DNA from: Terrabacter tumescens
GTDB taxonomy: Bacteria; Actinomycetota; Actinomycetes; Actinomycetales; Dermatophilaceae
Assembly: GCF_014646815.1 (NCBI RefSeq)
Contig: NZ_BMNZ01000004.1
Location: 457,103-521,102, forward strand
Length of the DNA: 64,000 nt
Direction of reading: 5' to 3'
Part shown: one piece after another, positions 1-64,000 of the stretch
Numbering within the stretch: the stretch's first letter is position 1
Layout: every line of letters starts with the position of its first letter
Made by a program: the position numbers and the translations under genes
Notes under the pieces: model-generated
What the model was told of the DNA's origin: nothing
What the model saw: the letters and a program-made list of their open reading frames with translations, nothing else
Databases searched by the model: none

Positions 1-620
1 TGGTTGCAGTAACCGCCGGGGTTCTTGTGCAGGTAGCCCTGGTGGTAGTCCTCGGCGAGGTGGAACGGGCCGGCGTCGTCGGCGGAGCGGATCTCGGTCG
101 AGATCTGTCCGTAGCCGTTGTCGTCCAGCACCTTCTGGAACGCCTCCTTGGTGGCCTCGGCCGCGAGCCGCTGCCCCTCGGTCGTCCAGTAGATCGCCGA
201 GCGGTAGGCGGTGCCGATGTCGTTGCCCTGCCGGTTCGCCGTCGTCGGGTCGTGGTTCTCCCAGAACGCCTTGAGCAGCAGCTCGGCGCTCGTCCGGGTG
301 GGGTCGTAGACGACGCGGACCGTCTCGGCGTGCCCGGTGCGGCCGGTGCACGTCTCCTCGTAGGTCGGGTTGGGCGTGTAGCCGCCCATGTAGCCCGCCG
401 CGGTCGAGACGACCCCGTCCTGCTTCCAGAAGATCCGCTCGACCCCCCAGAAGCACCCCATCGCGACGTAGAGCACCTCGGAGCCGTCGGGCCACGGGCC
501 GTCGATCGGGGTGCCGAGCACGACGTGGGTGGGGTTCACGGCGAACGGTCGTTCCGCGCGGCCGGGGAGGGCCTCGTCGCGGCTGGGCATCTGGGACTTC
601 CTACCGAATCCGAACACCAT
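1..620 (-). CDS. msrA: Peptide-methionine (S)-S-oxide reductase MsrA, 3' end cut by window
   Basis: Reduces methionine-S-sulfoxide in proteins in the cytosol, using thioredoxin or mycoredoxin-type reductants. The reverse-strand frame from the ATG at 620 reads as MsrA without a stop to position 1, giving 206 codons. The catalytic motif GCFWG has its nucleophile at about Cys56, and the family block ending in NPGGYCN sits at the window edge, where a resolving Cys lies. E. coli MsrA has about 212 residues, so only a few residues are missing. The first 45 residues are a variable extension. The gene is divergent from the acetyltransferase at 773. The family assignment is firm; the exact C-terminus is outside the window. 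Confidence 0.93.
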   Translation of the reverse strand, partial: MVFGFGRKSQMPSRDEALPGRAERPFAVNPTHVVLGTPIDGPWPDGSEVLYVAMGCFWGVERIFWKQDGVVSTAAGYMGGYTPNPTYEETCTGRTGHAETVRVVYDPTRTSAELLLKAFWENHDPTTANRQGNDIGTAYRSAIYWTTEGQRLAAEATKEAFQKVLDDNGYGQISTEIRSADDAGPFHLAEDYHQGYLHKNPGGYCN

Positions 621-772
621 GCCAGTGTCACATCCTTGCTGCCGGGAGCGTCTTACGTCCCTGTAACGTCCGCGCCCGCCCGCGTATGCCTGACCGCTGG
701 CGTATGCCGTGTGGCGGCGGTCCCGGACAAATCGCTCGCCTCCGCGGTGGCCGGGCCGACAGACTCTGGCCC

Positions 773-1795
773 GTGAACGACGACTTCGAGATCAGGCCCC
801 TCGACCTGCTGGACCCGAGCCGGGAGCCGGCGGCCCGGGACTGGATCGGGGTGCACGCAGCGGCCCAGCGCGACATCTTCGGCGAGCGAGGAAGCGTGTG
901 GACGCTCGAGGAGGTCCAGGGCTTCGTCCGCGGGGCCGACAAGAAGCGAGTGGCCCGGGCCGCGTGGTCCGACGGCCAGGTGGTCGGGGCGCTCGAGGTG
1001 CACCTGCCGCTGCGGGACAACCAGCACGCCGCGATGCTCTGGCTCTCGGTGCTGCCGTCGGCACGCGGCCGTGGTGTCGGGTCCGGTCTGCTCGCGGAGG
1101 CGGAGCGTCTGGCTGCGGAGCACGAGCGCTCGACCCTCATGGCCGAGACCGAGTGGGTGCAGGGGGGCCGCGACGTGGCGGAGGACTTCGCGACGAGGCA
1201 CGGCTTCGTCGTGGCCCAGACGGTGCTCCGCAGCGAGCAGGCACTCCCGGCCGACCGGGCGACGCTGCGTGGGGCGGTCGAGGGTCCGGGCGCCGAGGAC
1301 TACGCCTTCGAGAGCTTCGTCGACGAGATGCCGGAGGCCTGGCTCGACGACCGGGCCGTGCTGCAGCAGCGGATGAGCACCGACGCACCGGCCGACGACC
1401 TCCACGTCACCGAGGAGGACTGGGACGCGGACCGGCTGCGTGCGAGCAACGCGCGAGCCGCGGCATCCGGCCGTCGGGTCATCGAGACCGTCGCCCGGCA
1501 CATGCCGTCCGGCCGCCTCGTCGGCTTCACGACCGTGTCGGTGTCGGCCGGTGAGCCGGAGCTGGCCTACCAGCAGGACACGCTCGTGCTGACGGAGCAC
1601 CGGGGACACGGCCTCGGGCTGCGCCTCAAGGCGGCGAACGCCCTGCGGCTCATGGACGAGCTGCCCGAGGTCACAGCGGTGCGCACCTGGAACGCCGCCT
1701 CCAACGAGCACATGCTCGCAGTGAACCGGCAGCTCGGCTACACCGTCGACGGCTACAGCCGGGAGTGGCAGAAGGTCACGGAGGCAGGCGAATGA
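773..1795 (+). CDS. Double-domain GNAT acetyltransferase (copy 1 of tandem pair)
   Basis: Predicted N-acetyltransferase of 340 aa with two GNAT repeats, an arrangement like mycothiol synthase; substrate unknown. The first acetyl-CoA loop reads LPSARGRGVGSGLL, and a second GNAT half around residues 225-330 contains LVLTEHRGHGLGLRLK. I chose GTG 773 because conservation with the next gene begins there (EIRPLDLLDP) and upstream codons are low-quality; a CAGACT box lies 7 nt before it. The stop overlaps the start of the next gene by 4 nt (ATGA), so the two are co-transcribed. The two products share long identical stretches such as RMSTDAP and EEDWDA, so this is a tandem duplication that has diverged. 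Confidence 0.85.
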   Translation: MNDDFEIRPLDLLDPSREPAARDWIGVHAAAQRDIFGERGSVWTLEEVQGFVRGADKKRVARAAWSDGQVVGALEVHLPLRDNQHAAMLWLSVLPSARGRGVGSGLLAEAERLAAEHERSTLMAETEWVQGGRDVAEDFATRHGFVVAQTVLRSEQALPADRATLRGAVEGPGAEDYAFESFVDEMPEAWLDDRAVLQQRMSTDAPADDLHVTEEDWDADRLRASNARAAASGRRVIETVARHMPSGRLVGFTTVSVSAGEPELAYQQDTLVLTEHRGHGLGLRLKAANALRLMDELPEVTAVRTWNAASNEHMLAVNRQLGYTVDGYSREWQKVTEAGE

Positions 1796-2799
1796 GCATG
1801 CAGGTCAAGGAGATCGAGCTCGCCGTCGGCGACCCGGCGAGTGAGGCATGGCTCGAGGTGCACCACGCGGCGAACCGCGCCGTGTGGGGCGAGGGCACCT
1901 CGCGCACGTCCATCGAGGAGATCCTCGACATCGCGCCGCGCCGGCACGAGGTGCGGCGCACCTTCGTCGTCCTGCAGCCCGGTGCTCACGGTGCCGAGGG
2001 TCCCGTCGCGGCCGCCCAGACCATCCGGCGCACCCGCGAGAACGTCGACACGGCGGGCGTGTGGCTCTCGGTGCACCCGGACCACCAGCGGCAGGGAATC
2101 GGCTCGCTGCTGCTCGCCCGGTGCGAGCAGTCGCTGCGTGACGACGGGTGCACCCGCATCCACGAGCACAGCGGCGCACCGGTCGAGCAGGGCGATGCCG
2201 CAACGGGATTCGCGAGGGCGAGCGGCTACCGGCAGACCCTGCTCGACCTCCGCCAGGACCTCGCGCTGCCTGTCGACGACGCGGCACTGACCGCGCTCGA
2301 CCCGGGCCCCGACGACACGGCATACGTCATCGAGACCGCCGTGGACGCGCTCCCGGAGGAGTGGCTGGAGGACCGCGCGGTGCTGGCCCGGCGCATGAGC
2401 ACCGACGCACCGTCGGGTGACATCGACCTCGACGAGGAGGACTGGGACGCCGAGCGGGTCAGGCAGCAGTGGAACACGCCCAGCCCGATCTGGGCGCTCG
2501 AGTCCGTCGCCCGGCACGTCCCGACGGGGCGGCTCGTCGCCTTCACCGACCTGCTCGTCCGGCCCGGCCAGCCCGACCTCGCCATCCAGTCCGACACGCT
2601 CGTGCTGCGCGAGCACCGGGGCCACGCGCTCGGCCTCGCGGTCAAGCTCGCGAACCTGCGCGCCCTGCAGCGAGAGCGCCCCGACGTCAGGACCGTCCGC
2701 ACGTGGAACGCCGACACGAACACCCACATGGTCGCCATCAACGAGCGCATCGGCTTCGTCGTCACCGGGTGGACGCGCGAGTGGGCCAAGGAGCTCTGA
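1792..2799 (+). CDS. Double-domain GNAT acetyltransferase (copy 2 of tandem pair)
   Basis: Second member of the tandem pair, 335 aa, translated from the ATG that overlaps the stop of copy 1. The acetyl-CoA binding loops are VHPDHQRQGIGSLLL near residue 105 and VLREHRGHALGLAVK near residue 285. The region DALPEEWLEDRAVLARRM is nearly the same as in copy 1. Substrate is unknown; small amine or antibiotic acetylation are possibilities the sequence cannot decide. The stop codon is the first triplet of an 11-bp tandem repeat. Confidence 0.85.
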   Translation: MSMQVKEIELAVGDPASEAWLEVHHAANRAVWGEGTSRTSIEEILDIAPRRHEVRRTFVVLQPGAHGAEGPVAAAQTIRRTRENVDTAGVWLSVHPDHQRQGIGSLLLARCEQSLRDDGCTRIHEHSGAPVEQGDAATGFARASGYRQTLLDLRQDLALPVDDAALTALDPGPDDTAYVIETAVDALPEEWLEDRAVLARRMSTDAPSGDIDLDEEDWDAERVRQQWNTPSPIWALESVARHVPTGRLVAFTDLLVRPGQPDLAIQSDTLVLREHRGHALGLAVKLANLRALQRERPDVRTVRTWNADTNTHMVAINERIGFVVTGWTREWAKEL

Positions 2800-2840
2800 G
2801 TGGGCTCTGAGTGGGCTCTGATTGGGCTCTGAGTGGGCTG
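2797..2840 (+). repeat. Four tandem copies of an 11-bp repeat (TGAGTGGGCTC)
   Basis: Four head-to-tail units start at 2797, 2808, 2819 and 2830. The third has one substitution (TGATTGGGCTC) and the last ends in G. The first unit contains the stop codon of the acetyltransferase gene. The 11-bp period is about one helical turn. Function unknown; replication slippage is the simplest explanation. Confidence 0.8.
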
Positions 2841-2894
2841 GCGGGGGTGGCGTCGCGGTGAACCGTCGGCGCCGCCGGGACGTCATGGGGGACA

Positions 2895-2906
2895 GGTACT
2901 AGGACC
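2895..2906. promoter_or_regulatory. Near-palindromic 12-mer upstream of the repeat-protein gene, possible response-regulator site
   Basis: GGTACTAGGACC is an imperfect dyad (arms GGTnC and GnACC) about 93 bp before the start of the secreted protein gene. NarL/DevR-type regulators often bind dyads of this kind, and such a regulator is encoded 2.2 kb downstream. The link is inference. Confidence 0.3.
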
Positions 2907-2998
2907 AAAGCCCGATGGTGCCTGCCCGTCCCGAGGCCGCACGGTGGACCCACAGCACCCGCTGACCCGCCCACCTCACCGTGAAAGGTCCCACCCTC

Positions 2999-3517
2999 AT
3001 GAGACGCCTCACCATCGCCGCCGCAGCGGTCGCCGCCCTCGTGCCGGCCACCCTCGGCCTCGTCGGCAACAGCTCCTTCGCCCAGAGCGTCCCGGCCCGC
3101 GTGCCGGCCTCCGCCCAGGTCGTCCCCGAGTCCGGTGACGACAACCCCCACACGGGCACGCCGGTGGCCACGCCCATGCCCAGCCGCACCACCGAGGTCG
3201 GTGACGACCACGGCGGTGACCGTCCCCGCGCCTCGCGCACCGAGGCCGGTGACGACCACGGCGGCGACCGACCGCGCGACTCGCGGACCGAGGCCGGTGA
3301 CGACCACGGTGGCCGGGTGGCCTCGGGGTCGTCGTCGGGCTCGTCGGGCTCGTCGGGCTCGTCGGGCTCGGGATCGTCCGGCTCCGGGTCGTCGCGCTCG
3401 GGGGGCGACGACTCGGCGTCGAGGCACTCAGGCTCCGACGACTCCGGCTCGCACCGTTCGGGCTCGCACTCGTCGGGTGGCCACGGCTCCGACGACTCGG
3501 GTGGTGACGACCACTGA
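2999..3517 (+). CDS. Secreted Asp/His/Ser/Gly-rich repeat protein of unknown function
   Basis: The 172-aa product begins with a Sec-type signal peptide (MRRLTIAAAAVAALVPATLG, cleavage near residue 30). The mature part has 16-residue repeats containing GDDHGGDRPR, two full copies and a partial third encoded by exact 48-bp DNA repeats starting at 3191, 3239 and 3287. A Ser-Gly linker of about 30 residues follows, then a tail rich in His, Asp and Ser that ends DDSGGDDH. I do not recognise a family. The acidic and His-rich composition would suit cation binding outside the cell; that is inference. It lies 44 bp before the sensor kinase and may be its target or partner. ATG 2999 was chosen over GTG 2981 because it gives a clean signal peptide. 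Confidence 0.75.
   Translation: MRRLTIAAAAVAALVPATLGLVGNSSFAQSVPARVPASAQVVPESGDDNPHTGTPVATPMPSRTTEVGDDHGGDRPRASRTEAGDDHGGDRPRDSRTEAGDDHGGRVASGSSSGSSGSSGSSGSGSSGSGSSRSGGDDSASRHSGSDDSGSHRSGSHSSGGHGSDDSGGDDH
3191..3313 (+). repeat. 48-bp in-frame tandem repeat within the secreted protein gene
   Basis: Two complete units (3191-3238 and 3239-3286) and a 27-bp partial third each encode TE(V/A)GDDHGG plus a variable RPRxSR segment. Being a multiple of three, changes in copy number would keep the frame open. Confidence 0.85.
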
Positions 3518-3561
3518 CCAGCCGGCGCCCCGACCGCACAGGCACCACGGACACGGTCCCG

Positions 3562-5118
3562 ATGCCTGTGGCGGCGGCGCGCTCCGGGGAGCCCCAGTCC
3601 CCGGAGACGCCGCGCGCCGTCGGCGGGCGTGACCACCACGACCACCCTGACCTCCCCCCGTGGTGGACGCTCGCCGACGGCGTCACGCCGGCGCCCGTCC
3701 GACCGCTGCCCAGCCGGCGGCGCATGGTCGTGCAGCTGGCGATCGCGGCGCTGGCCGTGTTCGTCGCCGTCGTCGTGGGCGCGTCGTTCGCGGCGAGCCG
3801 CCTCGCCGAGCGCGAGGCCGTCAACGACGCCGCCCACACGACGAACCTGCTCGCGCTCGCAGTGGTCCAGCCCGTCCTGCAGGACGCCCTGCTCACCGGC
3901 GATGCCGCGGCCTACGACGCGCTCGACCAGGTGGTGCGCGAGCGGGTGCTGCCCAACGGCATCGTCCGGGTCAAGCTGTGGGCGCCCGACGGTCGCATCG
4001 TCTACGCCGACGAGACCCGGCTCGTCGGCCAGCGGTTCGCGCTCGGGGACGACCAGCGGGCGACGCTCGCCCAGCCCCAGACCCGCGCAGAGGTGTCCGA
4101 CCTCAACCGCTCGGAGAACGAGTTCGAGCGCTACGGCGGCAAGCTGCTCGAGGTCTACCGTCCCGTATGGACCCCGTCGGGGGCCGAGCTGCTCTTCGAG
4201 GTCTACGGCGACTACGAGCCCGTGAGCGCGCGGGCCTTCGACCTCTGGCGCGGCCTCGCCGGGGTGCTCGCGAGCAGTCTGCTGCTCCTGCTCGTCCTCA
4301 TGGCCCCGATCATCTGGCGCCTGCTCGACCGGCTCGGCGCCGCCCAGGCGCAGCGCGAGTCGGTGCTGCGGGCCTCCGTCGAGGCGTCGGCCCGCGAGCG
4401 GCGGCGGATCGCCGCGGACCTGCACGACGGGCCGGTCCAGGACCTCGTCGCGAGCTCCCTCGCCGTCAGCGGCGCCGCCGAGTCGGCCCGGTCGGACGGG
4501 CGCCCACGTCTCGCCGCGACGATCACGGAGGCGGCCTCGACCGTGCGCGCCAGCGTCGCGAGCCTGCGCTCGCTCCTCGTCGACCTCTACCCGGAGCGGC
4601 TCGCCGACGCCGGGCTCGCCGCGGCCGTCGCCGATCTCGCCCGGCCCCTCGCGGGCCGCGGCATCGACGTGGTGGTCGACGTCGACGAGGCCCAGGCCGG
4701 GCGGCTCGGGGAGGCCGCCCAGCAGGTGGCGCACCGAGTGACCCGCGAGTGCCTGCGCAACGTCGTGCGCCACGCGGAGGCGCGGCACGTCGTCATCCGG
4801 CTCTCGGCCACTGACGCCAGTGACGCCGCCGACGCTGCCGTCGCTGGCGGCGCCGCTCACGTCACGGGCGCCGCTGGCGCCACGGGTGTCGTGGACCCGG
4901 CCGACGAGCCCGTCGACCCGAGCCGCCCCGTCGTGCTGACCGTCACGGACGACGGCGTGGGCCTGGACCCTGCGCGCCTGCCGCAGGTCGAGGGACACTT
5001 CGGCGTACGCGTGCTGGCGGACCTCGCGACCGACGTCGGGGCCGTCCTGCGGGTCCGGTCGGCGCCGGGGCGCGGCACGCAGTGGCAGCTGGCACTACCC
5101 GTGGAGGGGGACCGATGA
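3562..5118 (+). CDS. Membrane sensor histidine kinase, NarL/DesK type (HisKA_3)
   Basis: Autophosphorylating sensor, 518 aa. Transmembrane helices lie at about residues 55-76 and 232-253, enclosing an extracytoplasmic sensor region of about 150 residues. A HisKA_3 dimerisation box carries the phospho-accepting His288 (RRIAADLHDGPVQDL). The ATPase domain has an N box near residue 395 (ECLRNVVRHAEARH) and a G1 box DDGVGLD. Between N and G1 boxes lies an unusual 40-residue Ala/Asp/Thr-rich insertion. The 4-nt overlap with the response regulator gene shows a two-component pair. The start is uncertain; later starts near 3724 would still keep TM1. Confidence 0.88.
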   Translation: MPVAAARSGEPQSPETPRAVGGRDHHDHPDLPPWWTLADGVTPAPVRPLPSRRRMVVQLAIAALAVFVAVVVGASFAASRLAEREAVNDAAHTTNLLALAVVQPVLQDALLTGDAAAYDALDQVVRERVLPNGIVRVKLWAPDGRIVYADETRLVGQRFALGDDQRATLAQPQTRAEVSDLNRSENEFERYGGKLLEVYRPVWTPSGAELLFEVYGDYEPVSARAFDLWRGLAGVLASSLLLLLVLMAPIIWRLLDRLGAAQAQRESVLRASVEASARERRRIAADLHDGPVQDLVASSLAVSGAAESARSDGRPRLAATITEAASTVRASVASLRSLLVDLYPERLADAGLAAAVADLARPLAGRGIDVVVDVDEAQAGRLGEAAQQVAHRVTRECLRNVVRHAEARHVVIRLSATDASDAADAAVAGGAAHVTGAAGATGVVDPADEPVDPSRPVVLTVTDDGVGLDPARLPQVEGHFGVRVLADLATDVGAVLRVRSAPGRGTQWQLALPVEGDR

Positions 5119-5735
5119 CGACCGTCGTCGTCGTGGACGACCACCGGCTCGTGCGTGCCGGGCTGCGCACCATCATCGACGCGAGCAGCGACCTCCGCGT
5201 CGTCGGAGAGGCGGGCGACGGCGCAGAGGCCGTGGCGGTCGTCGGTGAGGTCGCTCCCGACGTCGTCCTCATGGACCTCTCGATGCCCGGCGTCGACGGC
5301 ATCGAGGCGATCCGACGGCTCCGGGCCACCGGCGCCACGCCACCGGTCGTGGTGCTCACGTCCTTCGCCGAGGCCGATCGGGTGCGCGACGCCGTCGAGG
5401 CCGGCGCGATCGGCTACCTGCTCAAGGACAGCGAGCCCGGTGACGTCCTCGACGCCGTCCGTGCCGCAGCGGCCGGGCACGCGCCGCTCGACCCCCGCGT
5501 CGCGCGGGCCCTGCTGCCGTCGGCCGAACGGCGCCCGTCCGGCCCGGCGCTCAGCGACCGTGAGCGCGAGGTGCTCGCCCACGTCGCGCGCGGTCAGGCG
5601 AACAAGCAGATCGCGCGTGCCCTCGGCATCAGCGAGCGCACCGTCAAGGTGCACCTCGGCAACGTCTTCCGCCAGCTCGGGGTCGGCGACCGCACCTCGG
5701 CCGCGCTGTGGGCGCGCGACCACGGGATCGACTGA
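5115..5735 (+). CDS. NarL/LuxR-family response regulator
   Basis: Cytosolic DNA-binding partner of the upstream kinase, 206 aa. The receiver domain has the acidic pair D8-D9, phosphoacceptor Asp54 (VLMDLSMPG) and conserved Lys104 (YLLKDS). The LuxR-type helix-turn-helix occupies about residues 143-206 (LSDREREVLAHVARGQANKQ). ATG 5115 overlaps the kinase stop. Targets are unknown; the adjacent secreted repeat protein and the DUF4825-like lipoprotein are candidates by position. Confidence 0.93.
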   Translation: MTTVVVVDDHRLVRAGLRTIIDASSDLRVVGEAGDGAEAVAVVGEVAPDVVLMDLSMPGVDGIEAIRRLRATGATPPVVVLTSFAEADRVRDAVEAGAIGYLLKDSEPGDVLDAVRAAAAGHAPLDPRVARALLPSAERRPSGPALSDREREVLAHVARGQANKQIARALGISERTVKVHLGNVFRQLGVGDRTSAALWARDHGID

Positions 5736-5844
5736 GGCAGCGCGCCGCGCGCGGCCGACGGGCGTCGGCCGGAACCGGAAGAGCGCGCCGCCCGTCCGTA
5801 CACCGCAACGCGCCGGTCCCGGCGCCGTCGAAGGGAGACCGCCC

Positions 5845-6351
5845 GTGGCCCACCTGGCCCGCCCCGTCCGCAGCACCCTCGGTGCCCTCCTTCTCAGCGC
5901 CGTCGCGCTCGCCGGCTGCACCACCCCCGACCCGGGCGCCTCGAACGCAGGGTCGTCCGCGACGGTCGGGGCGGACGCCCGGGCGCAGGCCCTGTGGGCC
6001 CACCGGACGGCATACGTCGGCGACAACTCCAAGGTCATCGCGCTCGTGGGCGACGCGGGCTTCGGTCCGGCGGGCAGCTACACGCTCTCGCTGTGGACGA
6101 CGAGGAAGCCGTATGCCGTGACGATCGCCCTGACCGACCCGGCCAAGCCGTTCGAGACGACCGACTTCAGCGCCCCGGCGACCCTGCTGCTCGGCACCGT
6201 CACCAATCTCGACGCGGTCCACGTCACCGCGGCCGGCCAGACGTACTCGATGACGGCCGGGGAGGCGAGCACGGCGCTCGGCCACGACGTCAAGACGCTC
6301 GGCACCGACCGGGCTGCCCTGGACGAGTACGTGCGCTCGCTCCGGGACTGA
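5845..6351 (+). CDS. DUF4825-like lipoprotein
   Basis: The 168-aa product starts at GTG 5845 behind an AAGGGAG ribosome site. It has a lipoprotein signal (LLLSAVALAGC, lipid-attachment Cys at about residue 23). The segment HRTAYVGDNSKVIALVGD matches the start of the DUF4825 domain as I remember it (YVGDNSKV core). The rest is beta-rich, ending in DEYVRSLRD. Function is unknown. It stands downstream of the two-component system and may be its output or an accessory sensor. Confidence 0.75.
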   Translation: MAHLARPVRSTLGALLLSAVALAGCTTPDPGASNAGSSATVGADARAQALWAHRTAYVGDNSKVIALVGDAGFGPAGSYTLSLWTTRKPYAVTIALTDPAKPFETTDFSAPATLLLGTVTNLDAVHVTAAGQTYSMTAGEASTALGHDVKTLGTDRAALDEYVRSLRD

Positions 6352-6463
6352 CGGGCTCGCCCTCACCCCGGCGCGGGGCCTGTCGCCGAGCCCGACACGC
6401 CAGGACGGGAATGCGGGCGGCACGGCGGTGGTTGGCACGCGATGGACGACCTCGCCGGATTAT

Positions 6464-6490
6464 GCCCATCCCAAGGTGGGCTTATAGGTT
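6464..6490 (+). promoter_or_regulatory. Hairpin and -10-like TAGGTT before the amino acid ABC operon
   Basis: An imperfect hairpin (GCCCATC at 6464-6470 with GGTGGGC at 6475-6481) is followed by TAGGTT at 6485-6490, about 45 nt before the start codon. It could be a promoter with an overlapping operator. No known sulfur riboswitch was recognised. Confidence 0.35.
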
Positions 6491-6535
6491 GACGGTCGTC
6501 ACCATCCCCGACCGATCCACCAGGAAGTGCCCACC

Positions 6536-7351
6536 ATGCGTTCGAGGTCTGTCCTCACCGTCCTGCTCACCACCCTCCTGACCGCCGTGCTCGCGGCGTG
6601 CAGCAGCACCGGCGCGAGGGGTGGGTCCGAGCTCCAGGCGGTCAAGGACGCCGGCGTGCTCAAGGTCGGCACCGAGGGCACCTACTCGCCCTTCTCGTTC
6701 CACGACCCCAAGACCAACGCCCTGACGGGCTACGACGTCGAGGTCGCCAAGGCCGTCGCCGACAAGCTCGGCGTCAAGGTCGAGTACGTCGAGACGCCGT
6801 GGGACTCGATCTTCGCCGGGCTCGCCGCCGACCGCTTCGACGTCGTCGTCAACCAGGTGACGAAGAACCCCGAGCGCGCTGGGCTCTACGGCCTGAGCAG
6901 CACCTACACGTGGTCCGAGGGCGTCGTCGCGACCCGCGCCGACGACTCGTCGATCACCTCGCTCGCCGCCCTCAAGGGCAAGAAGTCCGCGCAGAGCCTG
7001 ACGAGCAACTGGACCAAGGTCGCCAAGGATGCCGGCGCCGAGGTCGAGTCGGTCGAGGGCTTCACGCAGGCCATCACGCTGCTCAAGCAGTCGCGCGTCG
7101 ACGCGACCGTCAACGACAGCCTCGCCGTGCTCGACTACCTCAAGTCCACCGGTGACCAGGGCGTCAAGATCGCCGCCAAGACCGGTGACGTCTCCGAGCA
7201 GGTCGTCGCGACCCGCAAGGACTCCGACCTCGTCGCCGCCATCGACAAGGCGCTCGCTGACCTCAAGGCGGACGGCACGCTGGCGAAGATCTCGCAGAAG
7301 TACTTCTCGGCCGACGTCTCGAAGCAGCCGGCTGCCGCCTCCGCCTCGTGA
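6536..7351 (+). CDS. Polar amino acid (probably cystine) ABC transporter, substrate-binding lipoprotein
   Basis: Solute-binding protein of 271 aa anchored by a lipobox (TAVLAAC, Cys near residue 22). It has the SBP_bac_3 fold signature: [14 protein letters not shown] at the N-terminal lobe, then [17 protein letters not shown] and a final KISQKYF. The combination with TcyB-like permease and TcyC-like ATPase, and its place near metB, msrA and mca, suggests cystine as ligand; glutamine or other polar amino acids remain possible. ATG 6536 follows an AGGA site at 6522. Confidence 0.88.
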
Positions 7352-8016
7352 ACGACCAGACGATCGCGCTGATCCTCGACTCGCTGGGCCCGCTGCTGCG
7401 GGCCACGGTGACGTCGACGATCCCGCTGACGCTGATCAGCTTCGTGCTCGGGCTGGTCCTCGCGCTCGGCGTCGCCCTGATGCGGCTGTCGTCGGTACGC
7501 GTGGTCTCGGCCCTGGCGCGGCTCTACATCTCGGTCATCCGCGGCACGCCCCTGCTGCTCCAGCTCTTCATCATCTACTACGGCCTCCCCGCCCTCGGGG
7601 TGCGCTTCGACCCCTTCCCGGCGGCGATCCTCGCCTTCACGCTCAACGTCGGCGGCTATGCGGCCGAGGTGATCCGGTCGGCAATCCTGTCGGTGCCCAA
7701 GGGGCAGTGGGAGGCCGCCTCGACGGTCGGCATGGGCTACGTCACGACGCTGCGCAGGGTCGTCCTGCCGCAGGCCGCGCGGACCGCGATCCCGCCGCTG
7801 TCCAACACCCTCATCTCCCTCGTCAAGGACACCTCGCTCGCCTCGACCATCCAGGTCACCGAGCTGCTCCGCGTGGCCCAGGAGGCCGCGGCACCGACGT
7901 ACCAGTTCTTCGCGCTCTACGGCGTCGCCGCCGTCTACTACTGGGTCGTCTGCCTCGCGCTCTCCTTCGGGCAGTCCCGCCTCGAGGAACGACAGAACAG
8001 GTACGTCGCAGCATGA
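7348..8016 (+). CDS. Polar amino acid (probably cystine) ABC transporter, permease
   Basis: Inner-membrane permease of 222 aa (HisM/TcyB family) with about five transmembrane helices. Residues 65-75 carry [11 protein letters not shown], typical of this family. The EAA loop that contacts the ATPase reads [22 protein letters not shown] near residues 126-147. GTG start overlaps the stop of the binding-protein gene by 4 nt. Confidence 0.9.
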
Positions 8017-8804
8017 GCGAGACCCCGAAAACCCCTGCCCCGCAGACCGGTCCGCTGGTGTCGGTGTCCGGCCTCGCGAAGTCCTTCGGTGACCACGAGG
8101 TCCTCCGGTCCATCGACTTCGAGGTCATGCCCGGGAGCGTCACCGTCCTCATCGGGCCGTCCGGCTCGGGCAAGACGACGGTGCTGCGGTCGCTCAACGC
8201 CCTGGACGTCGCGGACGCCGGCGTCGTGCGCATCGGGGACGTCGAGGTCGACTTCGCCCGGCGCCCGGTCACGAAGCGGCAGGTCGCCGACCTGCGCGCC
8301 CAGAGCGGCATGGTCTTCCAGTCGCACCACCTCTTCCCGCACCTGACGGTCCTCGAGAACGTCACGGCCGGACCGGTGCTCGCCCAGCGCCGCGACCGGG
8401 CCGAGGCCGTCGCCGAGGCGAAGGAGCTGCTCCGGCTCGTCGGGCTCGAGGAGAAGGCCGACGCCTACCCCTACCAGCTCTCGGGCGGTCAGCAGCAGCG
8501 CGTCGGCATCGCCCGCGCGCTCGCGATCCGCCCCAAGCTGATGCTCTTCGACGAGCCGACGTCGGCGCTCGACCCCGAGCTCGTCGGCGAGGTGCTCCTC
8601 GTCATGAAAGACCTTGCAGCACAGGGGTGGACGATGGTCGTGGTCACGCACGAGATCCGCTTCGCCCAGCAGGTCGCCGACCAGGTGCTCTTCATGGACG
8701 GCGGCGTCATCGTCGAGCGTGGCACGCCCGACGAGGTGCTGACCCGGCCGAGGACCGAGCGCGCCCGCCAGTTCCTCCATCGCATCCTCGACCCGCTCGA
8801 CTGA
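8013..8804 (+). CDS. Polar amino acid (probably cystine) ABC transporter, ATP-binding protein
   Basis: ATPase of 263 aa that drives the importer. Walker A GPSGSGKT is at residues 48-55, Q-loop [11 protein letters not shown] near residue 95, signature LSGGQQQR near 153, Walker [13 protein letters not shown], and the switch His in VVTHEI. The 4-nt ATGA overlap with the permease completes a three-gene operon. Confidence 0.93.
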
Positions 8805-8846
8805 GCCGCGCTGACGCGCACCGAGGGCGTATGCCGTGTGGCCGGC

Positions 8847-9587
8847 TCAGCCGACCGGGCCGACCGGGCCGACCGGGCCGACCAGGCCGGCCGCGTCGAC
8901 GGCGCGCTCCACGACCCCCGCCATCTCGGCGTAGCCGCGGTCGTTGGGGTGGAACTTGTCCGAGGCCAGGCGCCCGCGCCACGAGCGCGGACCGTCACGC
9001 CGCATGTCGACGAGGACGAGCCTGCCTGCGTCGGCCCGCTCGCGGAGCATCGCGTCGACGGCGCGTGCCTCGCGGTGCGGGTTGGGCAGGTTGGAGACCA
9101 GGGCGCCGTGCGGCAGCCGGTCGAGCAGCTCGTCGAACCGCTCGACGAGACCCCGCCGGTGCCGGCGCACGACGACGTCGTTCGAGCCGATGACCACCGT
9201 GACGAGCGCAGCGGGAGCGGCGCCGGCCGTGAGCGACTCGAGCGCCGGCAGTTGTCGGTCGAGCACGTCCTCGACCCGGGCGCCGTTGACCCCGAGGTTG
9301 ACCAGGCGGTGGTCCCACCCGCGCGCTGCGAGGCGCCCGCTCAGCTGCCCGACCCAGCCGCAGTCGGGCGCGCTCGCGCCGATGCCCTGCGTCATCGAGT
9401 CGCCGAGCGCCACCCACAGGGGCCCGCCACCCGCAGCGGCCACGCGGTTGTGGGACTCCCACCACACGGCATACGGAAGCACCTGATCCTGGACCGCGCG
9501 GATGCCGGGGAACGTGGCCGACAGCGCCGAGAGCACGGGGCCGCGCGGCCGCACGCTGCGGTTGCTGTAGTCGAAGTCGAGGGCCAC
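8847..9587 (-). CDS. SGNH/GDSL-family hydrolase
   Basis: Predicted esterase or lipase-like hydrolase of 246 aa, cytosolic (no signal peptide). Block I is VALGDSMTQGIG with the nucleophile Ser near residue 64, block III is VVIGSNDVV, and block V has the catalytic Asp/His pair in DKFHPNDRGY. It ends in a VGP tripeptide repeat (four copies) encoded by 9-bp DNA repeats. GTG start at 9587. It faces the ABC operon tail to tail. Substrate unknown. Confidence 0.87.
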   Translation of the reverse strand: MALDFDYSNRSVRPRGPVLSALSATFPGIRAVQDQVLPYAVWWESHNRVAAAGGGPLWVALGDSMTQGIGASAPDCGWVGQLSGRLAARGWDHRLVNLGVNGARVEDVLDRQLPALESLTAGAAPAALVTVVIGSNDVVVRRHRRGLVERFDELLDRLPHGALVSNLPNPHREARAVDAMLRERADAGRLVLVDMRRDGPRSWRGRLASDKFHPNDRGYAEMAGVVERAVDAAGLVGPVGPVGPVG

Positions 9588-9654
9588 GTCGGCAGCATCT
9601 CAGACGAGCGTCGGGCGCGGCTCGGGTCGTTGGGGGCGGTCCCCATCCAGGGCA

Positions 9655-9660
9655 TAGGCT
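9655..9660 (+). promoter_or_regulatory. -10 box TAGGCT of metB, 7 nt before ATG (leaderless)
   Basis: TAGGCT ends exactly 7 nt before the metB ATG at 9668 and no ribosome site is seen, so the transcript should start at or next to the start codon. Confidence 0.6.
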
Positions 9661-9667
9661 CGGACCC

Positions 9668-10846
9668 ATGTCTGACGAGCACGGCTTCTCCACACGCGCC
9701 ATCCACGCCGGCCAGGAGGCCGACGAGCTCACCGGTGCGGTGGTGCCCCCGATCTACCAGGTGTCGACCTACAAGCAGGACGGCATCGGCGGCTTCCGCA
9801 ACGGCTACGAGTACAGCCGGTCGGCCAACCCGACCCGCACGGCGCTCGAGGAGTGCATCGCGGCGCTCGAGGGCGGCAGCCGCGGCTTCGCCTTCGCCTC
9901 GGGGCTCGCCGGCCAGGACACCGTGGCCCGGGCGCTGCTCGTCCCCGGCGACCACGTCGTCGTGCCCAACGACGCCTACGGCGGCACGTACCGCTACTTC
10001 AACAAGGTCGCCAAGCCCCAGGGCGTCGAGCACTCCATCGCCGACATGGGCGACGTCGAGGCCGTCCGCGCCGCGATCCGCCCGGGGCAGACGAAGATGG
10101 TCTGGGTCGAGACGCCGACCAACCCGCTGCTCGGCATCGCCGACATCGAGGCCATCGCAGCGGTCGCGCACGAGGCCGGTGCGGTGCTCGTCGTCGACAA
10201 CACCTTCGCCACCGCCTACCTGCAGAGCCCGCTCGCGCTCGGCGCCGACATCGTCACGCACTCGACGACCAAGTACTCCGGCGGTCACAGCGACGTCGTG
10301 GGTGGCGCCGTCGTGACGGCCAAGACCATCACGGTCCCGGGCTACGAGGACGCCGAGGAGCGGATCGCCTTCCACCAGAACAGCATCGGCGGCGTCGCCG
10401 GGCCGTTCGACTCGTGGCTGACGCTGCGCGGGCTCAAGACGCTCGCCATCCGCATGGAGCGGCACTGCGACAACGCCGAGAAGGTCGTCGAGTTCCTCGA
10501 GGGCCACGACGGCGTCTCGCAGGTGCTCTACCCGGGGCTGCCCGGGCACGCCAACCACGACGTCGCCGCGCGCCAGATGAAGCGCTTCGGCGGCATGGTC
10601 AGCTTCCGCATGCGACGCGGCGAGGACGCCGCCGTCAAGACGTGCGCGGCCGTCAGCCTCTGGACCCTCGGCGAGTCCCTCGGCGGCGTCGAGTCGCTCA
10701 TCGAGCACCCGGGCCGCATGACGCACGCCAGCGTCGCGGGCACCGAGCTCGAGGTGCCCAGCGACCTCATCCGGCTCTCGGTCGGCATCGAGGACGTCGA
10801 CGACCTCATCGCCGACCTGCGCGAGGCGCTCGACATCCACGGCTGA
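9668..10846 (+). CDS. metB: Cystathionine gamma-synthase (or gamma-lyase), PLP enzyme
   Basis: Makes cystathionine from an O-acyl-homoserine and cysteine in methionine synthesis, or cleaves it in reverse transsulfuration. The 392-aa length is typical of the Cys/Met PLP family. The PLP lysine is Lys202 in THSTTKYSGGHSD; the phosphate-binding and cofactor residues are in SRSANPTRTALE and ASGLAGQD, and VVDNTFATAY holds the pyridine-contacting Asp. M. tuberculosis metB has the same place near greA. The sequence alone does not separate synthase from lyase. Confidence 0.92.
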   Translation: MSDEHGFSTRAIHAGQEADELTGAVVPPIYQVSTYKQDGIGGFRNGYEYSRSANPTRTALEECIAALEGGSRGFAFASGLAGQDTVARALLVPGDHVVVPNDAYGGTYRYFNKVAKPQGVEHSIADMGDVEAVRAAIRPGQTKMVWVETPTNPLLGIADIEAIAAVAHEAGAVLVVDNTFATAYLQSPLALGADIVTHSTTKYSGGHSDVVGGAVVTAKTITVPGYEDAEERIAFHQNSIGGVAGPFDSWLTLRGLKTLAIRMERHCDNAEKVVEFLEGHDGVSQVLYPGLPGHANHDVAARQMKRFGGMVSFRMRRGEDAAVKTCAAVSLWTLGESLGGVESLIEHPGRMTHASVAGTELEVPSDLIRLSVGIEDVDDLIADLREALDIHG

Positions 10847-10866
10847 GGTCCTCCTTCCGGCTGCCC

Positions 10867-12213
10867 ATGACGATCCTCGCCGTCGACTTCGGGTCGACCT
10901 TCACCAAGGGCGCCCTCATCGGCGACGACGGCGCCGTGCTCGGCACGGCGTCGACGCCGACGACGGGCACCCAGGGGCGCGGCGACATCCTCGACGGCTA
11001 CCGGACGTTGCGGTCCGCGCTCGAGGTCCCGGACGACGCCGTCGTGCGGGCCTGCTCGAGCGCGGGTGGCGGGTTGCGGCTCGCGGTCGTCGGCTACGAG
11101 CGCACCGTCACGGCCCAGGCCGGGCACCGCGTGGGCCTCTCGGCGGGGGCCAAGGTCGTCCACGTGGCGGCGGGGGAGCTGACGACCGCCGACGTCGCGG
11201 CCGTCCGCGCCGCGCGCCCCGACCTGGTCCTGCTCGTGGGGGGCACCGACGGCGGCAACCGCAACGTGCTGCTGCACAACGCCGCCCGGTTGGCCAAGGG
11301 CGCCATCGGGGGTCACGGTGCGCACGCCGTGCCGATCGTCGTCGCCGGCAACGTCGACGCCCGCGACGAGGCGGCGGCGCTGCTCGCGACGACCGGCCGG
11401 CCGACCGTCCTCGCCGACAACGTGCTGCCGCAGATCGGCGTCATCGCGCCGGAGTCGGCGCGGGCCGCGATCCGCGAGGCGTTCCTCCGGCACGTCATCG
11501 GCGGCAAGGGGCTGTCGCGCGACCCGGCGTTCGCCGCGATGGTCGAGGCGGCCACCCCCGACGTCGTCCTGGGCGGTGTCGAGGTGCTCGCCTCGGTGAC
11601 CGACGGTGACGTCGTGGTCGTCGACGTCGGCGGCGCGACGACCGACGTCTACTCGTGCCTGACGCCCGAGGGCGAGGACGCCGTCCTGCGCAAGGACGTC
11701 GTCGCGCCCCTCTGGCACGCCCGCACCGTCGAGGGCGACCTCGGCATGCGGTGGAACGCCGAGCACGTCCTCGAGGCGGCGGAGTCCGAGCACCTGCTCG
11801 CCTCGGTGCCCGACCCCGACGCGCTGAGGGCGTATGCCGCGCGCGTCCACGAGCGGCCCGGCTCGCTGCCCGTCGACGAGCTCGAGCGGTCGCACGACCT
11901 CGAGCTGGCCCGGCTCGCGGCGCTCGTCGCGGTGCGGCGTCACGCCCGCCCGGCGCAGCCCACCGAGTCGGCGCGGCCGCTCGCCAACGTCGTGGCCCTC
12001 GTCGGCTCCGGGGGAGTGCTGCGGCACAGCGACGCCCTCGGTCGGGACCACGTGCTGGGGGCCGTCCTCGCCGACCACGCGGGCGGCTGGAAGGTGCCGC
12101 GCGCGGCCCGCGCGACGGTCGACACGGCATACCTCCTCTTCGCCATCGGCCTCCTGGCCACCGACCCCGGGCACCGGCACCTCGCCGAGACGATCGCCAC
12201 TCACCTCCTCTAA
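10867..12213 (+). CDS. GlmL/MutL-family protein (glutamate-mutase accessory ATPase type), orphan
   Basis: An ASKHA-fold nucleotide-binding protein of 448 aa. The phosphate-1 motif is ILAVDFGSTFTKGALI at residues 3-18 and the second is VVVDVGGATTDVYS around 240. GGTDGGN and NVDARDEA match the GlmL family, which sits with cobalamin-dependent glutamate mutase or aminomutases and is thought to reactivate or chaperone them. No mutase or B12 gene is nearby, so its client is unclear. ATG 10867 lies 20 nt after metB. It ends at 12213, one base before the repeat array. Confidence 0.82.
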   Translation: MTILAVDFGSTFTKGALIGDDGAVLGTASTPTTGTQGRGDILDGYRTLRSALEVPDDAVVRACSSAGGGLRLAVVGYERTVTAQAGHRVGLSAGAKVVHVAAGELTTADVAAVRAARPDLVLLVGGTDGGNRNVLLHNAARLAKGAIGGHGAHAVPIVVAGNVDARDEAAALLATTGRPTVLADNVLPQIGVIAPESARAAIREAFLRHVIGGKGLSRDPAFAAMVEAATPDVVLGGVEVLASVTDGDVVVVDVGGATTDVYSCLTPEGEDAVLRKDVVAPLWHARTVEGDLGMRWNAEHVLEAAESEHLLASVPDPDALRAYAARVHERPGSLPVDELERSHDLELARLAALVAVRRHARPAQPTESARPLANVVALVGSGGVLRHSDALGRDHVLGAVLADHAGGWKVPRAARATVDTAYLLFAIGLLATDPGHRHLAETIATHLL

Positions 12214-12214
12214 C

Positions 12215-12310
12215 CGTCGAAAGGCCAAAGTTCGCGGGTCCTCACCCGTCGAAAGGCCAAAGTTCGTGGGTCTTTGCTCGTCGAGAGGCCAACGTCCGCG
12301 ACCTGTCTGG
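12215..12310 (+). repeat. Left 32-bp repeat array: three direct units flanking the DUF559 gene
   Basis: Units start at 12215, 12247 and 12279, an exact 32-bp period. All share CGTCGA(A/G)AGGCCAA followed by GT(T/C)CG. Units 1 and 2 are nearly the same for 25 bp, and unit 3 is more diverged at its right end. The array begins one base after the glmL stop and ends 92 bp before the DUF559-gene ATG. The right array at 13394-13489 is the same sequence family in inverted orientation. Confidence 0.9.
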
Positions 12311-12402
12311 GCGTTGTCCACATCCCTATGCCGGGGCACGGCGTGACCCACAGGCTCGTCAAGCGCATGGCGCACCGTGCTTGCAGGCGGAAGCGTCGGC
12401 CC

Positions 12403-13392
12403 ATGGAATCCCAGGCACTCCCGCCCGACCTGCTCCTGCGGCCGTTCCGCACGCAGGACGCCCTCGCGAGAGGAGTGACGCCCTCTCGTCTCAGGGCGGG
12501 TGACCTCTGGACACCCACGCCTGGTGTCAGGACCGCCGAGATCCCGATGAACCTGCGGGAGCGGGCAGCTGCATTCGCCGCCGTGGCGCCGCAGGAGTTC
12601 GCTTTCGCCCACGCCACGGCCGCTCGGCTCCTCGGCATCCCCTTGCCGTATGCGTTGGAGGAGGACCCGGACATCCATATCGTCACGTGCACCGCCGCCA
12701 ACCGCATTCGACGCGGCGAGGTGCGGGGTCACCGCGGGTTGGAGTCGCGCCGTGTGGTCGAGGTGCACGGGCTGCCCGTCGTGGGGCCCGCCGACACCTG
12801 GGCGGACCTGGGGGAGTACGTCGGCGCTGGGCTGCCCGTTGGGCTGGACGACCTGATCGTGGCGGGCGATTCGGCGGCAAATCTGCTCGGCGAGCTCGCT
12901 CCGCTCAAGAGGGCCATCGAGTCCAGAGTCAGGCCCCGCGGGAAGGTGACCCTGACGTTTGCGCTCCCGCGTGTCCGGATGGGCTCATGGTCACCCATGG
13001 AAACCCGCAGTCGTCTCATGGTCATGAGGGCCGGGCTGCCCGAGCCGAAGCTCAATGCGCCTGTTGTGAGCCGTTCGGGCGACTGGCTCGGTTTCGGCGA
13101 CCTGGTCTGGGAGGAGCAGCGTGTCGTCGGCGAGTTCCTCGGCGTCGAGTTCCACACCCGACTGCGGGATCGCGTCCACGACGGCCTTCGACGCGACCGG
13201 GTCGAGCGAGGCGACTGGGCCGTCGTCGAGATCGTCTCGACCGACGTCTTCGAGCACGACGCCCGTGCTGCGAAGCTGCGAGAGCTCGCAGGTTTTCTCG
13301 GGGTCAACCCTCATCTGCTCGATGTCATGTCCGCTGCACCGCAGTTCTTCGCGCCCGCGCAGTTCGCTAGGCCTCGTCGTCGACGGTCCTAG
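12403..13392 (+). CDS. DUF559/AbiEi-like protein: N-terminal winged helix, C-terminal Vsr-type nuclease-like domain
   Basis: The 329-aa product belongs to a large actinobacterial family of uncharacterised proteins. The N-terminal segment PFRTQDALARGVTPSRLRAG resembles the AbiEi antitoxin-type winged helix. The middle has AFAHATAARLLGIPLP and LPVVGPADTWADLGE. The C-terminal SPMETRSRLMVMRAGLPEP, GFGDLVWEEQRVVGEF and GVEFHT align with the DUF559/Vsr-like PD-(D/E)XK fold, but the usual EYDG core is EFLG here, so one acidic residue is replaced and activity may be lost. Codon use is visibly less GC-biased than in neighbours (TTG, CGT, GTT), a sign of transfer. It is enclosed by inverted 32-bp repeat arrays. 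ATG 12403 fits the family's N-terminus; an in-frame start at 12367 is possible. Confidence 0.78.
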   Translation: MESQALPPDLLLRPFRTQDALARGVTPSRLRAGDLWTPTPGVRTAEIPMNLRERAAAFAAVAPQEFAFAHATAARLLGIPLPYALEEDPDIHIVTCTAANRIRRGEVRGHRGLESRRVVEVHGLPVVGPADTWADLGEYVGAGLPVGLDDLIVAGDSAANLLGELAPLKRAIESRVRPRGKVTLTFALPRVRMGSWSPMETRSRLMVMRAGLPEPKLNAPVVSRSGDWLGFGDLVWEEQRVVGEFLGVEFHTRLRDRVHDGLRRDRVERGDWAVVEIVSTDVFEHDARAAKLRELAGFLGVNPHLLDVMSAAPQFFAPAQFARPRRRRS

Positions 13393-13393
13393 C

Positions 13394-13489
13394 GTGTGCG
13401 CACCTGCAACCTTGGCCACTCGACGGTGGGGGACCCGCAAACATTGGCCACTCGACGCTGGGGAACCCGCAAACATTGGCCACTCGACG
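13394..13489 (-). repeat. Right 32-bp repeat array: three units, inverted relative to the left array
   Basis: Units end at 13425, 13457 and 13489, again an exact 32-bp period. On the reverse strand each begins CGTCGAGTGGCCAA. Units 2 and 3 continue TGTTTGCGGGT and match the left units 1-2 apart from a few positions. The innermost unit, right after the gene's stop codon, is the most diverged, as is the innermost unit on the left. Confidence 0.9.
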
Positions 13490-13512
13490 GTTGAGGGTTT
13501 TGGGGAGATGGC

Positions 13513-13549
13513 GAACGGGCCGGTCCCCTTTTGGGGAACCGGCCCGTTC
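13513..13549. terminator. Bidirectional hairpin terminator between the DUF559 gene and greA
   Basis: Left arm GAACGGGCCGGTCCCC and right arm GGGGAACCGGCCCGTTC pair with one bulged base around a TTTT loop. It lies between two converging genes, 24 bp after the right array and 20 bp before the greA stop. Confidence 0.85.
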
Positions 13550-13569
13550 GGGTCAGACGGGTGTGGCCG

Positions 13570-14055
13570 TCAGCCGGTGTAGGGCTTCGCGGCCAGGATC
13601 TTGACCCCGATGGTCTTGCCGTTCGGGGCCTCGTAGCTCGTGCTGTCGCCGACGCTCTTGCCGTTGATGGCAGCGCCCATGGCCGACTTCTCCGAGAAGA
13701 CCTGCAGGTCGGAGCCGTCGGCGATCTCGCGGTTGCCGAGCAGGAAGGTCTCCTCGTCGCCGAAGATCTCGACCGTCACGAGCATGCCGGGCTCGACGAC
13801 ACCGTCGTCGGGGGGCGTCTCGCCGATCGTCGCGTTCTGGAGCAGCTCGGTGAGCTGGCGGATGCGGGCCTCCATCTTGCCCTGCTCCTCGCGGGCGGCG
13901 TGGTAGCCGCCGTTCTCCTTGAGGTCGCCCTCCTCGCGGGCCTCCTCGATCTTGCGCGCGATCTCGAGGCGACCTTCGCCCGTGAGCTGGTCCAGCTCCG
14001 CCTTGAGGCGGTCATGGGCCTCCTGGGTCAGGAAGCCAGCGGCAGTCTCGGTCAC
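13570..14055 (-). CDS. greA: Transcription elongation factor GreA
   Basis: Rescues backtracked RNA polymerase by stimulating transcript cleavage. The 161-aa product has an N-terminal coiled coil (residues about 1-75) with the basic/acidic tip REEGDLKENGGYHAAREEQG, then a FKBP-like C-terminal domain (MLVTVEIFG to GVKILAAKPY). GTG 14055 was chosen because AAGGAG at 14064-14069 is 8 nt upstream and it gives the normal family length; a longer open frame upstream has no family similarity. It sits beside the DUF4307 gene and mca, as in M. tuberculosis. Confidence 0.95.
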   Translation of the reverse strand: MTETAAGFLTQEAHDRLKAELDQLTGEGRLEIARKIEEAREEGDLKENGGYHAAREEQGKMEARIRQLTELLQNATIGETPPDDGVVEPGMLVTVEIFGDEETFLLGNREIADGSDLQVFSEKSAMGAAINGKSVGDSTSYEAPNGKTIGVKILAAKPYTG

Positions 14056-14078
14056 GGTTGTCACTCCTTGGATGAACA

Positions 14079-14144
14079 GCGCCCACGCGGTGCTCGCGTG
14101 GGCGCCTGCACAAAAGAAAGGGCCCGAACGGGGTTGTCGACAAC
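14079..14144 (-). promoter_or_regulatory. Structured greA leader: hairpin plus 12-bp palindrome
   Basis: An 11-bp hairpin (arms GCGCCCACGCG and CGCGTGGGCGC around GTGCT, 14079-14105) lies 10 nt upstream of the greA ribosome site, and a perfect palindrome GTTGTCGACAAC lies at 14133-14144. E. coli greA has an attenuator in its leader, so a similar control is conceivable here, but no T-run follows the hairpin. Confidence 0.45.
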
Positions 14145-14251
14145 GCATGTGCCGGTCGGCGACGGGTCCGGACCCTGGATGAAGCATTCAGGATAACAAA
14201 ATGAGCAGCAAAGATGCAGTTCACGCCGCATTCGGCCGCGTTTCCCGCCGC

Positions 14252-14623
14252 TCAGGAGCAGGTCTTGACCTGCCCTGTCACGGCCCGCGACGTCGTGCGC
14301 AGCATCGCCGACTCGGTCGTGGTCTCCTCGGCGCTCGCCGCCACCTGGACGGTGCTCGTGCCGACGGGGGCGAAGTCGCGCGCCAGGGCCTCGATCGTGC
14401 ACGTCATGGCCCGGCCGCCCGGTCGGGTGACCTCGAAGTCGACACGCACCTGCTGGTCGCTGACCACCTTGTAGCCGAGCGTCTGCCAGCTCGGCTGGCC
14501 CAGCGTCGACGACAGCCCGAACCAGATGGCGAGGCCGACGCCCGCGAGGATGCCGACCGTGCCGACAACCCACCACTTCAGCTGGCCGGGGGCGGGGCGG
14601 GGCAGGGTCTGGCGGGACGGCAT
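14252..14623 (-). CDS. DUF4307 single-pass membrane protein
   Basis: A 123-aa protein with one transmembrane helix at about residues 20-42 (WVVGTVGILAGVGLAIWFGL), a short cytoplasmic N-terminus and an external beta-rich domain ending TGQVKTCS. It matches the DUF4307 family, encoded next to mca in actinobacteria (the Rv1081c position). Function is unknown. ATG 14623 lies within a GTATGCC motif. Starts further upstream (14653) cannot be excluded. Confidence 0.8.
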   Translation of the reverse strand: MPSRQTLPRPAPGQLKWWVVGTVGILAGVGLAIWFGLSSTLGQPSWQTLGYKVVSDQQVRVDFEVTRPGGRAMTCTIEALARDFAPVGTSTVQVAASAEETTTESAMLRTTSRAVTGQVKTCS

Positions 14624-14815
14624 ACGAGGTCCTGGCGGTTCGAGCCCGTGCATGGTGGGGCGCGGGGGAGTGAGAGGATGGAGAGCGGGTCCAGTGTCTC
14701 CCATGACGCAGCGGGAGCCGCACCGACCCGGGCGCCGGGAGGCACGACGAGCACGATCAGCACGACGAGCCACCCGCACCCCCCCCACCGACACTGCAGA
14801 CGAACAGGGAGCCAC

Positions 14816-15868
14816 GTGGCCGAGGGCATGCGTTTGATGGCGGTGCACGCGCACCCCGACGACGAGTCGAGCAAGGGGGCCGCGACGACGGCCAAGTACG
14901 TCGCCGACGGCGCGTCCGTCATGGTCGTCTCCTGCACGGGCGGCGAGCGCGGGGACATCCTCAACGAGAAGCTCAAGGGTGACCCGCACATCCTGCGCGA
15001 CATCGCGCAGGTGCGCCGTGACGAGATGAAGGCCGCGCAGGACGTGCTCGGGTGCGAGCACACGTGGCTCGGCTTCGTCGACTCCGGCCTGCCCGAGGGC
15101 GACCCTCTGCCGCCGCTGCCCGACGGCTGCTTCGCGCTCGAGGACATCGACGTCACCACCGAGGCGCTCGTGCGGGTCATCCGCACGTGGCGCCCGCACG
15201 TCATGACGACGTACGACGAGAAGGGTGGCTACCCGCACCCCGACCACATCATGTGCCACACGGTGTCGATGGCGGCCTTCGAGGCGGCCGGCGACCCGAC
15301 GCGCTACCCGCACGCCGGCGAGCCGTGGCAGCCGCTCAAGATCTACTACAACGGCGGATGGTCGAAGGTTCGCCTCGAGGCGATCCACGACGCCATGCTC
15401 GCCGAGGGACTCGAGAGCCCGTATGCCGAGTGGCTGGCCAACTGGAAGCCGCGCCGTTCGGGGCGCCCGACCACGACGATCGCGTGCGGTGAGCACTTCG
15501 AGACGCGTGACCGCGCGCTCCTGGCGCACGCCACGCAGGTCGACCCGGACGGCTTCTGGTTCCAGGTGCCGCTCGAGATCCAGCGGCGCGTCTGGGGCGT
15601 CGAGGAGTTCGAGGCGGCACTGTCGTACGTGCCCATCGCGGACGGCGAGGACGACCTCTTCGCCGGCCTCGGCACCCCCGCAGAGGCCGACGCGCTCGCG
15701 ACCCGCACCGACCTCACGCTCGTCCACGACGGCCGCATCACCGAGGAGCCCGAGCCCGAGCTCGAGGAGGGCGAGAAGGAGCACGGTCGCGCCCGCGGCG
15801 ACAGCTCCGAGACGCACGCCGACGAGGACGACAGCGAGCGCGACTCGACGACGGCAGGCACCCGATGA
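14816..15868 (+). CDS. mca: Mycothiol S-conjugate amidase Mca
   Basis: Zinc amidase that cleaves mycothiol-bound electrophiles, releasing a mercapturic acid for export and GlcN-Ins for recycling. The 350-aa product has the LmbE/PIG-L zinc site HAHPDDES (His13, Asp16) and HPDH (His144). RLMAVHAHPDDESSKGAAT and GGERGDILN are family hallmarks, and Mca is preferred over MshB because of length and the surrounding genes. The last 45 residues are an acidic tail. GTG 14816 has AGGGAG 4 nt upstream. Its presence shows the host makes mycothiol. Confidence 0.95.
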   Translation: MAEGMRLMAVHAHPDDESSKGAATTAKYVADGASVMVVSCTGGERGDILNEKLKGDPHILRDIAQVRRDEMKAAQDVLGCEHTWLGFVDSGLPEGDPLPPLPDGCFALEDIDVTTEALVRVIRTWRPHVMTTYDEKGGYPHPDHIMCHTVSMAAFEAAGDPTRYPHAGEPWQPLKIYYNGGWSKVRLEAIHDAMLAEGLESPYAEWLANWKPRRSGRPTTTIACGEHFETRDRALLAHATQVDPDGFWFQVPLEIQRRVWGVEEFEAALSYVPIADGEDDLFAGLGTPAEADALATRTDLTLVHDGRITEEPEPELEEGEKEHGRARGDSSETHADEDDSERDSTTAGTR

Positions 15869-16173
15869 GCGGCGGCGGCAACCTCCCGGTCGGTCCCGGC
15901 ATCTGGGGCTTCATCGCCTTCTTCGTGCTGGCGCTCGCGCTGTGGTTCCTCGTGCGCAACATGAACAGCCGCCTGCGCCGGATGGCCTACCGCGACCGCG
16001 ACCGCGCCGAGGAGTTCGCGGCGAACGCCGAGGTCGACGGCTCGAGGCGCGTCGGTGCCGACGCGGCCACGCCGGCCGACCAGAGCACCGCGCCGACCAC
16101 CCCGGGCGAGCCCGACAGCCCGGCCGAGCGCGGCGACGACCCCGACGCCCGCGGCGAGGCCACGCGCCCCTGA
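15865..16173 (+). CDS. Small single-pass membrane protein next to mca
   Basis: A 102-aa protein with one transmembrane helix near residues 12-32 (IWGFIAFFVLALALWFLVRN), a basic cytoplasmic stretch (MNSRLRRMAYRDRDRAEEF), and a Pro/Asp-rich tail. It overlaps mca by 4 nt. The M. tuberculosis equivalent by position is Rv1083. Function unknown. Confidence 0.82.
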   Translation: MSGGGNLPVGPGIWGFIAFFVLALALWFLVRNMNSRLRRMAYRDRDRAEEFAANAEVDGSRRVGADAATPADQSTAPTTPGEPDSPAERGDDPDARGEATRP

Positions 16174-16211
16174 GACCCGGGCACACGGCATACGCCATCG
16201 ACGGACGACGA

Positions 16212-16238
16212 ACGCCCCGGCAGAGCCTGCCGGGGCGT
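16212..16238. terminator. Bidirectional hairpin terminator between the mca operon and trhA
   Basis: ACGCCCCGGCAG (16212-16223) pairs perfectly with CTGCCGGGGCGT (16227-16238) around AGC, between converging genes. A GGCATAC motif lies just upstream at 16187. Confidence 0.85.
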
Positions 16239-16257
16239 CGTCATGTCACGCGGATGC

Positions 16258-16968
16258 TCAGGTGGCGGCCTGGTAGCCGATCACGGCGAGCATCACCGCG
16301 GTGAAGTGCGTCAGGAAGCCGCCGAGCGTGAAGGCGTGGAAGACCTCGTGGAAGCCGAACCAGCGCGGCCACGGGTTGGGCCGCTTCGTGCCGTAGACGA
16401 TGCCGCCGGCGGTGTAGAGCAGGCCGCCGAGCCCGATGAGCGAGCCGATGAGCGGACCGCCCTGCCGCCAGAACGGCACGACGTAGAAGACCGCGGCCCA
16501 GCCGAGCGCGAGGTAGAGCGCCGTGTAGAGCCAGCGCGGCGCGCTGACCCAGAAGACCCGGAACAGCACGCCCGCAACGGCAGCGCCCCAGATGACCGAG
16601 AGGAGCACCCGCGCCTGGTCTGTGGGCAGCAGCGTCACCGCGAACGGCGTGTAGGTGCCGGCGATGATGAGGTAGATGTTCGAGTGGTCGAAGCGCTTGA
16701 GCAGGACCGACATCCTCGGGCCCCACGTGCCGCGGTGGTAGACCGCCGAGACGCCGAAGAGCAGGGCCGCGCTGATCGTGAAGACGATCGACGCGGTGCG
16801 GACGGCTCCAGGGTCGGACAGGAGCACGAGGACCAGGCCGCCGATGACGGCGACGGGGAACATCGCGAGGTGCAGCCAGCCGCGGAGGCGGGGCTTGACG
16901 ACCGCGACGAGGTCGGAGACCGGAGCGCTCGACGTGGCCTGCGGGGCTGGCTCGGGAGTGGTGCTCAT
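16258..16968 (-). CDS. trhA: Hemolysin III / PAQR-family membrane protein
   Basis: A 236-aa, seven-helix membrane protein of the PAQR superfamily; bacterial members have been linked to membrane homeostasis and haemolysis. The metal-site residues are visible: SAVYHRG with His near 77, and GFHEVFHAFTLGGFLTHF with two His near residue 210. The position matches Rv1085c. A perfect palindrome lies just upstream of the start codon and is probably its operator. Confidence 0.9.
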   Translation of the reverse strand: MSTTPEPAPQATSSAPVSDLVAVVKPRLRGWLHLAMFPVAVIGGLVLVLLSDPGAVRTASIVFTISAALLFGVSAVYHRGTWGPRMSVLLKRFDHSNIYLIIAGTYTPFAVTLLPTDQARVLLSVIWGAAVAGVLFRVFWVSAPRWLYTALYLALGWAAVFYVVPFWRQGGPLIGSLIGLGGLLYTAGGIVYGTKRPNPWPRWFGFHEVFHAFTLGGFLTHFTAVMLAVIGYQAAT

Positions 16969-16978
16969 GTCGGCGAGT

Positions 16979-17014
16979 GTAACCTACGCGACCGTAGGTT
17001 ACGGAAGCGTAGGT
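16979..17014. promoter_or_regulatory. Perfect 10-bp inverted repeat with an extra half-site upstream of trhA
   Basis: GTAACCTACG (16979-16988) and CGTAGGTTAC (16993-17002) form a perfect dyad with a 4-bp spacer, 10 bp from the trhA ATG; a third CGTAGGT half-site is at 17008-17014. This form is typical of a TetR-type operator. The site lies between trhA and the divergent prenyl synthase gene. Confidence 0.7.
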
Positions 17015-17165
17015 AGCCGTCGGGTCGACCTGCGGCCGACCTCGGGCCGACCTCCGGCCGACCTCCGCGGACGCGCGAGGGGCGGGGGGTACGGTGGGAC
17101 CGCGGCTCTCCCGGGCTGCCCAGACCTGACCGGCGATGACACGAGCGAGTCGACGAGGAGGCCCC

Positions 17166-17927
17166 GTGGGGTGGCGCGATGTGGTCTACGGCGCGTACGA
17201 GCGTCGAGTCCTCAAGGACCTCCCCAAGGAGGCGCTTCCGCGCCACGTGGCCGTTATGCTCGACGGCAACCGCCGCTGGGCGCGCGCCCGCGGGGCGGGC
17301 ACGGCGAGTGGCCACCAGGCCGGCGCCGACAAGATCGAGGAGCTGCTCGAGTGGTGCCGTGACGCGGGCGTCGAGTACGTCACGCTCTGGCTGCTCTCCA
17401 CCGACAACCTGCGCCGCGCCGAGGAGGAGCTCGCCCCGCTCCTGAAGATCATCGAGACCGCGGTCGCCGACCTCGCCGAGTCCGGCAACTGGCAGCTGAA
17501 GATCGTCGGCGCGCTCGACCTGCTGCCGCCCGAGACGGCCGCGAGCCTGAGCGCCTCCGCGGAGCGCACCAAGGACGTCGACGGCATGACGGTCAACGTC
17601 GCCGTCGGCTACGGCGGACGGCGCGAGATCGCCGACGCCGTGCGTGACCTGCTGCTCGCCCGCGCCGCGGAAGGCGAGACCATCGAGCAGATCGCCGCCG
17701 AGCTCACCGTCGAGGACATCGCCGAGCACCTCTACACCAAGGGCCAGCCCGACCCCGACCTCGTCATCCGCACGTCGGGCGAGCAGCGGCTCGGCGGCTT
17801 CCTGCTCTGGCAGAGCGCGACGTCGGAGTTCTACTTCTGCGAGGCGTACTGGCCGGACTTCCGTCACGTCGACTTCCTACGCGCGCTGAGGGCGTATGCC
17901 GGCCGGCACCGTCGGTTCGGCGGGTGA
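17166..17927 (+). CDS. Cis-prenyl diphosphate synthase (UppS-like, short-chain Z-FPP type by position)
   Basis: Condenses isopentenyl diphosphate onto an allylic diphosphate with cis geometry, feeding the polyprenyl-phosphate carriers of the cell wall. The 253-aa product has HVAVMLDGNRRWAR with the catalytic Asp near residue 35, VEYVTLWLLSTDNLRR, VGYGGRREI, and the diphosphate-binding DLVIRTSGEQRLGGFLLWQ. Its position matches Rv1086, the Z-farnesyl diphosphate synthase, but chain length cannot be read from sequence with certainty. GTG 17166 has GAGGAGG 4 nt upstream; an ATG at 17136 is less likely. Confidence 0.9.
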   Translation: MGWRDVVYGAYERRVLKDLPKEALPRHVAVMLDGNRRWARARGAGTASGHQAGADKIEELLEWCRDAGVEYVTLWLLSTDNLRRAEEELAPLLKIIETAVADLAESGNWQLKIVGALDLLPPETAASLSASAERTKDVDGMTVNVAVGYGGRREIADAVRDLLLARAAEGETIEQIAAELTVEDIAEHLYTKGQPDPDLVIRTSGEQRLGGFLLWQSATSEFYFCEAYWPDFRHVDFLRALRAYAGRHRRFGG

Positions 17928-18004
17928 CCGTGGACGAGGGCTGAGTGAACCCAGCGGGCTGAGCGGCCCGAGCGGGCCGAGCGGACACAGGGGAGTGCTC
18001 CCCA

Positions 18005-18033
18005 TTGTCCGGCTTGGCCCGGTTGCGTAGGTT
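18005..18033 (+). promoter_or_regulatory. Predicted promoter of the WXG100 module
   Basis: TTGTCC at 18005 and TAGGTT at 18028 are separated by 17 bp, a canonical sigma-A layout, about 120 nt upstream of the WXG100 gene. The preceding 17940-17990 region has degenerate AGCGGGC(C/T)G short repeats. Confidence 0.55.
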
Positions 18034-18161
18034 GCGGGTGGGCCGAGACGCCCGGGCCCGCACCGGCCCGACCAGCACCGACCAGGACCCGACCAGCACG
18101 GAACCAGCATCGACCGGGCCGGACTTTCGACAGCGGCGACGACATCAGGGGAGTACGACAG

Positions 18162-19130
18162 ATGGCGATCTACAAGAAGGGTGCCGATCCGGTGGCCCTG
18201 CGGGCCTCGGCGGAGCGGATCACGGGCCACGCGCGCGAGTGCGAGACCGTCAAGAGTGACGCGAGCCGTGCGGTCCACGCCCTGAAGGGCCAGTGGGGCG
18301 GCGCCGACCTCGACCACCTGATGAACCGCTGGCCCCCGGTGGAGGCCCAGCTGACGCAGTTCGGGACCGACCTCGGCAAGCTGGCCGAGGCGCTGCGCCG
18401 CAATGCGGGCGCCCAGGACACGACGAGCGGTCAGGGCGCCGGCGGCAGCGGTGGCCCCGGGGGAGCCGGCGGCAACGGTGGTCCCGGTGGGGGCAACGGC
18501 ATCCCCGGCTACGACCTCCTCAAGTCGATCTGGAGCCCGATCAAGGGGCTCGGCACCGCCGTGGGCTTGCTCGGCACGAGCATGAAGATCAGGAACTTCC
18601 TGTCCAACCTCGGCAGCTGGGACAGCGCGACCGGGGTGTTCGCCAACCTCAAGAACGCGTGGAAGACCGGCCGGCTGGCCGAGTTCGGCGAGGCGCTGGC
18701 GCCGAAGAACTGGGGCTCGCTGTCCCGCTTCCTGCCGTCCCTGGCGGAGGGTGGGGCGCTGGCCCGCAGCCTGGGCACCGTGGGCAAGGCGCTCGGCCCG
18801 ATCGGCGTCGCGTTCGGTGGCTTCACGGTCGCCAACGACATCTCGGAGGGCAACTACGGGCGGGCCGGCTACGACTCGGTGATGACCGGCCTGGGAGCCG
18901 CGGCCCTGCTGACGCCGCCTCCGGTCGACGTCGTGTGCGGCATCGCCGCCGGCGGCATGGCCGTGGGGCAGCTCGTCTACGACAACTGGGACACGATCAC
19001 CGACTTCACCTCGGACGCCGCCGACGCCGTCGGTGACTTCACGTCCGACGCGGTCGACGCGGTCGGTGACTTCGCCTCCGGCGCCGCTGACACCCTGGGC
19101 GACGTCGCCGACGCCGCGTGGCCCTTCTGA
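18162..19130 (+). CDS. WXG100-domain protein with hydrophobic C-terminal domain, candidate type VII effector
   Basis: The 322-aa product has an N-terminal WXG100 helical hairpin (residues 1-85; turn motif WGGADLDHL at about 46) as in type VII secretion substrates. A Gly-rich linker at about 90-115 follows (GSGGPGGAGGNGGPGGG). The C-terminal domain has amphipathic and hydrophobic helices (ALGPIGVAFGGFTVANDISE, then a GLGAAALLTPPPVDVV hairpin) and ends in three imperfect repeats of VGDFTSDA(A/V)DA. The layout resembles long WXG/LXG effectors; membrane insertion is inference. No secretion machinery is nearby. AGGGGAG lies 8 nt before the ATG. Confidence 0.72.
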   Translation: MAIYKKGADPVALRASAERITGHARECETVKSDASRAVHALKGQWGGADLDHLMNRWPPVEAQLTQFGTDLGKLAEALRRNAGAQDTTSGQGAGGSGGPGGAGGNGGPGGGNGIPGYDLLKSIWSPIKGLGTAVGLLGTSMKIRNFLSNLGSWDSATGVFANLKNAWKTGRLAEFGEALAPKNWGSLSRFLPSLAEGGALARSLGTVGKALGPIGVAFGGFTVANDISEGNYGRAGYDSVMTGLGAAALLTPPPVDVVCGIAAGGMAVGQLVYDNWDTITDFTSDAADAVGDFTSDAVDAVGDFASGAADTLGDVADAAWPF

Positions 19131-19256
19131 CCCGGACCGTCGACCCAGGATCCTGACGGGCGCCGGCTGCCCGGGAGGCGAGATCCCGCGCCGCCCGGCA
19201 TCGTTGGAACCAGGACCTGAGACCGTGAACCGCCCAACCGCAACACCGCCGACCGC

Positions 19257-19298
19257 GAACGACCGACCGTGAACGACCGACCGTGAACGACCGAGGAG
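19257..19298 (+). repeat. Three 14-bp tandem repeats leading into a ribosome site
   Basis: GAACGACCGACCGT is repeated at 19257 and 19271, and a third copy at 19285 ends in GAGGAG, the ribosome site of the gene at 19303. Slippage here could change the spacing upstream but not the ribosome site itself. Confidence 0.75.
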
Positions 19299-19302
19299 AA
19301 CC

Positions 19303-19974
19303 ATGGCTGACCCGATGAAGGGCACCCCGCTCGAGGGCTTCGAGCTGCCCGACGACGTCTTCGGGCTGGGGGCCGCCGAGCTCGCCTACCTGATGGCCCG
19401 CCACGAGACGCCCGCCGGCGAGCGCTCGCGCCGCCTGCTCATGCTCGACCCGCGGTCGGCCGACGACGCCGCGCTGCTCGCCGGGGCCTCCAGCCTCGCG
19501 TCCCGCGGCTGGCTCACCGTGACCGACGACGGCGAGGCGCAGACCCGGTCCAACGCCGCCCTCGTCGAGTACGCCGTGGGCGCGGCCACCCGCTGGACCC
19601 GCGTCGGGCTCGTCGGTGAGAACGCCAGCCAGATGGACTTCGCGATCCTCGTCGAGTCCGACACCGTCATCGCGCTCATGCAGCCGCGCCAGCTCGCCTC
19701 GTGGTTCATCCGCCTCGGCGAGCGCAACGGCGAGACCGGCGCCCTCGTGACCGGGCTCGTGAAGGAGCGGTTCGCCGCCAACCCCGAGTCCGGCGTCTTC
19801 CTCGAGGTGCAGACGCTCGAGGGCAGCTCCAACCTCGCTGTGCGGCGGTCGGGTTCGGGCTTCGAGGCCCTGGCCGACGTGGCCGGCCCCGGCACCGGCA
19901 CCGGCGGGATCGTCGACGCCGAGGGCCTGCAGGCCGCGGTCTCGGCTCTCTACACCGAGGTGGTCAGCGCATGA
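19303..19974 (+). CDS. Unknown protein in the WXG100 module (possible EspG-like partner)
   Basis: A 223-aa, soluble, alpha/beta protein without signal peptide or membrane helix. Regions such as RRLLMLDPRSADDAALLAGA, SRGWLTVTDDG and MDFAILVESDTVIALMQPRQ give it a two-half look. Type VII loci carry EspG chaperones of similar size, and the place between the WXG100 gene and membrane proteins would suit this, but I cannot show homology. GAGGAG lies 4 nt before the ATG and the stop overlaps the next gene by 4 nt. Confidence 0.65.
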   Translation: MADPMKGTPLEGFELPDDVFGLGAAELAYLMARHETPAGERSRRLLMLDPRSADDAALLAGASSLASRGWLTVTDDGEAQTRSNAALVEYAVGAATRWTRVGLVGENASQMDFAILVESDTVIALMQPRQLASWFIRLGERNGETGALVTGLVKERFAANPESGVFLEVQTLEGSSNLAVRRSGSGFEALADVAGPGTGTGGIVDAEGLQAAVSALYTEVVSA

Positions 19975-20309
19975 GCACCCCGACTCCCCGCGCCACCGGA
20001 CCGGCCGGCGCCACGCCGCCCAAGGAGCCCTTCTCCTACGTCAGCCAGCAGCGCGGGCTGCTGACGCTGAAGATCCGCGAACCGGTGCTCATGTTCGTCT
20101 TCTTCCTCGCCTTCGCCGTCCTCGGCGTCGTCTTCTTCTTCATGGTCAAGAAGGGCGCCGACCAGGGCGCCGAGGGAGCCATGGGCGTGGCCTACCTCAT
20201 CCTCGCCATCTTCGCGGGGCTGGGCGTCGTCGGGATGGCCATCGCGGCCGTCCGCTGGCGCTGGAAGCGCGAGTACGTCCGCGTCATGGGTCGCTCGCCC
20301 TGGGCGTGA
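19971..20309 (+). CDS. Small two-helix membrane protein in the WXG100 module
   Basis: A 112-aa protein with a Pro-rich cytoplasmic N-terminus (about 35 residues) and two transmembrane helices (VLMFVFFLAFAVLGVVFFFM; MGVAYLILAIFAGLGVVGMA), ending in a basic tail WRWKREYVRV. Overlaps both neighbours by 4 nt (ATGA, GTGA), so all are translationally coupled. Function unknown. Confidence 0.75.
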   Translation: MSTPTPRATGPAGATPPKEPFSYVSQQRGLLTLKIREPVLMFVFFLAFAVLGVVFFFMVKKGADQGAEGAMGVAYLILAIFAGLGVVGMAIAAVRWRWKREYVRVMGRSPWA

Positions 20310-20384
20310 GCAGCGACCTGCCGCCGTACGCCTGGCTCGAAGACCCCACCCGGCCGTTCGGCCCGGTGGGGGGTCCGCACGACC

Positions 20385-20825
20385 GTGGTGCTGGGCGCCG
20401 TGCTCGGCGGCGTCGGCCTGTTCTCGCTGGCGTATGCCGTGTTCGGCGGTCCGGACGCGAGGGTGGCCCGGTCGGTGGCCGGCTTCGCGTTCGTCGTCAT
20501 CGGGGCCGTGGTCGTCCGCATGGGCGTGGCGCGGCGGGCGTGGCGGCGGCGTCACCCCGGCGTGGACCCGCTCGAGGCCGCGACGGCCGCCGGTGGCAAC
20601 GTCGGCGACGCGTTCGGCAACGACTCGCGGGCGGCGCAGGTCGGGCGCTGGGTGCTCGTGGTCGTCTGCGCCGCCGTCACGCTCGTCATGGTGCTGGCGC
20701 TGCGGCGCGCGGTCACGGGGGAGACCCCGACGGATGCCGGCGCCATGGTCGTCATCGTGCTGCTCGGCGCCTTCCCCGCGCTGGTCGGCGTGGCTGCGCT
20801 CGCGGCGGGGTCGCGACGGCGCTGA
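20385..20825 (+). CDS. Membrane protein of the WXG100 module, apparently frameshifted near its start
   Basis: The intact frame from GTG 20385 gives 146 aa with about four hydrophobic helices (VLGAVLGGVGLFSLAYAVF, VAGFAFVVIGAVVV, WVLVVVCAAVTLVMVL, MVVIVLLGAFPALVGVAALA). The start coupled to the previous gene is GTG 20306 (GTGA overlap), in another frame; it encodes a sensible N-terminus (SSDLPPYAWLEDPTRPF) that runs into six G at 20368-20373. Removing one G joins the two frames into a protein of about 172 aa. Either the gene is frameshifted or the assembly has an extra G. Function unknown. Confidence 0.6.
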   Translation: MVLGAVLGGVGLFSLAYAVFGGPDARVARSVAGFAFVVIGAVVVRMGVARRAWRRRHPGVDPLEAATAAGGNVGDAFGNDSRAAQVGRWVLVVVCAAVTLVMVLALRRAVTGETPTDAGAMVVIVLLGAFPALVGVAALAAGSRRR

Positions 20826-21013
20826 GCCCGACGGCACTGATAGGGCTGGCCCGGCGCCGGCCCGGGGCCGTGCGGCGACCGGAGCGTTACGCCCGTGTGA
20901 ACACTCGGACGACACGACGACACGACGGCGTTCAATCCCCGCCGCTGTCACCCCCGAGTCGTACCGTCGATCCAACGGCCGACACCCGTCGGACGTTGCC
21001 AGGAGGCCTACCC

Positions 21014-21100
21014 ATGGAGCGATCGCTCAGGACGGAGGGCCGGGCACGACGCCACCCTCTGGTGGCCGCCCGGCATCTCGGGAGCGATGAGGCGCGCTGA
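21014..21100 (+). CDS. 28-codon mini-ORF upstream of phoH2
   Basis: ATG 21014 has a full AGGAGG at 21001-21006 with a 7-nt spacing, the best ribosome site in the region, and runs to a TGA at 21098. The peptide starts [10 protein letters not shown] and is basic. A two-stage hairpin (GCCACC/GGTGGC inside GCCGGGC/GCCCGGC, 21039-21074) lies within it. Mycobacterial phoH2 is preceded by a longer antitoxin gene (phoAT); this peptide is too short to be compared. It could be a regulatory leader peptide. Confidence 0.45.
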
Positions 21101-21123
21101 GCGCGCCGCGTAGGGAGTGGCAC

Positions 21124-22536
21124 ATGGCACGTACGACCCGTCAGGTCACGTCGGACCCCGCCAGCACGACTGCCAGCACCACCAAGCCGGCCGCGGCCTC
21201 CACACGCGCCACCACACGCACGACGGCTCGTCAGCGCGAGCCCGAGCACAAGACGTACGTCCTCGACACGTCGGTGCTGCTGTCCGACCCGCGAGCCATG
21301 CTGCGGTTCGCCGAGCACGAGGTCGTCCTTCCGGTCGTCGTCGTCACCGAGCTCGAGGGCAAGCGTCACCACCCGGAGCTCGGCTACTTCGCCCGCCAGG
21401 CCCTGCGCCTGCTCGACGACCTGCGCGTCAGCGAGGGTCGGCTCGACAAGCCCGTGGCCGTCGGCACCGACGGCGGCACCCTGCGCGTCGAGCTCAACCA
21501 CACCGACCCGTCCTCGCTGCCGGCCGGCTTCCGGCTCGGTGACAACGACACCCGGATCCTCGCCGTGGCCCGCAACCTCGCCAACGAGGGCGCCGACGTG
21601 ACGATCGTCAGCAAGGACCTGCCGATGCGCGTCAAGGCCTCGGCGTGCGGTCTCGAGGCGGAGGAGTACCGCCACGAGCAGGGCATCGACTCCGGCTGGA
21701 CCGGCATGCAGGAGCTCGAGGTCAGCAGCGAGGAGCTCGACCAGCTCTACGACCGCGGACGCATCGAGCACGCCGGCGCCGCCGAGCTGCCGTGCCACAC
21801 CGGTCTCGTCCTGCTCTCGCCGCGGGGAAGCGGTCTGGGGCGGGTCGGGGCCGACAAGCAGATCCGGCTCGTCCGCGGCGACCGCGACGCGTTCGGCCTG
21901 CACGGTCGCAGCGCCGAGCAGCGCATCGCCCTCGACCTGCTGCTCGACCCCGACGTCGGCATCCTCAGCCTCGGTGGCCGGGCCGGCACGGGCAAGTCCG
22001 CGTTGGCCCTGTGCGCGGGCCTCGAGTCCGTCATGGAGCGCCGGATCCAGCGCAAGGTGCTCGTCTTCCGGCCGCTCTTCGCCGTCGGCGGCCAGGAGCT
22101 CGGCTACCTGCCCGGCACCGAGGCGGAGAAGATGAATCCGTGGGGCCAGGCGGTCTTCGACACCCTGAGCGCGCTCGTCTCGACCGAGGTCGTCGAGGAG
22201 ATCATGGACCGCGGCCTCCTCGAGGTCCTTCCCCTGACGCACATCCGCGGCCGGTCCCTGCACGACGCGTTCGTCATCGTCGACGAGGCCCAGTCCCTCG
22301 AGCGCAACGTGCTCCTCACGGTGCTGAGCCGTATCGGACAGAACAGCAAGGTCGTGCTCACCCACGACGTCGCGCAGCGTGACAACCTCCGCGTCGGCCG
22401 GCACGACGGCGTCGCGGCGGTCATCGAGAAGCTCAAGGGCCACCCCCTCTTCGCGCACGTGACGCTGACCCGGAGCGAGCGCAGCCCCATCGCGGCCCTG
22501 GTCACCGACATGCTCGAAGGGATCGATGTGACCTGA
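21124..22536 (+). CDS. phoH2: PhoH2: PIN ribonuclease domain fused to PhoH ATPase
   Basis: Predicted ATP-dependent RNA helicase/ribonuclease of 470 aa, as shown for mycobacterial PhoH2. A Thr/Ala-rich leader (residues 1-40) precedes the PIN domain at about 43-165 (acidic residues in [18 protein letters not shown] and LGDNDTRIL). The PhoH domain has Walker [13 protein letters not shown] near residue 285 and Walker [13 protein letters not shown] near 385, followed by [14 protein letters not shown]. The location near coaA and the prenyl synthase resembles the M. tuberculosis order. GGGAG lies 8 nt before the ATG. Confidence 0.93.
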
Positions 22537-22552
22537 GTCACACAGCGCACCG

Positions 22553-22581
22553 GCGTCCCCGAGCACGGTTCTCGGGGACGC
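22553..22581 (+). terminator. Hairpin terminator of phoH2
   Basis: Perfect 11-bp stem GCGTCCCCGAG/CTCGGGGACGC with a 7-nt loop, starting 16 nt after the phoH2 stop, with further pairing outside. It has no strong U-tract, as is usual in GC-rich actinobacteria. Confidence 0.85.
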
Positions 22582-22774
22582 TGTGCGCTGGGCCACGTGC
22601 CCGGTCGTCCGAGATGCGTCTGGGCGGTGGACACCGATTTGCTCCTGATCCGATCGGCTGGCACTGTGTCAGGTTGAAAGGTCTCGGAACGATAACGCTC
22701 ACCGTGGGGTGTGAGCGCGATCGGCCGGGACCGTGTTCTCACGTCGGGCGCAGCCGTCGACGGGCGGTCGCCCG

Positions 22775-22780
22775 TACACT
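22775..22780 (+). promoter_or_regulatory. Possible -10 box TACACT of the transglycosylase gene
   Basis: TACACT stands 45 nt before the ATG at 22826, with AGGAAGG in the leader. The rest of 22582-22774 holds an imperfect dyad GCTCAC/GTGTGAGC near 22697 and no gene. I looked for a ydaO-type (c-di-AMP) riboswitch, common before such hydrolases, and did not find its conserved blocks. Confidence 0.4.
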
Positions 22781-22825
22781 CTGCGCCGGGCAGCTCCCGA
22801 CCCCAGGAAGGCGTGACGTCTGTTC

Positions 22826-23872
22826 ATGGCACGGTATGAAGGCCGGCACCGCAACGCTCCGGCCCCCTCGACCGCTCCGCGCCCGAACCCCGCCACCTCT
22901 CCGGCGCGGTCCGGCTCGGCCCGGCGCGAGGAGGTCCCCGCAGTCCCTCGCAGCCCCCGTCCGGCGACGCGTCCGCAGGCCCGTCCGGTCACCCCGGGCG
23001 CGCGGCGTGCGTTCGACCCGACCCGCGCCATACCGGTCGTCCCATCGGCCGCCCACCGCGCCGAGCCCGCTGAGGCCGCCACGCCCGCTGAGCCGGCGCC
23101 GCGCACCGATCGGACGCACTCCGCAGACCGGACGCCCGCCTCCGCGCCGGCGCACCCCAGCCGCAGCAGCCGCCACACCAAGCAGACCTCCCGCAAGCGA
23201 CACGTCGGTCGGCCGATCCTCGCCGGCGCCCTCGCCCTGGGTCTCGGCGCGTCGGGCTTCGCCTACGCCAAGGCCACCAACCTCATCGGCGCCGACGCGG
23301 CCGCGTTCGTCGTCGGCAGCGGTGTCGTCGCCCAGACCGACGAGCTGGCCCGCGCCTCGACGGTCGACACGACCTACCGCGCCGCCGCCTCCGTCTCGCG
23401 CAACGAGCGCCGCACCGCCATTGCCGCCACCGGGCTGCGCACGGCCAAGGAGCTCGAGGCGAAGAAGAAGCAGGAGGCCGCCAAGCAGGCCGAGCTGGCT
23501 CGCAAGGCCGCCGCCAAGGCAGCCCTCGCCAAGGAGCGCCAGCGCGCCATCGACAACGCCAAGGACGACCCCAAGTCGGCCGCCCGCGTCCTCATGGCCG
23601 ACCACGGCTGGACGAGCGACGCGCAGTACAACTGCCTCGTCAACCTGTGGACCGGTGAGAGCGACTGGCGATGGTTCGCCGAGAACGCGAGCTCGGGCGC
23701 CTACGGCATCCCGCAGTCCCTGCCGGCGAGCAAGATGTCGCAGTTCGGTGCCGACTACCGCACCAACCCGCTGACCCAGATCAAGTGGGGGCTCTGGTAC
23801 ATCGAGATGTCCTACGGCAACCCGTGCAACGCCTGGTCGACGTGGCAGGCGCGCTCGCCGCACTGGTACTAG
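22826..23872 (+). CDS. Membrane-anchored transglycosylase SLT-like cell-wall protein
   Basis: A 348-aa protein with a Pro/Ala/Arg-rich cytoplasmic segment (1-125), one transmembrane or signal helix near 128-148 (RPILAGALALGLGASGFAYA), an Ala/Lys-rich coiled coil at about 210-245, and a C-terminal lysozyme-like domain. The latter contains CLVNLWTGESDWRW with the likely catalytic Glu, SSGAYGIPQSLPASKM and TQIKWGLWYIEMSYGNPC, typical of actinobacterial SLT-family proteins. It probably cleaves or remodels peptidoglycan outside the membrane. Confidence 0.88.
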   Translation: MARYEGRHRNAPAPSTAPRPNPATSPARSGSARREEVPAVPRSPRPATRPQARPVTPGARRAFDPTRAIPVVPSAAHRAEPAEAATPAEPAPRTDRTHSADRTPASAPAHPSRSSRHTKQTSRKRHVGRPILAGALALGLGASGFAYAKATNLIGADAAAFVVGSGVVAQTDELARASTVDTTYRAAASVSRNERRTAIAATGLRTAKELEAKKKQEAAKQAELARKAAAKAALAKERQRAIDNAKDDPKSAARVLMADHGWTSDAQYNCLVNLWTGESDWRWFAENASSGAYGIPQSLPASKMSQFGADYRTNPLTQIKWGLWYIEMSYGNPCNAWSTWQARSPHWY

Positions 23873-23875
23873 ACC

Positions 23876-23914
23876 CTCGGGGGCTCACGGCCGTGGACGG
23901 CCTGCGCCCCCGAG
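23876..23914 (+). terminator. Hairpin terminator of the transglycosylase gene
   Basis: CTCGGGGGC (23876-23884) pairs with GCCCCCGAG (23906-23914), with an inner GGCCG/CGGCC stem. It begins 3 nt after the stop codon. Confidence 0.8.
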
Positions 23915-24020
23915 TTCCCCCGAAACCACCCGCTCGGTTTGTCGGGCTCGCAGCCCGCCGTTTCGTATGCGTCGGGCTGGCCCACGAAAGGCTATGACCC
24001 CCTCGTACGGGGTTGTGAAA

Positions 24021-24050
24021 GAAGAATGCGGCCTGGCGGCCGGATTCTTC
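24021..24050 (-). terminator. Hairpin terminator of coaA
   Basis: GAAGAATGCGGCC and GGCCGGATTCTTC pair with one mismatch around TGGC, 2 nt downstream of the coaA stop on the reverse strand. Confidence 0.8.
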
Positions 24051-24052
24051 GT

Positions 24053-25063
24053 TCAGATCTTGCGCAGGCGCACCCGGCGCACCTCGTGGTTGTCGCCCTT
24101 GGACAGCACGAGGCTCGCGCGCGAGCGCGTCGGCAGGATGTTCTCGACGAGGTTCGGGCCGTTGATCTCGCGCCAGATCCGGTTGGCGGTCGCGACCGCC
24201 TCCTCGTCGGAGAGCACGGCGTAGCGGTGGAAGTACGAGTCCGGGTCGGAGAAGGCGGTCTCGCGCAGGCGCAGGAAGCGCTCGACGTACCACTTGCGCA
24301 CGTCGTCGACCCATGCGTCGACGTAGACGGAGAAGTCGAAGAAGTCGCTGACGGCGAGCCCCGTGCCGCGCACGGGGTGCACCTGGGGAGCCTGCAGCAC
24401 GTTGAGGCCCTCGACGATGAGCACGTCGGGCTGCCGCACGACGATGCGCTCGCCGGGGACGATGTCGTACGTCAGGTGGGAGTAAACGGGGGCCGTGACC
24501 TCCTCGCGCCCCGACTTGATCTCGGCGACGAAGCGCAGCAACGCGCGCCGGTCGTAGGACTCGGGGAAGCCCTTGCGCTGCAACAGTCCCCGGCTCTCGA
24601 GCTCGGCGTTGGGGAAGAGGAAGCCGTCGGTCGTCACGAGCGCGACCCGCGGGGTGTCGGGCCAGCGCGCCAGCATCTCGCGCAGGATGCGGGCGGTCGT
24701 CGACTTGCCGACGGCCACCGACCCCGCCACGCCGATGACGAAGGGCGTCTTGGCGGGACGCTCGCCGAGGAAGTCGCTCGTCACCTGGTGCAGCTGCCGC
24801 GTGGCCCCGACGTAGAAGTTGAGCAGGCGCGACAGCGGGAGGTAGACCTCCTCGACCTCGGTGAGGTCGACCCGGTCGCCGAGCCCGCGCAGGCGCGCGA
24901 GGTCGGCGTCGTCGAGGTTGAGCGGGTGGTTCTCGCGCAACCGGGACCACGCGGCCCGGTCGAACTCGACGTAGGGCGACGGGATCACCGTGCCGTTGGT
25001 GGCACTGCTCCCGTCGGAGCCGTTCTCGTCGATCTCGCTGGATGCCTGCGACACGCTGGACAT
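24053..25063 (-). CDS. coaA: Type I pantothenate kinase CoaA
   Basis: Phosphorylates pantothenate, the first step of coenzyme A synthesis. The 336-aa product has the P-loop [12 protein letters not shown] at residues 111-122, then TTDGFLFPN and KGFPESYD, and [11 protein letters not shown]; all are PanK-I hallmarks. The first 25 residues are a variable Ser/Glu-rich extension. ATG 25063 is the first that leaves room for the divergent glmS promoter; the reverse frame stays open far upstream but has no similarity there. Confidence 0.95.
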
Positions 25064-25113
25064 TCTTGCGGACACCACGGCCGGGGGTGGCGTCGGGCCC
25101 TCAGGCGTTCCCC

Positions 25114-25119
25114 TAGGCT
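25114..25119 (+). promoter_or_regulatory. -10 box TAGGCT of glmS, 7 nt before ATG (leaderless)
   Basis: TAGGCT ends 7 nt before ATG 25127 and no ribosome site is present. A leaderless glmS mRNA also excludes a glmS ribozyme in the 5' UTR. Confidence 0.65.
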
Positions 25120-25126
25120 GGTCCTC

Positions 25127-26986
25127 ATGTGTGGAATCGTGGGGTACGTCGGGCGGACCGATGACGGGACGGCGCTCGACGTCGTCATGGAGGGCCTGGC
25201 GCGCCTGGAGTACCGCGGCTACGACTCGGCCGGAGTGGCCCTGCTCGACGGGGACCACGTCGAGACCCGCAAGAAGTCGGGCAAGCTCGCCAACCTCGTG
25301 GCCGAGCTCGAGTCCGACCCGCTGCCGTCGTCGACGACCGGCATCGGCCACACCCGTTGGGCCACCCACGGAGGACCGACCGACCAGAACGCCCACCCGC
25401 ACCGCGGCGGCAAGGACGGCAAGCTCGCCCTCATCCACAACGGGATCATCGAGAACTTCCACGCCCTGAAGCAGGGCCTGCTCGCCGACGGCGTCGAGTT
25501 CACGAGCGAGACCGACACCGAGGTCGTCGCGCACCTCGTCGCGGCGGCCTACGACCGCAAGCACGACCTGACGGCCGCAATGCGGGCCGTCGTCGCCGAC
25601 CTCGAGGGTGCCTTCACGCTCCTCGCGATCCACGCCGACCAGCCCGGCGTCGTCGTCGGCGCCCGACGCAACAGCCCGCTCGTCGTCGGCCTCGGTGACG
25701 ACGCCAACTACCTCGGCTCCGACGTCGCGGCCTTCATCGGACACACCCGCCACGCGCTCGAGCTCGCCCAGGACCAGATCGTCACGATCACGCCTGACGG
25801 CGCCTCCGTCATCAACTTCGACGGCACGCCCGCCGAGGGCAAGGCCTACGAGGTCACCTGGGACGCCGCAGCCGCCGAGAAGGGCGGCTACGCGACGTTC
25901 ATGGAGAAGGAGATCCACGACCAGCCGCACGCCGTGGCCGACACGCTCCTCGGGCGCACCGACGCCGAGGGCCGGCTCGTCCTCGACGAGATGAGCATCT
26001 CCGAGGAGCAGCTCAATGCCGTCGACCGCATCACCATCGTCGCCTGCGGCACGGCCGCCTACGCCGGCATGGTCGCGAAGTACGCCATCGAGCACTGGAC
26101 GCGCATCCCCGTCGAGGTCGCGCTCGCGCACGAGTTCCGCTACTGCGACCCGATCGTCAACGAGCGCACGCTCGTCGTCTCGATCAGCCAGTCCGGCGAG
26201 ACGATGGACACCCTGATGGCCGTCAAGCACGCCCGCGAGCTCGGGGCCATCACGGTGTCGGTGTGCAACACGCACGGCTCGACGATCCCGCGCGAGTCCG
26301 ACGCCGTGCTCTACACGCACGCAGGCCCCGAGATCGCCGTCGCCTCGACCAAGGCGTTCCTCGCCCAGATCACCGCCTGCTACGTGCTCGGGCTCTACCT
26401 CGCGCAGCTGCGCGGCGGCTCCTACGCCGACGACGCCCAGTCGGTCATGAAGGAGCTGGGCGGCGTCCCGGCCAAGATCGAGACCCTCCTCGGCCAGATG
26501 GGCCGGGTCAAGGAGATCGCGAAGTTCATGGCCGACACCCGCTCGGTCCTCTTCCTCGGTCGCCACGTCGGCTACCCGATCGCCATGGAGGGCGCGCTCA
26601 AGCTCAAGGAGCTCGCCTACATCCACGCCGAGGGCTTCGCCGCCGGCGAGCTCAAGCACGGCCCGATCGCGCTCATCGAGCCGGGCCAGCCGGTCTTCGT
26701 CGTCGTGCCGTCGCCGATGAGCGAGCACGGCCTGCACGGCAAGGTCGTCAGCAACATCCAGGAGATCCGCGCCCGCGGCGCCCGCACCCTCGTCATCGCC
26801 GAGGAGGGCGACGAGGCCGTGGTGCCGTTCGCCGACGAGGTCATCCGGGTGCCCGCGACCTCGCCGCTGCTCGCGCCGCTGCTCACGGTCGTGCCGCTGC
26901 AGGTGTTCGCCCTGTGGCTCTCGACGGCCAAGGGCCTCGACGTCGACCAGCCGCGCAACCTCGCCAAGTCGGTCACGGTCGAGTGA
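25127..26986 (+). CDS. glmS: Glutamine-fructose-6-phosphate aminotransferase (isomerizing)
   Basis: Makes glucosamine-6-phosphate from fructose-6-P and glutamine, committing carbon to peptidoglycan (and to mycothiol). The 619-aa product starts [10 protein letters not shown], where Cys2 becomes the N-terminal glutaminase nucleophile. The glutaminase domain (1-230) has HTRWATHG and HNGIIENF; two SIS domains follow ([20 protein letters not shown]), and the C-terminus AKSVTVE is the conserved lid. It heads an operon with acpS and nnr. Confidence 0.97.
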
Positions 26987-26987
26987 C

Positions 26988-27338
26988 GTGATCGTCGGGG
27001 TCGGGATCGACGTCGTGGACATCGAGCGTTTCGAGGCGACCCTCGAGCGCACCCCGGCGCTGCGCGAGCGTCTCTTCACCGCCGACGAGCGCCACCTCGG
27101 CATCGCCTCCCTCGCGGCGCGGTTCGCCGCCAAGGAGGCGCTCGCCAAGTCGCTCGGCGCCCCGGTCGGGCTGCACTGGACCGACGCCCAGGTCGTGACC
27201 AACGACGACGGGCGCCCATCGCTCGAGATCGGCGGCACGGTGCTGGCCCGGGCCAACGACCTCGGCGTCGACTCCTTCCACCTGTCCCTGTCGCACGACG
27301 CGGGTGTCGCGTCGGCCGTCGTCATCGCGGAGGGCTGA
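26988..27338 (+). CDS. acpS: Holo-[acyl-carrier-protein] synthase AcpS
   Basis: Transfers 4'-phosphopantetheine from CoA to acyl carrier protein. The 116-aa product has the signature [12 protein letters not shown] with the Mg-binding Asp8 and [12 protein letters not shown] with the second acidic ligand, then [18 protein letters not shown] 26988 starts 1 nt after the glmS stop. Together with coaA next door, two CoA-linked steps lie close. Confidence 0.95.
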
Positions 27339-28915
27339 TGATCCGCGCACACTCCGTCGAGTCCGTCCGGGCCGCTGAAGCAGCCGCCATGGCGCAGCTG
27401 CCCGAGGGTGAGCTCATGTCGCGGGCCGCGCTCGGCCTCGCCGAGGTGGCCGCCGCGCGCCTCGCCGACACCGACGGCACCACCGTCGTCGGTCTCATCG
27501 GCGCCGGCGACAACGGCGGTGACACGTTGTATGCCGTCGCCCACCTCGCCGAGTCGGGTTTCGCCTGCGCCGTGGTGCTGGTCCCCGCGTCGGGTCGGGA
27601 GGGCGTGCACGCCGCCGGCCTGGCTGCCGCCGAGGCTGCCGGGGTCATGGTCCACGAGGCCGCCGGCGCCGCTGCGGCCGCCGCCGAGGTCGTGGCGGAG
27701 GCCGACGTCGTGCTCGACGGCATCGTCGGAATCGGTGGTCGTCCCGGGCTGCGTCCGGATGCCGCGCGACTCGTCGACGCCGTCGACGACGACGCGTGGG
27801 TCATCGCGGTCGACCTTGCCAGCGGGCTCGACCCGGCCGGCGAGGAGGGCGAGGACGACGCCGTCTGGGCCAACGAGACCGTCACGTTCGGCACGCCGAA
27901 GCCCGTGCACCTGCTCCCGGCGGGCGAGGCCGCCACCGGCCGCCTGACCGTCGTCGACATCGGCATCGACGTGGACGACGTGCCCCCAGCTGTCGAGCGC
28001 CTGACGTGGGACGACGTCGCAGGCCTCTGGCCCGTGCCCGGCAGCGGCGACGACAAGTACTCCCGCGGCGTCCTCGGCGTCGTGGCCGGCAGCGAGGCCT
28101 ATCCCGGCGCCGCAGTGCTCACCACCACCTCGGCCGCCGAGGCCGGGGTCGGGATGCTCCGCTACGTCGGCACGCCGACCCCGGTCGGGCTCGTGCACCA
28201 GGCCGTCCCCGAGGCGGTCGTCGGTGACGGCCGCGTCCAGGCCTGGGTCGTCGGGCCCGGTCTCGACACGGACGCCGACGACTCCGACGCCCGCACCCAG
28301 CTCGACGCGGCGCGCGCAGCCCTGGCGAGCGACCTGCCCGTCGTCGTCGACGCCGGGGGACTGGCGCTCGTCGAGGGCCGGCGCGACGTGCCGACCGTCC
28401 TGACGCCGCACGCCGGTGAGCTCGCGCGCCTGCTGACCCGCCTCGAAGCCGCTGCGCAGGGGACCGATGACGCAACTTCGGCTGCTCCCGAGCCCGGCCC
28501 GAGCACAGATGACGCCCGAAGCTCCGTCAACCGTCCCGCCGAAGTCACCGCCGACGACGTCAAGGCCGACCGGCTCGGGCACGCCCGGCGCCTCGTCGCC
28601 CTGACCGGCGCCACGGTGCTCCTCAAGGGCGCGACGACGCTCGTCGTCACCGATGGTGAGCCCGTGCGCTCGCAGGCCGACGCGCCGCCGTGGCTCGCCA
28701 CGGCCGGGGCCGGCGACGTGCTCTCCGGCGTCATCGGAGCCCTGCTCGCGGCCGGCCTGACGCCTCATGACGCCGCGTCCCTCGGAGCCATGGTCCACGG
28801 CGTCACGGCCGACCGGGTGTCCGGCGGCGGTCCGCTGCGGGCACTCGCGGTGGCACACGGCATACGCCCCACGGTGCGGGACCTGCTGGCCCGCGGACGG
28901 TCCGCCCCGAGCTGA
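27338..28915 (+). CDS. Bifunctional NAD(P)HX epimerase / ADP- or ATP-dependent NAD(P)HX dehydratase
   Basis: Repairs hydrated NAD(P)H. The N-terminal half (about 1-215) is the epimerase ([30 protein letters not shown]); the C-terminal half (about 230-520) is the ribokinase-like dehydratase ([46 protein letters not shown]). An Ala/Thr/Pro-rich insertion of about 35 residues near 375-410 splits the dehydratase domain just after [12 protein letters not shown] overlaps the acpS stop by 1 nt (TGATG). Confidence 0.92.
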
Positions 28916-28986
28916 CCCGGCCCGCGGCGAAGCCCGCCGCCACGCCCCGTTCCCGGACAGCCCTGACGAACTGCGAGACTGCACGC

Positions 28987-30210
28987 ATGAGCGAGATCGA
29001 CGCCTCTGACGCCGACCGGACCGTGACGGACCCGTCCGGTGACGCTGCCGCGGGCAGCGCCGCGCCGCAGACCCACGGCCTGACCGTGTGGGCCGAGATC
29101 GACCTCGCCGCGCTGGAGTCCAACGTGCGTACCCTGCGCGCCCTCGCCCCGTCGTCGGAGCTCATGGCCGTGGTCAAGGCCGACGCCTACGGCCACGGGC
29201 TGCTGCAGGTCGCGCGCGCCGCGGTGCGCGGCGGAGCCACCTGGGTCGGCGTCGCCCAGTTCGGCGAGGCCTTCGCGCTGCGCGACGCGGGCCTGACGAC
29301 ACGGCTGCTGACCTGGCTCAGCGTCCCCGGCGCCGACTTCGCCGGCGCCGTCGAGCGCGACATCGACCTCTCCGCGTCGGCGCCCTGGGTGCTCGACGAG
29401 ATCGCCGCGGCGGCGTCCTCGCTGGGGCGCACGGCGAGAGTGCACCTCAAGGCCGACACGGGCCTGGGCCGTGGGGGTGCCTACGGCGCCGACTGGACCA
29501 CGCTCGTGCAGCACGCCCGGCGGCTCGAGGAGGGCGGTTCGGTCACCGTGGTGGGCCTCTGGACCCACTTCGCGCACGCCGACTCTCCCGAGCACCCCAC
29601 CGTGCTGGCCCAGCAGGAGCGCTTCTTCGAGGCCGTCGCCGAGGCCGAGCAGGCCGGCATCCGGCCCGAGGTGCGCCACCTCGCCAACTCCGCCGCCACC
29701 CTCGTCCACCCCTCGGCGCACGCCGACCTCGTGCGCCCCGGCATCGCGATGTACGGCCTGACCCCGGTGCCGCAGGTCGAGGACGACTTCGGGCTGCGGC
29801 CCGTCATGACGCTCCGGGCCCGCCTCGCCCTCGTCAAGGCGCTCCCGGCCGGTCAGGGCATCAGCTACGGCCATGCCTATGTCCCCGACGTCGACACCGT
29901 CGTCGGGCTCGTGCCGGCGGGATATGCCGACGGCGTGCCGCGCAACGCGACCAACGTCGGACCGCTCCTCGTCGAGGGCCGCCGCACCACGATCGCCGGA
30001 CGGGTCTGCATGGACCAGTTCGTCGTCGACCTCGGGCCCGGCTCGCAGGCGCGCGCAGGCGACGTCGTCACGCTCTTCGGCGGGGCGCCCGGCGAGCCCA
30101 CGGCGCAGGACTGGGCCGACGCCACCGACACCATCAGCTACGAGATCGTCACGAGGCTCGGCGCCCGCGTGCCCCGGCTCTACGTGGGCGGGCCGGGGGA
30201 GGACGCATGA
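28987..30210 (+). CDS. alr: Alanine racemase
   Basis: PLP enzyme that makes D-alanine for peptidoglycan. The 407-aa product carries the PLP lysine at about Lys64 ([11 protein letters not shown]) and the opposite catalytic Tyr in [12 protein letters not shown], plus [11 protein letters not shown] and [11 protein letters not shown]. The first 30 residues are a variable extension. GAGACT lies 6 nt before the ATG, a weak leaderless signal. The stop overlaps the hydrolase gene by 4 nt. Confidence 0.95.
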
Positions 30211-31457
30211 GCCCGCGTCGCAACCCCGTCATCGGCATCGCCGCAGCGACCCTCGGCGTGGCCGCCGGTGTCGCCGCGGGCATCGCCGCGGACCGGGCCG
30301 GCAAGCACCGGGCTGCCATGGAGGCCCTCGAGACCCCCGAGCTGCTCGACATCACGCCCGACGAGGAGCGTGTCGTCGTCACCGACGACGGCGTCCTGCT
30401 CCACGTCGAGGTCGACCGGCCTGCCCAGGCGGCCGCGCGCGAGGCCGCCGACGGCGCGACCCAGCACGATCGTCCGGAGGAGCTGCCCACCGTCGTGCTG
30501 ACGCACGGCTACTGCCTCAGCCTGCGCTGCTGGGTCTACCAGCGGCGGGCCCTCAAGGACGCCGGCTACCGCGTCGTCAGCTGGGACCAGCGCGGCCACG
30601 GTCGCTCGGGCCGCGGCGAGAAGGACAGCTACACGATCGACCGTCTGGGCCACGACCTGCACACCGTCATCGACCAGGTCGTGCCCGAGGGTGACATCGT
30701 GCTCGTCGGGCACTCCATGGGCGGCATGACGATGCTCGCCCTCGGCGAGCACGACCCGGCGTTCGTCGTCGCCCGCGTCGTCGGCGCCGCCTTCGTCGCG
30801 ACGAGCGCGGGGGGCCTCATGCTGGCCAACGGTGGCCGGGTGGCGACCCTCGGTCGCCTCATGCTCGAGCGACTCGGCCCGGGGGTGCTCGGCTCTCTGG
30901 CCCACCGGCCCGAGCTGTTCACCCGGGTCCGACGGGTGGCGCGGGACCTCGAGCACTTCATGGTGGAGCAGAACTCGTTCGCCTCGCCGGTGCCGCGCTC
31001 CGTCGTCCGCTACACCGCCGACATCCTGCTCAGCACGCCGCTCGACGTCGTCAACGACTACCTGCAGACGTTCGACGGCTTCGACAAGCGGCCTGCCCTG
31101 CTCGAGTTCCGCCACGCCGTCGTGCTCGTCTTCAACGGTCGCGACGACATCCTGACGCCGCCGTCGCACAGCGAGCTCATCGTCGAGGGCATCCCGGGCG
31201 CCGAGCACATCGTCGTCAACGACGCCGGGCACGTCATCATGCTCGAGCACCCCGACCTGCTCAACGCCCACCTCGTCCAGCTCGTCGACCAGGCGGCCCG
31301 CGCCCGGGCCGAGCAGATCGAGGTCGACAACCAGCCGCGCGTGCGCCGCATCGTCACCGACGTCGCCAAGAACCGCCGCCAGCGCCGCCTGCAGACGAAG
31401 GCCGCCGAGCTCGCCCGGGCGCGCCGCGGCAAGCGCAGCCGGCCCAAGGGAGCCTGA
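30207..31457 (+). CDS. Alpha/beta-fold hydrolase with N-terminal membrane anchor
   Basis: A 416-aa protein with an N-terminal hydrophobic stretch (IGIAAATLGVAAGVAAGIAA) that could be a signal anchor. The hydrolase fold has the oxyanion region LTHGYCLSLRCW, the nucleophile elbow LVGHSMGGMTM, an acid in FNGRDDILTPP, and catalytic His in VNDAGHVIML. A basic C-terminal tail of about 60 residues follows. It stands in the alr-tsaE gap as in other actinobacteria. Substrate unknown. Confidence 0.88.
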   Translation: MSPRRNPVIGIAAATLGVAAGVAAGIAADRAGKHRAAMEALETPELLDITPDEERVVVTDDGVLLHVEVDRPAQAAAREAADGATQHDRPEELPTVVLTHGYCLSLRCWVYQRRALKDAGYRVVSWDQRGHGRSGRGEKDSYTIDRLGHDLHTVIDQVVPEGDIVLVGHSMGGMTMLALGEHDPAFVVARVVGAAFVATSAGGLMLANGGRVATLGRLMLERLGPGVLGSLAHRPELFTRVRRVARDLEHFMVEQNSFASPVPRSVVRYTADILLSTPLDVVNDYLQTFDGFDKRPALLEFRHAVVLVFNGRDDILTPPSHSELIVEGIPGAEHIVVNDAGHVIMLEHPDLLNAHLVQLVDQAARARAEQIEVDNQPRVRRIVTDVAKNRRQRRLQTKAAELARARRGKRSRPKGA

Positions 31458-31460
31458 CCC

Positions 31461-31925
31461 GTGGAGCGGCAGCTGCGGTGGGCGACCACCGAGGACACCC
31501 AGGACTTCGGCCGCCGGCTCGGCGCCCTGCTCCGCGGCGGCGACGTGCTCGTCCTCACCGGCGACCTCGGCGCCGGCAAGACGACGCTGACCCAGGGCAT
31601 CGCCGAGGGGCTCGGGGTGCGCGGCCCGATCACCTCGCCGACGTTCGTCATCGCGCGCGTGCACCCGTCGCTCGTCGGCGGCCCGGCGCTCGTCCACGTC
31701 GACGCCTACCGGCTCGGCTCCGCGCTCGAGCTCGACGACCTCGACCTCGACGCCGACCTCGACGCCAGCGTGACCGTCGTCGAGTGGGGCGCCGGGCTCG
31801 CCGAGCAGCTGAGCGACGAGCGCCTCGAGCTCACCATCACCGGCGAGGACGTCCGCACGGCCCACCTCGTCGGGGTCGGGGAGCGCTGGGACGCCGTCCT
31901 CGACGCCGTCGCGCCCGAGAGCTGA
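31461..31925 (+). CDS. tsaE: tRNA threonylcarbamoyladenosine biosynthesis ATPase TsaE
   Basis: ATPase of the t6A37 tRNA modification complex (TsaB-TsaD-TsaE). The 154-aa product has the P-loop GDLGAGKTT near residues 34-42, the conserved ITSPTFVI, HVDAYRL and VVEWG. GTG 31461 lies 3 nt after the hydrolase stop. Confidence 0.95.
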   Translation: MERQLRWATTEDTQDFGRRLGALLRGGDVLVLTGDLGAGKTTLTQGIAEGLGVRGPITSPTFVIARVHPSLVGGPALVHVDAYRLGSALELDDLDLDADLDASVTVVEWGAGLAEQLSDERLELTITGEDVRTAHLVGVGERWDAVLDAVAPES

Positions 31926-32048
31926 CGCCACCCGGCACGCTCGGCCACCCGTGTGGCCACGCACCCGGCCACGCGCGGACGTCGCTTCGGCTCGCGGCGG
32001 GGCACGCGGCATACGACCTCGGGTTCGGGGACCCCGCTCGTGCTCGGA

Positions 32049-32054
32049 TAGCCT
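32049..32054 (+). promoter_or_regulatory. -10 box TAGCCT of tsaB, 7 nt before GTG (leaderless)
   Basis: TAGCCT ends 7 nt before GTG 32062. The 136-bp gap after tsaE also holds a GGCATAC motif at 32008, so tsaB-rimI-tsaD probably has its own promoter. Confidence 0.6.
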
Positions 32055-32061
32055 GACCGTC

Positions 32062-32775
32062 GTGCTCCTGCTCGCGATCGACACCTCCACGACCGCCATC
32101 ACCGTCGGCCTGCACGACGGCGCCTCGGTCGTCGCGGAGGCCACGACCCTCGACGCCCGCGCGCACGCCGAGCACCTCGCGCCGAACATCCGCGCGGCCC
32201 TGGCCTCGGCCGGAGCCGAGCCCGGCGACGTCACGGACGTCGTCGTCGGCATCGGTCCCGGACCCTTCACCGGCCTGCGCGTCGGCATCGTCACCGGCCG
32301 CACCTTCGCCTTCGCGCTCGGCCTGCCGGTGCGCGGCCTGGCGAGCCTCGACGCCCTCGCCCACGAGGCCTGGCTGGAGGGGCGCCGCGGCGACCTGCTC
32401 GTCGCCACCGACGCCCGCCGCAAGGAGGTGTATGCCGCGACCTACAGCCTGGGGGACGAGCGCGCCTGCCGCGTCGGCGAGCCCGTCGTGTCGCGTGCCG
32501 CCGACCTGCCTGACGAGGTGCGCGGGCTGCCCACGGCGGGGCGCGGTCCGACGCTCTACGCCGACGTACTGCCCGACGCGGTCGGCCCGCGCGACGTCAG
32601 CGGGGGAGTCCTCGCCGACCTCGCGGCACGTCGGCTGCGGGAGTCGCCGGCCGGTCCTGCGGACGAGCTGCAGCTGGTCGACCCCGGCCACGGCTTCGAC
32701 GGGCTCGAGCCGCTCTACCTCCGACGGCCGGATGCGGCGCCCGCCCCGCCGTCGAAGAAGTCGACGCTCGGATGA
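32062..32775 (+). CDS. tsaB: tRNA threonylcarbamoyladenosine biosynthesis protein TsaB
   Basis: Inactive paralogue of TsaD that dimerises with it. The 237-aa product has [16 protein letters not shown], the conserved [23 protein letters not shown] and [13 protein letters not shown] 32062 is set by the leaderless -10 box and by the family start; a longer upstream frame has no similarity. It overlaps rimI by 4 nt. Confidence 0.95.
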
Positions 32776-33269
32776 CCGTGGCACAGCCAGAGGCCGCCGC
32801 TCCCGGAGAGGTCGTGCTGCGCGACCTCCAGTGGACCGACCTCGCGCACCTCGCCGAGCTCGAGCAGCAGCTCTTCGCCGACGACGCGTGGTCCGAGGCG
32901 ACGTGGTGGACCGAGCTCGCCGGGCGACCGCGCCGCGACTACGTCGTCGCGACGACGCCCGACGGGACCATCGCCGGGTATGCCGGTCTCGACGTCGCGG
33001 GCGACGTGGCCGACGTCATGACCATCGCCACCGCACCCGGGCACCAGGGACGCGGCACCGGTCGCGTGCTCCTCACCGAGCTCGTGCGCCGCGCCGCCGC
33101 GCGAGGTGTCGAGGCGGTGCTCCTCGAGGTGCGGGCCGACAACGACGCCGCCCGGCGCCTCTACGACCGCGCCGGCTTCGAGGTCATCTCGGTCCGCCGG
33201 CGCTACTACCAACCCGGCGACGTGGACGCGCTCGTGATGCGCCTGCTCGTCACGAAGGGAGACGCATGA
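32772..33269 (+). CDS. rimI: Ribosomal protein S18 alanine N-acetyltransferase RimI
   Basis: GNAT enzyme of 165 aa between tsaB and tsaD, the usual place of rimI. It has [14 protein letters not shown], the acetyl-CoA loop [13 protein letters not shown] near residue 95, [19 protein letters not shown] and a C-terminal [15 protein letters not shown]. Besides S18, other N-terminal Ala/Gly substrates are known for this family. Confidence 0.92.
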
Positions 33270-34312
33270 GCGACGAGCCCCTCGTCCTCGGCATCGAGAC
33301 GTCCTGCGACGAGACCGGGGTCGGCATCGTCCGCGGGCAGACGCTCCTCGTCGACACGGTCGCGAGCAGCGTCGAGGAGCACGCACGCTTCGGCGGCGTC
33401 GTGCCCGAGGTCGCGAGCCGCGCCCACCTCGAGGCGATGGTCCCCACCATCGAGCGCGCCTGCCGGGAGGCCGGCGTGCAGCTGCGCGACCTCGACGCCA
33501 TCTCCGTGACGTCCGGCCCCGGCCTGGCCGGCGCGCTCCTCGTCGGCGTCGCCTCGGCGAAGGCGCTCGCGCTCGCCCTCGGCAAGCCGATCTACGGCGT
33601 CAACCACCTCGCCTCGCACGTCGCCGTCGACATCGTCGAGCACGGCCCGCTGCCCGAGCCGACGATGGCGATGCTCGTCTCGGGCGGTCACTCCTCGCTC
33701 CTGCTCGTGCCCGACGTCACCAACGACGTGCGCTCGCTCGGCTCGACGATGGACGACGCCGCCGGCGAGGCCTTCGACAAGGTCGCGCGCGTCCTCGGAC
33801 TGCCGTTCCCCGGTGGCCCGCACGTGGATCGCGCTGCGCGAGAGGGCAACCGGATCGCCATCGACTTCCCCCGCGGCCTCACGACCGGCCGCGACATGGA
33901 GCGGCACCGCTTCGACTTCTCCTTCTCCGGCCTCAAGACCGCCGTCGCCCGGTGGGTCGAGACCCGTCAGCGCGCCGGCGAGACCGTGCCCGTCGCCGAC
34001 GTCGCGGCGAGCTTCCAGGAGGCCGTCGTCGACGTGCTGACCCGCAAGGCCCTGCTCGCCTGCAAGGAGCACGACGTCGAGCACCTGCTCATCGGCGGCG
34101 GCGTCGCGGCCAACTCCCGCCTGCGCGCGCTCGCCCAGGAGCGGTGCGACAAGGCCGGCGTGAACCTCCGCGTGCCCCGGCCGGGCCTGTGCACCGACAA
34201 CGGGGCCATGGTGGCGGCGCTCGGGGCGCAGATGGTGGCCAAGGGGCGCGAGCCGAGCGACCTCGGACTTCCCACGGACTCGTCGATGCCGGTCACTCTC
34301 GTTCAGGCTTAG
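33266..34312 (+). CDS. tsaD: tRNA N6-adenosine threonylcarbamoyltransferase TsaD
   Basis: Transfers the threonylcarbamoyl group to A37 of ANN-decoding tRNAs. The 348-aa product begins [17 protein letters not shown], has the metal-binding HxxxH in [39 protein letters not shown] and the C-terminal [11 protein letters not shown]. It ends the tsaB-rimI-tsaD operon; 302 bp follow before the next gene. Confidence 0.97.
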
Positions 34313-34614
34313 TTCCACACCTGCTTGGCTGGGCGCCCTTCGGGCGACCGGCCGCCCGCGCGGCGTGGAGCCTCAGCCGGCCGTCCCTGCCCACGCCCAC
34401 GTCCGTATGCCGGCGGCCGGCTGCCGATGCCGCGCGGACGGCCGGTCACCCTCGTTCTCGACCCCACGCGCGGCTCTCGTCCTGGCTGGGTGAGTCCCGG
34501 CCACGACGTATGAGCAGGCCCCCGCGATCGTCTGGTGGCGCCTGGGAGGTCGGGGCGTCGGTGGGGGCTGGTGACTGTCATGTGTCCGGTTGCCGAGTGC
34601 AACCCTGCCGGTGG
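34313..34614. other. 302-bp intergenic stretch after tsaD
   Basis: Converging genes flank this stretch. It holds a short hairpin CGCCC-TTC-GGGCG (34334-34346), a possible tsaD terminator, one GTATGCC motif (34405), and GGTTGC/GCAACC (34588-34604) next to the GH3 stop. No coding frame is convincing. Confidence 0.5.
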
Positions 34615-35931
34615 TCAGCGGCAGTGGGCGAGGCCCATGCGTAGCTTGAGGTCGACGACTCGGATGGCGGCGGTCTCCACCTGCTGGGCGAAGGCGGGGT
34701 TCGACTTCATCTTGCTGGTGATGGCGTCGTGCATGGCGGGGACGGTGCTCGGGCGGGCGGTCAGGGTGATGTCGCCGCCGGCCTGGATGAAGCGGGTGGC
34801 GCGCTCGCCGACGGGCACGGCGGCCACGGCCTTGGCCGCGCCCACGTCGTCGGTGATGACGACGCCGTCGTAGGAGAGCCGGTCGCGGAGCAGGTCGGTG
34901 ACGATGGGCTTGGAGAAGACCGCGTTGGTGCCCGGGTCGATGCGGCTGTAGATCGCCGAGCCCACCATGACGAGCTCCACCCCGTCCTGGATGCCGGTGC
35001 GGAACGGCTCGAGGTACGGGTCGTCGACGGTCGTCGTGCGGTCGGTGATGCCGCGCGCAGTGACGTCCGTGTTGCCGGTGATCCGGCCGATGCCGGGGAA
35101 GTGCTTGACCGTGGCGGCCACCCCGCCGGCGCGCATGCCGGCGAGGAAGGCGCCCACCATCCGGGAGACGCGCTCGGGGTCGCTGGAGAACTGGCGGTCG
35201 TACTGGCCGATCGGTCCGTTGGCGCGACCGATCGAGGTCGGGACGGTGTCGGCGACCGGCGCGAGGTTGACGTTGATGCCCGCCGTGCGCAGCTGGTTGG
35301 CCCACCGTGTCGCGTCGGCGGTCAGCGCACCCGGCGAGCTCTGGTCCTGGACGCGGGCCGACGGCATACGGCTGAAGCCGTCGCCGCGCAGCTGCTGCAC
35401 GGCCCCACCCTCCTGGTCGGCGGCGACGAGCAGCCCGAGGCCCGCGGTGTCCTCGGCCGACGCGAGGGAGGACAGGTGCCGCGTCGTCCGGCGGACGCTG
35501 TCGGAGCCGCCGGTCCAGCCGCCGAGCAGGATGACGCCGCCGAGGTGGCGTCGCGCCACGAGGGCGTCGAGGCTGGTACGGCTCGCGCCGTTGTCGAGCC
35601 CGACCATGAGCAGCTGCCCGGCGCGCTCGCCGGCGTCCATGCGCGCGACGAGGTCCGGCGCGCACGAGGAGGGTGTCGTCGGCGGCTTCGTCGTGGTGGC
35701 CGAGCTCGGGGTCGAAGGGGTGCCGCTGCTCGTCGAGGTGCTCGTCGAGGTGCTCGCCCCGGTGGTGGGGACGGTGGAGGTGGCTGTCGGGGGTTGCGCC
35801 GTGGTCCCGGGGGCCGAGGGCCCGGCGGCCGGTGGGGTCGTCGAGCACGCGGCGAGTGCCGTCACGGCAGCCGCGAGCACCGTCCAGCTCGGCGTGGACG
35901 GGCGGCGGCGTCGGGTCGGGCTCTGGCGCAT
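34615..35931 (-). CDS. Glycoside hydrolase family 3 lipoprotein (beta-N-acetylhexosaminidase-like)
   Basis: Predicted extracellular N-acetylglucosaminidase of 438 aa acting on peptidoglycan fragments or other glycans. It has a lipoprotein signal (AAAVTALAAC, Cys near 29), a Thr/Ser/Pro-rich linker of about 60 residues, then a NagZ-type barrel: GVILLGGW, DQEGGAVQQL, KHFPGIG with the conserved Lys-His, and TDDVGA with the likely nucleophile Asp. The loop SGITDRTTT region has the GNTDVTARG variant rather than the longer NagZ His loop. The gene interrupts the order tsaD-groES found in relatives. Confidence 0.88.
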   Translation of the reverse strand: MRQSPTRRRRPSTPSWTVLAAAVTALAACSTTPPAAGPSAPGTTAQPPTATSTVPTTGASTSTSTSTSSGTPSTPSSATTTKPPTTPSSCAPDLVARMDAGERAGQLLMVGLDNGASRTSLDALVARRHLGGVILLGGWTGGSDSVRRTTRHLSSLASAEDTAGLGLLVAADQEGGAVQQLRGDGFSRMPSARVQDQSSPGALTADATRWANQLRTAGINVNLAPVADTVPTSIGRANGPIGQYDRQFSSDPERVSRMVGAFLAGMRAGGVAATVKHFPGIGRITGNTDVTARGITDRTTTVDDPYLEPFRTGIQDGVELVMVGSAIYSRIDPGTNAVFSKPIVTDLLRDRLSYDGVVITDDVGAAKAVAAVPVGERATRFIQAGGDITLTARPSTVPAMHDAITSKMKSNPAFAQQVETAAIRVVDLKLRMGLAHCR

Positions 35932-36004
35932 CGTTCGAGCCTATCCCCGACGGGTCCGAGCGCCCTGCGCCGTGGTGCGAGCCGGTGCGCGCGGGGCGAG
36001 CCGG

Positions 36005-36010
36005 TACGTT
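36005..36010 (+). promoter_or_regulatory. -10 box TACGTT of the nucleoside hydrolase gene, 6 nt before GTG
   Basis: TACGTT ends 6 nt before GTG 36017, with no ribosome site, so the mRNA is probably leaderless. The site lies in the 85-bp divergent region with the GH3 gene. Confidence 0.5.
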
Positions 36011-36016
36011 GCCGCT

Positions 36017-37006
36017 GTGACGACTGAACCCACTCCCGTCGTGCTCGACGTCGACACCGGTGTCGACGACGCGTGCGCGCTGCTCCTCGCCGCCCTGCAC
36101 CCCTCACTCGACCTGCGTGCCGTCTCCTGTGTCGGGGGCAACGCGCCCGTCGACGACGTCGTGCGCAACACCCTCCTCGTCCTCGAAACGGCTGGCCGCA
36201 CCGACGTGCCCGTCGCGCGCGGCGCCGAACGCCCCCTGCTCGAGACTCCTGTCGATGCCCGACACGTGCACGGCGACGACGGCATGGCCGACCTCGGATG
36301 GGGCGCGGCCACCACGGCGACCGTCGACCCCCGACACGCGGTCGAGCTGCTCCGCGACGTCTGTCGCGAGGCCGCCGAGGCGGGCCGGCCGGTGACCCTC
36401 GTGCCGCTCGCACCCCTGACCAACATCGCGCTGCTGCTGCGCACCCACCCCGACGCGGCGCGAGGCATCTCGGAGATCGTCTTCATGGGCGGCGCCGCCA
36501 ACGTGGGCAACGCGACGGCCTCGGCCGAGTTCAACGTCTTCCACGACCCGGAGGCGGCAGCCATCACGCTCGATGCCGCCGCCGACCTCGGGATCCCGGT
36601 CACGATGTACGGGCTCGACGTCTTCTACGAGCCGGTCGTCGACCGGGCCGCCGCAGCCGAGCTCGTGGCCGTGGGTGGTCGTGGACCCGCCGAGCTCGGC
36701 GGGCGCCTCATGGACTTCCAGCGTGAGCGTCTCGGCGGCGAGCACGCCACGATCGGCGACGCCGGCGCGGTCTGCGCCGTCATCGACCGCGCCGCACTGC
36801 GCACCGAGACGCTGCCGCTACGCATCGAGCTCGCCGGCTCCTGGTCGCGCGGCCGGACCATCGTCGACCGGCGCGACTGGAGCGGGGCCATCGCGCACGA
36901 CCCGCACGGGGAGGCGCCGGTCCGTGTCGACGTCGCGCTCGGGGTGGACGGTGAGCGCTACTCCCGTCTCTGGCGCGACACCTTGCTCGGACGCGGGGAG
37001 CGCTGA
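36017..37006 (+). CDS. Inosine-uridine preferring nucleoside hydrolase family protein
   Basis: Hydrolyses ribonucleosides to base plus ribose. The 329-aa product has the calcium-binding Asp cluster VVLDVDTGVDDACALLLA at residues 8-25, VSCVGGNAPVDDVVRNT, and HGDDGMADLG; the mid-domain has FMGGAANVGNATASAEFNVF, with the Asn and Glu that bind ribose. The ATG of the ribokinase gene overlaps its stop, so liberated ribose would be phosphorylated directly: a two-step salvage pair. Confidence 0.92.
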   Translation: MTTEPTPVVLDVDTGVDDACALLLAALHPSLDLRAVSCVGGNAPVDDVVRNTLLVLETAGRTDVPVARGAERPLLETPVDARHVHGDDGMADLGWGAATTATVDPRHAVELLRDVCREAAEAGRPVTLVPLAPLTNIALLLRTHPDAARGISEIVFMGGAANVGNATASAEFNVFHDPEAAAITLDAAADLGIPVTMYGLDVFYEPVVDRAAAAELVAVGGRGPAELGGRLMDFQRERLGGEHATIGDAGAVCAVIDRAALRTETLPLRIELAGSWSRGRTIVDRRDWSGAIAHDPHGEAPVRVDVALGVDGERYSRLWRDTLLGRGER

Positions 37007-37839
37007 TGGGTCGCGTGGCCGTGCTCGGCTCGCTCAACGTCGACGTCGTGACGCTCGTCGAGCGGCACCCCGTCCCGGGGGAGACCGTCCTCGGCCGGGC
37101 CGGCGGACGCTACGCCGGGGGCAAGGGCGGCAACCAGGCCGCGGCCGCGGCCCGCGCCGGCGCGAGCCACGTGCAGATGCTCGCCCGGGTGGGGGACGAC
37201 GAGGCGGGTGCCGCCTACATGGAGCGGCTCGGAGCGCTCGGCGTCGACCCGTCTGCGGTGTCGACAAGCCACACCGCACCGACCGGCACGGCCCTCATCA
37301 CCGTCGACGAGGCCGGCGAGAACTCGATCATCGTCGTCGCCGGCGCCAACGCGGAGGCGGACCCGTCGCTGACCCAAGAGGCCGGTCGCCTCGGGCCCGG
37401 CGACGTCCTGCTCTGCTCGCTCGAGGTCGACCTCGGCACGGTCGCCGACGCGGCGCGCGCGGCCCGTGCGGCCGGTGCCCGCGTCGTCATCAACCTCGCC
37501 CCGTATGCCGGCCTGCCGCCCGACGTCATCGCGCTCGCCGACCCGGTCGTGGTCAACGAGTACGAGATGCGCCAGCTCGCGGACTCGGATCTGCTGCCCG
37601 GCTCGCTGCTCGTCACCTTCGGGGCAGCCGGGGCGCGGTGGGGGACCGACGGGGTCGACGGCATACAGGTGCCTGCAGGCGAGATCGGCGACACGGTCGG
37701 TGCGGGTGACGCCTTCTGCGGCGCGCTCGCGGCGGCGCTCGCCGACGGCGCTGACGCGCAGCGAGCGCTCGAGGCAGCCAACGAGGCGGGCGCGGCCGCC
37801 GTGCGCTGGGTCGGGGCCCAGCCGGACGCCGCCCTCTGA
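37006..37839 (+). CDS. rbsK: Ribokinase (PfkB family)
   Basis: Phosphorylates ribose to ribose-5-phosphate. The 277-aa product has the PfkB N-terminal signature GSLNVDVVTLVERHPVPGET, substrate-binding AGGKGGNQA near residue 42, and the catalytic GDTVGAGDAFCGAL near residue 232 with the base Asp. Overlaps the nucleoside hydrolase by 1 nt (TGATG). The coupling suggests ribose from nucleosides as substrate. Confidence 0.9.
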   Translation: MGRVAVLGSLNVDVVTLVERHPVPGETVLGRAGGRYAGGKGGNQAAAAARAGASHVQMLARVGDDEAGAAYMERLGALGVDPSAVSTSHTAPTGTALITVDEAGENSIIVVAGANAEADPSLTQEAGRLGPGDVLLCSLEVDLGTVADAARAARAAGARVVINLAPYAGLPPDVIALADPVVVNEYEMRQLADSDLLPGSLLVTFGAAGARWGTDGVDGIQVPAGEIGDTVGAGDAFCGALAAALADGADAQRALEAANEAGAAAVRWVGAQPDAAL

Positions 37840-37861
37840 GGCCGCGTTGTGTACCTTGTGT

Positions 37862-37882
37862 GTTACGTAACCGTAGGGTTAC
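37862..37882. promoter_or_regulatory. Overlapping palindromes upstream of the SRPBCC gene
   Basis: GTTACGTAAC (37862-37871) is a perfect 10-bp palindrome, and GTAACC (37867-37872) pairs with GGTTAC (37877-37882) across GTAG. They lie 49 bp before the ATG and share half-site bases (GTAACC) with the trhA operator. A TetR- or ArsR-type regulator would bind such a site; none is encoded beside it. Confidence 0.55.
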
Positions 37883-37930
37883 CCTGAGCGGACGCACCCG
37901 GCACCCGCGGGTCGAGGACAGGAGCAGGGG

Positions 37931-38428
37931 ATGGGCGAGCTGATGCAGGTGCTGGGCCGGATCGAGCGCGGCAGTGACGGTGACGAGACCGTGGCGGTGG
38001 TCTTCGACCGGCACTACGCCACGACGCCCGAGGACCTGTGGCAGGCATGCACCGACCCCGACCGGCTGGCCCGCTGGTTCGCTCCCGTGTCGGGGGACCT
38101 GCGGCCCGGCGGTCGCTTCACCATCCACTTCGACGACGCCGACACCCCGCAGTGCCGCGTCCTCACCTGCAAGGCGCCGACGCGACTGGTGTGGGAGTGG
38201 CCCGTCGGTGGGGTCGCGTCCGTCGTCACCGCCGAGGTGGCGGCCGACGGCGAGGGCGCGCGGCTCCTCCTGCGCCACGAGCGGCTGACGTCCGCGCAGG
38301 TCGCCGGGTATGCCGCCGGCTGGGACACCTACGTCCGCCGCCTCGAGGCCGACGTTGCCGGCAACGCCCTGCCCGACTGGGGCGACACCTGGAGTGCTCT
38401 GCACGCGCTGTACGCCGCAGCCCGCTGA
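37931..38428 (+). CDS. SRPBCC/AHSA1-family protein
   Basis: A 165-aa single-domain START-like protein. The AHSA1 pattern is clear: TTPEDLWQACTDPDRLARWFAPV near the N-terminus, then a hydrophobic cavity fold and GWDTYVRRLEADV near the C-terminus. These proteins bind hydrophobic ligands or act with ArsR-type regulators; ligand unknown. AGGAGCAGGGG precedes the ATG. Confidence 0.85.
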   Translation: MGELMQVLGRIERGSDGDETVAVVFDRHYATTPEDLWQACTDPDRLARWFAPVSGDLRPGGRFTIHFDDADTPQCRVLTCKAPTRLVWEWPVGGVASVVTAEVAADGEGARLLLRHERLTSAQVAGYAAGWDTYVRRLEADVAGNALPDWGDTWSALHALYAAAR

Positions 38429-38614
38429 GCCGGCGCGGTACCTGGCCGGCCACTGGGCCCGAGGGCCGTGGCGTCCGGCGCCGGGAGCGGCATCGGCGGC
38501 GGGCAGCGTGCGCTGGAAGGTCACGTCGCCCGGTTACCGCCCGCCGACGCTCCACGCCGCGAGCGGCGGCGGGCGCGGCGGTCACCGCGGTCACAGGAGC
38601 GAGCAGTGACCGAG

Positions 38615-39856
38615 TCAGGCGGGAGTGACGACGAGGGCGACCTGGCTGCCGCCGATCCGGGTCAGCACGAGCGTCGCCTCGGAGCCGCCCTTGCCGCGTC
38701 CGGTCATCTTCAGCTGGCGACGCAGCAGGTCGGCGTCGAGGGTGACGCCGCGCTTCTTGATCGTCACGCGGTCGTGGCCGTGGTCGCGCAGCCAGCGGGC
38801 GAGGCGCTTGGTCGACAGCGGCATGGCCTCGTCCACGCGGAAACGCCGCGCCCACGGCAGCTCCCGGGACCGCGCGCTCGTGACGTAGCCGACCCCGGCC
38901 GCCAGCTCGGCGCCGTCGACGGCGGCGACGAGCGCGCCGGTCAGCCCGGCCCGGATGACGGCGCGGTCCGGCTCGTAGAGCCACTCGCCGAGCTCGGCCA
39001 CCGACGTCAGTCCCGGCTGTCCGCTGCCGTCCGCGGCGTCGGCCTCGGTGACGACGGACGTCGAGCTCTCGGTGCACACGGCGGCGGTGCGGCCGACGGT
39101 CGCCACGAGCGGTCCCCACCACACGGCGCACTCGAGCACCTCGCCGTGCCACGAGGTCCACTGCGCCTCGGCGCCGCGGGGGACCGAGCCGTGCGGGAAG
39201 GCGGGGGAGAGCTTGGCCCCGGTCGCCGGGACCTGCTCGGCGAAGGCGAGCACCTGCGACCAGGACGGCGAGATCGCGTCGAGCGAGAAGACGCGCTTGG
39301 TGCGGCCGGTGATGTCGGCGACCCCCGTGACGCGGCGGGCCGGGTCGAGCCACAGGCCGAGGTGGCGACGGCCCTCACCATGCGGCAGGCGTACGTCCTC
39401 GGCGAGCCCGTGCGTCACCCGGGCGGACGGCCAGTGGCGCAGGTTCACGGCGGCGACGCGGGCCGTCGTGTCGTCGGCGTCGACGGCGTGGACCGTGAGG
39501 TCGAGGCCCGCGAAGGCCATCGCGTCGGCGCCCAGCCCGCAGCCGAGGTCGTAGACGTCGCGGACGCCGGCCGCGGCATACCGGTGCGCGTGGCGGGCGG
39601 CGATCGCGAGCCGGCTCGCCTGCTCGAGCCCGTCGGGGGTGAAGAGCATCCCGGCGGCGAAGTCCCCGAACTTGTCGGCGCCCCTGGCGCGCAGCCGCGA
39701 CTGGGTCATGGCCGCGGCGACGAGGTCGGGCGCGAAGCCCGCCTCGCGCAGGCGTCCCTGCAGGTGCAGCGACTCGCCCTCGTCGTAGGGCGGCAGCGAC
39801 TGGAGCAGCGCCCAGCCCTCACCTGCGGAGAGGCGATCGACCATGGCAGCGTCCAT
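38615..39856 (-). CDS. Class I SAM-dependent methyltransferase with THUMP-like C-terminal domain
   Basis: A 413-aa protein. The SAM-binding motif VYDLGCGLGADAMAFAG lies near residue 105, followed by the acidic motif VHAVDADDTT. The C-terminal domain (about 290-413: GYVTSARSRELPWARRF, HDRVTIKKRGV) matches the THUMP-like family, suggesting an RNA target. ATG 39856 was chosen because GAGG lies 9 nt upstream; an ATG 9 nt earlier is too near it. It is divergent from groES and shares the CIRCE region, so it may be affected by HrcA. Confidence 0.85.
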   Translation of the reverse strand: MDAAMVDRLSAGEGWALLQSLPPYDEGESLHLQGRLREAGFAPDLVAAAMTQSRLRARGADKFGDFAAGMLFTPDGLEQASRLAIAARHAHRYAAAGVRDVYDLGCGLGADAMAFAGLDLTVHAVDADDTTARVAAVNLRHWPSARVTHGLAEDVRLPHGEGRRHLGLWLDPARRVTGVADITGRTKRVFSLDAISPSWSQVLAFAEQVPATGAKLSPAFPHGSVPRGAEAQWTSWHGEVLECAVWWGPLVATVGRTAAVCTESSTSVVTEADAADGSGQPGLTSVAELGEWLYEPDRAVIRAGLTGALVAAVDGAELAAGVGYVTSARSRELPWARRFRVDEAMPLSTKRLARWLRDHGHDRVTIKKRGVTLDADLLRRQLKMTGRGKGGSEATLVLTRIGGSQVALVVTPA

Positions 39857-39883
39857 GGAAGCCATCCTCGCAGCCGACGAGTG

Positions 39884-39910
39884 TTGGCACTCGACTTGAC
39901 CGAGTGCTAA
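39884..39910. promoter_or_regulatory. CIRCE element 1 (HrcA operator) upstream of groES
   Basis: TTGGCACTC (39884-39892), a 9-bp spacer and GAGTGCTAA (39902-39910) match the CIRCE consensus with one change. It covers the -35 box, as expected for repression by HrcA. Confidence 0.93.
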
Positions 39911-39925
39911 CGGCATACCTAGATT
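39896..39925 (+). promoter_or_regulatory. groES promoter
   Basis: TTGACC (39896-39901), 18-bp spacer, TAGATT (39920-39925). The -35 lies inside CIRCE 1, and CIRCE 2 lies just downstream of the -10. Confidence 0.8.
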
Positions 39926-39933
39926 TCTTCTTG

Positions 39934-39960
39934 TTGGCACTCTCGACCTGAAAGTGCCAG
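39934..39960. promoter_or_regulatory. CIRCE element 2 (imperfect) upstream of groES
   Basis: TTGGCACTC (39934-39942), a 9-bp spacer and AAGTGCCAG (39952-39960) form a weaker CIRCE whose right arm differs at its two outer positions. Centre-to-centre distance from element 1 is 50 bp. Confidence 0.8.
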
Positions 39961-40061
39961 CGCCCTCATCGAGGGAGGTCGACCCCCGCGACGGCGGCCA
40001 GCCTCGAAGAGCCCACAGTCCGTAGTCAGTTTCCGACTGTCCCGAAGGGAAGGTCACCACC

Positions 40062-40358
40062 GTGTCGGTTTCCATCAAGCCGCTCGAAGACCGCATCGTC
40101 GTCAAGTCCCTCGAGGCCGAGCAGACCACTGCGTCCGGCCTCGTCATCCCGGACACGGCCAAGGAGAAGCCGCAGGAGGGCGAGGTCCTCGCTGTCGGCC
40201 CCGGCCGCTTCAACGACACCGGCACCGAGCGCGTCCCGCTCGACGTCAAGGTCGGCGACAAGGTCATCTACAGCAAGTACGGCGGCACCGAGGTCAAGTA
40301 CGGCGGCGAGGAGTACCTCATCCTCTCCGCGCGCGACGTCCTCGCCATCGTCGGCTGA
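40062..40358 (+). CDS. groES: Co-chaperonin GroES
   Basis: Heptameric lid of the GroEL chamber, 98 aa. It has [26 protein letters not shown] at the start, including the mobile loop, and [24 protein letters not shown] at the end. GTG 40062 follows AAGGGAAGG. Control by HrcA through two CIRCE elements is well supported. Confidence 0.97.
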
Positions 40359-40379
40359 CCCAAGCCGTATGCCGTGACC

Positions 40380-40417
40380 GCACCCCGGTGAGCCCCATCG
40401 GGGTCTCGCCGGGGTGC
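40380..40417 (+). terminator. Hairpin between groES and groEL, possible attenuator or processing site
   Basis: GCACCCCGG (40380-40388) pairs with CCGGGGTGC (40409-40417), with an inner CCCC/GGGG stem. It lies 21 nt after groES and may reduce read-through or mark mRNA cleavage. A TTGACC at 40424-40429 just after it hints at an extra groEL promoter, without a clear -10. Confidence 0.55.
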
Positions 40418-40452
40418 GTCTCGTTTGACCCGGGTCTGCCCGGAATCCCTAA

Positions 40453-42099
<1,647 letters not shown>

Positions 42100-42162
42100 C
42101 CGACGCCGCCACGCGGCATACGGCACGGCGTCCTGACGGGCGCCGCGTCGGCCACGGCAACA

Positions 42163-42203
42163 GCAGCAAGGGCCGCTCCCCGGTGGGGAGCGGCCCTTGC
42201 TGC
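42163..42203 (+). terminator. Strong hairpin terminator of groEL
   Basis: A perfect 19-bp stem with a 3-nt loop (GGT); the left arm is 42163-42181 and the right arm 42185-42203, core GGGCCGCTCCCC/GGGGAGCGGCCC. The groEL and whiB genes converge on it. Confidence 0.92.
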
Positions 42204-42289
42204 GCTCGGCCTCCGCGACCCCGTCGTGTCTCGCGGGTGGGCCGAGTGGCTCGTGCCGCCGGCGACGTGTGCCGGCGGACGTCAGGGGG

Positions 42290-42577
42290 TCAGGACGCCT
42301 GCTGGATGCCGTCGTAGAGAACCTCGCGCTCGGCCTCGGTCAAGCCGCCCCAGACGCCGTAGGGCTCACGGACCTCGAGGGCGTGGGAGCGGCACTGGGT
42401 CAGCACCGGGCAGGCGGCGCAGACGGCCTTGGCCTGCGCGTCACGGTTGCGGCGGCGAGGTCCACGCTCGCCCTCGGGGTGGAAGAAGACCTCGGGGCTG
42501 ACGCCTCGGCAGGCCCCGTCCAGCTGCCAGTCCCACAGGTCGGCAACCGGTCCGGGCAGGCGGGTGATCTCGGCCAT
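42290..42577 (-). CDS. WhiB-family iron-sulfur transcriptional regulator
   Basis: A 95-aa redox- or NO-sensing [4Fe-4S] regulator that binds the principal sigma factor. The four cluster ligands are Cys23, Cys53, Cys56 and Cys62 (C-x2-C-x5-C spacing), followed by the GVWGG turn. The sequence FFHPEGERG and HALEVREPYGVWGGLTE, and the neighbourhood (groEL on one side, sigma factor on the other), place it with WhiB3/WhiD. ATG 42577 gives the usual length; an upstream ATG at 42640 adds an unsupported 21 residues. Confidence 0.93.
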   Translation of the reverse strand: MAEITRLPGPVADLWDWQLDGACRGVSPEVFFHPEGERGPRRRNRDAQAKAVCAACPVLTQCRSHALEVREPYGVWGGLTEAEREVLYDGIQQAS

Positions 42578-42721
42578 GAACTCGTCTCTCGGTGGGGCGG
42601 GGTTGCCGCCGTGTCGTACCGGCCCCTCGGTGCACGACATGAGTGCGGGACCGCGGAATTGACGCTAACCGGGCGCGCGATCACGGATAAAGAGCGGAAT
42701 CTTAAGGACTTGTTCAAGAAT

Positions 42722-42737
42722 TGCCATCCGGATGGCA
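42722..42737. promoter_or_regulatory. Perfect 16-bp palindrome between whiB and the sigma factor gene
   Basis: TGCCATCC-GGATGGCA is a perfect dyad without spacer, 145 bp upstream of the whiB start and 149 bp upstream of the sigma factor start. It lies in a locally AT-rich stretch (42680-42730), so it is a likely operator in the divergent promoter region. The regulator is unknown. Confidence 0.6.
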
Positions 42738-42885
42738 TGCTCGTTCCCGAAGGGACATTCGGACCATCGCACTCGTCCCCGAGGTAGACGTCGCACTAGC
42801 ATGGGTGCGCTCCGGCGAGGGTTGACCGGGGCGCAGACGACGGCGTCGCCAGCACATTCGACAGTTCGGGGGGACGACGACTCTC

Positions 42886-43518
42886 ATGGGTCTTGGGTGG
42901 TCCACACACACCGGCGTAACGCCGGGTGGTGTTGGCGCGATGGAGCGGATGGACGCTCCATCGCTTCGTGAGCTTGCGGCGCTCGCCGCGCGTGACTCCA
43001 ACGCGCGCGACGTGCTCCTCGCCCGTGTCAGGGACATGGCTCTGCGGTACTCCCGCGTCCGCCTCGGCCGCTTCGGAGCCGAGGACACTGCCCAGGACGT
43101 CGCTCAGGAGGTGTGCATGGCTGTCGTGACGGCTCTGCCGACCTACGAGGAGCGCGGCCTGCCCTTCGAGGCCTTCGTCTACACCATCACCTCACGCAAG
43201 CTCGCTGACGCGCAGCGGGCCGCGATGCGTGGCCCGGCACCTGTCGCGGACCTGCCCGACGGCCCCGACGACGGGCCCTCGCCCGAGTCCGTGGCCGTGA
43301 TGCGCGACGACGCCGCCACCGCGATGGCGCTCATGCAGCAGCTCCCCGCCCAGCAGCGCGAGATCCTCACCCTGCGCGTGGCCGTCGGGATGAGCACCGA
43401 CGAGACCGCGGCTGCCCTCGGCATGTCCGCCGGCGCCGTGCGCGTGGCCCAGCACCGGGCCCTGACCAAGCTGCGGGCCATGATCGCCGCCAGCACCGGT
43501 GCGGGTGACGTGGCATGA
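42886..43518 (+). CDS. ECF-like RNA polymerase sigma factor (SigD/ShbA type)
   Basis: Directs RNA polymerase to a specific promoter set. Up to 210 aa: region 2 is at about 45-115 (DTAQDVAQEVCMAVVTALPT, FVYTITSRKLADAQR) and region 4 at about 145-205 (LPAQQREILTLRVAVGMSTD, SAGAVRVAQHRALTKLR). The place before guaB matches sigD of M. tuberculosis and shbA of Streptomyces. The start is uncertain; ATGs at 42940 and 42949 would shorten the leader by 18-21 residues. A 4-nt overlap couples it to the anti-sigma gene. Confidence 0.9.
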   Translation: MGLGWSTHTGVTPGGVGAMERMDAPSLRELAALAARDSNARDVLLARVRDMALRYSRVRLGRFGAEDTAQDVAQEVCMAVVTALPTYEERGLPFEAFVYTITSRKLADAQRAAMRGPAPVADLPDGPDDGPSPESVAVMRDDAATAMALMQQLPAQQREILTLRVAVGMSTDETAAALGMSAGAVRVAQHRALTKLRAMIAASTGAGDVA

Positions 43519-44771
43519 ACGACCTGTCTCCCATGAGCGACCTCATCGCCGACGACCTCTTCCTCGACCGGCTGGCTGGTCGGGTCGACGCCGGCTCCGA
43601 GCCCCTCGCCGGCCTGCTCGGCGCCCTCGCGACGCAGGCGGACACCCCGCTGCCGTCCCGCACCGGGCGCCGGCGCATCTCCAACAAGCACCGCTACCTC
43701 GGCGCCTTCGCGGTCCTCGCGGTCGCGGCCTCCGGCGCAGGGGTCGCAGCGGCCGTCACCCTGCCGGCCAACGGCCCGAGCCAGGCCGACCGAGCACGCA
43801 TCGTCAAGCTGATGGACGACAGCGCCCGCAGCGACGCCCCGAGCGCGCTGCTGAGCCGCCTCGGCCTGCCGCAGACCTCCCGCAGCGCGCAGGCCCAGGG
43901 GCTCGTCCTCGTCCGTCGCGCGGACGGCTCCATCGTGCTCGTCCCGGCCGCCGTGGCGGCCGCGCAGCGCCAGGCGGTCGCGGCCGGCGCCACCCTCGTC
44001 CCCGGTGCCGTCCCGGGCGTGCCCGGCACCGAGCAGGCCGCGGGTGGCCGGCCGGGCGACCCCGGTCAGCCCGGCAGCGGCACCAACGGCCTGGCCCAGG
44101 GCGGCAACGGCCAGGCGGGCAACGGCCAGGGCGGCAACGGCCAGACCGGCACCGAGGGCACGACGACCGACCAGGGTGACCAGGGCGCCACCCAGACCGG
44201 CACCCCGCCGGGCACCAACAACGGCAAGAAGCCGGCGGGCGGGACCAAGGGCGGCAAGAAGCCCACGCCGTCGGTCACACCGACCCCGACGGAGCCGCCC
44301 TCCTCGACGAACCAGCTCGTGGCGCCCCAGACGACGCTCGCCCCCTCGACCACGGCCAGGACCAGCACGAACACGACGTCCAAGGCCACCCCCACGGCCG
44401 CCCCCAAGGCGACCCCCAAGGCCAAGGTGCGCGGGACCGCCCCCGGGTCGACCGGAGCGTCCGGGTCGACGAGCGACTCGGTCTCGACGGACCCGAACGG
44501 GTCGAGCGCGCCGCAGGACCAGACGGCCCCCGGGTCCTCGGCCGGGACCGGTGGCTCGGGCAGCGCTGCCTCGGACCCCGGCAAGGCCTCGGGCAACGGT
44601 TCGGGCAACGGTTCGGGCAAGGGCTCGAGCAGCGCCGCAGGCGGCGGCAGCGGCACCGGTGCGGTCGGCTCGCTCGTCGACGGTGTCGTCTCCGACATCC
44701 TCCCGGGCGTCGTCCCCGCCGACCCTGCCGACTCTGCCACGCCTCGCGCCGCCGGCCGTACCAGCCCCTGA
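43515..44771 (+). CDS. Single-pass membrane anti-sigma factor (RsdA-like)
   Basis: The 418-aa product has a cytoplasmic N-terminus of about 60 residues (DDLFLDRLAGRVDAGSEPLA), which should bind the sigma factor, then one transmembrane helix near 62-82 (YLGAFAVLAVAASGAGVAAAV). The outside part has about 330 residues of Gly/Asn, Pro/Thr and Ser-rich low complexity, with tandem GGNGQ(A/T) and SGNG units. The coupling with the sigma gene matches RsdA (Rv3413c). The long flexible exterior may contact the cell wall or be a substrate for regulated proteolysis. Confidence 0.85.
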   Translation: MNDLSPMSDLIADDLFLDRLAGRVDAGSEPLAGLLGALATQADTPLPSRTGRRRISNKHRYLGAFAVLAVAASGAGVAAAVTLPANGPSQADRARIVKLMDDSARSDAPSALLSRLGLPQTSRSAQAQGLVLVRRADGSIVLVPAAVAAAQRQAVAAGATLVPGAVPGVPGTEQAAGGRPGDPGQPGSGTNGLAQGGNGQAGNGQGGNGQTGTEGTTTDQGDQGATQTGTPPGTNNGKKPAGGTKGGKKPTPSVTPTPTEPPSSTNQLVAPQTTLAPSTTARTSTNTTSKATPTAAPKATPKAKVRGTAPGSTGASGSTSDSVSTDPNGSSAPQDQTAPGSSAGTGGSGSAASDPGKASGNGSGNGSGKGSSSAAGGGSGTGAVGSLVDGVVSDILPGVVPADPADSATPRAAGRTSP

Positions 44772-44801
44772 CGCGCGTTCGGAGGCGCTGCCGGGAGCCC
44801 G

Positions 44802-46331
<1,530 letters not shown>

Positions 46332-46342
46332 GCCCACCCCAC

Positions 46343-46389
46343 GATGACGTATACCGTCCCGCCGACTCGGCGGGACGGCATACGTCATC
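46343..46389. terminator. Long hairpin terminator after guaB, containing a GGCATAC motif
   Basis: Arms 46343-46365 and 46367-46389 pair over 23 positions with one mismatch (ATACC against GGCAT), core CCGTCCCGCC/GGCGGGACGG. It lies between converging genes. The right arm includes GGCATAC at 46377, so the repeated heptamer is part of this structure. Confidence 0.88.
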
Positions 46390-46410
46390 TCGTGGTGGCG
46401 TCCGCGCCGC

Positions 46411-47629
46411 TCAGAAGGTGGCGACGACGCCCGCGGCGGTGAGCAGGTCGACGACGGTGAAGTCGGCCCCGGTGCCGTAGGTCGGGGTCCAGCCCGGGTC
46501 CTGGGCGAGGTAGGAGTCGGCGTCGCCCTCGACGAGGCCGAGGAAGACCTCCGCGACGATCCGGCCGCCCACCGGTCCGAGGTGACGGCCCTGCGCGACG
46601 ACCTCGGCCTCGCGCAGGATGTAGAACCACAGCGGCGTGCGCAGGTCGAGGTGCAGCGGCGCGAGGTCGGCGAGGTCGCCCGGCGCGAGCACCGGCAGCG
46701 ACATGGCCTTGGCGACGGCCTGGCCCGAGGGCAGCTTCATCGTCAGTGCCCGCAACAGGTTGCGCTGCGCCAGCGACACCGGGGTGCCGGTCGCCTGGCC
46801 CATCAGCGCGAAGAGCGGCGACGAGAGCGTCACGTCGATGCGCTTGTTGGGCCGGGCGCGCCCGTCGCCGAAGTCGAAGAACGTCTGCGCCGACGGTCTT
46901 GGGCAGGAACTCGTGCAGGACCATCCACTGGTAGTGCCAGCGCACGATCCGCTGGGCCTCGGCGAAGACCTCCTCGACGGTGAGGACGGTGCCGAGGTCG
47001 GCCTTGACGTCGGCGACGACCCGGTTGTGGAAGCGGAGCATCGCGAGGTGCAGCTGGCTGACGATGAGGTTCTCGTCGTTGCGGGGGTCGCCGATGAGGG
47101 CGACGTTCTGGGCGTTGCGCGGCAGGTCGGTCCGGGTCCCTCCGAGAGACACGGCATCGGACCCGGGGATGGACTCGACGAGGAAGCTCGTGGCGCCGCC
47201 GTCGACCGCGTGGTCGTAGAGGAAGGGGCTGACCCCGGGGCCGCCGCCGTAGACGCTGTCGAGGTCGAGCGCCGGGATGCGGAAGTTGCGGATCGACTCC
47301 GGGTCCTGGCGCCGGGCGAGCGAGCTCGTCGGGTCGAACGTCATGTCGTGGTCGAGGAACTGGCCGAGGAAGGTCATGCCCGCGGTCAGGTCGGGGTTGT
47401 TGGGGTTGTGCGCGCTCTGCGTCGGGTCGACGATGAGCGCGACGGGGTCGGTGCCGTCCTGCGCGTCCATGATCCCGCCGGGCTTGCCGAGCTCCATGAG
47501 GGCGCGGCGGACGGTGGGGGTGTCGGCGGAGAAGGGCGCCAGGGTGGGGAACAGACGGCCGAACCGGCCCTGCTCGTAGAACGTCGACTGCGGCGTGAAG
47601 ACGCCGGCATCTGCTGATCCGTGTGCCAT
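46411..47629 (-). pseudogene. Heme peroxidase (animal-type/An_peroxidase family), broken by internal deletion with frameshift
   Basis: From ATG 47629 the frame encodes the N-terminal part of a cytosolic animal-type peroxidase (FLGQFLDHDMTFDPTSSLAR with the distal His, then RNAQNVALIGDPRNDENLI, LHEFLPKTVGA). At about 46890-46903 the reading moves to another frame, which continues FFDFGDGRARPNKRID, then RNLLRALTMKLPSGQAVA, PLWFYILREAE, GPVGGRIVAEVFLGL and stops at 46411. In intact relatives, about 80-100 residues with the proximal-His block (AAYRFGHS) lie between these parts; they are absent. So this is a non-functional remnant unless the assembly is wrong. Confidence 0.82.
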
Positions 47630-47683
47630 GGGGGTCAGTGCCCGTGCCCGTATGGGCTGATACGTCCGGCGCCCGGCTGTCGA

Positions 47684-47689
47684 TAGGAT
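47684..47689 (+). promoter_or_regulatory. -10 box TAGGAT of guaB3, 6 nt before GTG (leaderless)
   Basis: TAGGAT ends 6 nt before GTG 47696; no ribosome site. It lies in the 66-bp divergent gap with the peroxidase remnant. Confidence 0.62.
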
Positions 47690-47695
47690 CGGTCG

Positions 47696-48817
47696 GTGAC
47701 CGAGATCGAGATTGGCCGAGGCAAGCGTGGACGGCGCGCCTACTCCTTCGACGACATCGCCGTCGTGCCCTCACGGCGCACGCGCGACCCCGAGGAGGTC
47801 TCGGTGTCGTGGCAGATCGACGCCTACCACTTCGACATCCCGGTCATGGCGGCCCCGATGGACTCGGTCGTCTCGCCCGAGACCGCCATCGCCCTCGGCA
47901 AGCTCGGCGCGCTGCCCGTCCTCGACCTCGAGGGCCTCTGGACGCGCTACGAGGACCCGACCAGGCAGTTGGCCGAGATCGCGGCCCTCGAGGACGGCGC
48001 CGCGACGGCGCGCATGCAGCAGATCTACGCCGAGCCGATCAAGCCCGAGCTCATCACCGAGCGCCTGCGCCAGCTGCGTGAGGCCGGGGTGACCGTGGCC
48101 GGCGCGCTGTCTCCGCAGCGCACCCAGCAGCACTGGAAGACCGTCGTCGAGGCCGGCGTCGACCTCTTCGTCATCCGTGGCACGACCGTCTCGGCCGAGC
48201 ACGTGTCGGGCCGGGCAGAGCCGCTCAACCTCAAGCGCTTCATCTACGAGCTCGACGTGCCGGTCATCGTCGGCGGCGCGGCCACCTACACGGCCGCCCT
48301 GCACCTCATGCGCACCGGCGCCGCGGGCGTGCTCGTCGGCTTCGGCGGTGGCGCCGCGCACACGACCCGGACGGCCCTGGGCATCCACGCGCCGATGGCC
48401 TCGGCCGTCGCCGACGTCGCGGCTGCCCGCCGCGACTACCTCGACGAGTCGGGCGGTCGCTACGTCCACGTCATCGCCGACGGCGGCGTCGGCACGTCCG
48501 GCGACATCGTCAAGGCCGTCGCGTGCGGCGCCGACGCGGTCATGCTCGGTGCGGCCCTGGCGCGTGCCACCGACGCGCCCGGCGGCGGCTACCACTGGGG
48601 GCCCGAGGCCCACCACCAGCAGCTCCCGCGCGGCGAGCGCATCGCCCTGGGTGGCCAGGCCACGCTCGAGGAGGTCCTCTTCGGGCCGGGACGCCAGGCC
48701 GACGGCGCGACCAACGTCATCGGTGCCCTGAAGCGCGCGATGGCCACGACCGGCTACTCCGACGTCAAGGAGTTCCAGCGCGTCGAGGTCGTCGTGTCGC
48801 CGTACCTCGGCAACTGA
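47696..48817 (+). CDS. GuaB3-family IMP dehydrogenase-like protein
   Basis: A 373-aa TIM-barrel member of the IMPDH/GMP reductase superfamily without CBS domains. It starts IEIGRGKRGRRAYSFDDIAVVPS, then PVMAAPMDSVVSPETA, IVGGAATYTAALHLMRTGAAG and IADGGVGTSGDIVKAVACGA. Where IMPDH has the catalytic GSICTT loop, this has GFGGGAAHTTR and no Cys, which is normal for GuaB3 and means it is not a classical IMPDH. Its exact reaction is not settled from sequence. Confidence 0.92.
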   Translation: MTEIEIGRGKRGRRAYSFDDIAVVPSRRTRDPEEVSVSWQIDAYHFDIPVMAAPMDSVVSPETAIALGKLGALPVLDLEGLWTRYEDPTRQLAEIAALEDGAATARMQQIYAEPIKPELITERLRQLREAGVTVAGALSPQRTQQHWKTVVEAGVDLFVIRGTTVSAEHVSGRAEPLNLKRFIYELDVPVIVGGAATYTAALHLMRTGAAGVLVGFGGGAAHTTRTALGIHAPMASAVADVAAARRDYLDESGGRYVHVIADGGVGTSGDIVKAVACGADAVMLGAALARATDAPGGGYHWGPEAHHQQLPRGERIALGGQATLEEVLFGPGRQADGATNVIGALKRAMATTGYSDVKEFQRVEVVVSPYLGN

Positions 48818-48894
48818 CCCCCGGCCCCTCCCGGGCTCGCTCGGGGAGCGTGTGGCGAAGGTTACTGTCGGTAGCCTGATGCGCCGGCGCTCCC

Positions 48895-48900
48895 TAGGGT
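48895..48900 (+). promoter_or_regulatory. -10 box TAGGGT of the GMC oxidoreductase gene, 6 nt before ATG (leaderless)
   Basis: TAGGGT ends 6 nt before ATG 48907; no ribosome site is visible. Confidence 0.6.
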
Positions 48901-48906
48901 GAGCAC

Positions 48907-50574
48907 ATGGAGTTCGACCACGACGTCGTCGTCATCGGGTCCGGCTTCGGCGGGTCCGTCGCCGCCCTGCGGCTCGCCGAGAAGGGCTACCGCGTCCACG
49001 TCTACGAGGCGGGTCGCCGCTTCGAGGACGAGGACTTCGCCCGGACGAGCTGGGACGTGCGCCGCTACGTCTGGGCGCCGAAGCTCGGGCTCTTCGGCGT
49101 CCAGCGCATCCACCGCCTCCCGGACTGCCTGGTGCTCGCCGGGGCGGGGGTCGGCGGCGGGTCGCTCAACTACGCCAACACCCTCTACGTGCCGCCGGCG
49201 CCGTTCTTCCGCGACCGGCAGTGGGGTCACATCACCGACTGGCAGGCCGAGCTCGCGCCGCACTACGCAACGGCCCAGCGAATGCTCGGTGTCACCGTCA
49301 ACCCGTGCGAGGGGCCGGTCGAGCAGCTGATGCGCGACACCGCGACCGACCTCGGCGTCGGCGACACCTTCCGCAAGACGCCGGTGGGCGTCTTCTTCGG
49401 CGAGCCCGGCAAGCGCGTCCCCGACCCCTACTTCGGCGGCGAGGGCCCGGCCCGCACCGGCTGCACCGAGTGCGGCAACTGCATGGTCGGCTGCCGGGTC
49501 GGCGCCAAGAACACCCTCGTGAAGAACTACCTCGCGCTCGCGGAGCGACGCGGGGTCACCATCGAGCCGTTGCGCACCGTGACGCGCGTGCGCCCGCTCG
49601 ATCCGGCTGCGCCGGAGCAGGGGTATGCCGTGACGACCGTCCGCAGCGGGTCGTGGGGTCGCCGCCGGGCGGGGGAGCGCACCGTCACGGCGGCCCAGGT
49701 CGTCGTGGCGGCGGGCGCCTGGGGCACGGCGCAGCTGCTCCAGGCGATGAAGGCCGAGCCCGAGGGGCAGGGGCTGCCGCGCCTGTCCGACACGCTCGGC
49801 GAGCTGACCCGCACGAACTCCGAGGCCCTGGGCGGCGCGATGACCGCGAAGGTGCCGGCCGAGGTCGACCTGACGAGGGGCGTGGCGATCACGTCGAGCT
49901 TCCACGTCTCCGACACGACGCACGTCGAGAACGTCCGCTACGGCAAGGGTTCGAACCTCATGGGAGCGCTCGCGGTCATGCAGGTCGACGGGGGTGGCGG
50001 CATACCCCGGTGGTTGCGGTTCGCCGGCACGGCGGCCCGGCACCCGCTCGTGTTCGCCCGGTCGCTGTCGACCCGGCGCTGGAGCGAGCGCACCGTCATC
50101 GCCCTCGTCATGCAGACGAGCGACAACTCGATCAAGGTGCGTCGCCGGCGGGGCCCCTTCGGGTGGCACCTGACCTCGTCGCAGGGCCACGGCGAGCCCA
50201 ACCCGACCTACATCCCCGAGGGCAACGTCGCGGTGCGGGCCATGGCGGAGCGTCTCGAGCAGAGCACGGGCGAGCGGGCCTGGCCCGGGTCGTCGGTCGG
50301 CGAGGTCCTCGACATCCCCATGACGGCGCACTTCCTCGGTGGCGCGGTCATCTCCGACTCGCCGGAGCGCGGCGTCATCGACCCGTACCAGCGCGTGTGG
50401 GGCTATCCGGGCCTGCACGTCCTCGACGGGTCGGCGGTCTCGGCCAACCTCGGCGTCAACCCGAGCCTGACCATCACGGCCCAGGCCGAGCGCGCCGTGT
50501 CGCTGTGGCCCGCCCGGGGTGAGGCCGACCGGCGCCCGGCCCAGGGGGAGGCCTACCGCCTCGTCGACGCCTGA
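48907..50574 (+). CDS. GMC-family FAD oxidoreductase (ChoD-like) with Cys cluster
   Basis: A 555-aa flavoenzyme. The FAD-binding VVVIGSGFGGSVAALRLAEKG is at residues 8-28, with LAGAGVGGGSLNYANTLYVP for FAD contact. The C-terminal HVLDGSAVSANLGVNPSLTI is the GMC signature, with NPSLT near the active site. At about 181-193 is CTECGNCMVGC, a ferredoxin-like Cys spacing found in this actinobacterial group. It occupies the position of choD (Rv3409c) beside guaB3, but the true substrate of this family is debated; cholesterol oxidase activity should not be assumed. Confidence 0.9.
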   Translation: MEFDHDVVVIGSGFGGSVAALRLAEKGYRVHVYEAGRRFEDEDFARTSWDVRRYVWAPKLGLFGVQRIHRLPDCLVLAGAGVGGGSLNYANTLYVPPAPFFRDRQWGHITDWQAELAPHYATAQRMLGVTVNPCEGPVEQLMRDTATDLGVGDTFRKTPVGVFFGEPGKRVPDPYFGGEGPARTGCTECGNCMVGCRVGAKNTLVKNYLALAERRGVTIEPLRTVTRVRPLDPAAPEQGYAVTTVRSGSWGRRRAGERTVTAAQVVVAAGAWGTAQLLQAMKAEPEGQGLPRLSDTLGELTRTNSEALGGAMTAKVPAEVDLTRGVAITSSFHVSDTTHVENVRYGKGSNLMGALAVMQVDGGGGIPRWLRFAGTAARHPLVFARSLSTRRWSERTVIALVMQTSDNSIKVRRRRGPFGWHLTSSQGHGEPNPTYIPEGNVAVRAMAERLEQSTGERAWPGSSVGEVLDIPMTAHFLGGAVISDSPERGVIDPYQRVWGYPGLHVLDGSAVSANLGVNPSLTITAQAERAVSLWPARGEADRRPAQGEAYRLVDA

Positions 50575-50738
50575 GCTCCCGCGACCGGCAGTCGCCGCCG
50601 CGGGCGGGGCTGCTCGTCGTGGCGGCTGGGGTCGCGGCCGCGGTGCGGTGCCCGCGGTGGGTGAGCGTGTTGCTGCTGGCCGCCGCGGTGCCGCTCCTGC
50701 TACCCACCGCCGTGACCGGGAGCCTCTGGTACCGCTGA
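50571..50738 (+). CDS. Possible 55-aa membrane protein with CTG start overlapping the GMC gene stop
   Basis: A frame starting at CTG 50571, in a CTGAGC context exactly like the ATGAGC/GTGAGC couplings elsewhere in the window, encodes a short basic head (SSRDRQSPPRAG) and two hydrophobic segments (LLVVAAGVAAAV; VSVLLLAAAVPLLLPTAV), ending GSLWYR. No other start is available except GTG 50619. It may be a real coupled small membrane protein with a rare start codon, or coincidence. Confidence 0.35.
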   Translation: MSSRDRQSPPRAGLLVVAAGVAAAVRCPRWVSVLLLAAAVPLLLPTAVTGSLWYR

Positions 50739-50940
50739 CCGGGCGGGGGTCCGCACCCACCCCGGACCACGTGGGGGAGGGTGAGGCCGTCACCCCTCAG
50801 AGACGGCCCCACCCGGCGGTGCGGGCCAGCAACCGGTCGAGAAACGACCCGGCACCGCGCTGACAACGAGGCAGCCCGAGGGGGGTTACGGCATCTGTCA
50901 TTTATTTGCCGAAGTCGTCGAGACCCGTGGCCCGAGCGTG
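50739..50940. other. Intergenic region with no convincing gene
   Basis: The stretch up to the terminator hairpin contains short GC-rich dyads and a distinct AT-rich island near 50896-50912 (TGTCATTTATTTGCC). No coding frame is convincing on either strand. The island could hold a promoter, but no downstream plus-strand gene follows. Confidence 0.4.
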
Positions 50941-50986
50941 TGACGACGGGGCCACTCGACCTGATGGTCGAGTGGCCCCGTCGTCA
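50941..50986 (-). terminator. Perfect 21-bp hairpin downstream of the ABC exporter operon
   Basis: Arms 50941-50961 and 50966-50986 are fully complementary around TGAT. Each arm includes the 11-mer GTCGAGTGGCC (or its complement), which is also in the 32-bp repeats around the DUF559 gene. It lies 30 bp after the exporter stop codon and would end that operon. Confidence 0.85.
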
Positions 50987-51015
50987 CAGCCGTCCGGGAC
51001 GACGCCGTGCGCTCC

Positions 51016-52791
51016 TCAGCGGGCGGGCTGGGGCTCGTCGCGCCAGGAGCGCCACAGGGCGGCATACGCCCCGTCGGACGCGAGCAGCTCCTCGTGCGAG
51101 CCGATCTCGCTGATCCGACCGTCCTCGACGACGCAGACCCGGTCGGCGTCGTGGGCCGTCATGAGCCGGTGCGCGATGGCGACGACGGTGCGTCCCTCGA
51201 CGACGGCCGCCAGCGAGCGCTCGAGGTGCCGGGCCGCGCGCGGGTCGAGCAGCGAGGTCGCCTCGTCGAGCACGAGGGTGTGCGGGTCGGCGAGCACGAG
51301 TCGGGCGAGCGCGAGCTGCTGCGCCTGCGGTTCGGTGAGCCGGTGGCCGCCCGAGCCGACGACGGTGTCGAGGCCGTCGGGCAGCTCGAGGGCCCAGCCG
51401 CGGGCGTCGACGGCGCCCAGCGCGTCGAGCAGCTGCTCGCGAGAAGCCCCGGGACGGGCGAGGAGCAGGTTGTCCTCGAGCGAGCCGACGAAGACGTGGT
51501 GCTCCTGCGTCACGAGCGCGACCTGCCCGCGCAGCTGGGCGAGCTCGAGGTCGACGAGGCGCACCCCGCCGACGTCGACGCGGCCCTCACGGGGTCCGTC
51601 GATGCCGGCCATGAGCCGGCCGAGCGTCGACTTGCCCGCACCCGAGGGGCCGACGATGGCGAGGCGCTCACCGGGGCGCAGGTCGAGCGAGACGCCGCGC
51701 AGCACGTCTCGGCCGGCGCGGTAGGAGTAGTGCACGTCCTCGACCTCGAGGTGGTCGTCCGCAGGCTCCTCGCCGGTTGCCGCCCGGTCCGCCGGCACGT
51801 CGGCGATGCCGATGACGCGCGCGAGGCTCGTCGCGCCGACCTGGATCTCGTCGAGCCACGAGATGAGCTCGTCGAGCGGGCCGGCCATCTGCTGCACGTA
51901 GAGCGCCACGGCGGTGACGGTGCCGGCGGTCGCGACGTCGCGCGAGATGAGGAAGCCGCCCCAGAGCAGCGTGACCGCGACGGGCGCGAAGAAGGCGAAC
52001 TCGACCGAGGGGAACCACCGCAGGCGCAGCCCCAGCGTGTAGAGCTCGGCGTCGTAGCAGTCGCGCAGGGCGTCGTCCATGCGCCGACGGCGACGCCCGC
52101 GCAGGCCGAGGGCGTCGACGGTGCGGGCCCCGTCGGCCGACTCGGTGACGACCCCGTTGAGGACGGCGTACGTCGCGCGCTCCCGGAGGTAGCCGTCGGG
52201 CGCGTCCTTCAGGTAGCGCCTCGTCGTGATGACGAGGATCGGCACGCCGACGACGATCGCGAGGGCGACCTGCCACCCCGTGAGGAAGGCGGCCACGACG
52301 GTGATCGTCGTCGTCACGGCCCCGACGAAGATCGACGGGATGCCGAAACGGATGACGTACGAGAGGGCCTCGACGTCGTTCGTCGTGCGCGAGACGAGGT
52401 CACCGGTGCCGGCACGCTCGACGGTCGAGAGCGGCAGCTCGACGACGCGGCCCATGAACTCCTCGCGCAGCTCGGCGAAGATCGTCTCGCCCATGACGAA
52501 CGAGGCGCGGCGGGCGAACCACGTGACGACGGTCTGGACCACGACGGCGCCGGCGATCCACAGCGCGAGGCGGTTGACGACGTCGAGCGAGCGGCCGTGG
52601 CTGATCTCGTCGACGAGCAGGCCGATGACGCGCGGGGCCACGAGGGCGGCGCACGCGGCCACGGCGTGCAGGCCGACGACGGTGAGCAGGCTGCGACGGT
52701 GCCGGCGGAGCAGGCCACGGGTGTGGTCCCGCACGGACTCGGTGTCGGCCACCGGCAGGGTGCGCGTGGTCGGCGCTGGTGTCAGCGACAT
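51016..52791 (-). CDS. ABC exporter half-transporter, subunit with intact Walker motifs and degenerate signature
   Basis: A 591-aa fusion of a six-helix exporter domain (about 35-320) and an ATPase domain. Walker A is GPSGAGKSTLG and Walker B HTLVLDEATSLLD, both canonical, with the switch His in IAHRLM. The signature LSGGQ is replaced by LTEPQ (RLTEPQAQQLALARL). The partner gene just upstream has the opposite pattern, so the two form a heterodimer with one normal and one degenerate ATP site. The substrate is unknown. The ATG overlaps the partner's TGA (TGATG). Confidence 0.92.
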   Translation of the reverse strand: MSLTPAPTTRTLPVADTESVRDHTRGLLRRHRRSLLTVVGLHAVAACAALVAPRVIGLLVDEISHGRSLDVVNRLALWIAGAVVVQTVVTWFARRASFVMGETIFAELREEFMGRVVELPLSTVERAGTGDLVSRTTNDVEALSYVIRFGIPSIFVGAVTTTITVVAAFLTGWQVALAIVVGVPILVITTRRYLKDAPDGYLRERATYAVLNGVVTESADGARTVDALGLRGRRRRRMDDALRDCYDAELYTLGLRLRWFPSVEFAFFAPVAVTLLWGGFLISRDVATAGTVTAVALYVQQMAGPLDELISWLDEIQVGATSLARVIGIADVPADRAATGEEPADDHLEVEDVHYSYRAGRDVLRGVSLDLRPGERLAIVGPSGAGKSTLGRLMAGIDGPREGRVDVGGVRLVDLELAQLRGQVALVTQEHHVFVGSLEDNLLLARPGASREQLLDALGAVDARGWALELPDGLDTVVGSGGHRLTEPQAQQLALARLVLADPHTLVLDEATSLLDPRAARHLERSLAAVVEGRTVVAIAHRLMTAHDADRVCVVEDGRISEIGSHEELLASDGAYAALWRSWRDEPQPAR

Positions 52792-54560
52792 CAGTCCTCC
52801 TCTCCTCGGACGACGGTGCGTCGGTAGTCGGGTTCATCGGCCATCAGGCGGGCGTGGGTGCCGGTGGCGGCGACCGCCCCGTCGCGCAGGAAGACGACGT
52901 GGTCGGCCTGGTCGAGGATGAGCGGGCTCGCGGACATGACGACCGTGGTGCGTCCGGCCCGGGCGGCGGTGAGCCGCTCGGCGATGCGGGCCTCGGTGTG
53001 GGCGTCGACGGCGCTCGTCGGCTCGACGAGCACGAGGGTGTCGGCCCCGGTCAGCAGGGCGCGGGTCAGGGCGAGGCGCTGGCGCTGGCCACCCGAGAAG
53101 GCCCGGCCGCGCTCCTCGACCTCGTTGTCGAGGCCGTCGGGCAGCGCCTCGAGGACGTCCTCGCCGCTCGCGACCGACAACGCCGCGAGGATCGACGCGT
53201 CGTCGTGCTCGCCCCAGGGGTCGAGCTCCTCGCGCAGCGTGCCGGTGAACAGACGTGGGTCGGTCTCGGACACGACGACCCGACGGCGCACCTCCGCCAG
53301 GGAGGCGTCGGCGAGCCGCGTGCCGTCGAGGCGGACGTCGGTCGGGGCAGCGCCGAAGCGGCCGAGCCGGTCGGCGAGCGCTGCGGACTCCTCGGGCCGC
53401 GACGACACGACGACCGTGAACCGGCCCGGCTCGACGGTGACGCCGCTGCGTGGGTCGTGCAGGCGCGCGGGCTGCGCCGGCAACGGCTGCGCGTCCGGGG
53501 TCTCGACCTGGTCGGGCTCGACGCGCAGGATCGTCGTCAGCTTGCGGGCGCCGATGTGGGCGCGGGTCGCGCGGTCGACCATCTCGGTCGCGGTGCGCAG
53601 CGGGATCACGAGGAAGGCGGTGTAGCCGTAGAAGGCCACGAGCTGCCCCGCGGTGATCTCGCCCGCGATGGCGAAGCGCGCACCGAGCCACACGACGACG
53701 AGGACGAAGAGGCCGGGCAGCAGCACCTGCGCCGCGTCGAGCGCCGCCTGGTAGCCGGCGACCCGGTTGCCCACCCGGCGCACGGACTGCGACTGCACGG
53801 CATACCTCGTCAGGAAGGTGTGCTCACCGCCGATGCCGCGCAGCACGCGCAGGCCGGCGACGGTGTCGGCCCCGAGGCCGATGAGCTTGCCGGACTCCTC
53901 GCGCTGCGCGAGCTGGCGTGCCTGGAGCGGTCGGACGATGAAGGTGAGGCACGCGACGAGCACCGGCACGCCGATGAGCACGACGAGACCGAGGGGCGTC
54001 GAGGCGCCGAGGAGGATGAGCGCGACGACGACGTAGGACACGACGGCGCCCGCGAATCGCGCTGACACGTCGTAGAGCCCGCCGATGCGCATCGCGTCCG
54101 AGCTGACGGTCGCGACGACGTCGCCGGTCGGGACGGCGCGCGTCAGGGCCTCGCCGGTGTCGGCGGCCTTGTGGCCGATGAGCTGGGCCGAGCGGAAGGC
54201 GCCCGTCATCCAGTTCGTCACGGCGTACTTGTGCCGCATGGCGCCGGACGCCGCGCTGACGACGACGAGCCCGATGAGGATGCCGCACCACAGCAGGAGC
54301 GAGCCGGCGTCGCCGCCGATGATGCCCTCGTCGATGGCCTTGCCCATCGCGGCGGGGAAGAGCGCCTGGCTGACGAGCCACACGATGCCGAAGGCGATGG
54401 CGATCACGAGGGTGCGCCACTGACCCTTGCCGACCCATCGCAGGTAGGCCGTCGGGCTGGTCAGGTCGGGGGTGCCTGGGTCAGCCAGGGGCAGCGAGAT
54501 CACTTGGTTCATCGTACGTTCGGCAGGACGGCGCCTCACGCCATTTTCCGTCGGGGTCAC
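52791..54560 (-). CDS. ABC exporter half-transporter, subunit with degenerate Walker A/B and intact signature
   Basis: A 589-aa exporter half. The membrane domain covers about 45-330. The P-loop is lost (VVVSSRPEESAALADRLG has no GxGKS/T), Walker B is LVLVEPTSAVD with Val-Glu in place of Asp-Glu order, and the switch His region reads VMSASPL. The signature FSGGQRQRLALTRALL is intact. Paired with the downstream subunit it supplies the signature to the catalytic site. GTG 54560 is supported by a leaderless -10 box. Confidence 0.9.
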   Translation of the reverse strand: MTPTENGVRRRPAERTMNQVISLPLADPGTPDLTSPTAYLRWVGKGQWRTLVIAIAFGIVWLVSQALFPAAMGKAIDEGIIGGDAGSLLLWCGILIGLVVVSAASGAMRHKYAVTNWMTGAFRSAQLIGHKAADTGEALTRAVPTGDVVATVSSDAMRIGGLYDVSARFAGAVVSYVVVALILLGASTPLGLVVLIGVPVLVACLTFIVRPLQARQLAQREESGKLIGLGADTVAGLRVLRGIGGEHTFLTRYAVQSQSVRRVGNRVAGYQAALDAAQVLLPGLFVLVVVWLGARFAIAGEITAGQLVAFYGYTAFLVIPLRTATEMVDRATRAHIGARKLTTILRVEPDQVETPDAQPLPAQPARLHDPRSGVTVEPGRFTVVVSSRPEESAALADRLGRFGAAPTDVRLDGTRLADASLAEVRRRVVVSETDPRLFTGTLREELDPWGEHDDASILAALSVASGEDVLEALPDGLDNEVEERGRAFSGGQRQRLALTRALLTGADTLVLVEPTSAVDAHTEARIAERLTAARAGRTTVVMSASPLILDQADHVVFLRDGAVAATGTHARLMADEPDYRRTVVRGEED

Positions 54561-54567
54561 GTCGCAG

Positions 54568-54573
54568 ACGCTA
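54568..54573 (-). promoter_or_regulatory. -10 box TAGCGT of the ABC exporter operon, 7 nt before GTG (leaderless)
   Basis: On the reverse strand TAGCGT ends 7 nt before GTG 54560. This fixes the longer start of the subunit over ATG 54512. Confidence 0.58.
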
Positions 54574-54632
54574 GGAGCTCGAGTCGCCTTGAGGTCAAAC
54601 GACGCTCGGGTATGCCGGGTGGCCGGGTCGCG

Positions 54633-55007
54633 TCAGCGCGCCCGGTCCTCGTCGGCTGCTTCGGCGCGCTCGAGGGCGTCGGACAGCTCGTCGACGACCA
54701 GGGTGTCGACGTCGACGCAGCGGTTGCGGTAGGCGGCCCGGCCGACGAGGTGCGCCGAGACGGGGGAGGTGAAGAACTGCGTCGCCGCCAGCAGCACGAG
54801 CGTCGTGACGGCCGCCCAGGTGCGCAGTGTCAGGGCGAGGCCGGTGAGGATGAGGATGAGCCCGAGGGTCTGTGGCTTGGTCGCGGCGTGCAGCCGCGAG
54901 AGCGTGTCGGGGAAGCGGACGAGGCCGGTGGCCCCGGCGAGGCAGAGGAACGAGCCGAGCAGGAGGCACACGGCCCCGACGACGTCGAGCAGCGAGGTCC
55001 AGCTCAT
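54633..55007 (-). CDS. mnhG: Na+/H+ antiporter subunit G
   Basis: The last gene of the Mrp operon, 124 aa with three transmembrane helices. It has the PhaG/MnhG pattern LLLGSFLCLAGATGLVRFPDTLSRLHAATKPQTLG... in its first half and TSPVSAHLVGRAAYR. The acidic C-terminal tail (ALERAEAADEDRAR) is unconserved. A 4-nt overlap links it to mnhF. Confidence 0.93.
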   Translation of the reverse strand: MSWTSLLDVVGAVCLLLGSFLCLAGATGLVRFPDTLSRLHAATKPQTLGLILILTGLALTLRTWAAVTTLVLLAATQFFTSPVSAHLVGRAAYRNRCVDVDTLVVDELSDALERAEAADEDRAR

Positions 55008-55381
55008 GACGGGTCCTCCGCGCGTGGGTCCTGCTGGGCGTCCGGTCCGTCCGGTCCCTCCGGCCCGTCGGGCTCGGGCGTCCTTGCGGAGAGGGGCTGC
55101 TCGCGCAGGACGCCCTGCGGCTCGTCGGAGTCGCGGGAGAGGAAGCGGGTGACGGCCACGCCGCCGACGAACCCAACGAGCCCGAGGATCATCAGGAGCG
55201 GCAGGTAGGTCGGCGTGCGCTGGCGCGCCGACTCGAGGGCCACCCCCGCGATGACGATGACGAGCAGGATGTCGGCGGCGACGATGCGGTCGAGGTTGCT
55301 CGGGCCCCGGTAGAGGCGTACGAGCACGAGCGCGGCCGCGACGCCGAGCATGGCGAGCGAGATGCCGAGGACGACGGTCAT
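55004..55381 (-). CDS. mnhF: Na+/H+ antiporter subunit F
   Basis: A 125-aa small membrane subunit with three helices: VVLGISLAMLGVAAALVLVR, the conserved YRGPSNLDRIVAADIL, and LPLLMILGLVGFVGGVAVTRF. An acidic Pro/Gly/Asp tail (GPEGPDGPD) follows. ATGA overlap with mnhE. Confidence 0.92.
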   Translation of the reverse strand: MTVVLGISLAMLGVAAALVLVRLYRGPSNLDRIVAADILLVIVIAGVALESARQRTPTYLPLLMILGLVGFVGGVAVTRFLSRDSDEPQGVLREQPLSARTPEPDGPEGPDGPDAQQDPRAEDPS

Positions 55382-56025
55382 GCGAGGTCCTCCTCGTCGG
55401 TCGTGTCGGGGCGAGTCGATGGGGTCGCACCGGAGCTCGGGGTGGGCCACGCGCCCCCGGACTCGAGGGCCGCGATCTCCTCGCGCGAGCCCAGAGCACG
55501 CACGACGCGTCGCTCGATGGCGAGGACGTGGGCGCGCTGGGTCTCGATCGCGCCCTCGCGCTCGACGTCGAGCAGGTGGAGGTACAGCACGGAGGTCGAG
55601 CGGCGCGCGTCGATGACGACGGACCCGGGCACGAGAGCGACGAGCTCGGCCGTGATGGTGAGGTAGAAGTCCGAGCGTGAGCGCAGCTGCACCTCGATGA
55701 CGGCGTTGCGGGGGCGGCGCCGGCCGAACGCGAGACGCATGACCTGCCACGAGGAGCCGACGAGGTCGACGAGGAAGTGACCGATGAGGAGCAGCAACCG
55801 GTGCGGGCGCAGTCGACCCTGGAACTCGATCGAGGGCAGCGGGAAGGCATAGGTGACGAGCAGCCCGATGAGGACGCCGTTGACGACGTTCCCCCACGTG
55901 ACCCGGTCCCACAGCAGCAGCCAGGCGAGCGCGATCGTCACGACGGCGCGTGGCTGCAGGACTCGACGCCGGCGGCGCGGGGTCGCCGGCCCGCGCGGGG
56001 CGGTCGCCATGCGGACGTCGCTCAC
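55378..56025 (-). CDS. mnhE: Na+/H+ antiporter subunit E
   Basis: A 215-aa MnhE/PhaE protein with an Arg-rich N-terminus, helices near 22-60, and the typical soluble C-terminal part (SRSDFYLTITAELVALVPGS, SVLYLHLLDVE). GTG 56025 overlaps the mnhD stop (GTGA). Confidence 0.9.
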   Translation of the reverse strand: MSDVRMATAPRGPATPRRRRRVLQPRAVVTIALAWLLLWDRVTWGNVVNGVLIGLLVTYAFPLPSIEFQGRLRPHRLLLLIGHFLVDLVGSSWQVMRLAFGRRRPRNAVIEVQLRSRSDFYLTITAELVALVPGSVVIDARRSTSVLYLHLLDVEREGAIETQRAHVLAIERRVVRALGSREEIAALESGGAWPTPSSGATPSTRPDTTDEEDLA

Positions 56026-57683
56026 CGGCGCACCTCCACCGGCAGGACGCTCGTGACGTAGGGCTCGCGGCTCATGAGGTCGGAGGCGGCCCGCTGCGTG
56101 TAGGCGAAGAGCGGGCCGGCGACGACGGTGATGAGCACGCCGACGAGGGTCATGGCGGCCGTCGCACCGAGCATCGTGCGCGGCAGGGTCCGGGGGTTCG
56201 CGTCGGCGAGCACGGCGCTCGCGGTCGTGGTCTCGGGTCCGGTCCCGGGGCCGGACCCATGTGTGGTCTCGCGAGCTCCGACGAGGGCGCCCTCCTGTGG
56301 GGCGGCAGCCGTCTCGGAGGAGCGTGGCGCGTCGGCGAGGGTGCGCCAGAAGGCCTGGCTCCAGACCTTGGTCAGGGCGTAGAGCGTCAGCAGGCTCGTG
56401 ACGATGCCGCCGACGACGAGCAGCCACGCGAGCGGCGTGCCGAGCTCGATGCCGGCGTGGAGCAGCCCGACCTTGGCGAGGAAGCCCGACAGTGGCGGGA
56501 TGCCCGAGAGGTTCATCGCCGAGACGAAGAAGAGCGTCGCGAGCACGGGCGAGGCGACGGCGAGACCGCCCAGCCGGTCGAGCGAGGTCGTGCCGGCGAG
56601 GCGCTCGACGAGGCCGGTGATGAGGAAGAGCGCCGTCTGGATCGTGATGTGGTGGGCGACGTAGAAGATGGCGCCGGCGGTGCCCTCCGGGGTGGCGAGC
56701 GCGATGCCGAAGATCATGTAGCCGATGTGGCTGACGAGCGTGAACGACAGGATCCTCTTCAGGCCCGACTGCGACACGGCGCCGAGGATGCCGATGACCA
56801 TGGTCAGCAGGGCAGCCCACATGAGCAGGCCCTGCAGGGGGGAGTCGGGGAAGAGGAGTGTCTGGGTGCGGATGATCGCGTAGACGCCGACCTTCGTCAG
56901 CAGGCCCGCGAAGACGGCCGTCACCGGCGCGGGAGCCGTCGGGTAGCTGTCCGGCAGCCACGCCGACAGGGGGAAGACGGCGGCCTTGATGGCGAAGGCC
57001 GTGAGCAACGAGAGCTGGAGCACGAGCGCGACGCCGGACGGGAGGTCGCCGATGCGGATCGCGAGCTGGGCGAGGTTGACGGTGCCCGTCGCGGCATACA
57101 CCGCGGCGATGCCGACGAGGAACAGCGCGGAGCTGAGCAGGCTGACGACGACGTAGGTCGTGCCGGCGTGGATGCGTGCGGCGGAGCCGCCGAGGGTGAT
57201 GAGGACGTAGGAGCTGAAGAGCAGGATCTCGAAGCCGACGAAGAGGTTGAAGAGGTCGCCGGCGAGGAAGGCGTTGGAGACGCCGGCGGCCAGCACGAGG
57301 TAGGTCGGGTGGAAGATCGTCAGCGGCGTCTCGCTCTCGATCTCGTCGTCGCTGTCGGCCTGACCCTGGCCGATGGCGAAGACCAGCACGAGCAGGGTGA
57401 CGATGCTCGAGACGAGCAGCATGAGGGCGCTGAGCCGGTCGGCCACGAGCGAGATGCCGAGAGGCTCCTGCCACGCGCCGAGCCACAGCACCTGCGGGCC
57501 GTTGACATCGGTCTGCCACACGAGCACCCCGGCGACGGCGACGACCGCGGCGAGCACGGCGATGCTGACGCTGCGCTGCAGCCGCGGCGAGCGGCGGAAG
57601 GCGAGGGTCAGGGCCGCACCGAGCAGCGGCAGCAGCACCGGCAGGGGCACGAGGTCGGGCACGGGGAAGGCGTTGGGACTCAT
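56022..57683 (-). CDS. mnhD: Na+/H+ antiporter subunit D
   Basis: A 553-aa proton-translocating subunit related to NuoM/NuoN with about 14 helices. Conserved signs are VGFEILLFSSYVLITLGG, the charged helix residues in AFAIKAAVFPLSAWLPDSYPTAP (Lys and Pro), KVGVYAIIRTQTLLF and KRILSFTLVSHIGYM. The C-terminal loop is Ser/Thr-rich. Confidence 0.95.
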   Translation of the reverse strand: MSPNAFPVPDLVPLPVLLPLLGAALTLAFRRSPRLQRSVSIAVLAAVVAVAGVLVWQTDVNGPQVLWLGAWQEPLGISLVADRLSALMLLVSSIVTLLVLVFAIGQGQADSDDEIESETPLTIFHPTYLVLAAGVSNAFLAGDLFNLFVGFEILLFSSYVLITLGGSAARIHAGTTYVVVSLLSSALFLVGIAAVYAATGTVNLAQLAIRIGDLPSGVALVLQLSLLTAFAIKAAVFPLSAWLPDSYPTAPAPVTAVFAGLLTKVGVYAIIRTQTLLFPDSPLQGLLMWAALLTMVIGILGAVSQSGLKRILSFTLVSHIGYMIFGIALATPEGTAGAIFYVAHHITIQTALFLITGLVERLAGTTSLDRLGGLAVASPVLATLFFVSAMNLSGIPPLSGFLAKVGLLHAGIELGTPLAWLLVVGGIVTSLLTLYALTKVWSQAFWRTLADAPRSSETAAAPQEGALVGARETTHGSGPGTGPETTTASAVLADANPRTLPRTMLGATAAMTLVGVLITVVAGPLFAYTQRAASDLMSREPYVTSVLPVEVRR

Positions 57684-58165
57684 GGCGCTCGGGGGCTCCC
57701 GTCATCGGCCGCGAGCTCGTCGGACGTCGTCGTCGACTCCTCGGACGGGTCGTAGGTGGACGAGGTCTGGTCCTCGAGGGCGAGGCGCTGGATGCGGGCG
57801 TCCTCGGCGTCGTCGGGGACGTCGTCGGTCCCGGAGATCTGCCAGAGGCGGTAGGACAGGGCGAGCAGGAAGCCGATGGTCGCGAGCGAGATGACGATCG
57901 CGGTCAGCACCATGGCCTGGGGGAGCGGGTCGCTGATCGCGGCCGGGTCCTCACCGACGAAGGGGGCCCGCCCGGCGCGCCCGCTGATGACGAGGTAGAG
58001 CACGGCGATGCCGTTGCCGATGAGGACCATGCCGAGCAGGACGCGCACGAGGCTGCGGTCGAGCGCGAGCGCCGTTCCGGTGGCGACGAGTCCGACGGTG
58101 ACGAGCACGAGCGTGATGTTCGGCTGCAGGCTCGGCTCGATGAGCGTGGGGGCGAGGGCGGTCAC
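57680..58165 (-). CDS. mnhC: Na+/H+ antiporter subunit C
   Basis: A 161-aa NuoK-like subunit with three helices: NITLVLVTVGLVATGTALAL, LLGMVLIGNGIAVLYLVISG and DPLPQAMVLTAIVISLATIG, the last being the family hallmark. An acidic Ser/Thr tail of about 45 residues follows. GTG 58165 overlaps the mnhAB stop (GTGA). Confidence 0.94.
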   Translation of the reverse strand: MTALAPTLIEPSLQPNITLVLVTVGLVATGTALALDRSLVRVLLGMVLIGNGIAVLYLVISGRAGRAPFVGEDPAAISDPLPQAMVLTAIVISLATIGFLLALSYRLWQISGTDDVPDDAEDARIQRLALEDQTSSTYDPSEESTTTSDELAADDGSPRAP

Positions 58166-61122
58166 GACCGGACGCCTTCCTGCGCGCCGGCGGCATCGAC
58201 ACCGGCATCGACACCGGCGTCGTCCTGCGCGTCGTCCTCGTCGTCCGCGGCTTCGGCCTCCTCGGCGATCTGCCGGTCGATGCCGGTGCCGAGGCTGCGC
58301 ACGATGTCGAGCATCATGCCGACGACGATGAGGTAGACGCCGATGTCGAAGGCGAGCGAGGTCACGACGTGCACCTCGCCCCAGGGCGGCAGGGTGAAGT
58401 CGACGGTCGTCGTCTCGAGGATGGTGCCGCCGAACGCCAGTGGTGCGAGCGCCGACCCGACGGCGACGAGCAGCCCGATGCCGACGAGGAGGCCGGCGTC
58501 GAACGGCGCTGCCTCGTCGAGCTCGTAGCGGCCGCCGGCGAGGTAGCGCACGACGAGGGCGAGGCCGGCGACGAGCCCACCCGCGAAGCCGCCACCCGGC
58601 TGGTTGTGCCCGGCGAAGAGCAGGAAGAGGGACGCAGCGAGCATGATGTGGAAGACGAGGCGGGTGACGACCTCGAAGATGACCGAGCGCTTCTCGGTGC
58701 GCATCGTGCGGCCGCCGTGCAGCCACGTGCCGCGGCCCGGGCTCGTCGACGGGAGCGACTTGGCCGTGGCTCGCGAGAGCCGGGTGTTGCGGGTGCGCAC
58801 GAAGATGAGGCTCGCGATGCCGGTCGCGGCCGCCACGAGCACCGACACCTCGCCGAGGGTGTCCCACGCGCGGATGTCGACGAGCGTGACGTTGACGATG
58901 TTCTTGCCGTGGCCGAACGCGTAGGCCTCCGTGGGGAACCCGGCCGACACGGGCTCGCTGTTGCGTCCACCGGACGCGACGAGGGCGATGGCCCCCACCG
59001 ACGCCCCGACGGCCGCACCGAGCACGATGCGCCAGGTGCGCGACGGTGAGTGCGGGTGCCGCGTGAACTTCGTCGGCAGCCGGCGCAGGGCGAGGACGAA
59101 GACGACGAGCGAGACGGTCTCGACGAGCATCTGCGTGATGGCGAGGTCCGGTGCGCCGTGCAGGATGAAGAGCAGCGCGACGCCGTAGCCCGTGGCGCCG
59201 ACGAGCATGACGGCGGTGAGGCGGCGGCGGGTGACGAGCACGAGCACGGCCGCGGCGACGATGACGATCCCGACGACCGCCTGGCCGGCGTTGTCCCAGA
59301 GCCGCACCTGGGGGAACGTGCCGCGCGTGACGGCGGCCGCCCCCGGCAGCGCGACGAAGACGATGAGGATGGCGGCGAGGTAGATGGGCAGCGAGCCGCG
59401 CTGGGTGACAGCGGTCGTCTCGACGGCGCCGCGGTCGACCCACCGCAGGGTGCGCGCGAAGCCGCGCTCGCCGTCGACGAGGGCGGGCACGCCGGACTGC
59501 ACCCGCGAGACGAGGTCGCGCTGCGCGAAGAGCACGAGACCGACGGCCACGGACACGAGGGAGAGCAGCAGCGGGACCGTGACGCCGTGCCACAGCGCGA
59601 GCGTCTGCGGCTCGCTCCCGACGGGGAAGCCCACGGCATACGGCATGAGCCACGGTGACTCGAGCGGCGCGAGCAGGCCGAGCAGCAGGCTCGCGACGCC
59701 GAGCAGCACGGGCGCGAGGACAAAGCCCGGGTGGGCCGCCTTGACGGGGGTCGGGGCCACGCCCGGCTTCGTCGCGAAGGCGCCCCAGAGGAAGCGTGCC
59801 GTGTAGGCGACCGTGAGGGCCGACCCGGCGACGACGCCGATGATCGCGAGCCAGCTCCACGGCGCGGGCAGTGGTGCGGAGGTCTGGACGTCCTGCCAGA
59901 GCGACTCGAGCGCGCTCTCCTTGGACACGAAGCCCGCGAGGGGGATGATGCCGGCCATCGAGAGCGCGGCGAGCGTCGCCGGCACCGTGACGGGCAGCAG
60001 GCGGCGCCCGACGCCCGAGAGCTCACGCAGGTCGCGCGTGCCGGTGCACTTGTCGACGACGCCGACGGTGAGGAAGAGCGTCGACTTGAAGAGGGCGTGC
60101 GCGATGACGAGGGCGAGCGCCGACAGCGCCGACGTCTTGGTGCCGAGGCCCGCGATGGCGACGATGAAGCCGAGCTGGCTGACGGTGCCGTAGGCGAGGA
60201 GCAGTTTGATGTCGTGCTGGCGCAGCGCCCGCCACCCGCCGACGAGCATCGTGAAGAGGCCGAGCCCGACCGTCAGCGCGTGCCAGGCCGGCGCGCCGGC
60301 GAAGGCGGGGGCGAGCAGCGCGACGAGGTAGATGCCGGCCTTGACCATCGCGGCGGCGTGCAGGTAGGCGCTGACCGGTGTCGGTGCGGCCATGGCGCCC
60401 GGCAGCCAGAAGTGGAAGGGCACGAGCGCCGACTTGCTCAGGGCGCCGGCGAGGAGCAGGACGACCGCGGCCATCGTGACGGCGTCGAGCGGAGGCGGGT
60501 CGGCGAGCAGCACCGGGATCGAGTAGCTGTGGTGCACGCCGAGCGCGATGATGCCGACGAGCATCGCCAGGCCGCCGAAGGTCGTGACGATGAGCGCCTG
60601 CATCGCTGCGCGCCGGTTCGTGGAGCTCGCCGGGTTGTGGCCGATGAGCAGGTAGGAGAAGACCGTCGTCAGCTCCCAGAAGACGTAGAGCACGAGGAGG
60701 TTGTCGGTCAGGACGAGTCCGAGCATCGCGCCGGCGAACGCGGTGAAGACCGACGTGAAGCGCCACAGCGTCGGGTCACGGTCGCTGAAGTACCACGTGC
60801 AGTAGAGCAGCACGAGGGCCCCGACCCCGGTGACGAGCAGCCCGAGCACCCAGGAGAGGGTCGTGACCCGGAAGTCGAGGTCGATGCCGAGGCCGGGCAC
60901 CCACGAGATCCGTTGTGTCGGAAGGTTGCCCGAGCGCACGTCGTTCGAGACGGACACGAGCCAGGCGAACGAGACCGCGGGTGCGAGGGCCAGGACCGGA
61001 AAGGCCTTCGTGCGCAGGACCTTGGCCAGCCACGGCGCGAGGGCGGCGGCGAGCAGGTGCAGGAGCAGGAGTTGCGCCACGGCGGCCCTTCGGTCGTCGG
61101 GTGAGTTGAGCTCGGTCCACAT
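58162..61122 (-). CDS. Na+/H+ antiporter fused subunits A and B (MnhA-MnhB)
   Basis: The 986-aa protein joins NuoL-like MnhA (about 1-770; VFWELTTVFSYLLIGHNPAS, LSKSALVPFHFWLPGAMAAP, HDIKLLLAYGTVSQLG), the DUF4040/MbeD-like segment (AITQMLVETVSLVVFVLALR) and a C-terminal MnhB domain (about 800-950; HNQPGGGFAGGLVAGLALV). Such fusion is common in actinobacteria. It is the first gene of a six-gene, 4-nt-overlapping Mrp operon that exports Na+ in exchange for H+. A TAGAAT -10 lies at 61142-61147, giving a leader of about 15-20 nt. Confidence 0.95.
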   Translation of the reverse strand: MWTELNSPDDRRAAVAQLLLLHLLAAALAPWLAKVLRTKAFPVLALAPAVSFAWLVSVSNDVRSGNLPTQRISWVPGLGIDLDFRVTTLSWVLGLLVTGVGALVLLYCTWYFSDRDPTLWRFTSVFTAFAGAMLGLVLTDNLLVLYVFWELTTVFSYLLIGHNPASSTNRRAAMQALIVTTFGGLAMLVGIIALGVHHSYSIPVLLADPPPLDAVTMAAVVLLLAGALSKSALVPFHFWLPGAMAAPTPVSAYLHAAAMVKAGIYLVALLAPAFAGAPAWHALTVGLGLFTMLVGGWRALRQHDIKLLLAYGTVSQLGFIVAIAGLGTKTSALSALALVIAHALFKSTLFLTVGVVDKCTGTRDLRELSGVGRRLLPVTVPATLAALSMAGIIPLAGFVSKESALESLWQDVQTSAPLPAPWSWLAIIGVVAGSALTVAYTARFLWGAFATKPGVAPTPVKAAHPGFVLAPVLLGVASLLLGLLAPLESPWLMPYAVGFPVGSEPQTLALWHGVTVPLLLSLVSVAVGLVLFAQRDLVSRVQSGVPALVDGERGFARTLRWVDRGAVETTAVTQRGSLPIYLAAILIVFVALPGAAAVTRGTFPQVRLWDNAGQAVVGIVIVAAAVLVLVTRRRLTAVMLVGATGYGVALLFILHGAPDLAITQMLVETVSLVVFVLALRRLPTKFTRHPHSPSRTWRIVLGAAVGASVGAIALVASGGRNSEPVSAGFPTEAYAFGHGKNIVNVTLVDIRAWDTLGEVSVLVAAATGIASLIFVRTRNTRLSRATAKSLPSTSPGRGTWLHGGRTMRTEKRSVIFEVVTRLVFHIMLAASLFLLFAGHNQPGGGFAGGLVAGLALVVRYLAGGRYELDEAAPFDAGLLVGIGLLVAVGSALAPLAFGGTILETTTVDFTLPPWGEVHVVTSLAFDIGVYLIVVGMMLDIVRSLGTGIDRQIAEEAEAADDEDDAQDDAGVDAGVDAAGAQEGVRS

Positions 61123-61141
61123 CGGTTCAGGTCGTGACCCG

Positions 61142-61147
61142 ATTCTA
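61142..61147 (-). promoter_or_regulatory. -10 box TAGAAT of the Mrp operon
   Basis: On the reverse strand TAGAAT stands 19 nt before the mnhAB ATG. The hairpin of the upstream gene overlaps the expected -35 position. Confidence 0.6.
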
Positions 61148-61157
61148 GGTGCAGCGA

Positions 61158-61191
61158 AGGGCCCCGCCGACCAGTGGTCGACGGGGCCCCT
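61158..61191 (-). terminator. Hairpin terminator of the M6 protease gene
   Basis: AGGGCCCCGCCGACCA (61158-61173) pairs with TGGTCGACGGGGCCCCT (61175-61191) with one bulge and one mismatch, 20 nt after the protease stop. Confidence 0.8.
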
Positions 61192-61211
61192 CGTGCGTCA
61201 GGCCGTTCGCG

Positions 61212-63668
61212 TCACTTCGGGGCGACGAGGACGTTGAGCGAGTTGCCCTGCTTCGAGGTGCCGACGACGCGGATCGTCGTGCCCGTCTTGGGCACGTCGA
61301 CGGAGTACCAGCCGGGCTGGTAGCGGCCCGGGTGCGAGCCCGTCGCGCCGTGCTGGTCGGCATTGAACCACCACGTCCTCGTGTCGTCGAAGACCGGCTG
61401 GGCCGGCTTGCTCGCGACGGTGCCCGTGGTGCCGTCGGCCGGGTTGTGCAGCGTGATCGCGTCGGTGCGCTCGAGCCCGAAGGTCGAGTCGTAGGACAGG
61501 ATCCGGTTGCGCATCAGCGTGCCGTTGGACCAGTGCGTGAACTCCGGGTGGGCGTCGACCGGCAGGACGAGGCCCGAGCCGGGGTGGTCGCCGACGTTGT
61601 TGTCGTTCTGCGAGCTGTCCCAGTAGCTGATGAGCAGCCCGTTCTGGTACGGGTAGCTCTCGACCATGTCCGGCTTCGTCGGGAACCCGAAGTTGTAGGC
61701 CGTCTTCAGGGACGTGTCGTAGCCGTCGTACTGGCGGTTCTCGGCGATGTACGCGTTGAAGAAGGCCCGCTCCACCGATCCCTCCGTGGCCCGGAAGCCG
61801 CTGCCGTCGGCCGGGCTGAACGTCCAGCCGGCCGCGGTCTCGGCCCCGTCGAGTGGCTGGCCGGTGATGGCGATGGCGTCGACCTGGAAGCCCGGCGGCG
61901 GGGTGTCCACCCCGGGCTGCCCCACCTGGGCGCCGTCGGCCTTGTAACGGAACTGGACCTGCACGGTCTTGCCCGCCCACGGCGAGAGGTCCGCCGTGAG
62001 GTCGGTCCACGACGCCTTGACGCCGGTGATGCCCTGGCCGAGGTTGTTGCCGTTCGGGTCGGTCGTGCGCGACAGGTTCGTCGGCACCTGCGTCCATGTG
62101 GCGCCGCCGTCGGCCGAGACGCGCAGGTAGGCGTAGTCCCAGTCCTCCTCGATGTTGTAGCGCGCCTTCGCCGCGAGGCCGACCGTGCCGGCGGGCAGGG
62201 TCACGGACTTCGTCATCGTCGTGTCGAGGTCGTCGGCCGCGTCGCTGTAGTACATCTTGGAGCCCTCGTACGGGTCGCCCAGCTCGAGAGGCACCATCTT
62301 GTCCGGCAGGACGGTGAAGAGGGCCTGGCTCTGCTTCGTCGCCGGGACGTTGGAGCCGATGGTGTGCGACGAGCGCTTGCCGGCGCGCGCGACGTCGTAG
62401 AACGGCCCCTGCTTGCCCTGCGGCTGCAGCCAGCCCAGCTGGAAGAGCTCGAAGGCGCCGAGGTCGGTCGGGTCGTCGCCGATCCCGTCGGGGCCGCCGT
62501 CGCCGATGTTGGCGCCGGAGCTCATGAGCGTCCAGAACGCCGTGTTGTTCTCCGCGCCACCGGTGTTGCCGGAGGTGTCGTAGAGGTCGGGCAGGCCGAG
62601 GTCGTGGCCGAACTCGTGCGCGAAGACACCGAGGCCGCCGTTCTCGGGCTGCATCGTGTAGTCACCGACCCAGACGCCCGTCGGGTTGTTGGGCACGAGC
62701 GAGCTCGAGACCAGACCCGTGTTGCTGCCGACGTTGACGCCGGCCCCCAGGGGACCGCCACCCTGCACGGCTGCGAACGAGCGGTGGCTCCAGATGGCGT
62801 CGGTGCCCTGGTTGGGGTCGCCGGCCGCCTCGTCGCCGCCCGCGTGGACGATCTGGAAGTGGTCGATGACGCCGTCGGGCTCGTTGAAGTTGCCGTCGCC
62901 GTCGATGTCGTAGCGGTCCTGCTGGTCGAACGTCTTGAGGTACGTCTGCACCTCGGCCATCGTCTTGCCGGCCTTCAGCTGCGCGTCGACCCAGACCGCG
63001 AGGGCGTCACGCACGAGCGCCGTCGAGGTGTTGCAGACGATGCTGCCGCAGTAGTTGCGGCCGTAGAGCGCCTCGTTGAACGGGACCTTGACCCACTCGG
63101 TGACGTCGCCCTCGACCGAGTAGCGGCCGGAGGACTGGCGCTCGTAGTACTTCGCCATCCGGTTGAAGTACATGTCCTGGTAGTGCGCCCGGTTGTAGTC
63201 CTTCTGCCACAGCGTCGAGTTGTCGACGGCGCGGTTGGGGGCCGGGATCTCGTTGTGGCGCGGGCCGGTCACGTCGGTGGCGCTGCCGTCCGGCGGAGGC
63301 CCCTGGAAGATCGGGTTGGGGTACTGCTGGTCGCCGAACTCGACGATGACGACGAAGATCTTGTCGGTCCCCTCGCGCTCGAGCTGGACGTGCTGTCCCT
63401 TGCCGAGCTTGGCGACCTTGCCCTGGGCGCTGGGGTCGCCCTTGAGGCGCTTCTCGAGCGCCTTCTGGCGCATGGCGTCCTGCTTGACCGCCAGTGGCGA
63501 GCGCAGGTTGTCGTTGCGGGTCTTGCCCGATGCCGCGTTGTCGGCCTTGGTCTTGCCGACGCTGGGGGCCGCCTGCACCGGGGACGCCGCTACGGCGCCG
63601 GTGACGAGGGCTCCCGTGGCGAGCAGGCCGATGAGCCTGCGACGCCCGGAGTGCAGTGATTGCCTCAC
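61212..63668 (-). CDS. Secreted M6-family (immune inhibitor A-like) metalloprotease
   Basis: An 818-aa extracellular zinc protease. A Sec signal (LIGLLATGALVTGAVAASPVQA, cleavage near residue 34) is followed by a propeptide-like region (about 35-100). The catalytic domain has the zinc motif HEFGHDLGLPD at residues 351-361, with FWTLMSSGANIGDGG as Met-turn region. A Ca-binding-like DIDGDGNFNEPDGVID precedes it. The C-terminal parts include an MAM/jelly-roll-like section (YLRVSADGGATWTQV). GTG 63668 with AGGGA 9-13 nt upstream. Confidence 0.93.
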   Translation of the reverse strand: MRQSLHSGRRRLIGLLATGALVTGAVAASPVQAAPSVGKTKADNAASGKTRNDNLRSPLAVKQDAMRQKALEKRLKGDPSAQGKVAKLGKGQHVQLEREGTDKIFVVIVEFGDQQYPNPIFQGPPPDGSATDVTGPRHNEIPAPNRAVDNSTLWQKDYNRAHYQDMYFNRMAKYYERQSSGRYSVEGDVTEWVKVPFNEALYGRNYCGSIVCNTSTALVRDALAVWVDAQLKAGKTMAEVQTYLKTFDQQDRYDIDGDGNFNEPDGVIDHFQIVHAGGDEAAGDPNQGTDAIWSHRSFAAVQGGGPLGAGVNVGSNTGLVSSSLVPNNPTGVWVGDYTMQPENGGLGVFAHEFGHDLGLPDLYDTSGNTGGAENNTAFWTLMSSGANIGDGGPDGIGDDPTDLGAFELFQLGWLQPQGKQGPFYDVARAGKRSSHTIGSNVPATKQSQALFTVLPDKMVPLELGDPYEGSKMYYSDAADDLDTTMTKSVTLPAGTVGLAAKARYNIEEDWDYAYLRVSADGGATWTQVPTNLSRTTDPNGNNLGQGITGVKASWTDLTADLSPWAGKTVQVQFRYKADGAQVGQPGVDTPPPGFQVDAIAITGQPLDGAETAAGWTFSPADGSGFRATEGSVERAFFNAYIAENRQYDGYDTSLKTAYNFGFPTKPDMVESYPYQNGLLISYWDSSQNDNNVGDHPGSGLVLPVDAHPEFTHWSNGTLMRNRILSYDSTFGLERTDAITLHNPADGTTGTVASKPAQPVFDDTRTWWFNADQHGATGSHPGRYQPGWYSVDVPKTGTTIRVVGTSKQGNSLNVLVAPK

Positions 63669-63878
63669 GAGGACCGTCCCTAGAAGTGTGAGTTTCCTGT
63701 GGGATGCCGCACCCGCCGCTGATTCTTGCGCTGCGCCCCCGAGGCGCGACTTTCGCAGTCAAGACCTCGGTGGTCCTGTGTGGCCGTTTCGTACCATCAC
63801 CGTTATCGATTCGTGATCCGGGGGTTCGGCGGATTCGCCCCGTCCTCGTGCGTTTGCCTTGGTATGCGCCTCAGCGCG
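63669..63878. other. Protease promoter region
   Basis: The 210-bp gap before the next minus-strand gene holds an AT-richer stretch at about 63786-63815 (CATCACCGTTATCGATTCG) that may carry the protease promoter on the reverse strand. No coding frame is convincing. Confidence 0.35.
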
Positions 63879-64000
63879 TCAGAAGGTGACGAAGCTGTTC
63901 CTGGCGATGAAGAAGCCGTGTCGCCCCGCCTCGTCGATGCACGTCATGCCGGTCTTCTCGCTCAGGCAGGCCGTCGTGCCCGACGGCTGGGTGCGCGAGC
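63879..64000 (-). CDS. C-terminal end of a DUF6636-like small protein, 5' part outside the window
   Basis: On the reverse strand an open frame enters at 64000 and stops at 63879, giving about 40 residues. It contains TACLSEKTGMTCIDEAGRHG followed by FFIARNSFVTF. The pattern of paired Cys and a GF(x)ARNSF end resembles DUF6636, a family of small secreted actinobacterial proteins; the match is from memory and modest. Confidence 0.55.
   Translation of the reverse strand, partial: SRTQPSGTTACLSEKTGMTCIDEAGRHGFFIARNSFVTF

Follow-up and report, generated by a model that had tools for sequence, protein, structure and literature searches.

The window analysed here, a stretch of 64,000 nucleotides of Terrabacter tumescens DNA (NZ_BMNZ01000004.1 positions 457,103-521,102; its own genome is labelled G000 and the contig G000:C4), contains what appears to be a system that spreads repeats and is based on a protein other than the known one. 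Dispersed palindromic repeats occur in many bacterial genomes, and the accessible passages of the literature that we found tie only RAYT-type transposases to them. In the window, three direct 32-bp units, an AbiEi/DUF559-like gene and three inverted 32-bp units follow one another. The repeat family is dispersed, related genes have lineage-matched repeats, and one species has amplified one unit type. We consider that these arrays probably belong to a REPIN-like repeat system with a non-RAYT partner protein, for which the 32-bp units would be the cognate sites. The elements of the locus, in window coordinates, are as follows.

12215..12246, plus strand: left unit 1, outermost (32-bp repeat)
12247..12278, plus strand: left unit 2 (32-bp repeat)
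12279..12310, plus strand: left unit 3, innermost, most diverged on the left (32-bp repeat)
12403..13392, plus strand: gene, 329 aa, with an AbiEi-like N-terminal part and a DUF559/Vsr-like C-terminal domain
12586..12810, plus strand: AbiEi-model match within the gene, aa 62-136 (profile match)
13000..13134, plus strand: stretch with the codons of E200 (13000-13002), D233 (13099-13101) and E244 (13132-13134) (alignment)
13075..13302, plus strand: C-terminal DUF559-like domain, aa 225-300 (hhalign comparison with nine stand-alone DUF559 proteins)
13394..13425, minus strand: right unit 1, innermost, most diverged on the right (32-bp repeat)
13426..13457, minus strand: right unit 2 (32-bp repeat)
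13458..13489, minus strand: right unit 3, outermost (32-bp repeat)
13512..13550, no strand assigned: terminator-like hairpin behind greA (hairpin search)

The initial annotation had described units starting at 12215, 12247 and 12279 on the left and ending at 13425, 13457 and 13489 on the right, with a period of exactly 32 bp on both sides, and Tandem Repeats Finder recovered both arrays at this period. Its further observations on the locus were borne out as well, namely, a core shared by all six units (CGTCGANNGGCCAANGT, 0 mismatches), a left array beginning one base further on from the glmL-like stop (TAA, 12211-12213) and a right array beginning one base further on from the stop of the gene itself (13390-13392), the innermost unit as the most diverged on each side, and codons less GC-biased in the gene (GC3 0.81) than in its neighbours (0.97 in glmL, 0.98 in metB, and 0.95 in greA). 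The two arrays form 84-nt inverted arms that are 74% complementary. At up to 2 mismatches, the core matched no place in the window beyond the six units, and shuffled sequences gave a mean of 1.3 matches at the same threshold, with 1 of 100 reaching six. By Pfam, the neighbouring genes matched Cys_Met_Meta_PP (metB-like), MutL (glmL-like), and GreA_GreB (greA, convergent). The gene is under purifying selection, with dN/dS values of 0.08-0.35 across 15 pairs of six orthologues. No known RNA family was found at its gathering score between 12000 and 13700, and the 96-nt left array folded no better than shuffles (z -0.96). Since a hairpin similar to that at 13512..13550 could be read by eye behind greA in three array-free congeners, we took it as an element outside the arrays and do not favour terminator function alone as their explanation. 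Two further tandem repeats of the window, at 3190-3313 (48 bp x 2.6) and 19002-19091 (33 bp x 2.7), may be coding, as their periods are multiples of three.

The name DUF559, which the gene had first been given, holds for its family and not for the window protein, for which no Pfam match was obtained at E<=1. Among 23 aligned homologues, DUF559 (PF04480) matched 12 and the nuclease family MTES_1575 matched nine, and comparison of the family profile with nine stand-alone DUF559 proteins using hhalign gave a probability of 95.5 and an E value of 1.5e-8 over the C-terminal domain. An AbiEi model matched aa 62-136 of the window protein (1.9e-5), and the AbiEi model with the most matches found 15 of the 23 homologues. 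None of the acidic residues E200, D233, and E244 varies among the 23 aligned homologues, and by the PD-(D/E)XK pattern we take them to be candidate catalytic residues. Many homologues read E-x-Q at this point, with a Q two residues after E244; the window protein has a leucine at that position, which makes the activity of this copy uncertain. The family profile also gave five weak matches among solved structures (E 0.05-0.08), four of which are named endonucleases or mobile intron protein, including 3r3p ('mobile intron protein', E 0.075). Judged by profile and acidic residues, the gene family is probably a group of DUF559/Vsr-like PD-(D/E)XK nucleases, an assignment made at family level and with an activity that is predicted.

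Gene and arrays were found to be linked at the glmL/greA site in relatives. The six genomes with the gene at this junction (the window, G008, G004, G007, G006, and Humibacillus xanthopallidus DSM 21776), whose orthologues share 68-87% identity, all have both arrays, and a gene standing there without arrays was found in 0 of 6. The junction was also inspected in relatives without the gene, as the initial annotation had advised, and the three congeners concerned (G001, G003, and G005) proved to be empty sites in which glmL adjoins greA and no unit occurs at up to 2 mismatches. G002 (74% complete) was left out of this comparison, as greA was not found there. The unit type varies between species, being GGCCAAAGTTYGCGG-like in G000, G008, and G004 and GGCCACGTCYGGCC-like in G006 and G007, and the left and right arrays of one species agree.

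The repeat family extends well beyond this site. In the genome of the window, the core CGTCGARNGGCCA was counted 104 times, versus 16 for a reversed control pattern. Congeners with an orthologue have 201 (G004), 115 (G006), 101 (G007), and 64 (G008) copies, and congeners without one have 17 (G001), 20 (G003), and 33 (G005, which is without a close homologue), the controls in these congeners giving 7-12; the two groups differ by a rank test over eight genomes, the genome of the window included (p = 0.018, relatives not being independent). Beyond the genus, only G034 (177) and G024 (24) depart from generally small counts. In G034, which belongs to another genus, the 177 are matches to the 13-nt core, and the homologue of this genome (L059:1345-2555) has flanks made of a variant whose period is 22 bp and whose tail is different. 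The setting of the copies was analyzed in 31 clusters of at least two units each, drawn from 28 loci picked among the matches listed. Fifteen lie between convergent genes, 13 between tandem genes, two between divergent genes, and one in a called ORF; convergent settings thus make up 15 of 30 intergenic clusters versus 8 of 58 neighbouring gene pairs of the window (p = 0.0006), and the median distance to 3' ends is 16 nt. In the common array form, plus units are followed by minus units, and two such centres were found to fold (z -9.3 and -7.6). A paralogue of the same genome, gene B, has a different flank repeat with 93 copies versus 1 in the control. Paralogue genes B and C occupy the same sites in the different species compared, and the gene itself was therefore not seen to move. 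Ordinary genes also lie between facing arrays of the window's repeat. An alpha/beta hydrolase gene does so in G000 (L037:3060-4462, G000:C5; named by Pfam), where one array comprises eight similar units and a degenerate ninth, and in G004 (L219:1345-2709, G004:C10). A TroA-like gene, named from its translation, stands between five plus and four minus units in the incomplete genome G002 (L218:1509-2537, G002:C55).

Eight of the dispersed elements were traced in seven congeners, which gave 48 site-genome pairs with both flanks. Units were present in 40 of these pairs, comprising all 26 with an orthologue in the genome and 14 of 22 without (p = 0.0008), and unit numbers at the traced sites were higher in genomes with an orthologue (p = 2e-5). 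The content of a site can differ considerably, one traced site having one inverted pair in G005, four units in G008, twelve units mostly of its own type in G004, and six units of another type in G006. The G004 unit type, which stands beside the gene of G004 itself, was found at up to one mismatch in 63 copies in G004, two in G000, one in G001, and none in the six other genomes of the genus. The G006 type is less exclusive, with 15 copies in G006, 13 in G002, 11 in G007, seven in G000, four in G005, one in G008, and none in three genomes. We read these patterns as a refilling of old sites with units of the current type, to which slippage inside arrays may contribute; array growth could also stem from slippage and ordinary gene conversion. 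At another traced site (L189, G008:C13:230716-231288), part of the core has become the short tandem run CATCGAGAGGC.., with six core matches that do not follow the 32-bp period.

Homologues of the gene were found in 46 of 58 genomes, its own included, with up to eight matches per genome. Of 53 locus ids, 49 loci entered the flank comparison (L097 gave no match; L069, L100, and L111 dropped out by flank length; L074 and L110 are the same locus and were both counted). An inverted flank match of at least 18 was observed at 34 of the 49 loci, versus 2 of 294 cross-pairs and 5 of 289 random window intervals, and one of at least 20 at 30 loci, versus 1 of 294 and 0 of 289, respectively. Without the five loci of lineage A and the double-counted one, 28 of 43 reached 18. 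The remaining 15 of the 49 loci score below 18, and two of them, L051 and L053, have arrays further out. Flank repeats differ between loci, and flanks outside the genus often consist of a palindrome some 60 nt long. The window gene falls, in a tree of 60 proteins, into a clade of 36 rows, of which 30 have flank repeats, two have arrays further out (L051 and L053, marked by hand), and four have none; a separate clade of nine rows has seven without repeats and two that were counted as having them (L078 and L101) but score only 19.

To look for dispersal of the flank repeats, 14 of these from 12 genomes were combined in a single query. Nine of the 12 query genomes gave 11-74 matches, beyond what the two flanks of the gene itself yield on both strands, and the copies amount to about half of the matches because palindromes match on both strands. 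G013 (six matches) and G027 and G016 (four each) remained at about the yield of the gene's own flanks, so that dispersal beyond the gene is not supported in these three. Two genomes without a segment in the joined query gave 0 matches, and, among the matches listed, genomes matched their own segments, with the exception of three rows swapped between G039 and G057, which belong to one genus. Over 22 nt, units of the same gene lineage differ between genomes by a mean of 5.8 (2.9-9.0, 22 pairs), units of paralogues within one genome by 11.0 (8.1-14.6, six pairs), and all other pairs by 10.1 (6.8-13.9, 38 pairs), with overlapping ranges; within lineage A, the distance of the G006 and G007 units from the others is 8.4-9.0 of 22, a value also seen between some unrelated pairs. 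The tag shared by the compared units is built in, as units were chosen by their TCGA start. These distances suggest that the repeats track gene lineage more than genome.

The REPIN-like system that we consider probable would work as follows. The gene sits midway in an inverted array of its putative cognate 32-bp units, and gene-free arrays of the same family are dispersed in intergenic DNA, mostly near gene ends. Within the unit, the variable half would be recognised by the N-terminal part of the protein; the nuclease domain would nick or cut at units, and repair of the break from another array would copy units between sites. Through such copying by repair, arrays would grow longer, old units would take on the current type, and a new site would occasionally arise. 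For AbiEi and Rv2827c, the available part of PMC7319586 describes binding to their own promoters at inverted repeats of 23 bp, and this fits the proposed reading because the conserved core spans about 22 nt of the 32-bp unit. Furthermore, Caulobacter VsrA, a protein with a DUF559 domain to which the available part of PMC12907096 attributes a DNA-damage response of a methyltransferase mutant, would fit nuclease activity in cells.

Binding of inverted repeats in promoters by AbiEi and Rv2827c (PMC7319586, in the part available) also speaks for a purely regulatory reading, in which the repeats are binding sites of an AbiEi-type autorepressor, which would act on its own gene at the left array and would organise DNA or end transcription at the dispersed arrays, copying being incidental. 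The left array does lie upstream of the gene, and the dispersed arrays do lie near 3' ends, but the right array stands behind the gene, the hairpin behind greA is found with and without arrays, and unit type and number vary at shared sites, with 63 copies of one type in one species, which is unexpected of fixed regulatory sites; we thus regard this explanation as unlikely. A cis-acting element alone, which was the first of two readings offered in the initial annotation, likewise leaves the dispersed copies, the array behind the gene, and the species-specific amplification unaccounted for.

The central position of the gene, as if inserted into a gene-free inverted array, also brings to mind a homing-type selfish gene whose nuclease cuts such arrays so that the gene is copied in. 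The weak nuclease matches of the family profile, 3r3p included, point in this direction, and EDxHD homing endonucleases are reviewed in PMC3943268, the available part of which presents them with group I introns; the name DUF559 is absent from that text. However, the three empty glmL/greA sites have no unit at all, so that no pre-existing target was seen there, paralogues B and C stand at the same sites in the compared species, and the structure matches are weak, which together make homing a quite improbable origin of the arrangement. A further reading, in which the DUF559-like gene is a passenger and the repeats spread through slippage and recombination or through some unrelated transposase, is highly improbable: slippage can lengthen tandem 32-bp arrays, G005 has copies without a close homologue, and other genes also lie between arrays, but many homologues have their own distinct flank repeat, paralogues within one genome differ, similar flanks accompany DUF559 genes in other phyla, and no Y1 match was obtained in nine genus genomes with PF01797, the only transposase family searched.

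The interpretation of the initial annotation is partly supported. Its second reading, a mobile or REPIN-like cassette, stands insofar as the gene and its arrays occur at glmL/greA either together or not at all and the repeats form a dispersed family, but we rejected a gene-exclusive cassette that ends in the arrays, since most copies lie in arrays without the gene and the hydrolase and TroA-like genes are enclosed as well. Scattering of the repeats without relation to DUF559 genes, named at the outset as a finding that would refute the proposal, is literally what the copies show; yet many loci tie a repeat family to its own gene lineage.

In comparison with described systems, the arrangement resembles RAYT/REPIN in anatomy. 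In the available parts of PMC2817692 and PMC3116915, a RAYT gene is flanked by two inverted copies of its repeat, the repeats are scattered genome-wide as inverted extragenic pairs, and one genome can have several RAYT genes, each with its own repeat. As in these systems, the partner gene here lies between inverted repeat copies (in the window, in its orthologues, and at 34 of 49 loci), and there are many mainly extragenic copies (30 of 31 clusters are intergenic) with inverted pairs able to fold (z -9.3 and -7.6). In contrast to RAYT/REPIN, the partner is an AbiEi-like/DUF559 protein and not PF01797, the Terrabacter units form 32-bp tandem arrays, and, instead of a GT(A/G)G head with an imperfect palindrome, the units have the head CGTCGA and the left array folds no better than shuffles (z -0.96). 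The Y1 transposase model PF01797 had no match in any of the nine genus genomes but matched 5 of 14 control genomes; the arrays are therefore RAYT/REPIN-like in anatomy without being a member of that class, and we discarded RAYT-driven repeats as an explanation.

A second possible affiliation was with the CGTC-tagged REPs (Di Nocera 2013), one of the two REP super-families surveyed there and apparently without a dedicated transposase. The available part of that work (PMC3733652) describes them as having CGTC at one end, forming inverted dimers, and lying near the 3' ends of convergent genes, with units that are stem-loops of 8-9 bp stems, a short loop, and a short unpaired tail; the string 'actinobacteri' is absent from its main text. 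The window units likewise have CGTC at one end but, judging from the folding of the left array, were not seen as stem-loops, and membership was set aside on this feature. The alphaproteobacterial DUF559 genes examined have flank repeats of other sequences (CCCTCACCCTAACCCTCTCCCC and similar), so that the CGTC-REP connection is a lead only. Compared with the type IV toxin-antitoxin system AbiE, a two-gene operon with an AbiEii nucleotidyltransferase-like toxin, the window protein has a part that matches AbiEi models and is a candidate for the winged-helix N-terminal domain of AbiEi; unlike AbiE, the window has a single gene between its arrays and no AbiEii partner among the neighbours (metB-like, glmL-like, and greA), a nuclease-like C-terminal part, and dispersed repeats. 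With VsrA, the gene family has a related C-terminal domain in common; in the text of PMC12907096, 'palindrom' is absent and 'repeat' occurs twice. In the open-licence literature, as far as its texts were accessible, we found nothing that connects DUF559 or AbiEi proteins with REP-like or REPIN repeats.

If the REPIN-like reading is true, a testable role could be assigned to a widespread, so far uncharacterised protein family. The DNA target could moreover be predicted for many members from their own flanks, which would yield naturally matched pairs of protein and target on which the reading of DNA by such proteins could be studied. A broader proposition, on which our judgement is evenly balanced, is that DUF559/Vsr-like nucleases, stand-alone or fused to AbiEi-like DNA-binding parts, are the dedicated partners of a second large, RAYT-independent REPIN-like class across bacteria (Actinomycetota, Alphaproteobacteria, Deinococcota, and perhaps more), whose repeats would be spread and homogenised by nuclease-triggered repair and not by transposition. 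On this broader view, candidate enzymes would become available for REP families described as being without one.

DUF559 genes beyond actinobacteria were sampled from a plasmid collection, in which 46 records had a DUF559 match; 14 of these were examined, without matched control genes. Inverted repeats on both sides (at least 20) were present at eight of the 14 loci, six alphaproteobacterial and two from Deinococcus. The other six had no upstream/downstream match of at least 20, and three of them (L122, L125, and L134) have a strong one-sided palindrome. The Neisseria locus has a weak palindrome (19.0 versus up to 16.5 in shuffles), and the palindromes of two cyanobacterial loci are not or barely above shuffles. 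Cross-pairs reached 20 in 4 of 182 cases, all between relatives. The flank repeat of S. meliloti occurs in at least 39 places of a 3.7-Mb record and that of Shinella in at least 38 places of 4.6 Mb; the Sphingomonas repeat occurs in nine places and the Deinococcus repeat in only two of its record. The Sphingomonas DUF559 gene (L124:1465-1875) stands alone in a conserved gene cluster, between sufB and sufC, as if inserted, and the DUF559 genes of the two Deinococcus (L127:1468-1806 and L133:1468-1809) stand singly at different positions of the hpa cluster, likewise conserved, again as if inserted.
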